Origin: Candidatus Saccharimonadota bacterium
GTDB lineage: Bacteria > Patescibacteriota > Saccharimonadia > Saccharimonadales > JACDBH01
Length of the DNA stretch: 34,384 nt
NCBI GenBank assembly: GCA_028289135.1
Contig: JAQGGW010000008.1
Span: 1 to 34,384, forward strand
Direction of reading: 5' to 3'
Under the pieces are notes generated by a model. It worked only from the letters and a program-made list of their open reading frames with translations. It was not told the DNA's origin and ran no database searches. The position numbers were made by a program, and so were the translations under genes. How positions within the stretch are numbered: position 1 is the stretch's first letter; each line of letters opens with the position of its first letter. Positions 1 through 34,384 of this stretch are shown here, in pieces.

Positions 1-807
1 TGCCTGGCTCCCAAGCTCATTAGCCATAAAATAGGTCTTGCCTTCAGAAATACTCACAATGTTTACTGCCCAGTCTTTGCTGTACGACTTCATAATTTCT
101 GCAATCTGGTCTTTTCCAAAGCTCAGCAACTCCTTTGCATCCCAAGTAACTATCTGCCCAAGTGCCTGGGGTAAGGCGTTCGTTTCGGTAATAAGTTTAA
201 CATCATTTTTTACAGCGTCTGCCAGATTTGCTTCAATTAATTTTTGCGCATCTGAAAAATAAACCGCGGGAAAATTTTTATCTAATTCTGCTTTTTGGCT
301 TAGTTTTTCGTAAGCTTCGTGGTCACGGCTTTTAGTTATTGCCGCTGTAAAGTTTAGGGTATTATCCAAAATTCCGGCGGCCAGCATTTTGGCGTTTATT
401 GGCTGCATCTGATCCAGCAGGCCAGCCTTTTCCCAACGCTCATACACCAACGTGCAAGCCGCGCCGATAGGCTCAATCTGCGCTTTCTCACCAAGTTTAC
501 TACGCCAGAAATCTTCGTGGCCCGGGTGGTGGTCAATTACCTCAATCACTTTTTCTTCGACGACAAAAGTATCGAGGTATTCCCTGTTCGTGACGTCAAT
601 CAACACAAAACTATCCCCATCAATTGGAGTATAGGACTTAAGATTAACTGCTGGATTTTGGACACTTTTGGTAATGCTGCTGTTTGGCGGCGAGGTGCTG
701 GCGGCAATGGCCTCAAAGCCCTGCAGCCGTAAAAGTTCAGCGAAGGCAATACAGCCAGCATAGGCATCAATGTCTAAATACGCGGAGCCGGCCGTTACGA
801 CGATCAT
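1..807 (-). CDS. DHH-family phosphoesterase, Mn-dependent inorganic pyrophosphatase-like (C-terminus cut by window edge)
   Basis: I translated this frame by hand: it is open from an ATG at 807 to the window edge (269 codons), so the C-terminal part is missing. It carries the DHH signature at residues 92-94 (VIDHHPGHEDF), an N-terminal DID motif at 12-14 and a stretch AAGILDNTLNF resembling the family II pyrophosphatase ILSDTL motif. The family hydrolyses pyrophosphate or short phosphate esters with Mn in the cytoplasm. The usual first-motif His (HxNPDxD) appears replaced (GSAYLDID), so the exact substrate is uncertain. It is the last visible gene of the aspS operon: the HAD gene stop ends 1 nt upstream, and a GGAGG Shine-Dalgarno (812-816) lies inside the HAD gene end. 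Pyrophosphate removal beside an aminoacyl-tRNA synthetase would help pull aminoacylation forward (inference). Confidence 0.85.
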   Translation of the reverse strand, partial: MIVVTAGSAYLDIDAYAGCIAFAELLRLQGFEAIAASTSPPNSSITKSVQNPAVNLKSYTPIDGDSFVLIDVTNREYLDTFVVEEKVIEVIDHHPGHEDFWRSKLGEKAQIEPIGAACTLVYERWEKAGLLDQMQPINAKMLAAGILDNTLNFTAAITKSRDHEAYEKLSQKAELDKNFPAVYFSDAQKLIEANLADAVKNDVKLITETNALPQALGQIVTWDAKELLSFGKDQIAEIMKSYSKDWAVNIVSISEGKTYFMANELGSQA

Positions 808-808
808 T

Positions 809-1270
809 CTACCTCCTTAAAGTTGCAATAAGTCGCTGTTCATCTAAAAAGAGGTCCAGCGCATCCAGGATCGTCGGGACAATAATGTCTGAATTTAACA
901 AAGTCTGAACGTGCACGCCTTCGGCCTGCATTGTCACAATTGAAAGCTTAACGATTTTCATAAGCTCAATGTCAATTAACCCATTGCCAATTGATACACA
1001 GGTTTCAGGATTCATATCTTGCGCTAAATTTCGTTTTTCTTCGGCAGTTTTAGCTAGCTTCCACTCAATACCAAGTTCGTTTGCAAGAGCATCCGCATCG
1101 TTACGCGTATTTCCCGTAAAAAATACTATGTTAAAACCACGCGCCTTTAAACCATTCAGGCGTTCATGAACACCATCAACAAGCTTGCCCGCGATCGATA
1201 AGGTGCCGTTTAAATCCAAGATAATTGTCTCGATATAAAAATCTTCGTGGCCAGGGACGAAGTAATTCAT
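809..1270 (-). CDS. HAD-superfamily phosphatase, soluble P-type-ATPase-like
   Basis: A 153-aa small HAD hydrolase. Motif I is LDLNGTL with the nucleophile Asp19; the usual second Asp is Asn21, as in the soluble P-type-ATPase-like HAD group. Motif II is FFTGNT, followed by a Lys region, and motif III is GNGLID. There is no cap domain of any size, so it probably acts on a macromolecule or a small phosphate ester; the substrate is unknown. The ATG directly abuts the aspS stop codon (zero gap) and the next gene starts 1 nt after this stop, so the three genes are co-translated. Likely a housekeeping phosphatase; family assignment is firm, role is not. Confidence 0.82.
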   Translation of the reverse strand: MNYFVPGHEDFYIETIILDLNGTLSIAGKLVDGVHERLNGLKARGFNIVFFTGNTRNDADALANELGIEWKLAKTAEEKRNLAQDMNPETCVSIGNGLIDIELMKIVKLSIVTMQAEGVHVQTLLNSDIIVPTILDALDLFLDEQRLIATLRR

Positions 1271-3031
1271 TTAACCTTCGACGATTTTAATGCCCAGCTC
1301 TTTGATGAGCTTTGGTTCGGCAGCGGACGGCGAACCGGTCATGAGATCAACGCCAGAACCGTTTTTGGGGAATGCCACTACTTCGCGGACGTTGTCCTCG
1401 CTCATGAGCTCCATAAACATGCGGTCAAGCCCGTAGGCACAGCCAGCGTGCGGTGGCGCGCCGTACTTGAAGGCACTAAGCATAGCGCCAAACTTTGATT
1501 CTACATAAGCTTTGTCATAGCCAAGCACGCCAAAAACTTCATACAAAACATCGGGGTTGTGGTTGCGGACGCCGCCGCTACAAATCTCGTAGCCGTTCAT
1601 GACCATGTCGTATTGGTCAGCCAAAATTCCTAATTTATCTTCTGCTTTTAATGCCTCAAGCCCGCCTTTTGGCATGCTGAAAGGGTTGTGTCCAAAGTCG
1701 AGTTTTTTATTCTGCTCGTCGTATTCGTAAAATGGAAAGTCCACTATCCAACAAAGCGCAACAATGTTTGGATCTTTTAGCTTAAAGTGGTTAGCAAACT
1801 CAATCCGGAGTTTTCCAAGGACCTTGTTTACCACTTCCCTTTTGTCCGCGCCAAAGAAAATTACGTCGCCATCCGTGGCTTCCATTTTTGTAATAATGGT
1901 TTTTAGCTCTTCGGGTGTAAAGAATTTAGCAATTGGCGAGACAGCTTCCCCGTCCTTGACGGTAATGTAGGCTAGGCCCCCTGCCCCTTCGCGCTTGGCA
2001 ATTTCTGTAAAGTTATCAATTTGCGAACGGCTCAGTTCACTTGCGCCCTTTACGGTAATTGCTTTAACGCAGCCGCCGTCTTTTACGGCGTTTGCAAACA
2101 CGCTAAAGCCAGCATCTTTAACTTCGTCGCTAAGTTCAACAAGTTCCATGCCATAACGAAGGTCCGGCTTGTCGATGCCGAAGCGCTCCATGGATTCGCT
2201 ATAAGGAATACGTGGGATTTTTTCTTCCAACAGTTTTTTGCCAGCAAAGCCCTTAACAAGATCAACAATCAACGGCTCAATTGTGGTACGGACTTCTTCG
2301 CCGTCCTCAACAAAAGACATTTCCATGTCCAGCTGGTAAAACTCGCCGTATAAACGGTCGGCGCGCGGGTCTTCGTCGCGGAAACATGCTGCCATCTGGT
2401 AATAACGAGGCACGCCTCCAACCATCAAAAGCTGCTTAAACTGCTGCGGAGCCTGCGGCAGCGCGTAAAAAGAACCAGGGTGCATACGGGCTGGGATCAA
2501 AAAGTCACGGGCGCCTTCTGGGCTGGAGTTTGCCAAAATTGGCGTCTGGATTTCGATAAATTCACGTTCGTCCATATATTTGCGGATCCGAGAATACATT
2601 TCGGCCCGTTTTTTTAGCATCATCTGCATTTTGGGGCGGCGAAGGTCAAGATAGCGGTACTTTAGGCGGCTTTCTTCGTTAATGAACTGCGCGCTATTTA
2701 CTTGGATCGGCAATGCCTCGGATTTATTTAAAATAGTCAGCTCGCTGACGACTAATTCAATTGCTCCGGTTTCAAGGTTTGGATTTTTAAGTCCTTCTTC
2801 GCGTTCTTTTATTTCACCGGTAGCTTTAATTACAAATTCATCACGCAAATCCTGGCCAATTTGAAAAGCCGCTTCGGCCTGCGGGTGGATCGTCAGCTGT
2901 AATACTCCCTTGTAGTCGCGCACATCGATAAAAATTACCCCGCCGTGGTCGCGGCGGGCGTTTACCCAACCTTTTACTGTTATTGTTTTGCCTATTTGTT
3001 CTACGGCGTCGGTCGTATATGTACGTTCCAT
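1271..3031 (-). CDS. aspS: Aspartyl-tRNA synthetase, probably non-discriminating (Asp-tRNA Asx)
   Basis: 586 aa, the usual length of bacterial AspRS. An N-terminal OB-fold anticodon domain (GWVNARRDHGG) is followed by class II catalytic motifs: motif 2 FRDEDPRADRLYGEF and motif 3 GCAYGLDRMFMEL. The GAD insertion lies between them. It charges tRNA with aspartate in the cytoplasm. His29 (RDHGG) and Gly80 (EREEGLKNPN) sit where non-discriminating AspRS have His31/Gly81, whereas E. coli has Leu and Lys; so it probably also makes Asp-tRNA(Asn), to be amidated by GatCAB. First gene of an operon with the HAD and DHH genes. A possible -10 TAGAAT is at 3054-3059, with a weak GGGA before the ATG. The promoter call is weak; the gene call is certain. 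Confidence 0.97.
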   Translation of the reverse strand: MERTYTTDAVEQIGKTITVKGWVNARRDHGGVIFIDVRDYKGVLQLTIHPQAEAAFQIGQDLRDEFVIKATGEIKEREEGLKNPNLETGAIELVVSELTILNKSEALPIQVNSAQFINEESRLKYRYLDLRRPKMQMMLKKRAEMYSRIRKYMDEREFIEIQTPILANSSPEGARDFLIPARMHPGSFYALPQAPQQFKQLLMVGGVPRYYQMAACFRDEDPRADRLYGEFYQLDMEMSFVEDGEEVRTTIEPLIVDLVKGFAGKKLLEEKIPRIPYSESMERFGIDKPDLRYGMELVELSDEVKDAGFSVFANAVKDGGCVKAITVKGASELSRSQIDNFTEIAKREGAGGLAYITVKDGEAVSPIAKFFTPEELKTIITKMEATDGDVIFFGADKREVVNKVLGKLRIEFANHFKLKDPNIVALCWIVDFPFYEYDEQNKKLDFGHNPFSMPKGGLEALKAEDKLGILADQYDMVMNGYEICSGGVRNHNPDVLYEVFGVLGYDKAYVESKFGAMLSAFKYGAPPHAGCAYGLDRMFMELMSEDNVREVVAFPKNGSGVDLMTGSPSAAEPKLIKELGIKIVEG

Positions 3032-3165
3032 TTGTTATTCCCTGTTTACTTAGATTCTAAAGTGGTTTTTGGAGAGGGGCTTTTGGCAACAATAAATCAA
3101 ACCGGCTATTTAGTTGCCAGCCCATGGATTTATATCGGGATTTGAACGCCAAAACATTACAGGGG
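3032..3165. other. Intergenic between CBS gene end and aspS start
   Basis: 134 bp without a gene. It holds an inverted repeat GGCAAC/GTTGCC (arms near 3085-3090 and 3113-3118) that may end the CBS-protein transcript, although no clear U-run follows, and the presumed aspS promoter with TAGAAT at 3054-3059 on the minus strand. Confidence 0.35.
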
Positions 3166-4158
3166 TCATTTTACCACAGCAATCTGTTCGTCGCCAGCGG
3201 CTTCCACCACTTTTTCTATTGGTGCTTTTAGCTCAGGAACAGGCTTACCGACAATTTGCTGTAAAACGTCTTCGATCGTGATAAAACCCACCATGTCACT
3301 GGCCGGATTATGAACAATAAAAACCGTTTGTTTAGTCTTATAAAAAACTTGCAGCACATGTTCGAGGTCGCGGTCTTCGTCGACAAAATAAACCTTCTGC
3401 TGCATTGCCTCGGCAACTGCGGAGTTGTGTTTGATATCCATCAGGTCATGCATGTTTAGAATTCCTACAACCGTCTTTTTATCTTCGCCCATAACTGGAA
3501 AGTGAGCGTGGCCGCTTTTGTACAAATCGTCCAAAACAACAGGGGTCAAAGATTCCCCGACAGGCACACTAATGACCCGGCTTTTTGGGATCATAACGTC
3601 ATGAACGGTGCGCTTTGCAAACTGCAAAACTGCCGCCAACATACGCATTTCGTCCGGGTTAAGGTCAGTATCTTCTGGCGAAACTGCCTCCAGCATACGT
3701 TTTAACTCTTCACGCGTTAGCGTAACTGGTTCGTCGTTTAAAAAGTTGTCAAACACCCGGCCAAGCGGCAGCATGACAAACTTCAGCCCGTTGGTAAGGC
3801 CCAGAAGCGGCGCGCTGCAAAGCATAAGCAAACGGATTCCGATTGGCTTTAGGAACAGTTCGGTCAAAACAATAAAAGCGATAAACAAAATCAACGCAAT
3901 CACTACCCAAGCGAGCCATGATGCTAAAGACGTAGTAATCAAAACTACTACGGCGCTCAAACTTAATGCCCGCAAAAGCTCAATCGTAAGATATGTACTG
4001 GAACCCCGGGCCTTTAATGGATACAACTTTTTGGCAGCGTCGTCCTTTTGCTTGGCCCAGTAACGGAGATGCGAGGTCGAAAGGGTCCGGTAGCCTGCCG
4101 CCATGGCACTCAACAAAACGCTCACGGCAAGCAGCAGTAAAAAGAGAATAACGCTCAT
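3166..4158 (-). CDS. CNNM/CorC-like membrane protein with paired CBS domains
   Basis: 330 aa from the ATG at 4158. A longer reading frame begins at a GTG (4188), but a TGcTACAAT extended -10 at 4166-4174 overlaps that extension and ends 7 nt before the ATG, so I take the ATG as a leaderless start. The N-terminal third has several hydrophobic segments (first at residues 1-20, more at about 65-130), as in the DUF21/CNNM domain. The rest has two CBS repeats (VHDVMIPKSRVISVPVG... and VYFVDEDRDLEHVLQVF... with VGFITIEDVLQQIVG). Relatives are linked to Mg or other divalent-cation efflux and are often called hemolysin-like. CBS pairs bind adenine nucleotides. Divergent from the DsbA-like gene. Confidence 0.88.
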   Translation of the reverse strand: MSVILFLLLLAVSVLLSAMAAGYRTLSTSHLRYWAKQKDDAAKKLYPLKARGSSTYLTIELLRALSLSAVVVLITTSLASWLAWVVIALILFIAFIVLTELFLKPIGIRLLMLCSAPLLGLTNGLKFVMLPLGRVFDNFLNDEPVTLTREELKRMLEAVSPEDTDLNPDEMRMLAAVLQFAKRTVHDVMIPKSRVISVPVGESLTPVVLDDLYKSGHAHFPVMGEDKKTVVGILNMHDLMDIKHNSAVAEAMQQKVYFVDEDRDLEHVLQVFYKTKQTVFIVHNPASDMVGFITIEDVLQQIVGKPVPELKAPIEKVVEAAGDEQIAVVK

Positions 4159-4165
4159 GGATAAT

Positions 4166-4174
4166 ATTGTAGCA
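4166..4174 (-). promoter_or_regulatory. Extended -10 promoter, CBS gene (leaderless type)
   Basis: On the minus strand this reads TGcTACAAT, followed by 7 nt and the ATG at 4158. No Shine-Dalgarno is present, so transcription should begin at or next to the start codon. Confidence 0.6.
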
Positions 4175-4287
4175 TTTGAACACCTCACACCAGCAACCCT
4201 AACCGCGCATAACTCAGTTTTATGGCATTTATAGCATCAGAGGGGCAATTACTATATTATGTAATCACTTAAAGAGGATTTCCCGTC

Positions 4288-4941
4288 ATGAACAAGAAGG
4301 TCATAGGTATTATTGCTGCGGTAGTTGTCGTTGTTGCTGGATTTTTGTTTCTTACCAAGCCAAAAGCCAAGACCAATACATCTACAGGTTCTACCAGCTC
4401 AGTTAGCAACCACGTCGAAGGCAAAGGAGCTAAAAACGTAACTTTGGTCGAATATGGCGACTACCAGTGCCCTGCATGCGGCGCCTACTACCCAATTCTT
4501 AAAACTTTGTTCGACAAATACCAAGACGACATTTACTTCCAATTCCGCAATAACCCGCTGGAAAGCCTCCACCAAAACGCCCGCGCCGGTGCTCGCGCCG
4601 CCGAAGCCGCCAACATCCAGGGCAAGTTCTGGGAAATGCACGACGCACTCTACGAAAACCAAAAATCATGGGAAAGCGCCAGCGATCCACTGGTTTACTA
4701 CACCCAATACGCTAAGTCAGTTGGTGTAGCTGACCTGACCAAATTTGCCGCGGACTATCGCAGCACCGCCGTGAACTCGATCATAAACGCCGATCTCCAA
4801 GCCGGCCAAAAATACAGCATCACCGGCACGCCAACCTTTATCCTAGACGGCAAAAAGCTCGAAGCCAACCCAAACAGCGCCGACGCTTTCTACAAAATCC
4901 TCGACGCCGAAATTGCCAAGAAAAACCCCGTAGCTAAATAG
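4288..4941 (+). CDS. DsbA-like membrane-anchored thiol oxidoreductase
   Basis: 217 aa. An N-terminal signal-anchor helix (residues about 4-23) is followed by a Thr/Ser linker and a DsbA-type thioredoxin fold: active site CPAC at Cys61-Cys64 and the cis-proline motif TGTPTF near residue 178. It should act outside the membrane, forming or isomerising disulfides in exported proteins; Patescibacteria usually pair it with a VKOR-type oxidase, which is not in this window. The start is supported by AGAGGA 8-9 nt before the ATG. A -10-like TATTAT lies at about 4254-4259 inside a small ATTAC/GTAAT inverted repeat. Single gene, divergent from the CBS gene. Confidence 0.93.
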   Translation: MNKKVIGIIAAVVVVVAGFLFLTKPKAKTNTSTGSTSSVSNHVEGKGAKNVTLVEYGDYQCPACGAYYPILKTLFDKYQDDIYFQFRNNPLESLHQNARAGARAAEAANIQGKFWEMHDALYENQKSWESASDPLVYYTQYAKSVGVADLTKFAADYRSTAVNSIINADLQAGQKYSITGTPTFILDGKKLEANPNSADAFYKILDAEIAKKNPVAK

Positions 4942-5226
4942 ATTTTAGATTTAGAAAAAACTTCTAGTTTAATACTGTATAAATTGCTGCCAAGGTGCTC
5001 TTTTTATACGCACAACCACTGAGGCAGGTTTGCTTAATACGATCCGGACTTTGATTGGCGTACTTTTTTGCTCCACAAAGCTTCAGTTTCTTTTGGTCAT
5101 AAAAAATGACCCTTAAAGAAGGCCTTGGCTTTTGATTTATTTTTTAATTTTTGTTTTCCTCACGTACGGGTCTCGCTTCCGTACTTCAGATATGTAGATT
5201 ACTATACCCGTTGCTTATGCTTATTG
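4942..5226. other. 285-bp gene-free stretch with several hairpins
   Basis: Lies between the convergent DsbA-like and iron-permease genes. No convincing coding frame. I see four potential hairpins in a row: TGCC...GGCA around 4989-5026 with inner GTGC/GCAC; CTTTGatTGG/CCACAAAG around 5052-5083; GGTCAT/ATGACC around 5095-5111; and GTACGG/CCGTAC around 5164-5185. None has a clean U-run, so these are not obvious terminators. It does not match RNase P, SRP RNA, tmRNA or 6S signatures that I know. Content unexplained. Confidence 0.4.
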
Positions 5227-5655
5227 TCAAGCTATATTTTTGGTTTTGCGGTGCTTGTGAGCCTCTTGGAGTTTGGAATGAAGCTTTCTAAAAGCTATGA
5301 CGTCTGTCTTTTCATGGAGCCGTTCGAATTCTTTACTAACTACCGCAAGCTCTTCGTCTGTTAGGTCTTCAATATCTATAAAACTATTCCGCCCTTTTCC
5401 TGACCGGATAAGCTCGTCAAGCTTAAGCTGTATGGCCCTACCATCCCTGTTCTGAGTGTTCTGAATCAAAAATACCATCAAAAACGTAACAATGGTTGTC
5501 CCGGTGTTGATAACCAGCTGCCATGTGTTGGAATAATTAAATAGCCGGCCTGTTAGCGCCCAAACAACGACAATTAAAAGCGCGCCAAGAAAAGTAGAAG
5601 GATTGCCTGCGGCAACAGATACGTGTGATGCGGCTTTTCTAAAGGCTTCTTTCAT
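5227..5655 (-). CDS. Low-affinity iron permease family protein
   Basis: 142 aa. Two hydrophobic helices (residues about 20-38 and 45-63) surround NTGTTIVTFLMVFLIQNTQNRD, the signature of PF04120 (low-affinity iron permease family), followed by a charged cytoplasmic tail with LDELIRS. Real transport function of bacterial members is poorly established, so read it as a small membrane protein of that family. The ATG at 5655 has no Shine-Dalgarno; an extended -10 TGcTAGAAT ends 10 nt before it, so the leader would be only a few nucleotides. It is divergent from the antiporter gene, whose -10 shares the sequence TAGAATAAG. Confidence 0.85.
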   Translation of the reverse strand: MKEAFRKAASHVSVAAGNPSTFLGALLIVVVWALTGRLFNYSNTWQLVINTGTTIVTFLMVFLIQNTQNRDGRAIQLKLDELIRSGKGRNSFIDIEDLTDEELAVVSKEFERLHEKTDVIAFRKLHSKLQEAHKHRKTKNIA

Positions 5656-5665
5656 GACTTATCTT

Positions 5666-5710
5666 ATTCTAGCAGACATTTTTGCGTATTAGGCCTCTCC
5701 CCATTAGAAT
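5666..5710. promoter_or_regulatory. Divergent promoters of iron permease and Kef genes
   Basis: Minus strand: TGcTAGAAT (5666-5674) 10 nt before ATG 5655. Plus strand: TTGCGT (5682-5687), a 17-nt spacer and TAGAAT (5705-5710). Both -10 boxes continue as TAGAATAAG. Confidence 0.55.
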
Positions 5711-5735
5711 AAGCGTAAGAGGGAATCAAAAAGAA

Positions 5736-7436
5736 GTGCACAGTATTTTTTCAGAACTTGGTCTTGTCATCGCCGTGGCGGTTGCTGTCAGCCTATTCAT
5801 GCGCCTCATCCGCCAGCCGCTTATCATCGGCCACATCTTAACCGGACTTTTGGTTGGCCCTTCGTTTTTACACCTTATAAAATCCCCAGAAACCATCCAG
5901 GTGTTTTCGGACTTCGGCATCGCCCTGCTGCTTTTGATCGTTGGATTGGGCCTGAACCCGCGCATTATCAAAGAGGTGGGTAAAATTGCCGGGACAATTG
6001 CCATTGGCAAAGTAACCCTGACCACGCTCTTTGGCTATGCCGTCTCGCGACTGTTTGGCTACAGCGCGCTGCCGTCGCTATTTATTGGCGTATCATTGTC
6101 ATTTTCTAGCACCATCATCATCTTGAAGCTTTTAAACGATAAAAAAGAACAGTCCCGGCTGTACGGCAAAATCTCGGTTGGCTTTTTGCTGGTCGAAGAT
6201 CTTATCGCCACCATTTTGCTGGTGGTTGTCTCTGCCTCTGGCAATGGCGGTGTAACGCTGAGCGACTTCGCGACCCTGGCAATCAAATGCATCGGACTGA
6301 TTGTTGCCATCTGGCTGGTAAGAGTGCTGCTTGTTAATAAAATGGGCAACATCATTGCCAAAAGCCAGGAATTTTTATTTTTGTTTGCCATCGGCTGGGC
6401 GCTGGGTATCGCGGCCTTGTTCCAGGTGGCCGGTTTTAGCCTCGAAATTGGCGCCTTAATCGCTGGCGTTAGCTTGGCTTCCCTGCCCTACGCCCAAGAA
6501 ATTTCATCCCGGCTTAAAGTCCTGCGCGACTTTTTTATCGTGCTGTTTTTCATCGGCCTTGGGTCGCATTTGCAGCTACATAACGTGATGCACATTTTGC
6601 CGCGGGCCTGCATTTTGTCACTGCTCGTTTTGGTCGGCAACCCGCTAATTGTCATGACCATAATGGGACTCAGCGGCTACACCAAAAAGACAAGTTTTAA
6701 GACAGCGATGCTTGGCACACAGATCAGCGAATTTTCACTCATCCTTTTGTTGCTTGCCAATAAGCTCGGGCACATTAGCCAAGAAGTTTTGTCTTTGCTT
6801 ACCATTGCCGCACTTATTACCATCGCAGTTTCGACCTACCTTATTCTCTACTCTGACAAGCTCTACATTTTATTTGAACGCTATCTGGAGCTGTTTGAAC
6901 GGCGCAAGGTTAAGCAAGAGCACGAACAGCGCCATCATTTTGAACTGGTTTTAATTGGCTACCAAAAAGGCGGACAGGAATTCTTAAAAGTTTTCCAGCA
7001 GCTTAAAAAACGCTACGTTGTCGTGGACTACGACCCGGGTATTATTGATACGCTGGAGCACCGCGGCGCGGAATATCTGTACGGCGACGTCACCGATCCA
7101 GAGCTTTTAGAAGAGTTGAACCTCAGCCATTCCAGATTAGTCGTATCAACTATTACCGACATGACCACCAACAAATTTATTGCCGACTGGCTCGAAAAAA
7201 ATAATCCGCGCGCTGTATTTATTGCCACCGCTGACAGCAGCGAAGAAGCCGCTGAACTATACGGTCTCGGTGTGGCCTATGTAATTCTGCCGCACTACAT
7301 TGGATCAGAAAAAATTGGCAGCTTCATTAAGAAAAACGGCTTCAACAAATCCGAATTTAAAAAGTACCGCGAAAAGCATTTGGCATATCTGCAGACGCAC
7401 TACGACTTGTTTGCCGAACCCGCGACCGACTCATAA
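5736..7436 (+). CDS. Kef-type cation:proton antiporter with TrkA-N domain
   Basis: 566 aa from a GTG at 5736. An upstream TTG (5682) is in frame but coincides with the -35 box, and the -10 and an AGAGGGA ribosome site (5718-5724) lie between, so the GTG start is better. About 12 hydrophobic segments form a CPA2/KefB-like exchanger domain (residues 1-380), followed by a TrkA-N/RCK nucleotide-binding domain (about 395-520, VVVDYDPGIIDTL, YGDVTDPELL). The Gly-rich loop reads GYQKGG rather than GxGxxG, so nucleotide binding may differ. Expected role: K+ or Na+ exchange for protons, gated by nucleotide. The 3' end overlaps the convergent nadD gene by 37 bp. Confidence 0.92.
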   Translation: MHSIFSELGLVIAVAVAVSLFMRLIRQPLIIGHILTGLLVGPSFLHLIKSPETIQVFSDFGIALLLLIVGLGLNPRIIKEVGKIAGTIAIGKVTLTTLFGYAVSRLFGYSALPSLFIGVSLSFSSTIIILKLLNDKKEQSRLYGKISVGFLLVEDLIATILLVVVSASGNGGVTLSDFATLAIKCIGLIVAIWLVRVLLVNKMGNIIAKSQEFLFLFAIGWALGIAALFQVAGFSLEIGALIAGVSLASLPYAQEISSRLKVLRDFFIVLFFIGLGSHLQLHNVMHILPRACILSLLVLVGNPLIVMTIMGLSGYTKKTSFKTAMLGTQISEFSLILLLLANKLGHISQEVLSLLTIAALITIAVSTYLILYSDKLYILFERYLELFERRKVKQEHEQRHHFELVLIGYQKGGQEFLKVFQQLKKRYVVVDYDPGIIDTLEHRGAEYLYGDVTDPELLEELNLSHSRLVVSTITDMTTNKFIADWLEKNNPRAVFIATADSSEEAAELYGLGVAYVILPHYIGSEKIGSFIKKNGFNKSEFKKYREKHLAYLQTHYDLFAEPATDS

Positions 7437-8008
7437 ATCCAATTCTTCTTGGCATACTGATTCACTGACTCAAGCATGCCGTTTGGCTTGTCGCCGCTTC
7501 GGATAGCATCACGGATGTCCCGCGCCGCCACAGCCTTAAAGTTGCTAACCAGAACATGTGTTTCTGGCGGCTCAACCGGCAAGTTGGCCAGCAGCTGGAA
7601 CGCATGGCGTTCGTCTTTTTCACCGCGTACCGCCACCACCAAGCCAACTTTTTTAAGCAACGCTTTGACGTTCGGCCAGACCGAAATGTGGCTCAGAACG
7701 TCCGTACCAATTAGCATCAAAAGCTGCGCGTCAGGATATTTTTGAATAAGCCGCGGCAAACTTGTCCCGACCGTAAACTGCTTGTCTGGCAGCTCCAGCA
7801 CTCCAAGTTTGGGGTATGCCTTAATGGCCAGGTTAATCATGGCAATGCGGTGGCTCTGGTGCGTCACGTCGCCTTTGTACCGCGGCCGCGGCTCCGGCAC
7901 AAACACCACTTCGTCCAAGCCAGCCGTTTCCAGCGACTGCAGCGCAAAGCTAATGTGGCCCTTATGCACTGGGTCAAACGTCCCCGCAAAAATCCCAATC
8001 CTTTTCAT
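7400..8008 (-). CDS. nadD: Nicotinate-nucleotide adenylyltransferase-like nucleotidyltransferase
   Basis: 202 aa from the ATG at 8008; an in-frame start seven codons earlier lies inside the previous gene end. The nucleotidyltransferase signature GTFDPVHKGH is at residues 9-18, and LIGTDVL and a C-terminal ISxxxIR-like segment (AARDIRDAIRSG) fit NadD. It transfers AMP from ATP to nicotinate mononucleotide in NAD synthesis. The start lies 4 nt after the DUF6580 stop; a TACAAT (8015-8020) six nt before the ATG could be an internal leaderless promoter, but it is also coding sequence. Last gene of the riboswitch-led operon. A related NMN or pantetheine-type enzyme is possible but less likely. Confidence 0.85.
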   Translation of the reverse strand: MKRIGIFAGTFDPVHKGHISFALQSLETAGLDEVVFVPEPRPRYKGDVTHQSHRIAMINLAIKAYPKLGVLELPDKQFTVGTSLPRLIQKYPDAQLLMLIGTDVLSHISVWPNVKALLKKVGLVVAVRGEKDERHAFQLLANLPVEPPETHVLVSNFKAVAARDIRDAIRSGDKPNGMLESVNQYAKKNWIYESVAGSANKS

Positions 8009-8012
8009 CCCC

Positions 8013-8558
8013 TTATTGTAACGCGACAACAGCTGAAACTTTAGAAGAAGGGTTGCTGCGAACTAGTTTAAGGGTAAAGAACGTAACGATAAAAAGCAGC
8101 GGTGTGAAAGCAATGTCAGAAAGCAGTGTACTTCGGAAGAAAGGCATGGCCATAGTAAAACAGCGCATAAGCCCGGCAAAAGAATGTTCGTACATGCGGC
8201 CCTGCAGCCAAACGCCAAAGTTGGTAACGACAAAAAATATCACTGATGCCACCGGTCCCAACCCAGCTAAATGCCACCGGTTTTGATACTTTTTGTAAAC
8301 AAAACTGCCAACAATTCCAATCAGCACAAAACTTCCCCAGGTATACATAATCAGCGGATGCAAACCAATCACTAGGTCACTCAAAATCATAATACTTAGA
8401 GGGACAACCAACGCCAACTTGCGCGGCAAATACGCGGCGGCCAAAAACACTAGCGCGCTGATGGGTACAAAGTTAGCGGCATGCGGCAAAAGCCTAGCAG
8501 TAACACCGGCCGTGACTAGCGCTATTATAAAGAGTGCATATTTTGTTTTTTGGCTCAT
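8013..8558 (-). CDS. DUF6580-type integral membrane protein (ECF S-component-like)
   Basis: 181 aa, five or six hydrophobic segments, small loops. I chose the ATG at 8558 because it overlaps the previous stop (ATGA) and the upstream extension has no support. The pattern (short, N-terminal helix, SALVFLAAAYLPRKLALVVPL, SDLVIGLHPLIMYTWGSF) matches the DUF6580 family, whose members resemble the substrate-binding S components of energy-coupling-factor transporters. No ECF ATPase or T component is in the window. Being behind a cobalamin-riboswitch-like leader and next to a DUF4430 protein suggests vitamin uptake (inference). Confidence 0.72.
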   Translation of the reverse strand: MSQKTKYALFIIALVTAGVTARLLPHAANFVPISALVFLAAAYLPRKLALVVPLSIMILSDLVIGLHPLIMYTWGSFVLIGIVGSFVYKKYQNRWHLAGLGPVASVIFFVVTNFGVWLQGRMYEHSFAGLMRCFTMAMPFFRSTLLSDIAFTPLLFIVTFFTLKLVRSNPSSKVSAVVALQ

Positions 8559-8956
8559 AGTTGTTCCCATTTCCACTCAATATTATCACTTGCAGCGGTT
8601 TGGTAAGTACCAGCACCAACATCTGCCATCTTACCATTTATATAAAACGTCCAATACTTTGGACCGTTACCTGCCAACCCGTCAATGCTTGTTACCTGCT
8701 CGCCAAAAGAATAAGTCTTCGTGGTAACTGTGTGCTGCGCCTTTAGAATTTCAAGCGCTGTCTTGCCGGTGACGCCTTTGTAAGTAATGTGCTCTTTTTG
8801 CTGCTTGGCCAAAACCTGGGCGGCTTTAGTTTGCGCCTGTTTCTTTAAATAATTTTCATGGTTGTTGTGCCGGATCAGCATGGTTAATGAACCAACTAAA
8901 ATTAAGACGATAACTATCAACGCGGCAACTAATTTTTTTGATTGTAACTTTTTCAT
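8555..8956 (-). CDS. Membrane-anchored DUF4430 (transcobalamin-like C-terminal) protein
   Basis: 133 aa. A signal-anchor helix (residues about 9-28) precedes a Lys/Gln-rich linker and a DUF4430 domain: TGKTALEILKAQH, SIDGLAGNGPKYWTFYINGK, VGAGTYQ and the terminal DNIEWKWEQL. DUF4430 is the fold of the C-terminal domain of transcobalamin and intrinsic factor, and in Gram-positive bacteria it often accompanies ECF transporters. It should face outward. A strong GGAGA ribosome site lies 4 nt before the ATG, 9 nt after the zinc-ribbon gene stop; its own stop overlaps the next ATG. Cobalamin binding is likely by context, not shown. Confidence 0.85.
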   Translation of the reverse strand: MKKLQSKKLVAALIVIVLILVGSLTMLIRHNNHENYLKKQAQTKAAQVLAKQQKEHITYKGVTGKTALEILKAQHTVTTKTYSFGEQVTSIDGLAGNGPKYWTFYINGKMADVGAGTYQTAASDNIEWKWEQL

Positions 8957-8965
8957 AATTCTCCT

Positions 8966-9193
8966 TTATTTATTAATCGGCTCAGTTTTGTGTAGTTGAA
9001 CAGTAACCAGGCATGCCGGGCAATGGATGGTTGTCTTGGTTAGCTCGGCGGTCACGATTTCTTTGCAAAACGGGCACATAACACAGGGCATCTTTGACCT
9101 GTCCTGCTTGTCCATACGGTTTGGGTCAATATCACAAAGCCCGTCACAATTAGCATGTTGGTGCTCATAAATTTCTTTGGTTAACTGGCTCAC
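8966..9193 (-). CDS. Small double zinc-ribbon protein
   Basis: 75 aa, soluble. Cysteine pairs CDGLC (16-20), CVMCPFC (37-43) and CPAC (58-61) suggest one or two zinc sites. No family recognised. Its ATG overlaps the TGA of the large upstream gene (ATGA), so the two are translationally coupled, and the large protein also ends in a zinc ribbon. They may form a complex (inference). Confidence 0.8.
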   Translation of the reverse strand: MSQLTKEIYEHQHANCDGLCDIDPNRMDKQDRSKMPCVMCPFCKEIVTAELTKTTIHCPACLVTVQLHKTEPINK

Positions 9194-10962
9194 GAGCCTA
9201 CCCCCACTAATTTATGCTCTTGCTTTGGGGCGTCTATGCTCTGCACGCCAAATAGTTCCAAGAGGCCACCCTTGAAGTCTGGCTTGCTTTCTTTTAGGTC
9301 AGATTCTTGCGTTAATACCTTGGAATGATCTTTGCCTTTATTCGTCTGAGTCTTGCCTGTACCCGTCTGGGTTGACTCAAAAGCATCGCAGCTCGTACAG
9401 TACTTGTTAACTTTTGAGGCGTTAAAAGCGTAAACAACAGTTTTATTACCACAGCTGTTACAAGGCCTTTCGGTATCTATTAAAACCGTGTCCCCTGCTT
9501 CTGCTTGCAATTTACTTAAGACTTGAGGGCTTAAATTCGCACCCAGCTCAAGTCCACAGCTACCACCTCCACACGAGCCCACATCAGGCGCGTTCATTCG
9601 GGCGTAGTCTATCATTTGAGCGGCCTCATCAGTTCGTCCTTGAGCCTTTAATTCCTGTGCTTTATGGAAGCGTTTGGCTGTTGGTTTGTCAAAAATAGTT
9701 TCGGCCAACGATGGATTTTTTTCAACAATATCTAACAGCCGATCCTGCATGTATTTTTCGACCATCTGTGTGGCGATCGCATGATCGACTCCCTTTGCTT
9801 GTAAGTTTTCAACATAACATGCCAGCTCCTCGGCTAAATCTGCCTGCTGTAAGCGGCGCATCTCCGCCTCGGTATAAATTATCTGATAATCCTTGGGGTG
9901 GTCTTCTGTAACTACTTCCCCTAAGAAAATATTTTTGCCTGATTTTTCGCTGGCCTTTTTGTCTAACAAATCCATAAAATCAGTAATGTTTGGAAGATTT
10001 TCGCCCTGGAGCACAGCAATAACGGCGTGAATTTCCGCGCGGCTCATCGGTGGACGATGTTTAATAGCTCCAATATCGGTTAGAACTTCTTGCATTACCT
10101 CTGGAGTAATGTAGTCACCCGACACGCCAAGCTGCTCATGGTACAAATTACTGTTCTCGGTGTCGATAGTGTCAAAATGCAGCATAAACTTGTCTATTTG
10201 CGGAGCATTTCCGCCATGCGCGCTTTTTGGATTGTTTTTAAGCGACTCGTGCGCCCATTCAGGGCATGGAGTAATACGTATTGTGGCTATTGGTTCCTTG
10301 CTTGGAGTTCTTAAAAGCTCCTTGCTGGTCGCAAAGCTAACTAAATCATTCAAGCGCAGTCTTAATTCTTCAGGGACAGCCACAGGACTAATCCCGTTTT
10401 TAAGCATATCGTCTACTGGCAACCCGTTAGCAAATACTTTATCTAGCTCAGCTACGTAGTGCTGTACTATTTCCTCAAAATATTCCCATTTGTTTATGCG
10501 GAAAGCTTCCGCCCATTTCCGTGCACAATCGAGTACGAGCCCGCGTCTGCCCTCTTTATATTCTTCACTATCCTCACCATGAATTTTCCTTATCTTGTCG
10601 ATTTTTTCGGCCGTGCCAAGGGCGTCCACGTCCAACACCATACTGTCAAACTTGCCGTCTATTAAGTCTTTGTGACGCGAAGCATGGAGCTCCTTACCCT
10701 CTTTTAGCGCTTCTTGGCGGACACCGCGAAGCCATGGGGTATTTTCGGGGTTGATAACAATAAATCGAGGAGCAAATTCTAAAGGATTATTTGTGATTTC
10801 GGGGCAATCTGTTGGTTCGTCATCAAGAATTGGCGGGCAGAGAGTAAGCTCAAAAGTTTTTGTCTTGGCGATAAATCCGGCGCCAACAGCAATCGGCAAA
10901 TAGTCGACAGACTCAGTTTCGACTTGTTGGATTCGGCTCGGAAATTGTAGGACTTCGCGCAT
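9190..10962 (-). CDS. Unknown 590-aa protein with C-terminal CGGGSC motif and zinc ribbon, first gene of riboswitch operon
   Basis: I do not recognise this protein. The frame is open to 11091, but the region upstream of the ATG at 10962 is the structured leader, so I start at 10962 (MREVLQF); AGG in the hairpin stem lies 8 nt before it. The protein is soluble, acidic and probably mostly helical in its middle. Visible features: WxRGVRQEAL near 77-86, HASRHKDLIDG (93-103), CPEWAHESL (233-241), Cys464-x4-Cys469 in GSCGGGSCG, and a zinc ribbon Cys501/504-Cys522/525. The last 60 residues are Thr/Lys/Gly-rich and probably disordered. It is the largest gene in a five-gene operon with a zinc-ribbon peptide, a DUF4430 protein and a membrane protein. 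It is not a ribonucleotide reductase. Confidence 0.9.
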   Translation of the reverse strand: MREVLQFPSRIQQVETESVDYLPIAVGAGFIAKTKTFELTLCPPILDDEPTDCPEITNNPLEFAPRFIVINPENTPWLRGVRQEALKEGKELHASRHKDLIDGKFDSMVLDVDALGTAEKIDKIRKIHGEDSEEYKEGRRGLVLDCARKWAEAFRINKWEYFEEIVQHYVAELDKVFANGLPVDDMLKNGISPVAVPEELRLRLNDLVSFATSKELLRTPSKEPIATIRITPCPEWAHESLKNNPKSAHGGNAPQIDKFMLHFDTIDTENSNLYHEQLGVSGDYITPEVMQEVLTDIGAIKHRPPMSRAEIHAVIAVLQGENLPNITDFMDLLDKKASEKSGKNIFLGEVVTEDHPKDYQIIYTEAEMRRLQQADLAEELACYVENLQAKGVDHAIATQMVEKYMQDRLLDIVEKNPSLAETIFDKPTAKRFHKAQELKAQGRTDEAAQMIDYARMNAPDVGSCGGGSCGLELGANLSPQVLSKLQAEAGDTVLIDTERPCNSCGNKTVVYAFNASKVNKYCTSCDAFESTQTGTGKTQTNKGKDHSKVLTQESDLKESKPDFKGGLLELFGVQSIDAPKQEHKLVGVGS

Positions 10963-10963
10963 T

Positions 10964-10996
10964 AAAAAAACCTGCTCGGGTGTCTGGAGAAGCAGG
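10964..10996 (-). terminator. Intrinsic terminator in the riboswitch leader
   Basis: Minus strand: CCTGCT (10991-10996) and AGCAGG (10971-10976) form a 6-bp stem with a 14-nt loop, followed by seven U (10964-10970) that abut the ATG at 10962. Formation would stop transcription or hide the ribosome site; AGCAGG is also the only Shine-Dalgarno-like sequence. Confidence 0.65.
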
Positions 10997-11136
10997 CGAC
11001 AAAAAATAATGACTTTTTGCTTCTGCTCCCGGAAGACTTTATTGTCAGATCGGACTATAACCGTAGCGGCACTGTGGAGGAATTCCAGCACCCCATGAAA
11101 CAGGTTTCATGGGGACCCCGGTCACCTCACTTCCGA
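10964..11136 (-). promoter_or_regulatory. Riboswitch-like leader, best fit class II cobalamin riboswitch, with terminator/antiterminator
   Basis: Read on the minus strand. A closing stem CGGAAG/CUUCCG (11130-11135 with 11030-11035) encloses about 95 nt. Inside are a hairpin CCCCAUGAAAC/GUUUCAUGGGG (11091-11114), then GGUGnnnnAAUUCC, ACAG and GCCGCUACGGUUAUAGUCCG. The last part closely resembles the UACGGUUAUAnUCCGAAU junction of class II (env8-type) cobalamin riboswitches. After the closing stem, AGAAGC (11019-11024) can pair with GCUUCU (10988-10993), which competes with a terminator. ACGGUUAUAGUCCG also occurs in FMN riboswitches, but the 5' RFN half is missing; the classical B12 box is also missing. 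The downstream DUF4430 gene favours cobalamin. Confidence 0.55.
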
Positions 11137-11139
11137 CAT

Positions 11140-11145
11140 ATTTTA
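11140..11145 (-). promoter_or_regulatory. Putative -10 of the riboswitch operon
   Basis: TAAAAT on the minus strand, placing the transcription start just at the first bases of the riboswitch closing stem. No convincing -35. Confidence 0.4.
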
Positions 11146-11177
11146 TTGTTAAGTGTTGGTAGTTTAGCACCAAACGC

Positions 11178-11227
11178 TTACGCTAGCTGTAGCGTAATTA
11201 GCTACGGTTATCCACAACCTGTAGCGT
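11178..11227. promoter_or_regulatory. DnaA box within repeats upstream of the riboswitch operon
   Basis: TTATCCACA at 11208-11216 is a perfect DnaA-box consensus. It is flanked by direct repeats CTGTAGCGT (11187-11195 and 11219-11227), and next to an 8-bp inverted repeat TTACGCTA/TAGCGTAA (11178-11185, 11190-11197). Only one box is seen, so an origin is unlikely; it may be a regulatory site. Confidence 0.4.
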
Positions 11228-11244
11228 GCCGTCTCTGTTAAATT

Positions 11245-12087
11245 TTATCCTAAGAAACCTATGCCAAGAAGGAATAAAACCACAAAACCAAAGCCGATAC
11301 GGTAATAGGCAAAGTTCTTAAAGTCGTGCTTGGACACGTAGCTCAGCAGCCACGAAACGGCCATAAGACCGGTTATAAATGCTGTCACAACTCCCACGAC
11401 CAAAGCCGCCGTACCGCCCGGCAGCTGCGAGATCTGGGCATGGTTTTTGCCGACTTTATACAGGGTCGCCAATATCATGACTGGGATGCTCAGGTAAAAC
11501 GAAAATGACGTGGCCGTTACACGGTCCAGGCCGCTCAGCAAACCGCCAACGATCGTAGCACCAGAACGCGACACTCCCGGTACCAAAGACACCACCTGTG
11601 CGACGCCCACACCAAGGGCCTGCTTAGGCGTTATAGTGTCCAGGCGGGCATCAATCTGCTTCTCCATCCTCCGCGGTCTTTCGGCCTTGTCTGTTTGATG
11701 ATAGGTCTCAACCAGCCACAAAACTATACCACCCAAAATAAGCGAGATCGCGACCGTGCGCGGGTTGGCGTATTTTTGCAGGGTTTTGTCGAGCGCCACA
11801 CCAATTAGCCCGGCGGGAATGGTAGCGATAATTAGATTAACCCAAAATTTGCCGGCGTTACTCTCGCGCTTAAACAGGCCTGTAATCCGGCCGATTATGT
11901 CCAAACGGTAGTACCAGATAACCGCCGAAACCGACCCAATCTGAATCACGACTGTAAACAGCTCGGCCATGTCTTTAAAACCAATGGCGTGCTCGGCCAC
12001 AATAAGGTGCCCAGTACTGGAAATCGGCAAAAATTCGGTAAAGCCCTCAATGATACCTAGGATGATCGCGTGAATAATTGCCGTCAT
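11245..12087 (-). CDS. uppP: Undecaprenyl-diphosphatase (BacA/UppP)
   Basis: 280 aa, the normal family length, with about eight membrane helices. Signature motifs are present: EGFTEFLPISSTGHL (residues 14-28) and VPGVSRSGATI (near 167-177). The enzyme removes a phosphate from undecaprenyl diphosphate outside the membrane, recycling the lipid carrier for cell-wall and glycan synthesis, and confers bacitracin tolerance. The ATG has no Shine-Dalgarno; the -10 TATACT (12094-12099) ends 6 nt before it, so the mRNA should be leaderless. It shares a mirror-image promoter with the EVE gene. Confidence 0.96.
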   Translation of the reverse strand: MTAIIHAIILGIIEGFTEFLPISSTGHLIVAEHAIGFKDMAELFTVVIQIGSVSAVIWYYRLDIIGRITGLFKRESNAGKFWVNLIIATIPAGLIGVALDKTLQKYANPRTVAISLILGGIVLWLVETYHQTDKAERPRRMEKQIDARLDTITPKQALGVGVAQVVSLVPGVSRSGATIVGGLLSGLDRVTATSFSFYLSIPVMILATLYKVGKNHAQISQLPGGTAALVVGVVTAFITGLMAVSWLLSYVSKHDFKNFAYYRIGFGFVVLFLLGIGFLG

Positions 12088-12090
12088 AGG

Positions 12091-12172
12091 AACAGTATAC
12101 AGTCGACAGCCAACAGTACACAGCCTAAAATTGAAGCTTGTTCTGGCTGTAAACTGTCTACTGTATACTGTT
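12091..12172. promoter_or_regulatory. Mirror-image divergent promoter of uppP and EVE gene
   Basis: AACAGTATACAGT (12091-12103) and its exact reverse complement ACTGTATACTGTT (12160-12172) contain the two -10 boxes (TATACT on each strand), ending 6 nt and 7 nt before the respective ATGs. The arms extend inward as GACAG/CTGTC and ACAGCC/GGCTGT with small gaps. ACAGT-type units recur throughout, so a common operator or a promoter duplication is possible. Confidence 0.65.
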
Positions 12173-12176
12173 AGCT

Positions 12177-12581
12177 ATGTCTTATTTCCTTGCTAAAACC
12201 GACCCTGACACCTACAGCCTGGCTGACTTCGAAAAAGAGGACGAGACTTTGTGGGACGGCGTCCATAACAATGCTGCCCTGCTTTTTATCCGCCAAATGC
12301 ATCCCTGCGACCAAGTTTTTATCTACGAATCCCTAAGCACAAAGGCAATTGTTGGCCTGGCCGAAGTCACAAGCGAACCGGCCGAGAACAAAGCCGATCC
12401 GCGCAGGTCATGGGCAGTTAAGATGCGGTTTATAAAACGCTACGAAAATCCTGTAACACTTGCGCAGATTAAGGCTGAACCAAGCTTAAAAGATTTTAAA
12501 CTTGTCAAAGAATCACGCCTGAGCGTCATGCCCGTAGATGAAAGCCTGGTAAAAATTCTCCAGCCCATGCTAGGTGAATAG
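12177..12581 (+). CDS. EVE-domain protein
   Basis: 134 aa, a single EVE domain (PUA/YTH-like fold): starts YFLAKTDPDTYSLADFE, with WDGVHNNAALLFIRQM, DQVFIYES and VGLAEV. EVE proteins of the thymocyte-nuclear-protein type bind modified bases in nucleic acid, but the bacterial stand-alone form is of unknown role. The usual WxGVRN segment reads WDGVHNN here. No Shine-Dalgarno; TATACT ends 7 nt before the ATG, so a leaderless mRNA is expected. Convergent with the following kinase gene, 5 nt away. Confidence 0.93.
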   Translation: MSYFLAKTDPDTYSLADFEKEDETLWDGVHNNAALLFIRQMHPCDQVFIYESLSTKAIVGLAEVTSEPAENKADPRRSWAVKMRFIKRYENPVTLAQIKAEPSLKDFKLVKESRLSVMPVDESLVKILQPMLGE

Positions 12582-12586
12582 CACTC

Positions 12587-14944
12587 TTATTTGACGGGAG
12601 CCTGCTTGTGGGCCGCACTCACTGAAAGCCCCGTTACACTGTCAGTATACGTTGCAGGCAGCTTTTCGGAATTCTTCGCGCTAACCGTATCTGATGCAAC
12701 CGAAAGCGTAAATGAAAAGGTTGAGCCTTTGCCTTCTTCACTGTGTTCCAGCGCAATGTTGCCGCCCATGCTTTCTATAATCATTTTGGAAATATATAGC
12801 CCCAAACCTGTGCCCCGGCTACTATCGCGGGTTAGCAAACTTGTGTTAGCTTGCTGGAACTTGCGGAAAAGCAGCTCTTGGTTGCCCAATGAAAGCCCGC
12901 GGCCCGTATCAATAATGAGAACTTTAATATTGTTGCCTTCAAGTTTTGCTTCAACACTCACGCCCCCGTTGTCCGTAAACTTGGCAGCGTTGCCGATGAG
13001 GTTATAGATAACTTGTTTGGTGCGGTTTTTGTCGGCCCAGACTTGCGGAAGATCTTTTTTGCTGAGGTTATTAGCCCGGAGGGTAAGGTTCTTTTCTTTT
13101 AGAATACTCTTCATCTCAAACACTACTTCATCAACGACCGGTTCAAGATCAAAAGCTTCATAGGTAAATGAAACTTTGCCCTGTTCGAGACGTGAGAGGT
13201 CCAGAAAGTCGTTAACAATTGAAATTAGCCGGACGCTTGATTCGTGAATATCACCAAGCATTTCTTTTAGGTCTTTGTCTTTTATCGTATCGGCAAAATA
13301 CTGCAAAATCATTGAGCTGTTGCCTTTAATTGATGTTAGCGGTGTGCGCAGTTCGTGCGAGGCAATAGAGAAAAATTCATCTTTTGAACGCTCCAGGATC
13401 TTGGCCTCGGTAATATCTTCAAGCAAGGTAACAACGCCAATGACACTCTCGTCATAACCATTTTTTACGCGTACAGGAGCCATAAACAGGCGTAAAATTT
13501 TTGAGCCGGAATTGACGCCGCTAATGTTTATAGGCCGGCCGTTAGCAAGAATTTTTTCGAAGGTTTCAACAATATCGTATTTGCTTAGCGTGGTTTTTAT
13601 CTTGGCAATAGACCCCGCCTCAGAATCGAGCCCCAGCAGTCCGCTAAGCGCCTTGTTCTGGATTATACTGTTGCCTTTTTTGTCGGCCAACATAAAGCCA
13701 ATCGGAAAGCTTTCGATCGATGCCCGCAGCTTGGCCTGCTCCTCGTGCAGTTCTACTGTCCGGGAAATAACTTGTTGTTCGATCTCACCCTTAACGGCGC
13801 GCTCTTTGGTGATGTCACGGAAAACTAGGATTGCACCGCCGGCCTCTATGTTTGATGATAGTAAGCTAATCGGAACCGTTTTTTCACCCACTTCTAAGTC
13901 CAGCTCAATTGGGTCGCTTTCGCTGGATTTAATTTTTTCTTCAATTATTTTTAGTGTTTCGCCGCTAAATATTTTGCCTAATGACTGCCCGCTTATGTCT
14001 TGGTCGGACTTAAGGCCGAGCAACTTTTTTGCCGCCGGGTTCATGTGCTCAACTTCATTATAGGTATTTACAGTTAAAACGGATTCATTCATGGTAGCCA
14101 GAACAATTTCAGATAAAGCTGCGGGTTCAATCGTAAACACTTTATATTTTAAAATCGCGTAACTAATAATCGCGAAATTAGTGAGCATGGCGAATGGCAG
14201 CATAGGCGGCAGTGTGACGTGAAAAAGTTTAGGTATTACAACTATTGGAACAGTGCTAAAGAAAATAGTCGAGATTGAACCCGTGGCAATTAAGAGCGCC
14301 TGCCTTCCTTTGCGAGGATTGCTACGGTTTTTTATATAATGGCGGATTAACAGTATGGTGCCTATTACAAGAAATGCTTCAAGCCATGTCTCATAAATGC
14401 TATAAGTGTATCTTCCACCCAAAGCAAATGGAGGATAGCCCCACCGTGTGCGAACTGCCGTCATCGTGTCGTTAAAAAACGGCGTCGTAACGTCTACATA
14501 GTAAATGAACATAGCTGAAAGCATTACTGGTATCCAGGTGAAGAACCTGAAGACATATTTTTCATGACCTGTAACCGTAAGTATAAAGAAGAAGAATGCG
14601 GTAATTGCCATTGGCGTAGTAAAAGCTAAAAGATGATACCAGAAGGAATAAGTAGCAACATTGCCGCTTGTGGCTGACAACAATCCGGAAATCATAAAAA
14701 GAATGTCAAAAAATATAGTGACGCTGAGCCAGAAAGTGACCCTGTTCTGAGACTCTTTAATCCTAAGCAGTATTAAAAATCCCGCCATAATAAGAGCCAC
14801 AACGGCATAGACGACGGCGTACGAGCTAAATTCAAACTTCATGTTTGAAACAGCAAAATTAGTAAACTGCGTATAGCCAGCAGCCAGCATAGTGAGTATA
14901 GATATAGTACTAACTATACCGACAGCAATACGCGTAAATTTCAT
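12587..14944 (-). CDS. Membrane histidine kinase with 7-8 TM sensor and two PAS-like domains
   Basis: 785 aa. Residues 1-270 hold about eight hydrophobic helices, like the N-terminal 7TM sensor of HisKA_7TM kinases. Two PAS-like regions follow (about 275-380, ending GGAILVFRDIT, and 403-515, ending VVTLLEDIT). The HisKA domain carries FFSIASHELRTPL with phospho-acceptor His530; the ATPase domain has NLIGNAAKFTDN (Asn652), DTGRGLS and RGTGLGLYIS. A 35-residue polar tail follows. It is a hybrid-free kinase and needs a separate response regulator; the receiver at 19178 is the nearest candidate. A TATAAA around 14975-14980 may be its -10, and GGGTG precedes the ATG. Confidence 0.95.
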   Translation of the reverse strand: MKFTRIAVGIVSTISILTMLAAGYTQFTNFAVSNMKFEFSSYAVVYAVVALIMAGFLILLRIKESQNRVTFWLSVTIFFDILFMISGLLSATSGNVATYSFWYHLLAFTTPMAITAFFFFILTVTGHEKYVFRFFTWIPVMLSAMFIYYVDVTTPFFNDTMTAVRTRWGYPPFALGGRYTYSIYETWLEAFLVIGTILLIRHYIKNRSNPRKGRQALLIATGSISTIFFSTVPIVVIPKLFHVTLPPMLPFAMLTNFAIISYAILKYKVFTIEPAALSEIVLATMNESVLTVNTYNEVEHMNPAAKKLLGLKSDQDISGQSLGKIFSGETLKIIEEKIKSSESDPIELDLEVGEKTVPISLLSSNIEAGGAILVFRDITKERAVKGEIEQQVISRTVELHEEQAKLRASIESFPIGFMLADKKGNSIIQNKALSGLLGLDSEAGSIAKIKTTLSKYDIVETFEKILANGRPINISGVNSGSKILRLFMAPVRVKNGYDESVIGVVTLLEDITEAKILERSKDEFFSIASHELRTPLTSIKGNSSMILQYFADTIKDKDLKEMLGDIHESSVRLISIVNDFLDLSRLEQGKVSFTYEAFDLEPVVDEVVFEMKSILKEKNLTLRANNLSKKDLPQVWADKNRTKQVIYNLIGNAAKFTDNGGVSVEAKLEGNNIKVLIIDTGRGLSLGNQELLFRKFQQANTSLLTRDSSRGTGLGLYISKMIIESMGGNIALEHSEEGKGSTFSFTLSVASDTVSAKNSEKLPATYTDSVTGLSVSAAHKQAPVK

Positions 14945-15164
14945 TCTACACCCGGCAAAAAAAACAAAATCCTATTTTTTATAACACACATCCGCTGCCC
15001 AACCTTTGTACCTTCAGCTTACCACCTATGTAAGGACAAAGATATGCAATGCAATGCAATCCAATCCAATCGTGAAAGTAAGTGAAGGTATATTTTAGGA
15101 CTGCAATAAAAATTGGTGCTTAAAAAGGCTAAAAAAACTTTAAGGTGTTAGAATAAAAGTACTT
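14945..15164. repeat. Intergenic with five CCAAT/GCAAT pentamers in a stem-loop
   Basis: Between the divergent kinase and FN3 genes. Five tandem pentamers, GCAAT three times then CCAAT twice (15046-15070), sit in the loop of an inverted repeat: TACCTTCAGCTTAC (15009-15022) against GTAAGTGAAGGTA (15078-15090), one bulged base. The downstream part contains the FN3 gene promoter. Confidence 0.6.
15146..15154 (+). promoter_or_regulatory. Extended -10 promoter of FN3/redoxin gene
   Basis: TGtTAGAAT, then 10 nt to the ATG at 15165; leader of a few nucleotides at most and no Shine-Dalgarno. Confidence 0.5.
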
Positions 15165-17375
15165 ATGCTTAGGCGGGCACAATATTTGGTTTTGGTGGTA
15201 GTTTTAATTATGGGTATTATTTTGCTGCCCGCTAAAAAAAGCAGCGCCGACCCAGCCCCTTGCACACTCGACTCAACCCCGCAGCTGGCCGCTTCACAAG
15301 ATCAAATTAACTTCCAGTTTAACCTTACAAACGGTACCGGTAACGACCCTATAAAGCGCATTCTTATATCTGCTCCATCGAGTGATTTTGTGTTTTTGTC
15401 TATAAACGCTCCCGGCTGGGACTCGGCAGTCACAGGTTCGGGCGCGGAATTCTATAACAATAACCTTGATCCAGACAGTACGGTTGAGCTAACAGTAACA
15501 GTCCAAACCGGCGCCTACATTGCCGGCGAGATTGACTGGGGTGTTTATGCGTTTGACGGCAATGACTCGAGCGGCTACGGCAATATTATCTGCCAAAATA
15601 ACAGCCCGCTGAACATGATCGATAATGTGGCCCATATTTCTAGTGCGGCCGTAAGCGATGTTACGTCAAGCAGTGTTAAGATCAGCTGGATAACATCATT
15701 GCCAGCTGACTCCGTGGTTAATTACGGGGCCGACTCAAGCTATGGCAGTACAAATACGACAGCACCAGACCCCGTTACGCAGCATGCGGTTGTATTAAAA
15801 GGTCTTCAATCAAACACGGCCTACCACTACCAGATTGTCAGCACCACCCAAAACAGTACCAGCGACACTTCTGCCGACGCGACCTTTTTGACGGCGCTTG
15901 AACAAGCCCCGCTGGTAAAAACCATTAATATACCAGGGCTGTCAATTTCCATTAGTGATCCAAGCGATAAAACACCGCCAAGCATAAAATTGGACCCTAT
16001 TGCCATCCAAAAAGTATATAAAACCGCTCCAACAATAAAAGGCAGCGCGGACGATAACTCGGCCATTGTGCGCGTTGAATATTCTACCGATAACGGCAAA
16101 AACTGGCTGCCTGTAGATACCTCCACCGGACTTGGGACAAAAAACGCTGGCTTTAGTTTTACGCCGCTCAGCCTTGATGACGGCAGCTACACAATGCTTG
16201 CGCGCGCCATTGATGGCGGCGGCAACATAAGTACTACTCCAAGCATCTTGATAGTTATCGACCGCTTGCCGCCTTTGGTTGGCGGCTTAATGTTGTCTAT
16301 TGGGCCGCAGATTCTTGGAAGCAACCAAAACGGCGAGACTACCATCATCGCCGGACTGGACGAAAAAATTACCCTAAGCGCGGTTGGCGGCGCATCGGGC
16401 ATTTCCCTGCATACGGTTAGTACCAATACCAAAGAAGCCGGCAAAAGTTTTGCGCTAACACAATCCTCCGACACGGGTTTATGGAGCGGAATTATTAGCT
16501 TCACCAAAGCCGGTACCTATAGTCTGATAGCAAATGCGGTTGACGGCGCGGGTAATAAAACCACCAAAAACCTTGGGACAATCCTGGCAAAAGAACCAGC
16601 AAAAATCCTTAAAGCAGATGGCAAACCAGCCAGCGCGACGGTTACCGTATATTTCTTGGATTCAGAAACTGGCAATTGGGTAATCTGGGATGGCAGCAGC
16701 TATAGCCAGGACAATCCGCAAAAAACCGTCAATGACGGTAGCTTCAAGCTGTTTTTGCCGGCAGGTAGTTATTATCTAAAGGCCTCCGGCAACGGTTTTG
16801 CAGCCATCACAACTCAAACCTTTAAGCTGACCCAGCCCACCCCGATTTTGCCTACTCTTAAAGCTGGAAGCGGCGGTGATTTGCTGCATTCCTTCTTATC
16901 AAAGTTTTCTACGCAGACAGTAGACTTTAGCCCCGCTCAAACAAAAAAGCCAACGGCTGCAACCATGCAAAGCCTCGTCGGCGACCAACTTCCTGATTTT
17001 GCGCTTAACTCTACATCCGGAAAGCTTGTACATGCGGTCGACCTTCTTGCCCGACCAACCGTGATTAGTTTTATGAGCACCTGGGCGCCCACAACCAGCG
17101 AGCAGCTGCCAGCCTTGGACGAACTAAGCGCAAACAAAGACATTAATATTGAACCAATTGCCCTTCAGCAGGACGTTAGTAAAATGCAGGCATACCAAGC
17201 TATTTCCGGCCATAAACTTACCTGGCTAGCCGATCCAGACAGTACAACTTCGCGTGATTTTAATATCACCAACCTGCCAACGCACTATTTTGTAAACCGA
17301 GAGGGCGTGATCAAAAAAATCGTCAACGGCGTTTTGTCAAAGTCTGAACTCTTAAATATAGTGTCTGGTCTTTAG
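15165..17375 (+). CDS. Secreted multidomain protein: FN3, Ig-like repeats and cysteine-less redoxin domain
   Basis: 736 aa. A signal sequence (residues 1-28, hydrophobic 7-21, ending SSADP) directs export. A beta-rich N-terminal domain (30-150) is followed by a fibronectin type III domain (about 155-243, with VKISWITSLPADSVVNYG and TAYHYQIVS), two Ig-like repeats ending in AIDGGGN and AVDGAGN (about 285-365 and 375-470), a carboxypeptidase-regulatory-like segment (478-560), and a TlpA/AhpC-type thioredoxin fold (603-736). In the last, the WCxxC site reads W640-A-P-T-T644, so both catalytic cysteines are gone, while the cis-proline motif LPTHYFV remains. Probably an extracellular binding or adhesion protein, not a redox enzyme (inference). 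Confidence 0.88.
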   Translation: MLRRAQYLVLVVVLIMGIILLPAKKSSADPAPCTLDSTPQLAASQDQINFQFNLTNGTGNDPIKRILISAPSSDFVFLSINAPGWDSAVTGSGAEFYNNNLDPDSTVELTVTVQTGAYIAGEIDWGVYAFDGNDSSGYGNIICQNNSPLNMIDNVAHISSAAVSDVTSSSVKISWITSLPADSVVNYGADSSYGSTNTTAPDPVTQHAVVLKGLQSNTAYHYQIVSTTQNSTSDTSADATFLTALEQAPLVKTINIPGLSISISDPSDKTPPSIKLDPIAIQKVYKTAPTIKGSADDNSAIVRVEYSTDNGKNWLPVDTSTGLGTKNAGFSFTPLSLDDGSYTMLARAIDGGGNISTTPSILIVIDRLPPLVGGLMLSIGPQILGSNQNGETTIIAGLDEKITLSAVGGASGISLHTVSTNTKEAGKSFALTQSSDTGLWSGIISFTKAGTYSLIANAVDGAGNKTTKNLGTILAKEPAKILKADGKPASATVTVYFLDSETGNWVIWDGSSYSQDNPQKTVNDGSFKLFLPAGSYYLKASGNGFAAITTQTFKLTQPTPILPTLKAGSGGDLLHSFLSKFSTQTVDFSPAQTKKPTAATMQSLVGDQLPDFALNSTSGKLVHAVDLLARPTVISFMSTWAPTTSEQLPALDELSANKDINIEPIALQQDVSKMQAYQAISGHKLTWLADPDSTTSRDFNITNLPTHYFVNREGVIKKIVNGVLSKSELLNIVSGL

Positions 17376-17456
17376 CGTGGCTTCCATCAGCTATCAAACC
17401 GCTTACGCTTATAGTATGATCAGGACAAGTGATTTTAGTAATATAAGGACGATGTA

Positions 17457-19094
17457 ATGCTTTCGCTCCAGTTTTTTGGTCAAAACCTACACTTTGCCGT
17501 CAACCTTTTTGCAGCATTGGTGTTTTTCGCGGTTTTTTGGCTGTATTTTGACGCCTGGATAAACAAAAAGAACTCCAAAGAATTGTTTAAATGGGCTGGA
17601 GCTTTACTTCTTTTCGTATCATTTTTGCTGCATGCGACTGCTATTGAGCAGTCCGTGCTTGGGCGCTCGATTTTTGGTGACACCACACAGGCCCTGACTG
17701 TAATTTTCCGCTTTTTAGGCTATGCAGGATTAATTATTGGCCAGATTCTTGACCCGCTCCAAAAAGTTCCTAAGTCCAAAGGCATTACGAACGAAGAATT
17801 TAACGACGAACCCAAGCCAAAAGCCGCTAAGGTTAAGGCCGCGCCTGCCGCCCTGGCAGTTGGCAAAGTTTTTGGGCTAATATTTGCCTTGCCTGTGGGA
17901 GCATTGACGATTGCTTTGCTTTATTACCGCCGGGCAAGCAAAGGTCTTGAGCGGCACCTGCGCCCCGTCGCGACTGCTTTTTTGCTGCTGGCAATATCGG
18001 AGCTCATAGCCCTTGGCGGCCTTTTCCGCGGTACAAATAACCCGCAAATTTATAACTTAGTTAAAGCGTTTGGCCCATTGTGGATTGCCGAACTTTTGTT
18101 CTTACTGGCCAGCGCGCTGGTGCTTGGCCACTGGGTCTGGAACTACTTAATCAAACGGTTTTTGTCGCAGCTATTCATGATATTTATCTTGATTACGCTA
18201 ACGGTATTTTTGCTTACCACCGTTAGTTTTACCTACCTTTTGACCCGGAGCGTCCAGAATAACAGCCTCGACAACCTAGAAACCGCGTCCAACGTTTTGA
18301 GCTACGCGCTTGACAGTAAACGGGCCGAAACACGCGCCAATGCCGAAGCAGTCGCCCAAAGCTCACAGGTTGTAAGCGCCGTACAGTCCAAAGATCACAA
18401 GAGCCTGAGCGCCCAAGCAAAAAGCTTCTTGGCGGACAAAAAAGAATCAAGCCTGATAATTACAACCAGCAGCGCCCAGGTGTTACTGCGTGCAGAAGAC
18501 CCCGAACGCTGGAGTGATTCTATCTCAAGCGACCCGCTGGTCCGAAAAGCATTGGTCGGCGAAACCGCCTCCACGATCGTTACCACCCAAGGCGTGCTGG
18601 CGCCCATCCTGTCCATCAAATCAGCCGTTCCTGTGCGTGATGCCAGCAACCTTATTATCGGTACCGTAACCACGTCGGTTGTTATCGACAACGGCCTCGT
18701 GGACGGTATCAAGAGCGCCACCGGGCTTGATAGTGCCGTTTATAGCGACAACGCCCTGTCGGCGACCACTCTGACCGCTCCAGACGGCAAAACCCGCCAG
18801 CTGGGCGTCAAGCAAACCAACCAAGCGATCACCAGCACCGTGCTAAAAAATGGCAAAGTCTTTAAAGGCTCGCTCGGTATTTTGAACCGTCAATATCTTG
18901 CTGTTTACACCCCGCTTAAGGATGTTAACAATACAGTTGTCGGCATGCTGTTTATTGGCCAGCCGCAATCGGCCGTGCTTAAAACTGCCGGACATAGCAT
19001 CGAACTTACCTTCTTGCTTGCCGCTGGTTTGCTGCTGCTTTCGATAGTTCCTGCTTACTTTACATCCAAGTACTTGTCCTACCAGCTCGACTAA
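17457..19094 (+). CDS. Membrane Cache-domain sensor without an output domain
   Basis: 545 aa. The N-terminal part has six or seven hydrophobic helices (about 10-250), with an Ala/Lys-rich cytoplasmic loop near 105-130. A helix at about 238-260 leads into a large extracytoplasmic double-Cache-like region (about 262-512: NLETASNVLSYALDSKRAETRANAEAV-type start, SAVPVRDASNLIIGTV, YLAVYTPLKDVNNTVVGMLFIG). A last helix (518-537) follows, and the protein stops 8 residues later (YLSYQLD). Family members usually continue into HAMP plus kinase, cyclase or methyl-accepting domains; none is here, in either frame downstream. AAGGA lies 7 nt before the ATG; a TATAGT at 17411-17416 may be the -10. Confidence 0.85.
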   Translation: MLSLQFFGQNLHFAVNLFAALVFFAVFWLYFDAWINKKNSKELFKWAGALLLFVSFLLHATAIEQSVLGRSIFGDTTQALTVIFRFLGYAGLIIGQILDPLQKVPKSKGITNEEFNDEPKPKAAKVKAAPAALAVGKVFGLIFALPVGALTIALLYYRRASKGLERHLRPVATAFLLLAISELIALGGLFRGTNNPQIYNLVKAFGPLWIAELLFLLASALVLGHWVWNYLIKRFLSQLFMIFILITLTVFLLTTVSFTYLLTRSVQNNSLDNLETASNVLSYALDSKRAETRANAEAVAQSSQVVSAVQSKDHKSLSAQAKSFLADKKESSLIITTSSAQVLLRAEDPERWSDSISSDPLVRKALVGETASTIVTTQGVLAPILSIKSAVPVRDASNLIIGTVTTSVVIDNGLVDGIKSATGLDSAVYSDNALSATTLTAPDGKTRQLGVKQTNQAITSTVLKNGKVFKGSLGILNRQYLAVYTPLKDVNNTVVGMLFIGQPQSAVLKTAGHSIELTFLLAAGLLLLSIVPAYFTSKYLSYQLD

Positions 19095-19105
19095 GCGATT
19101 AGTCT

Positions 19106-19139
19106 CCGGGCAAAAAACGTTTTTTATAATATTCCCCGG
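19106..19139 (+). terminator. Possible terminator after the Cache gene
   Basis: CCGGG (19106-19110) pairs with CCCGG (19135-19139), enclosing the palindrome AAAAAACGTTTTTT (19112-19125) and TATAAT. Either half could act as a weak terminator; the arrangement is unusual. Confidence 0.35.
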
Positions 19140-19159
19140 TATCCGCATAAGCGTTAACG

Positions 19160-19168
19160 TGCTATAGT
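19160..19168 (+). promoter_or_regulatory. Extended -10 promoter of receiver gene
   Basis: TGcTATAGT, then 9 nt to the ATG at 19178, no Shine-Dalgarno. The palindrome CGTTAACG (19152-19159) lies immediately upstream and GTGC/GCAC flank the -10, so an operator is possible. Confidence 0.5.
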
Positions 19169-19177
19169 TAGCGCACT

Positions 19178-19660
19178 ATGGCTAAAGTACTAATTATTGA
19201 AGACGATCCGCTGATGAGCCGGATGTACCAGAAGATTTTTACCTTTGAGAAATATGATGTAGAAATGGCTGGTGACGGTGAAGAAGGCCTGGCAAAAGCC
19301 GGTACTGTCCAGCCAACAATCATTCTTTGCGACGTGATGATGCCCAAAATGAACGGGCTGCAAGTACTGGAAAAATTAAAGGCCGACCCTGCAACCAAAG
19401 CAATTCCTGTTGTTATGCTAACAAACCTTGCAGGCCAGCAAGACGCCGAGACAGCTCTCGCCAAAGGCGCGGTAAAATACATCATCAAGAGCGAACATGA
19501 TCCAAAAGAAGTCGCCGATATGGTCAAAGAAATCATGGCCGGCTACACCCGTAATGCCGTTCCAACTGCCGCAAATGTCACTCAAACCGCAGCTGCCGAT
19601 CCTGCAACCCCTGCCGCCGATCCAGATCCAGCTGACCCTCCTGCAGATCCAGCCACCTAA
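19178..19660 (+). CDS. Stand-alone CheY-like response regulator with Ala/Asp/Pro tail
   Basis: 160 aa. Receiver domain at residues 1-120 with all key residues: acidic pair Glu8-Asp9-Asp10, phospho-acceptor Asp52 (CDVMMP), Thr82 and Lys104. No DNA-binding or enzymatic domain follows; the last 35 residues are an Ala/Pro/Asp-rich tail with DPA-type repeats, probably flexible. It may act through protein contact, for example on type IV pili or as a phosphate shuttle. It lies behind the Cache sensor and in the same island as the 785-aa kinase. Its 3' end overlaps the convergent methyltransferase by 4 bp. Confidence 0.94.
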   Translation: MAKVLIIEDDPLMSRMYQKIFTFEKYDVEMAGDGEEGLAKAGTVQPTIILCDVMMPKMNGLQVLEKLKADPATKAIPVVMLTNLAGQQDAETALAKGAVKYIIKSEHDPKEVADMVKEIMAGYTRNAVPTAANVTQTAAADPATPAADPDPADPPADPAT

Positions 19661-20232
19661 ACGGTAATAACTGCCAAACTTGCCTCGACTCTTAGTTTTG
19701 CTGGGTGCGTCTTTAGCCATTCGTTCACGGCTTTGGCGGCTCCGGGCAAGGCTTCGTTTTGATAGTCATCCACCAGCACAACGGCTCCGGGCATTAGAAG
19801 CGGCCAAACAAGCTTTAAGCTGTCCAAAATGGACTCATAAAAGTCACCGTCCAAGAATGCCAAGGCAATTTGCGCTGGCAAATCTTCAGGCATTAGATCG
19901 CTAAACCAAGCTTTTTTAATATGCGGAACTTGCAGGCCGGATTTTTTAAACAAATTTATAACTTCTTGTTTACTGGCTGGTAGCTCGCCTTCTTTGAACT
20001 GCGATCCTGCTGGGCTGGCGTCCTGGAAAACTTTTGGCGGCAGGCCAGCGAATGAATCATACAAATAAAGGCGCTTTTTATTGCCCAAGGTCCTTTGGAT
20101 TTCTAGTGATGTAAGACCTTTATAGCATCCCAGCTCCACGATGTCGCCCTGGATATTACGCTGCAAGACAAGTTGGAGCTCACGCAGTAAAACGCTCAAC
20201 TCACGTGGGTTAAACTGGTCATTTTTATTCAT
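19657..20232 (-). CDS. TylF/MacroCin-type O-methyltransferase
   Basis: 191 aa. SAM-binding motif GDIVELGCYKGLTSLEI (residues about 34-50), LYLYDSFAGLP (acidic residue for the SAM ribose), and ALAFLDGDFYES with VVLVDDY further on: the pattern of TylF-family class I methyltransferases, which modify sugars or glycosylated metabolites in an Mg-dependent way. It starts 2 nt after the stop of the sulfatase-like gene, so they are coupled. Substrate probably a surface glycan, by context. Confidence 0.85.
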   Translation of the reverse strand: MNKNDQFNPRELSVLLRELQLVLQRNIQGDIVELGCYKGLTSLEIQRTLGNKKRLYLYDSFAGLPPKVFQDASPAGSQFKEGELPASKQEVINLFKKSGLQVPHIKKAWFSDLMPEDLPAQIALAFLDGDFYESILDSLKLVWPLLMPGAVVLVDDYQNEALPGAAKAVNEWLKTHPAKLRVEASLAVITV

Positions 20233-20234
20233 AG

Positions 20235-22037
20235 TTAAAGTGAGTTGCAGGCGGCTGGAGGGTTGGTTTGCAGCTTTGGGGTTTCGTTTTCGTACTTATA
20301 AATCACATATTTGTCACCTGTCGCGAACTGGCAGTCGGGCAGCATATTTATGTCATAGCCCAGGTATTGCTTCAAAATAAATCTGAATGGGTTAACAGAT
20401 GAGGTAATATTTTGCTGGACCGTAGCCGCATCTACCCCTGGCATATAGTAGCTCGCAAGCACGCCAAACTTTTGCTTTTCTTGGTCGAGCGGCAAGTTTG
20501 CGGGGTCGTAGTAATGCCCCGGGCTCAGGTCAAAGCGGAATTCTTTAGGGTATGGGCCTTCGTCGGACTGGATAACGATAACAGCGTTTGGCGAATGGAG
20601 GCGGATATAGCCCATGATGTCTCTGATCTGGGTGTTCAAATAAGTAATTTCTTCTTTGTACTTAACAGTTTCGTCCTCGCCGTAGTCGTTGCGGCCGCCG
20701 TCATAGGTGGGGTCGGAGCCGTCTGAGTCAAAAATATAGGGGTCGTGCGGCGCTAAAAAGTGTGTAAAGGTAAACTGCGGGACACTGCTTGGGCTTGAGG
20801 CAATTTGTTTAACGGCAGCTTCCTGGGCATAGAAATTTTCGCGCGGGTTGTTGTCGTTGTCGTACTTAATGACCATAGTTTTGCCGAATGTCAGGCCTTT
20901 TTTAAGCCACGGCGACAAGATGCTTTTGTTAACGACATCACGGGTTAGGTCGCTTAAATAATAGTTTTTACCGAAGGCGCGCAGGCGGAAAGATTTGGTT
21001 TGGTTGCCGTCGGCCTGGACGCCCACGCGGGTAAAGTCCCACCACGAGCTGAGCTGGTTATAAATGTAGCCGTTTTGTTTTAATACCTGTGCAATCGGCG
21101 GGTCGTTGAATATGCTCCGGTACGGAAATGCCGTTTGCTGCTTGGCGTTTCCGAAGAGCTGCATAAGGCCGGTGTGGTACTGCATAGCCATGGTGGAGCT
21201 GATAGATTCCATCGTAAAAGGATAATTTGCCTTGGCGTCCAGCCGGTTTACAAAACCCTGGCCTGCCAGATAGTCGGTCAGCGGATTGTTGTTAATCCCA
21301 TAGACTTTTTGGAGCGTATCGTTACTGCCATAGCGGTCAAATACAAAGTAATAAATGTCGGGTTTGGTAATGGTGGCGCCGGGGGCGCGCTTTAGGTCAG
21401 GTTTTGGGTATTGGTATGACATTTGGCGGTGATAAATGTTTATTTTGTTAACAACTTTTAGCCCCTGGATGGCGAAGATGAACAGCACGGCAAACAGCAC
21501 GATTTTATGCAGCTGTAAGCCCTTCATAAATTTCGCTTCGCGAGCCAAACGAGCTAAGCCGTAGCCCAAGGCCGCGCATAATATGGCCAGGATAACTACA
21601 GATAAAGTAGCGTTAGAAAAGGTTGTTTCAAAGTGTTTTGGCAGGAAAAACTTTCCCGAAGATTGCAGCCAGCGCGGCAGGTAGCTGTAACTATACAGAG
21701 CGTATATCAACGCCAGGCTGGAAATGCGGGCGGCAAGCCAGCTTTTGGTGATTAGCCGCATCAGATAGAAAATAACTGTAGCTAGAATTGCAAAAATTAT
21801 AATCGGCAAAATTATTTCGCCCGGATACTGAAAGTCGGCATTTAACAGATAATGCCCAAAAATAAACGAGCTAATAAAGGCAATCTCTGGCAAGCTGGTT
21901 CGGCTAATAATGCGCGCTGCTTTAATTCCAATGCGTTTTAAGATGACGCCATATTTATCAACGGGTTTTTTTACTTCCGGCTTCTTACTTGTTGGCTTTT
22001 TTGCCGTAAGCTTTTCTTCGTGTTTATGCTTAACCAC
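20235..22037 (-). CDS. Membrane sulfatase-like (alkaline phosphatase superfamily) hydrolase/transferase
   Basis: 600 aa from a GTG at 22037. A Lys-rich cytoplasmic start (1-30) is followed by five hydrophobic helices (about 50-66, 74-94, 102-118, 145-163, 178-193) and an outer catalytic domain (225-600). Sulfatase-fold marks: FVFDRYGSNDT (Asp234, possible Thr nucleophile 241), HFLAPHDPY and VIVIQSDEGPY. The usual SDHG metal motif reads SDEG, with Glu for His. Family members include LTA synthases and phosphoglycerol transferases. Cell-surface polymer modification is likely. A TATTAT (22044-22049 on the minus strand) ends 6 nt before the GTG, so a leaderless start fits. Followed by the TylF-like gene. 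Confidence 0.82.
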   Translation of the reverse strand: MVKHKHEEKLTAKKPTSKKPEVKKPVDKYGVILKRIGIKAARIISRTSLPEIAFISSFIFGHYLLNADFQYPGEIILPIIIFAILATVIFYLMRLITKSWLAARISSLALIYALYSYSYLPRWLQSSGKFFLPKHFETTFSNATLSVVILAILCAALGYGLARLAREAKFMKGLQLHKIVLFAVLFIFAIQGLKVVNKINIYHRQMSYQYPKPDLKRAPGATITKPDIYYFVFDRYGSNDTLQKVYGINNNPLTDYLAGQGFVNRLDAKANYPFTMESISSTMAMQYHTGLMQLFGNAKQQTAFPYRSIFNDPPIAQVLKQNGYIYNQLSSWWDFTRVGVQADGNQTKSFRLRAFGKNYYLSDLTRDVVNKSILSPWLKKGLTFGKTMVIKYDNDNNPRENFYAQEAAVKQIASSPSSVPQFTFTHFLAPHDPYIFDSDGSDPTYDGGRNDYGEDETVKYKEEITYLNTQIRDIMGYIRLHSPNAVIVIQSDEGPYPKEFRFDLSPGHYYDPANLPLDQEKQKFGVLASYYMPGVDAATVQQNITSSVNPFRFILKQYLGYDINMLPDCQFATGDKYVIYKYENETPKLQTNPPAACNSL

Positions 22038-22042
22038 CTAGA

Positions 22043-22048
22043 TATAAT
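22043..22048 (+). promoter_or_regulatory. Plus-strand -10 of the rod-shaped RNA
   Basis: Perfect TATAAT on the plus strand, placing a start near 22055, just before the hairpin. The same AT-rich patch holds the opposite-facing -10 of the sulfatase-like gene. The -35 (GTGTTT, 17 nt upstream) is weak. Confidence 0.5.
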
Positions 22049-22054
22049 ATAGGA

Positions 22055-22175
22055 AATTCGTATGATAGTGCAGTTCGAGATGAAAACCGAGCACAAAGTT
22101 TGAGCCGTATTTAACATACGGTGAGAACTTTTGACGCAGGTTTTCGCTCGAAATGTGCATCATACGGATTTTTTA
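22055..22175 (+). ncRNA. Candidate rod-shaped small RNA, about 120 nt
   Basis: Nearly the whole element folds into one long hairpin. Outer helix: 22059-22088 with 22139-22166 (starts CGTATGAT/ATCATACG, ends GAAAACC/GGTTTTC). Inner helix: AAAGTT/AACTTT (22095-22100, 22126-22131), a symmetric TGAG/TGAG pair (22101-22104, 22122-22125), CCGTAT/ATACGG, and loop TTAAC. As plus-strand RNA the odd positions become U-G and G-U wobbles and a tandem G-A motif; as minus-strand RNA they would be A-C and C-U clashes. Six U (22169-22174) follow the rod and a TATAAT precedes it. It lacks SRP RNA and 6S signatures. The 3' end overlaps the convergent methyltransferase stop. Not a known family to me. Confidence 0.6.
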
Positions 22176-23560
22176 TTAGTATACAGGTAGAGCCACCTCT
22201 CCGAATGGCTAATTTGTTTTTTGCTGGCCAGTTTAAAATGCGCGCCCATAGCCATCTCAAAATGCTCAATGTCATAATCTGGAAAAATGTCTTTGCGTGA
22301 AGCCAGCAAGTGCTTCACCTTGGAGTCGCTCTTGGGAATAAATTCGATAATAATGCTCTTGCCAATCCTGTTCATCAGGCTGGCGATTTTAGGCAGCGGC
22401 ATATTACGCCCAATTGCCAGGTGGTGGATTACGGCCAGCGCCAAAACAGCGTCGGCCGGCCCGCGCTCAACAAGCGACATGCGCTCGTTAAGCTCCCAGC
22501 CAATTGCCGGGCTTGGAACCGCAACATCCTGCACCAATGGCAACATCAACCCGTCAAGTTTGTCATGTTTTTGGTAATTGGCGGCCACGGCCTTGGCGTC
22601 GATATCCCATGCCACCACATAAGCGCCTCTTTTGGCGGCAATTTCGCTAAATTCGCCGTTGTTGGCACCAATATCCCAGACGACTTGCGGCTTTTTATTA
22701 AGTTGGCCTAAGAATGAATCAACCAGCTTGGCTTTGTCTTTAAAGGCTTTGTCGCCGTAGTTGGTAAATTCGTAATATTCGCCCCACTCGGTTGCTGCTT
22801 TAGGGGGTTTAAGCGCCGTCACGGACGCTTCCAGGCTCGACATCAGGCCATTCAGGGCAAAAGTGCTAACCTTGCGCGTTGGAGCATCAGCGGCCTTGGT
22901 ACCACTCCCTTGGTGCTTACGCTGCGAACGTTCGTGCAGATAAACATGCGCCAGCAGGCCTTTTTTAAACTTCGCCTTTTTAGGCAAAAGTCCAACGGCC
23001 AGACTCAGCGGGATCCCCTCCATATAGGTTTGAAGCATCGTCAGCGCTTGCTCGGTCGAAAAATGTGCAACAGCCAGCGGGATTAGAAAATGCTCGATGA
23101 ACTGGCGGTAGCCTTCCCATGCCTGGCCTTCTTCGTATTTGGCAAAAGATAAAGTGTCAATGAATACCGGTTTTTTGCCGATAAACTGCACATTGTATGC
23201 ACTGGCATCTTTTAAAATCATACCGTGCTCCAGAGCCAATTTTTGGATTTTAAGCGTTAATAGCGCGGCGTCGCGGAGCTGCGGGAACGACCATTCGTAA
23301 GGATACGAAATAAAAGGTATTGGTTCGGGTTTTATTACGGCCAGACGGTTAGAATCAGGTTTAAACTTTTTTAGGTCCTTAACTTCAGTATGGGAAACGA
23401 TTAATCCTTTAGCCACTAAAGCATCGTAAAGGCCGGAAGAAATAAACAAATCAAATTCTTCACGGGCAACCTTATTTATTTGGCGGTAAATTGTGCCGTC
23501 CAAATCAAAAACAAAGCCTGCTGGGTCACGGTAGGAACTGGCTAACTGATTGGGCAGCAT
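22160..23560 (-). CDS. NoeA-like class I SAM methyltransferase
   Basis: 466 aa. The N-terminal half (MILKDASAYNVQF, PVFIDTLSFAKYEEG, YRQFIEHFLIPL) matches the NoeA-related nodulation-protein family; the C-terminal half holds a Rossmann methyltransferase with VVWDIGANNGEFSEIA (SAM loop, near 296-311), VAWDIDAKAV and LALAVIHHLAIG. Rhizobial relatives modify surface or signal glycans; here a surface-glycan substrate is an inference. The start lies 9 nt after the YLDAGTGS gene stop. The stop codon lies within the 3' arm of the rod-shaped RNA element. Confidence 0.82.
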   Translation of the reverse strand: MLPNQLASSYRDPAGFVFDLDGTIYRQINKVAREEFDLFISSGLYDALVAKGLIVSHTEVKDLKKFKPDSNRLAVIKPEPIPFISYPYEWSFPQLRDAALLTLKIQKLALEHGMILKDASAYNVQFIGKKPVFIDTLSFAKYEEGQAWEGYRQFIEHFLIPLAVAHFSTEQALTMLQTYMEGIPLSLAVGLLPKKAKFKKGLLAHVYLHERSQRKHQGSGTKAADAPTRKVSTFALNGLMSSLEASVTALKPPKAATEWGEYYEFTNYGDKAFKDKAKLVDSFLGQLNKKPQVVWDIGANNGEFSEIAAKRGAYVVAWDIDAKAVAANYQKHDKLDGLMLPLVQDVAVPSPAIGWELNERMSLVERGPADAVLALAVIHHLAIGRNMPLPKIASLMNRIGKSIIIEFIPKSDSKVKHLLASRKDIFPDYDIEHFEMAMGAHFKLASKKQISHSERWLYLYTNKKSV

Positions 23561-23569
23561 AACCGGAGA

Positions 23570-23737
23570 TTATACGTCTTTTTCGCTATCCATGCGCTTG
23601 TTTTTGGCGCGCGTACGGATAGAGCTTAGGGCCTTGCGGCCAAACAGGCCCACACCTGCGACGATACCAATTACAGACTGAATTACCATGCTCCCCGTTC
23701 CTGCATCCAGGTACGCGAAGTTAACGAAATGATGCAT
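23570..23737 (-). CDS. Small YLDAGTGS membrane protein
   Basis: 55 aa from the ATG at 23737; an in-frame TTG five codons upstream overlaps the GGAGG ribosome site (23746-23750) and is rejected. Motif YLDAGTGSMVIQSVIG, one hydrophobic helix (about 15-33), then a basic tail. This short family (LDPGTGS-type) is widespread next to surface-glycan genes; its function is unknown. A TATAAT (23755-23760, minus strand) is the likely -10. First gene of the surface-modification set. Confidence 0.85.
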   Translation of the reverse strand: MHHFVNFAYLDAGTGSMVIQSVIGIVAGVGLFGRKALSSIRTRAKNKRMDSEKDV

Positions 23738-23781
23738 TAAGGGATCCTCCAATTATTATATCTATCTTAAAACTATAAGCT

Positions 23782-23838
23782 TAAAATAACCTGATAAACA
23801 TACCACTTTTGAGTCTTCTCAGGCTGTAGGTTATTTTA
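23782..23838. repeat. Inverted repeat between wHTH gene and YLDAGTGS gene
   Basis: TAAAATAACCT (23782-23792) is perfectly repeated inverted as AGGTTATTTTA (23828-23838). A second pair CCTGA/TCAGG (23790-23794, 23819-23823) could continue the helix. May be the terminator of the wHTH gene or a structured 5' element. Confidence 0.45.
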
Positions 23839-23872
23839 CAGGCATTCGGCTCATAAGGAAACTGCTTACGTG

Positions 23873-24145
23873 CTATGCTGGGCTGCTTTGCATGGTTTCA
23901 GGCCAAACACTCCCGATAAGCTTTGTTCCGCGGCTGCTAAGGCGTACCCACATTTCGCCAAAACCTTGGTTGCTGATCTTGACCAGGCCTTTTTGGCGCA
24001 GCGCCTTAACAATATGGCTTAAACGGGCGCGGTTGATATTTAAAAGCTCGCTCAGCATGGTTAAGTCGTCGGCTTTATCGCTCCTGATCTGGCGCAAAAC
24101 CAGTTTAAAATCCTTCGGTAAGTCCACAATAGCATTTTTTTTCAT
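23873..24145 (-). CDS. Winged-helix MarR-like transcriptional regulator
   Basis: 90 aa. Helix-turn-helix LTMLSELLNINRARLSHIVKAL (about residues 28-49) and a wing QKGLVKISNQGFGEMWVRLSSRG form a MarR/ArsR-type DNA-binding domain without an effector domain. AAGGG lies 7 nt before the ATG. A possible -10 TATAGT lies at 24192-24197 within a near-palindrome (GTATAGTATATGGACACTAT), which could be its own operator. Target unknown; it precedes the surface-modification genes. Confidence 0.8.
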   Translation of the reverse strand: MKKNAIVDLPKDFKLVLRQIRSDKADDLTMLSELLNINRARLSHIVKALRQKGLVKISNQGFGEMWVRLSSRGTKLIGSVWPETMQSSPA

Positions 24146-24227
24146 ATGTTTACCCTTTGCTTTTTAGCTACCGTTTTCGATAGTGTCCATATACTATACG
24201 GCCAAGTTGAGAATAAGCTTACAAGCT

Positions 24228-24245
24228 GCCTGGACCAGGCTTTTT
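24228..24245 (+). terminator. Terminator-like hairpin on the plus strand
   Basis: GCCTGGACCAGGC (24228-24240) followed by five T. It points along the plus strand, where no gene lies upstream for several kilobases; in the minus direction the hairpin is preceded by the A-run, not followed by U. Confidence 0.4.
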
Positions 24246-24265
24246 AATCTGTTATTATTGCTCAC

Positions 24266-25030
24266 CTATACCAAATGAGCCAGCGTCTGGGCGTTATCTA
24301 TAGCCGCGCCGCCGAAGTCGTTATTAAAGTAACAATAGACGGTTTTGCAGTTTTTGCATTCGGTTTTGATAAATCCGGCCCAGTCTTTAAGTTCTTCGTC
24401 GCTGTAGCTTGACCGGTAAAGCTGCTTGTTGCCATGAAAGCGGATATAGGCAAAGTCCGCCGTCACCTGGGTGCTGGCTGGCCAGCGGTTGGGTGAGTCA
24501 TTGATTACATTGGCGATGTTATAGCGTTTCATAAGGTCAAAAGTACCTTGGTTAAACCAACTAATGTTGCGGCATTCAAAAGCGAGCGGAAACCTAACGC
24601 CAAATTCTTTTTCATACTTTTCGACTTCTACAGCAACGAATTCCAAGCGGTTATTGTCCGCTTTCATACTCGGCGGAAGCTGAACCAGCACGGCGGCCAG
24701 CTTTTCTTTTAACAGGCTTATCCTTCTAAAAAAATCATGCAGACTTTCCGAAAACTGCTCGTCTGAGGTTAAACGTTTGGTGTGAGTTAGAAAACGGTTG
24801 AGCTTAATGACGTATTTAAAATCGGCAGGCACACCGTCATACCAATTTTGGACACTGGATTCGAGCGGGACATGGTAAAACGTACTGTTGATCTCAACCG
24901 AATGAAAGTGTTCGGCAAAATAAGCCAGCTTATCCTTGGCCTTCATTTTGTCAGGATAAAATTTGCCGTTCCAGTGGCCATACTGCCAGCCGGACGTCCC
25001 GACAATAACCTGCGGTTTATTTTGTTTCAT
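24266..25030 (-). CDS. DUF72 (YecE-like) TIM-barrel protein
   Basis: 254 aa from the ATG at 25030, chosen because GGAG lies 5 nt upstream; the longer frame starts inside the SDR gene. Signature VGTSGWQYGHWNGKFYP at residues 9-25, then VEINSTFYHVP, VIKLNRFLTHTKRL, FECRNISWF and FAYIRFHG. The family is a TIM barrel of unknown reaction, widespread in bacteria and archaea. It starts 16 nt after the SDR stop, forming a two-gene operon with it. Confidence 0.93.
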   Translation of the reverse strand: MKQNKPQVIVGTSGWQYGHWNGKFYPDKMKAKDKLAYFAEHFHSVEINSTFYHVPLESSVQNWYDGVPADFKYVIKLNRFLTHTKRLTSDEQFSESLHDFFRRISLLKEKLAAVLVQLPPSMKADNNRLEFVAVEVEKYEKEFGVRFPLAFECRNISWFNQGTFDLMKRYNIANVINDSPNRWPASTQVTADFAYIRFHGNKQLYRSSYSDEELKDWAGFIKTECKNCKTVYCYFNNDFGGAAIDNAQTLAHLV

Positions 25031-25046
25031 AAAACTCCGCGTTAAA

Positions 25047-25925
25047 TTATGGGATTGGGTTGCCGCCGGTAACACCATAGACTTCGCCGGTTACATAACT
25101 GGACTCAGGCGAGGCTAGCAGGACATAGATTGGGGCTAGCTCAGCGGGCTGGCCTGGGCGGCCCATTGGCACTTGCATTCCAAAGTCGGGGATTTTTTCT
25201 GGCGGCTGGCCGCCGCTTGGCTGGAGCGGTGTCCAGATTGGACCAGGTGCAACAGCATTTACGCGTATGCCCTTTGGAGCAATCTGCTTGGCTAAGGCTT
25301 GGGTAAAGGCCACGATAGCCGATTTGGTTGATGCATAGTCCAGCAGGGTAGCCGATGGAATGTAGGACTGGATAGACGCGGTATTAATAATAGTGGCACC
25401 GGCCGGCATCAGCGGCAGAGCGGCCTTACAGATCCAAAACATGGCGTAAATGTTCGTTTTAAAAGTTTTGTCGAACTGCTCGGTGGTAATATCTTCAATA
25501 CTTTTTTGGGCTACTTGCTTGCCGGCGTTATTGATGACAATATCTAGACCTCCAAGTGCTTCCGCGGCATTTTTTACTAATTCTTTACAAAAGTTCTCGT
25601 CCGAAATATCCCCCGGCATTTGAAATGCTTTTTGGCCGGCGTCTTCAATCAGCGCTTTAACTTCGGCCGCGTCCGCCTCTTCCATCTCCAGGTAGTTCAT
25701 GACAATATCGGCACCTTCGCGCGCAAAAGCGATGGCTACTGCCCTGCCAATCCCTGAATCTGCCCCTGTAATTAAAGCTTTGCGGCCCTTTAGTCGTCCG
25801 TAGCCTTTATACGTGGTCTCGCCGTGGTCGGGCTTGGGGTCCATGTCCTTCGCCAACCCCGGCGAGGTTTGAGTTTGCTTGGCAAATTTTGGCTTTGGAT
25901 AAAGAGTAGTGGGGTCTTGAAGCAT
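25047..25925 (-). CDS. Short-chain dehydrogenase/reductase (YghA / general stress protein 39 type)
   Basis: 292 aa. NAD(P)-binding TGADSGIGR at residues 53-61, NNAG at 132-135, and the catalytic triad Ser184, Tyr197 and Lys201 (YASTK). The N-terminal extension of about 40 residues ([27 protein letters not shown]) and C-terminal [12 protein letters not shown] mark the YghA/YdaD subgroup, which reduces aldehydes or ketones under stress; substrate unknown. AAGGA lies upstream of the ATG and TATAGT about 35 nt further. Followed by DUF72; divergent from the glycosyltransferase. Confidence 0.93.
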
Positions 25926-26019
25926 AATAATCTTCCTTTTAATGTGTCCTCCACTATAAAAAACCTAGCTTTTGGTGTCTGTAAGGTTACTAACAACTGC
26001 ATAGGTTGGCGCATCAATA

Positions 26020-26028
26020 TGACATAAT
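26020..26028 (+). promoter_or_regulatory. Extended -10 of glycosyltransferase gene
   Basis: TGaCATAAT, then 8 nt to the ATG at 26037; leaderless type. Confidence 0.5.
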
Positions 26029-26036
26029 AATGCCTA

Positions 26037-26888
26037 ATGAGCTTTTTGCTGCACGCTGAGAATTTTAAGCGGATCCCTTTTACTGGCGGCGTACTGGCAC
26101 GTGCGCTTAATAAAAGAGCTGCGGAAATGACTACGCTAACCCACGGTATGACCGATCCCGATCTTAGCGTTATCATCAGGTCACGCAACAATATTTTCTA
26201 TATTAAAGAATTGTTTGAAGATATCCAGGCACAGGATTTTAAAGGGCAGATTGAAGTAATTGTAGTGGATACAGAATCTACTGACGGCACAGTTGAGTAC
26301 TCACAGTCCCAAGGCGCAAAGATTATACATTTAAGCCAGGCCGATTTTACTTACCCTGTCGCCCTAAACCTTGGGTTTAATGCTGCCAAATATCCTTATG
26401 TTGTAACCTTAGTTGGACATTCTAATCTATCCAATACTATGATGTTCAAAAGCCTCACTTTTTGGAGCCAGCAAGAGAAATTTGGTGGCATGTATGGCAT
26501 CCCGCTCACCAATAAAAATGGCTCTTTTTGGGATCGTATTGACAGCATGTTACTGTTAACACTCATGGCTCCCAAAGTGTTAAACGGACCGTCTGGGGGG
26601 ATGCTTGGAGCTAATACCTCGATAGTAAACCGTAGTGTTTGGGAGAAACTTGGCGGCTATGATAATGCATACGGTGGCGGGGGCGAAGATGCTGCACTTG
26701 CCCGTTCAATGCTGGCGGACGGGTATGTAATTGTGCGCGAGCCACTTTTAAGGCTGTTCCATTCTCATGGCCTTAATCTTATTAACTCAATTAGACAACG
26801 TATACATTGGATCAGGGTAGGCCGAGTAAAACCGCAAGCTTTTGCAACCCATAAGGTTCGCAGACGGCGTCCAGACTTACGTAGTTAA
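26037..26888 (+). CDS. Family 2 glycosyltransferase
   Basis: 283 aa, soluble. GT-A fold: LSVIIRSRN at 43-51, VIVVDTESTDGT (Asp78, Asp83) for nucleotide-sugar binding, GGMLGANTSIVNRSVWEKLGGYD and GGGGEDAALARSML (acceptor/catalytic acid region). The 40-residue N-terminal extension is unusual, but the ATG at 26037 follows a good -10. An internal ATG (residue 31 or 38) is possible. Acceptor unknown; likely envelope glycan. Its neighbours are unrelated single genes. Confidence 0.92.
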   Translation: MSFLLHAENFKRIPFTGGVLARALNKRAAEMTTLTHGMTDPDLSVIIRSRNNIFYIKELFEDIQAQDFKGQIEVIVVDTESTDGTVEYSQSQGAKIIHLSQADFTYPVALNLGFNAAKYPYVVTLVGHSNLSNTMMFKSLTFWSQQEKFGGMYGIPLTNKNGSFWDRIDSMLLLTLMAPKVLNGPSGGMLGANTSIVNRSVWEKLGGYDNAYGGGGEDAALARSMLADGYVIVREPLLRLFHSHGLNLINSIRQRIHWIRVGRVKPQAFATHKVRRRRPDLRS

Positions 26889-26895
26889 TCTCAAG

Positions 26896-27471
26896 TTAAG
26901 AGGCCTGGGAACGGGTTTTGCTGACGTGCAAGAGGTGCGAGCCAACCCAGTAGGACAAAACGGCGATCGAGATGCCAACAGAAGCGATTATAACGGCGTT
27001 TACTAGGTGGTGGATTTGTTTTCCAAAGAAAAAGCCCAGCATTACCAAAATTGTTGCTTTGATGGTGGCGGCTGCCGCGCAGTACGTATAAAAACGCTTT
27101 TTTGGCATGTGGATGGCTCCGGCGGCTACAATTACAGGAATGGCCAGGTAGCTGCTGAGTTTCGCAAAAATGATTGTTTTGGTGCCAAGGCGGTCAAAAA
27201 GCTTTTCGACTCTAATAATTTGTTTTGGGGACAGACCCAAAAACTTTGCCACGGGGCTTTTGCTGATCTTTTTTCCAAACGTATAAAACAAAAAGTCGCT
27301 GGTTAGGTCGGCGGCAATCACAACCAGCCACACTGCAAAAATATTCATAATCCCCTGGGCCGAAAGCGCGCCCCCAGCAACAGTACTAAAAAAGCCTTCG
27401 ACAACGACCAAGATAAACAGCGCAAGGTATTTGAAAGTCAGCAAAAGGTGCAAAAGTGATTCGGAAGACAT
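26896..27471 (-). CDS. DedA-family membrane protein
   Basis: 191 aa, VTT/DedA domain with about five helices: AGGALSAQGIMNIF, DLTSDFLFYTFGKKI, FDRLGTKTIIFAKLSSYLAIPVIVAAGA and FFFGKQI. DedA proteins are lipid scramblases or flippases, some for the undecaprenyl-phosphate carrier, which would fit with uppP elsewhere in the window. The usual E/D-x3-P and R residues for proton coupling are partly altered (FAKLSSYLAIPV). TGcAATAAT ends 6 nt before the ATG: leaderless start. Convergent with the glycosyltransferase gene, 7 nt apart. Confidence 0.9.
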   Translation of the reverse strand: MSSESLLHLLLTFKYLALFILVVVEGFFSTVAGGALSAQGIMNIFAVWLVVIAADLTSDFLFYTFGKKISKSPVAKFLGLSPKQIIRVEKLFDRLGTKTIIFAKLSSYLAIPVIVAAGAIHMPKKRFYTYCAAAATIKATILVMLGFFFGKQIHHLVNAVIIASVGISIAVLSYWVGSHLLHVSKTRSQAS

Positions 27472-27477
27472 GGCTTA

Positions 27478-27486
27478 ATTATTGCA
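27478..27486 (-). promoter_or_regulatory. Extended -10 of DedA gene
   Basis: Minus strand TGcAATAAT, 6 nt before ATG 27471. Confidence 0.5.
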
Positions 27487-27504
27487 CGCTGCAAGCATTA
27501 TGGC

Positions 27505-28050
27505 TTAGGATTTTGCGCCAATTAACACGCCGCTTTTTGATACATCTGGGATGCAGCACATACTGCGGTTAAAGCAGCAAGGTCTTCGTAGTCCGTTCAA
27601 AAGTTTTGAGCATGAGACTTCAATCCGTTTTTCACGCGTTTCCATATTGTTTGTTGAGTTTATCCAGCGCAGCCACTCCCAGCGCGACATTGGTGTAACT
27701 CTTGCCCACAAATCGTGCGTTTCTGGATTGTCTACGATCCCTTTTTGGACATCTTTTGGAATTTCCGGTTCTGGCCAGTTTTTTACCGATTCGATCTCTA
27801 GCTCGGCGGTTTCGCCTACAGTTATGCCAGCGGATTTTTGCATAGAGTTATCAATATGAAGCCAGTGCCCAAAGTTGCCGTCTGGCTCAAGCGGGGCTAT
27901 AAATTCAAAGTCATTAATAGTGCCCTTAACCATCACCTGGCTCCGCGAAGGCAGCTGTTTGCTGGCAGAATCTGTCAGCCTTAAAACAACCCAGCCGTTA
28001 ATTTCAATTGGCTTGGCTTCAAATTTAATGATTGCTGCGGTTGCTTGCAT
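27505..28050 (-). CDS. DUF1905 / YdeI-like protein
   Basis: 181 aa. The N-terminal DUF1905 beta domain (FEAKPIEINGWVVLRL, RSQVMVKGTINDFEF, WLHIDNSMQKSAGITVGETAELEIE) and a C-terminal YdeI/OmpD-associated helical part (DLWARVTPMSRWEWLRWINSTNN, KRIEVSCSKLLNGLRRPCCFNRS). Cytoplasmic; sometimes called bacteriocin-protection protein, role unclear. The C-terminus is Cys-rich (CCF, MCC). The promoter TGtTATACT (28057-28065, minus) ends exactly 6 nt before the ATG, an ideal leaderless arrangement, located in the 24-bp gap after glmS. Confidence 0.87.
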   Translation of the reverse strand: MQATAAIIKFEAKPIEINGWVVLRLTDSASKQLPSRSQVMVKGTINDFEFIAPLEPDGNFGHWLHIDNSMQKSAGITVGETAELEIESVKNWPEPEIPKDVQKGIVDNPETHDLWARVTPMSRWEWLRWINSTNNMETREKRIEVSCSKLLNGLRRPCCFNRSMCCIPDVSKSGVLIGAKS

Positions 28051-28056
28051 GCTTAC

Positions 28057-28065
28057 AGTATAACA
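28057..28065 (-). promoter_or_regulatory. Extended -10 of YdeI-like gene
   Basis: Minus strand TGtTATACT, 6 nt before ATG 28050, so the start codon is the predicted +1. Confidence 0.65.
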
Positions 28066-28074
28066 AAGGCAGGA

Positions 28075-29883
28075 TTATTCCACCGTGACAGATTTAGCCA
28101 AGTTGCGCGGGCGGTCGATGTTTTGGCCTTTTTTGGTGGCAACTGCCAAGGTAAGGAGCTGCAAGCAGACGTTATAGATCAGCCCATCGGTATATTCCCC
28201 GTTGTGCGCTACCTCAATGTGATGGTCGCTGGCCTCTTCTTTTGGCCTGGTCGAAACAGTCAGCACGTTTCCGCCGCGGGCTTTAATTTCCTCCAATGTC
28301 GACAAGCTTTTTTTATACAGCAACGGGTCTTCGGGCAACAACACCACCGATAGATGTTTGTCGTCAATCAAAGCAATTGGGCCATGTTTCATTTCGCCGG
28401 TCGCAAAGGCTTGGGCATGCACATAGGCAACTTCGGTAATCTTTAACGCGCCCTCCATGGCCACTGGATACAGCGGACCGCGGCCCAAGAAATACCAGTC
28501 GTGATATTTGCTGAGCTTTCGAGCCAGTTTTTCGATCTGCGGCTGCAGTTTTAAGGTATGCTCAATTTCTTTAGTTAGCGCCTCAAGCTCATGGGCAACG
28601 GTTTGCGTAACCATGGCGTCTTTGCCGCTTTTATACGAAATCATGCCGCCCAGCATTAGCAGCGCCGTTACCATCGAACTATAAGCTTTGGTGCTGGCAA
28701 CAGATGATTCAAGACCGGCGTGCAAGTAAATACCGCCGTGAGACACTTCGCGTGCAATCGTGGAACCAACGCTGTTAATAATCCCGATCGTTTTCATATT
28801 GCGCCGCTTTGCTTCACGCAGTGAGGCGATGGTGTCGGCAGTTTCACCGGATTGACTCATAAAAATTGCCAAAGTATTTTTTGCGTCATAGGCGCCGTAG
28901 CGGTAGCGGAATTCGCTGGCGTGCTCTATGCTCACGGGGATCCCAAGCATTTTTTCGAGCTGGTATTTGGCATAGTAGCCAGCGTTGTAGGCTGTGCCGC
29001 AGCCGATGATCAAAATGTTTTCCAGGCCCATGATGTCTTCTTGGGTCAAATTTGGTCCGCTGAGTTTGATTGATCCATCGCTCAAAACGCGCCCCAGCAT
29101 AGCGTTTTTAAGCGAAGTTGGCTGTTCGTGAATTTCTTTTTCTAGGTAGCTCGCGTATCCATCGAGATCAAGAGTTTGCCCAGGTTCCTCCAAAGTCTCA
29201 ACAGAGATGTTTTGATGATTCAGCTTTAGGTCATACAGCTCCAAAGAATCAGCGGTAATGAGGGCAATCTGGTCATCTTTTAGATAAATTACTTTGTCTG
29301 TGTGGTCGACAATTGCGGCCGAGTCACTTGCGACATAATGCTGGTTTTCATCGACGCCAATCACCAGCGGGCTGCCGCGCCGTGCTACCACAATCTGGCC
29401 TGGAGCCTCGGGCGAAATTACGGCAATGCCAAAGGTTCCACGCACCTCGGCCAAGGCTTGTTTGGTTGCGTCCAACAGATTGCCGGATTTTTTTAAATAA
29501 TAGTCAATTACGCCCGCCAACACTTCGCTGTCAGTCTGGCTTTTAAGCTTTGTGGTGTCGATCAGCTCTTTTAGATCTTCGTAGTTTTCGATAATACCGT
29601 TATGCACCAATGTAACAGCGCCAAAAGTATGCGGGTGGGCGTTAGGGATCGAAGGTTTGCCGTGCGTTGCCCAGCGGGTATGGCCTATGCCCATAGTTAG
29701 CTTGCTATTTAAGGCTTCCATATCGAGCTGGCTAGTGTCGCCAACGGCTTTGGTGGTTTGGACAGTTTTGCCGAGCAGGGCAATGCCGGCGGAATCATAA
29801 CCACGGTATTCAAGCCGCTGAAGTCCTGCGTAGATAATATTTTTGGCCGGTCGGCCGCCTACATAACCCATAATTCCACACAT
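28075..29883 (-). CDS. glmS: Glutamine-fructose-6-phosphate aminotransferase
   Basis: 602 aa, full length. The N-terminal glutaminase begins MCGIMGYVG with catalytic Cys2, and has GIGHTRWATHG; two SIS sugar-isomerase domains follow (IIGCGTAYNAGYYAKY, MSQSGETADTI, SSVASTKAYSSM, GRGPLYPVAMEGALK, and the C-terminal NLAKSVTVE). It makes glucosamine-6-phosphate from fructose-6-phosphate and glutamine, feeding peptidoglycan and amino sugars. GGAG lies 8 nt before the ATG, and the start overlaps the AbrB stop (TAATG). No glmS ribozyme is visible upstream, so control probably comes through the AbrB-led promoter. Confidence 0.98.
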   Translation of the reverse strand: MCGIMGYVGGRPAKNIIYAGLQRLEYRGYDSAGIALLGKTVQTTKAVGDTSQLDMEALNSKLTMGIGHTRWATHGKPSIPNAHPHTFGAVTLVHNGIIENYEDLKELIDTTKLKSQTDSEVLAGVIDYYLKKSGNLLDATKQALAEVRGTFGIAVISPEAPGQIVVARRGSPLVIGVDENQHYVASDSAAIVDHTDKVIYLKDDQIALITADSLELYDLKLNHQNISVETLEEPGQTLDLDGYASYLEKEIHEQPTSLKNAMLGRVLSDGSIKLSGPNLTQEDIMGLENILIIGCGTAYNAGYYAKYQLEKMLGIPVSIEHASEFRYRYGAYDAKNTLAIFMSQSGETADTIASLREAKRRNMKTIGIINSVGSTIAREVSHGGIYLHAGLESSVASTKAYSSMVTALLMLGGMISYKSGKDAMVTQTVAHELEALTKEIEHTLKLQPQIEKLARKLSKYHDWYFLGRGPLYPVAMEGALKITEVAYVHAQAFATGEMKHGPIALIDDKHLSVVLLPEDPLLYKKSLSTLEEIKARGGNVLTVSTRPKEEASDHHIEVAHNGEYTDGLIYNVCLQLLTLAVATKKGQNIDRPRNLAKSVTVE

Positions 29884-30062
29884 TATTTTTGCTCCGCTTT
29901 CTCGATTATTATTTTGTCTGCCATGCGCCGGACCATAAGATCATCGCCTTTTTTTAAGCCAAGTTGCCTAATGATTTCAATTGGGATGCTGACGGCAAAT
30001 GTCTTGCCGCCCACAAGGTTAAGCTTGCGGCGTGAAGTTTGGTCATTTTCGGGTCGGGCCAT
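29883..30062 (-). CDS. SpoVT-AbrB domain protein, 59 aa
   Basis: Read by hand: ATG at 30062, stop TAA at 29883-29885, sharing one base with the glmS ATG (TAATG). The protein is a single AbrB/MazE-like swapped-hairpin domain: KLNLVGGKTFAVSIPIEIIRQ then GLKKGDDLMVRRMADKIII. Such domains bind AT-rich DNA as dimers, as regulators or antitoxins; no toxin gene is next to it. Its operon partner is glmS, so it may regulate glmS and itself. A 14-bp perfect palindrome lies upstream at 30098-30111. Confidence 0.88.
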   Translation of the reverse strand: MARPENDQTSRRKLNLVGGKTFAVSIPIEIIRQLGLKKGDDLMVRRMADKIIIEKAEQK

Positions 30063-30097
30063 AACTTGATGGTACGCTTAGAGTACAAATATGCAAG

Positions 30098-30111
30098 TAA
30101 TTACGTAATTA
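30098..30111. promoter_or_regulatory. Palindrome TAATTACGTAATTA, possible AbrB operator
   Basis: Perfect 14-bp AT-rich palindrome, 36 bp upstream of the AbrB start, between divergent AbrB-glmS and GNAT genes. Position and composition fit an AbrB-type operator. Confidence 0.4.
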
Positions 30112-30187
30112 ACGACTGTTTATACATTTATCTATTAAACAAAGATCTATACTTATTGTTATTTACATTTCATACAATGATTTATAG

Positions 30188-30193
30188 TATAAT
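30188..30193 (+). promoter_or_regulatory. -10 of GNAT gene
   Basis: Perfect TATAAT, 6 nt before the ATG at 30200; leaderless. Confidence 0.65.
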
Positions 30194-30199
30194 CAAGCA

Positions 30200-30712
30200 A
30201 TGCCTAGTCCCGACCTTCTTGACACAAACTATCATATTGAAACATTCAACCCCAATCTACATGACTCTGCAGTAATCGCGGCCTTACATTTACAGGTTCG
30301 CAAAGAGCAAGTTGCTAGTGGTGAAAATACTTTTACTGATATCTTGGATTCCCAGTTAGATCTAAGGAATATTGGGCAATTCTATGTTCAACCAGGCGGT
30401 AACTTTTTTATAGCCCAAGAAATCTCAACCGGAGCTATAGCCGGATTTGTAGGCATACAAAATAATGGTGAGGGTGAAGGAACTTTAAAACGCCTTGCTG
30501 TTTTGTCCAATTATCGTGGCCACCGTCTTGGCTCAAACTTGGTAAGCTCCGTCGTTGATTGGGCTTTAGTAAGTGATTTAAGACACATAGTACTCTCTAC
30601 TGGTCAACGCGAAAAGGCACGGCCCGTTTACCTAGCTGCAGGCTTCGAAGATTATGGTTTCAACGGTAAAAACCACTTGATGAAATTAGTTTTAGCTCAA
30701 CCATCAAAATAA
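30200..30712 (+). CDS. GNAT-family N-acetyltransferase
   Basis: 170 aa. Motif A of the GNAT fold, LKRLAVLSNYRGHRLGSNLVSSVVDWA (acetyl-CoA pyrophosphate loop RGHRLG), preceded by FFIAQEISTGAIAGFVGI and followed by the motif B region PVYLAAGFEDYG. Transfers an acetyl group from acetyl-CoA to an amine; substrate unknown. No Shine-Dalgarno; TATAAT ends 6 nt upstream. Single gene; convergent with the next gene, 4 nt apart. Confidence 0.93.
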   Translation: MPSPDLLDTNYHIETFNPNLHDSAVIAALHLQVRKEQVASGENTFTDILDSQLDLRNIGQFYVQPGGNFFIAQEISTGAIAGFVGIQNNGEGEGTLKRLAVLSNYRGHRLGSNLVSSVVDWALVSDLRHIVLSTGQREKARPVYLAAGFEDYGFNGKNHLMKLVLAQPSK

Positions 30713-30716
30713 AGAT

Positions 30717-31289
30717 TTACCGGGCAATACTATGTCGGCGGAGTAATAGAAAAGCAGCAAAAAGGCCATCACAGAATGCCTGGCTGAGAGGGTAAAGAAC
30801 AGTTATGAATGTATAGTGCTGTACGGCCACGGTCGCAAGCGTAAAACGCAAGGCATTTACCGCATACGTAGAAGTTGTTTCTTGGTCTGGGTTTTTCCAC
30901 GACTTTCTGAATGTTGGGACAAAAGCTAAAATGTCGACACTCGCAATGAGTATGACCGACAACAAGGCTTGGTCGGCAATAAGCCATAGAGCCGCAGCAG
31001 TTAGCGCTATAACAAAGAAAACTGTGTCAAATTTAGTTATTGATGCCCGCCCAGGCCTCAAAGACAAAATGAAAATAAGCAGGCCGGCTACTGCCGCCAC
31101 ACAGGTAGGAATAGCGCCCCAACCGGCGCTGTCACTAAGCTGCAACCCAAACGCAATGAACGTTACCAAGGCTGAGATAAGCCAAGAATAAACATGCGGT
31201 TTCGTCTTGCCTCGTACTATATCTTTTACATATGGGGCATAGGCTGCAATTATCAGTGCGGTTGCTGTAAGCGCCAGAAACTCTTTCAT
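30717..31289 (-). CDS. PQ-loop-like polytopic membrane protein
   Basis: 190 aa, about seven hydrophobic helices. AAYAPYVKDIVRGKTKPHVYSWLISAL near the N-terminus and VDILAFVPTFRKSWKNPDQETTSTYAVNALRF in the middle look like two PQ-loop/SWEET-type half repeats (YxPxxxD, FxPTxxKSW). A transport role is possible, substrate unknown. The promoter TGcTATGAT (31296-31304, minus) ends 6 nt before the ATG. Confidence 0.8.
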   Translation of the reverse strand: MKEFLALTATALIIAAYAPYVKDIVRGKTKPHVYSWLISALVTFIAFGLQLSDSAGWGAIPTCVAAVAGLLIFILSLRPGRASITKFDTVFFVIALTAAALWLIADQALLSVILIASVDILAFVPTFRKSWKNPDQETTSTYAVNALRFTLATVAVQHYTFITVLYPLSQAFCDGLFAAFLLLRRHSIAR

Positions 31290-31295
31290 GGTTAA

Positions 31296-31304
31296 ATCAT
31301 AGCA
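31296..31304 (-). promoter_or_regulatory. Extended -10 of PQ-loop-like gene
   Basis: Minus strand TGcTATGAT, 6 nt before ATG 31289. Confidence 0.6.
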
Positions 31305-31349
31305 AACAAAGATTTTGTAGAGCAGTAGGCGTACTCTAAGTTCTAGGAC

Positions 31350-31736
31350 TTATAAACGAGTGATAAAAACTCTGATGATTGCCTGAGCGAAAATAACTGA
31401 AAGCATGCAGAAAGTCGTAATTACCAAGCTGTCGACAATCATAGCCTTTTCGTATTTTCGATAGCGCCTGATAAGCAGCAGAACAAAAGTGATAAGTGTG
31501 GCAAAAATAAACCACCGCAAAACAATAAGCGACTGCAGGTTGGTAACGCGGGAAATTGCGTTATTAACATCCTGAGAATCTTTAAATTTATTGTTTTGAA
31601 GAACCGAAATAAACCTAGTATTGGCTGTGATCGTAATCAAAATTATCCAGTGAATAATCGTTGCACCCACGACCATGCAGAGCGCCAATCTTTGTGCGAC
31701 GCGGCCACCATAATAAGCAACTGAGGACTTTTTCAT
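31350..31736 (-). CDS. Small membrane protein of unknown function
   Basis: 128 aa from the ATG at 31736. A longer frame reaches 31832 but would overlap the EamA gene, and TGcTACACT (31745-31753, minus) ends 8 nt before this ATG. Three hydrophobic helices (about 15-35, 70-90, 100-122) with a polar external loop (RFISVLQNNKFKDSQDVNNAIS) after the first. No family recognised. Its own promoter lies just after the EamA stop. Confidence 0.7.
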   Translation of the reverse strand: MKKSSVAYYGGRVAQRLALCMVVGATIIHWIILITITANTRFISVLQNNKFKDSQDVNNAISRVTNLQSLIVLRWFIFATLITFVLLLIRRYRKYEKAMIVDSLVITTFCMLSVIFAQAIIRVFITRL

Positions 31737-31744
31737 CTGATTAA

Positions 31745-31753
31745 AGTGTAGCA
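31745..31753 (-). promoter_or_regulatory. Extended -10 of small membrane protein gene
   Basis: Minus strand TGcTACACT, 8 nt before ATG 31736. Confidence 0.45.
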
Positions 31754-31770
31754 GATTTAAACCCGGAGTC

Positions 31771-32661
31771 TTAGTCAAGCGTTCCGCGCTTAGCATTGTA
31801 GTCTTTAAGGTATGGTATGACAGCGGAAGCAATAATGACTGCCACGCCTACAAGGACCACGAACCCAGGCTTTTCGTGAAAGAAGACAACGCCAAACAGC
31901 ACACCAAAAACTATTTCGAGTAGTCCAAGTATGCCGGCCGCTCCGGCTTCGATCAGTTTTATCCCCCTTACGAAGCACAATGAAGCAATGAGCGAGGCAA
32001 CCGCAAACAGGCCTACATAAATCCATTGCATGTGCCCGCCAAAGGGAATATTTTTGCCCACAAAAAGGGACATGGTTATGTTGGCAATTGAAGATGCTGT
32101 CCATAGAGCAATAATGGACTGGGTGGCGTTATATTTAATTTCTTTGGCAAAAACTGTGTTGGCTCCTGCACTAACCCCGCTTATGACTGCAGCGGCTAGT
32201 GCAAGCCAACCAATCCGGCTTGATGCGGGTGAAAATATTAAAATTAGCCCAACAAAGCCCAGCATGGTCGAGATTGCTTTGTCTTTTGTAAAACGTTCGT
32301 GCGCAAACAACCAGCCAAAAAAGAATGTGCCAACAATAATGGCAGCGTAATTTACTGCCAGGCTAATGCCTACACCCGCGTGAAGAATTGCGTAATAAAA
32401 AGGCCCCCAGATAAATAGCGAGGCGATTATTATGCCGGCTATATAACGCCAGTTTTGTTTTAAATTTAGCGGCTCCCACTTTTTTTGAATAGTTACAACC
32501 GGTACTAGCATTAAAAGTATGAATAATCCGCGGATTGCAGATGCGGTGTAGCCATCCAAGAAATTTCCAATTAACTTTGTCCAGATCCCAAAGCTGGAGT
32601 AAAAGATTGATGACGCAACGACCAGGGAAGCACCAAGAGGAGCTTTGGATTTGTTTTTCAT
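31771..32661 (-). CDS. EamA/DMT-family transporter
   Basis: 296 aa, ten helices in two EamA repeats (about 8-140 and 150-290). The first repeat has SAIRGLFILLM and GVGISLAVNYAAIIVGTFFFGWLFAHERF; the second ends AGAAGILGLLEIVFGVLFGVVFFHEKP, the typical EamA finish. Probable exporter of amino acids or metabolites. I start at the fifth codon of the open frame (MKNKSK): TGtTATGAT (32669-32677, minus) covers the earlier ATGs and ends 7 nt upstream. Confidence 0.93.
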   Translation of the reverse strand: MKNKSKAPLGASLVVASSIFYSSFGIWTKLIGNFLDGYTASAIRGLFILLMLVPVVTIQKKWEPLNLKQNWRYIAGIIIASLFIWGPFYYAILHAGVGISLAVNYAAIIVGTFFFGWLFAHERFTKDKAISTMLGFVGLILIFSPASSRIGWLALAAAVISGVSAGANTVFAKEIKYNATQSIIALWTASSIANITMSLFVGKNIPFGGHMQWIYVGLFAVASLIASLCFVRGIKLIEAGAAGILGLLEIVFGVLFGVVFFHEKPGFVVLVGVAVIIASAVIPYLKDYNAKRGTLD

Positions 32662-32668
32662 TATTCTC

Positions 32669-32677
32669 ATCATAACA
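32669..32677 (-). promoter_or_regulatory. Extended -10 of EamA gene
   Basis: Minus strand TGtTATGAT, 7 nt before ATG 32661; it overlaps the more upstream ATG codons, which decides the start. Confidence 0.55.
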
Positions 32678-32713
32678 CCCAGTATGGCTCAACCATGAGA
32701 CTCGTCAGTGAAC

Positions 32714-33910
32714 TTAAATTGCTACAGCGACCGGAACAGGCAGAGTAATCGTGAAAGTGGAGCCTTTGTGTATCTTTGAGACAACCTTAACGCTGCCGCC
32801 ATGCAAGCTTACAATTTTTTTGACCCAGTACAGCCCCAGACCTGTGCCCCTGGCCTCGTTGGAAAGCTTATTGTCTATCCTTGAAAATTTCTTAAATAGT
32901 TTTTCCATATCAATTTTACGGATACCCACGCCGGTGTCTGCAAAGGAGATAATAGTATCTTGATCGTTCTGGCCAATACCAATCGTTATACTTGAGCCTC
33001 TTGAGGAATATTTGCCGGCATTATCCAGTAGGTTTTCTATTACCATAAGCATAAGCTTGGGATCGATAAGTGCAAACACTTGTTTACGAACAACATTAAC
33101 AATAACTTTTTGACCCCGGTTCTCGAATAAAATAGCTTGTTCACGCACCGCCCGTTTAACCTCCAAAACAATATCGCACGACGATTTTTCCAGCGAAACT
33201 TTTCCGCTATCAACTTTGGCAACCCTTAACAGGTCTTCGATTATCTCTAGCTGGCGTTCGTTATTTTTATACGCCACATCAAGCAGGACTTTTTGCTCCT
33301 TCGTTAAGTCCCCTGCATACCCTTCCGCAATCATGCTGACATATTGTTTTACAGCCGTTGCTGGGGTCCTTAGCTGATGGGACGCCATCGATACAAACTC
33401 ATCTTTGGCGTCGCTTAAACCCTGAAGCAAGTCCCTTTGTTTAGTTATGTTTGCGGTCATTTCGTCAGAATCTGTTTTGAGTTTTCTTTGGAGGGTCACG
33501 TCTTCGATAGCTAATAAAATAAGCTGCTTGTTATCAACTTGCCTTGCATTCAGAAGCATCGTTTTTTCCCCAAGTTTCGGAAAATTATGAGATATCTCGT
33601 AGCTGCTCATGACTCCATGCTTTGGCAAAATATGCTCCAGTAGTTTTCGCAACCCGGGAGCGTCCCATTGGTTATTCCCAAGTTTATAGATATGTTTGCC
33701 TTCGGTATCCTTTTTTAGTACTTTGAAGGTTTTATAAAAAGCGTTGTTCGCGGTAACGACACAGAGTTTATTGTCCAAAATAATAAACGGCTCTCTGACA
33801 GTCTCGGTAATCTCTTTGTAATAGATCATCAATTTTCTAAGCGCACTTATACGTTTATCTTTGTCGTGTAGTTTTTTCTGATTCTTGATTGTTTCTTCAC
33901 TGGGAACCAT
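32714..33910 (-). CDS. Soluble PAS histidine kinase
   Basis: 398 aa without membrane helices. A PAS domain (about 28-140, FIILDNKLCVVTANNAFYKTF, ILLAIEDVT) is joined by a coiled coil (140-168) to HisKA with EFVSMASHQLRTPATA, phospho-acceptor His178, and a HATPase domain with NLLDNAGKYSS (Asn297), FADTGVGI and ARGTGLGLYWVK. It senses an internal signal and needs a partner regulator, not adjacent here. No -10 lies close to the ATG; a palindrome CCCCGTACGGGG (33923-33934) sits in its leader. Confidence 0.95.
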   Translation of the reverse strand: MVPSEETIKNQKKLHDKDKRISALRKLMIYYKEITETVREPFIILDNKLCVVTANNAFYKTFKVLKKDTEGKHIYKLGNNQWDAPGLRKLLEHILPKHGVMSSYEISHNFPKLGEKTMLLNARQVDNKQLILLAIEDVTLQRKLKTDSDEMTANITKQRDLLQGLSDAKDEFVSMASHQLRTPATAVKQYVSMIAEGYAGDLTKEQKVLLDVAYKNNERQLEIIEDLLRVAKVDSGKVSLEKSSCDIVLEVKRAVREQAILFENRGQKVIVNVVRKQVFALIDPKLMLMVIENLLDNAGKYSSRGSSITIGIGQNDQDTIISFADTGVGIRKIDMEKLFKKFSRIDNKLSNEARGTGLGLYWVKKIVSLHGGSVKVVSKIHKGSTFTITLPVPVAVAI

Positions 33911-33922
33911 AGAGACGCCGAT

Positions 33923-33934
33923 CCCCGTACGGGG
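33923..33934. promoter_or_regulatory. Palindrome CCCCGTACGGGG upstream of PAS kinase
   Basis: Perfect 12-bp GC-rich palindrome 13 bp upstream of the kinase ATG, in an otherwise AT-rich gap of 215 bp; operator or small hairpin in the leader. Confidence 0.35.
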
Positions 33935-34090
33935 TTAAATAAAGAGAGTGCTGGCTTATAAAATCTAATTGTAATTATTTATAACGAGTCGTAGTTAAAG
34001 TGTAATCCTGTTGCGTGCCATTGTCTGTGACAAATCTCACTGATTTGCATTTGCTTCTGGGAGGCGTTTTTGGAAGCTAATTAACCAGAT

Positions 34091-34119
34091 TTGACTAATA
34101 CCCCCAGGGGGTATATACT
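34091..34119 (+). promoter_or_regulatory. CsoR-family promoter with embedded operator
   Basis: TTGACT (34091-34096), a 17-nt spacer and TATACT (34114-34119), then 6 nt to the ATG. The perfect palindrome ATACCCCCAGGGGGTAT (34098-34114) fills the spacer and matches the known CsoR/RcnR/CstR operator type (TACCCCC...GGGGGTA). Strong evidence of autorepression. Confidence 0.88.
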
Positions 34120-34125
34120 TTAGGC

Positions 34126-34384
34126 ATGATAACAGACATAAAACAGCGCGCGCTTCATAGGTCTAAAATTTTACAGGGCCAGTTTAAAGGACTGGAGAAA
34201 ATGATTGCTGAAGAAGAATATTGCATGGATATCCTTACGCAAAGCCTGGCTATACAGAAGTCACTTGGCTCACTGAACAAGCTAATTCTTGAAAATCATC
34301 TCAAAACGCATGTGGCGGAAAAATTTGCTTCTGGCACTGATAATGATTCCCGAAGCGCAATCGAAGAGTTATTAAACTTGTATG
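34126..34384 (+). CDS. CsoR/RcnR-family metal- or thiol-sensing repressor (3' end outside window)
   Basis: 86 codons before the window ends. DUF156 fold: LHRSKILQGQFKGLEKMIAEEEYCMDILTQ then LNKLILENHLKTHV. Metal-site positions are Cys33, His58 and His62: the copper sensor CsoR has Cys-His-Cys, the Ni/Co sensor RcnR His-Cys-His-His, so this one is x-Cys-His-His. Its ligand is therefore not simply copper. The leaderless start follows a near-consensus promoter with an operator. The regulated efflux gene, if any, should lie just beyond the window. Confidence 0.92.
   Translation, partial: MITDIKQRALHRSKILQGQFKGLEKMIAEEEYCMDILTQSLAIQKSLGSLNKLILENHLKTHVAEKFASGTDNDSRSAIEELLNLY

Follow-up and report, generated by a model that had tools for sequence, protein, structure and literature searches.

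ERIC (IRU) elements of enterobacteria are 127 bp long, and orientation-dependent effects on the stability of the upstream mRNA, with an involvement of the ribosome, have been argued for them (PMC2229807). Correia/NEMIS elements of Neisseria and Rickettsia palindromic elements (RPE) are palindromes of 105–155 bp; NEMIS hairpins were proposed as RNase III targets, and RPE fold into long stem-loops (PMC2229807). REP elements combine stems of 5–13 bp with a tag, GTAG or CGTC, that stays unpaired (PMC3733652), and the stem-loop arrays of TIGR-Tas systems consist of palindromic units that also occur in Patescibacteria/CPR bacteria (PMC12045711). Our literature search found no description of such repeats in Saccharibacteria or other Patescibacteria. 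Integron attC sites, imperfect palindromes located behind stop codons, fold on the antisense strand and carry an extrahelical base.

The window analyzed here is a stretch of 34,384 nucleotides from a Candidatus Saccharimonadota bacterium. It carries a long hairpin that is very probably one copy of a dispersed, mobile-type palindrome found in Saccharibacteria and scattered other Patescibacteria. As the best overall explanation, to which we assign a probability of roughly 0.55, we consider a mobile-type palindrome family with a proposed recognition structure and a proposed mRNA role. The window copy, its parts, and its neighbors are:

22050–22175, plus strand (the folded strand): whole palindromic element with nominal outer-stem ends, from the fold (z −11.7) and the covariance model
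22050–22066, plus strand: left arm of the outer stem (~17 bp), from the arms of 81 matches and covariation
22067–22073, plus strand: AGTGCAG, alignment columns 21–27, nearly invariant
22088–22093, plus strand: CGAGCA, left side of the conserved internal loop, with invariant C, A, and G columns
22101–22104, plus strand: UGAG, left half of the symmetric tandem G-A block, from fold and alignment
22104–22122, plus strand: apical stem-loop GCCGTAT TTAAC ATACGGT, the most widely conserved part of the element
22122–22125, plus strand: UGAG, right half of the tandem G-A block, from fold and alignment
22133–22139, plus strand: GACGCAG, right side of the conserved internal loop, from the alignment
22153–22158, plus strand: ATGTGC, partner of AGTGCAG, with A22153 opposite G22073, from the alignment and pairing table
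22159–22175, plus strand: right arm of the outer stem, from the arms of 81 matches
22160–23560, minus strand: methyltransferase-like gene (ORF), convergent to the folded strand, 3' end within the right arm
20235–22037, minus strand: neighboring gene (ORF) in the same direction, start 12 nt left of the element
22043–22048, plus strand: TATAAT, flagged by the sequence-only reading
about 22170–22174, plus strand: run of six T within the outer stem, flagged likewise

The minimum free energy of the plus strand is −61 kcal/mol, whereas shuffled sequences average −25.7 (z −11.7, none of 200 shuffles as low); the minus strand reaches −42.5 kcal/mol (z −6.6), in agreement with the earlier assignment of the plus strand as the structured one. 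The sequence-only reading had described a hairpin of about 108 nt; the hairpin is real and very stable, but its stem is longer, and the rod measures about 126 nt, with an outer stem that pairs approximately 22050–22066 with 22159–22175. The TATAAT, the long hairpin, and the six T lie where that reading had placed them, and the imperfections that it had pointed out, T22069–G22157, G22070–T22156, and the TGAG/TGAG block, are present and conserved in related copies. AGTGCAG comprises the bulged A22067 and the second-stem residues G22068–A22072, including the tandem U-G/G-U pairs. As the hairpin had been said to resemble no known RNA family, it is consistent that no Rfam 15 family reached its gathering score anywhere in the window; the best lax match, to a plant microRNA precursor model, reached 21.6 bits, far below its cut-off of 140. 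The minus strand carries both flanking genes, and the reported overlap with the convergent methyltransferase gene holds: its stop codon (22160–22162) lies so deep in the right outer arm that the last codons of the gene form part of the hairpin. This gene has weak matches to Methyltransf_12/23 below the curated cut-off, and a Pfam search with the gene at 20235–22037 gave no match.

BLAST detected 10 matches below 1e-4 in the same genome, and a covariance model based on 23 copies detected 31 copies (E < 1e-4) of about 122–126 bp in its 1.05 Mb, matching the window copy at 22047–22180 with 145 bits. Matches to the model are present in 60 of the 149 genomes of the same order and in 19 of 287 genomes of a phylum-wide sample, several of which carry 4–11 copies. 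Searches of phages and plasmids gave no match to the element, and a viral origin was rejected because the covariance model confirmed none of the 4 viral contigs matched by the pattern. The window hairpin is very probably a member of this family and not a lone small-RNA gene.

Some distant genomes (G196, G253, and others) match by the apical stem-loop alone (model positions 49–86), perhaps as a smaller related palindrome. At two loci of genome G079 (L051 and L053), two copies abut directly in tandem, about 114–122 nt apart, which suggests local duplication or insertion next to an existing copy. In genome G001, the interval between ssb and the next gene holds a pair of oppositely oriented copies separated by 36 nt (L056:1501–1634 and 1670–1803). 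Nested within the inner loop of L126:1501–1669 is a palindrome about 36 nt long (CCCCACAAAGCAGGCTTTGCGGGG), a hairpin within a hairpin.

Related genomes had been named as the place to look for covarying copies, and such copies exist. Across 23 copies, both sides change at 34 of 45 pairs, and 90.4% of the cells pair, compared with 30–45% when the partner is slid. Across 80 copies, mostly different from the 23, both sides change at 44 of 45 pairs, and double changes occupy 923 cells, as opposed to 280 in shuffles; these figures are biased towards the model because this alignment was fitted to it. Among the 81 matches compared, the sequences of the outer-stem arms differ while their pairing is maintained, and the outer stems share only a loose consensus and a constant length of about 17 bp. 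By comparison, the bulged A, the tandem U-G/G-U pairs, a GA/A loop, and the UGAG/UGAG block are fixed across copies; the bulged A, the wobble pairs, and the G-A block persist across genera, and the apical stem-loop is identical (25 of 25) in two other genera (G068 and G072). Two layers of the element are conserved: the pairing of the whole rod, with free sequence in the outer stem, and fixed internal features of the plus strand. These fixed features may represent a recognition structure for a putative factor, which would act on the folded plus strand, either as single-stranded DNA or as RNA.

The constraint is strand-specific. With the five conserved wobble columns left out, G-T exceeds A-C by 334:162, and in the outer stem by 112:28; the copies are related, so these counts do not represent independent events. 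Since the excess is similar in copies that abut a convergent stop (162:86) and in the others (172:76), the strand constraint is a property of the element rather than of the host transcript. When only the eight ssb copies are counted, no excess is left outside the conserved columns (9:8). The plus strand is favored by DNA energies in all 77 copies examined and by RNA energies in 74 of these 77; as both favor the same strand, they do not separate RNA from single-stranded DNA.

Copies tend to have the folded strand antisense to the adjacent gene and the base of the stem on the stop codon of that gene. In a placement test that considered open frames of at least 100 codons with a stop located between −17 and +8 relative to the stem base, 82 of 155 distinct copies had a convergent-frame stop at the base and 6 a sense-side stop (1 had both), that is, 81 antisense-only against 5 sense-only copies; 2.5% of random windows have a stop at the base. 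In roughly half of the copies, the base lacks a stop codon of this kind. The stop positions peak at 0 to +6 and at −3/−2; at the latter position, the stop codon supplies the terminal base pairs of the 17-bp outer stem. TGA is rare at these stops (4/82, versus 150/776 long frames in the fetched loci), and TA-containing stops are enriched at the base of the element. By a simple gene call on 75 copies, 42 lie between two genes that oppose the folded strand and 5 between two co-oriented genes, and for many copies the start codon of the next gene on the minus strand is 9–50 nt away. The genes adjoining copies are mostly housekeeping genes: in the genome of the window their products include SSB, IF-1, EF-Tu, S1, L25, S21, Obg, ATP synthase c and epsilon, SecG, HSP20, FKBP, pyruvate kinase, and two response regulators. 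Sites recur at ssb in several genera, at infA in 4 genomes, and at tuf and atpE in 3 genomes each. At L121, L078, and L056:1670–1803, the copy is located just 5' of a ribosome-binding site and start codon, with the downstream gene on the folded strand, and this position suggests that a few copies may serve as leaders.

The element differs in presence between close relatives. Among 18 sites that are syntenic with the closest relative among the genomes compared (G001), the element is shared at three (ssb, infA, and S1), and another seven (L105, L113, L115, L117, L119, L121, and L128) look clearly empty in G001, as judged by eye. At L115, the gene end now lies inside the hairpin arm, and its length is nearly equal to that of its homologue. 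L122 and L125 are identical through the outer stems and their flanks differ immediately outside, suggesting that the unit that moves is about 123 bp long. The empty orthologous sites are too diverged for a clear target-site duplication (TA) to be read. The ssb site carries a copy in about 10 of 80 related genomes. L273 and L198 resemble internal deletions (L198 retains the outer stem but not the core), so the element is also lost at times, and individual cases of gain or loss cannot be polarized; the resolution of the SSB gene tree is too poor for counting them. Because the outer stems differ and L198 is core-less, we also considered insertion of a core into the loop of a pre-existing terminator. 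This possibility was rejected in view of the empty sites, which have no such stem, of the loose consensus and constant length of about 17 bp of the outer stems, and of L122 and L125, which carry the same outer stems at different sites. In several genomes without the element, the ssb/rpsR position is filled by a different short hairpin (ATGAGA..ACC / GGT..TCTCATCGCG), found directly after the ssb stop at L212, L219, L262, and L271.

RAYT-like Y1 transposases occur in 45 of the 149 same-order genomes, as genes of about 205–250 aa (e.g., L140, L145, L146, and L150). RAYT and the element occur together in 26 genomes against 18 expected, a weak link, and a strong copy is present in only 4 of the 30 fetched Y1-transposase loci. 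The genome of the window, which has the most copies of any, contains no RAYT, no reverse transcriptase, and only one tyrosine recombinase, with the reservation that the absence of a mobilizer is not absolute in an assembly of 8 contigs that is 95.6% complete. Tyrosine recombinases number one or two per genome irrespective of copy number, and a Nop-domain protein was found in 0 of 14 carrier genomes. Transcription signals are close to chance: a perfect TATAAT lies within 60 nt upstream of 5 of 75 copies (4.1 in shuffles), and a window with at least six T follows the stem in 5 of 75 (about 3.7), near the shuffled level on both strands. Since neither signal is enriched beside other copies, the TATAAT and the T-run at the window copy are probably there by chance.

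We consider the element to be best read as a new family of small mobile-type palindromes of Patescibacteria, nearest to ERIC in size and habit and outside the definitions of REP, attC, and TIGR. It resembles ERIC in size, palindromic fold, and intergenic, co-transcribed position and, with 31 copies of about 122–126 bp, is a dispersed intergenic palindrome of 100–170 bp as in the ERIC/MITE class. However, ERIC elements end in inverted repeats with a TA duplication, whereas the ends of the Saccharibacteria element are its least conserved part, with outer arms that pair but are free in sequence; the element is also tied to a stop codon, with the folded strand antisense. Correia/NEMIS and RPE are likewise described with terminal inverted repeats, in contrast to the variable ends and the base on a stop codon seen here. 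The element shares with the REP/RAYT system dispersed palindromes that often lie downstream of genes, and the order has RAYT genes, but it is a rod of about 45–50 pairs with no conserved end tag. Membership in the GTAG/CGTC REP class was rejected given the variable ends and an outer stem of about 17 bp with about 30 further pairs, and a RAYT-linked REP was rejected since RAYT, often repeat-flanked in the GTAG type, is absent from the richest genome. Unlike TIGR, the element does not form arrays with spacers and box C/D motifs, and TIGR-Tas was rejected because none of the 14 carrier genomes searched encoded the Nop-domain protein.

Several other explanations can be weighed against this family reading. 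The sequence-only reading had proposed a complete, self-contained promoter–hairpin–terminator unit encoding a small RNA. The TATAAT and T6 do flank the window copy, but the hairpin belongs to a dispersed repeat with 31 copies in the genome, both signals are at chance beside the other copies, and the T-run lies inside the paired outer arm, so this reading is very improbable. A multi-copy regulatory or protein-binding RNA family, acting as sRNA or antisense RNA from nearby or read-through promoters, would fit the covariation, the wobble and tandem G-A pairs typical of RNA, and the RNA energies. We nevertheless regard it as unlikely: promoters and terminators are not enriched, the short distance of many copies to the next start codon leaves little promoter room, and a G-T to A-C ratio of about 2:1 seems modest for an RNA family. 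Long inverted repeats undergo quasi-palindrome correction, and template switching between the arms, rather than selection, could have maintained the pairing, as the near-identity of several inner cores with differing stems might suggest. Such repair, however, would also erase the bulged A, the wobble pairs, and the G-A block, which persist across genera, and it stands against the G-T/A-C asymmetry; it is a quite improbable sole cause.

The question of mobility leads to two further readings. The element is attC-like in that it is placed at stop codons, folds on the strand antisense to the gene, and has an extrahelical base that is conserved. Yet it has no cassette arrays, conserved end boxes, or extra integrase, its ends being the most variable part; the adjacent genes are syntenic housekeeping genes and not cassettes, and the one or two tyrosine recombinases per genome do not follow copy number. 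An integron site was rejected, as the genome has no dedicated integrase but a single tyrosine recombinase, as in copy-free genomes; it is the least likely of the explanations weighed here. A purely selfish single-stranded DNA element of REP/IS200-type logic would be the substrate of a hairpin-binding transposase and have no cellular function, with copies surviving mostly at gene ends because elsewhere they would damage genes. The DNA energies, the independence of the strand constraint from gene orientation, the patchy distribution with empty sites, and the RAYT-like Y1 transposases common in the order speak for such an element. On the other hand, the richest genome lacks RAYT, reverse transcriptase, and a second tyrosine recombinase, survival alone does not explain one-sided stops within a few nucleotides (81 vs 5), and pairing is maintained at ssb in several genera; we find this reading rather doubtful. 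The sequence-only reading had itself held that many dispersed copies would refute it by indicating only a mobile repeat. The copies are indeed dispersed, but this description says too little, because the covariation, the fixed unpaired motifs, and the oriented stop-codon placement show constraint.

For the family reading, placement and gene set suggest an mRNA role of the stop-codon copies. In a working model that we put forward tentatively, at somewhat less than even odds, the element, within operons, either inserts immediately 3' of stop codons or survives there, and it exerts an ERIC-like, translation-dependent effect on mRNA. Its complement would form a hairpin in the host mRNA that begins at the stop codon, and the 17-bp outer stem would lie under the footprint of the terminating ribosome, so that decay or processing of the upstream cistron could depend on its translation. 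Translation-dependent decay via a hairpin has been argued likewise for ERIC (PMC2229807). The plus-strand bias counts against action in the host mRNA as the whole story: since the constrained strand is antisense to the gene in most copies, the host mRNA carries the less stable complement. A stronger version, in which a phylum-specific palindrome is aimed at or selected to stop codons on one side, and its folded strand is read by a factor outside the known mobilizers, seems unlikely at present.

A compact genome retains 31 long palindromes, and many of these sit on stop codons of genes for translation and energy metabolism. The old question of whether small palindromic repeats are selfish or regulatory becomes testable in this family, as copies recur at ssb, infA, tuf, and atpE across genera and comparative and expression tests can be designed directly. 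If true, a stop-codon-directed palindrome would represent a new mode of spread, one that couples translation termination with transcript fate.
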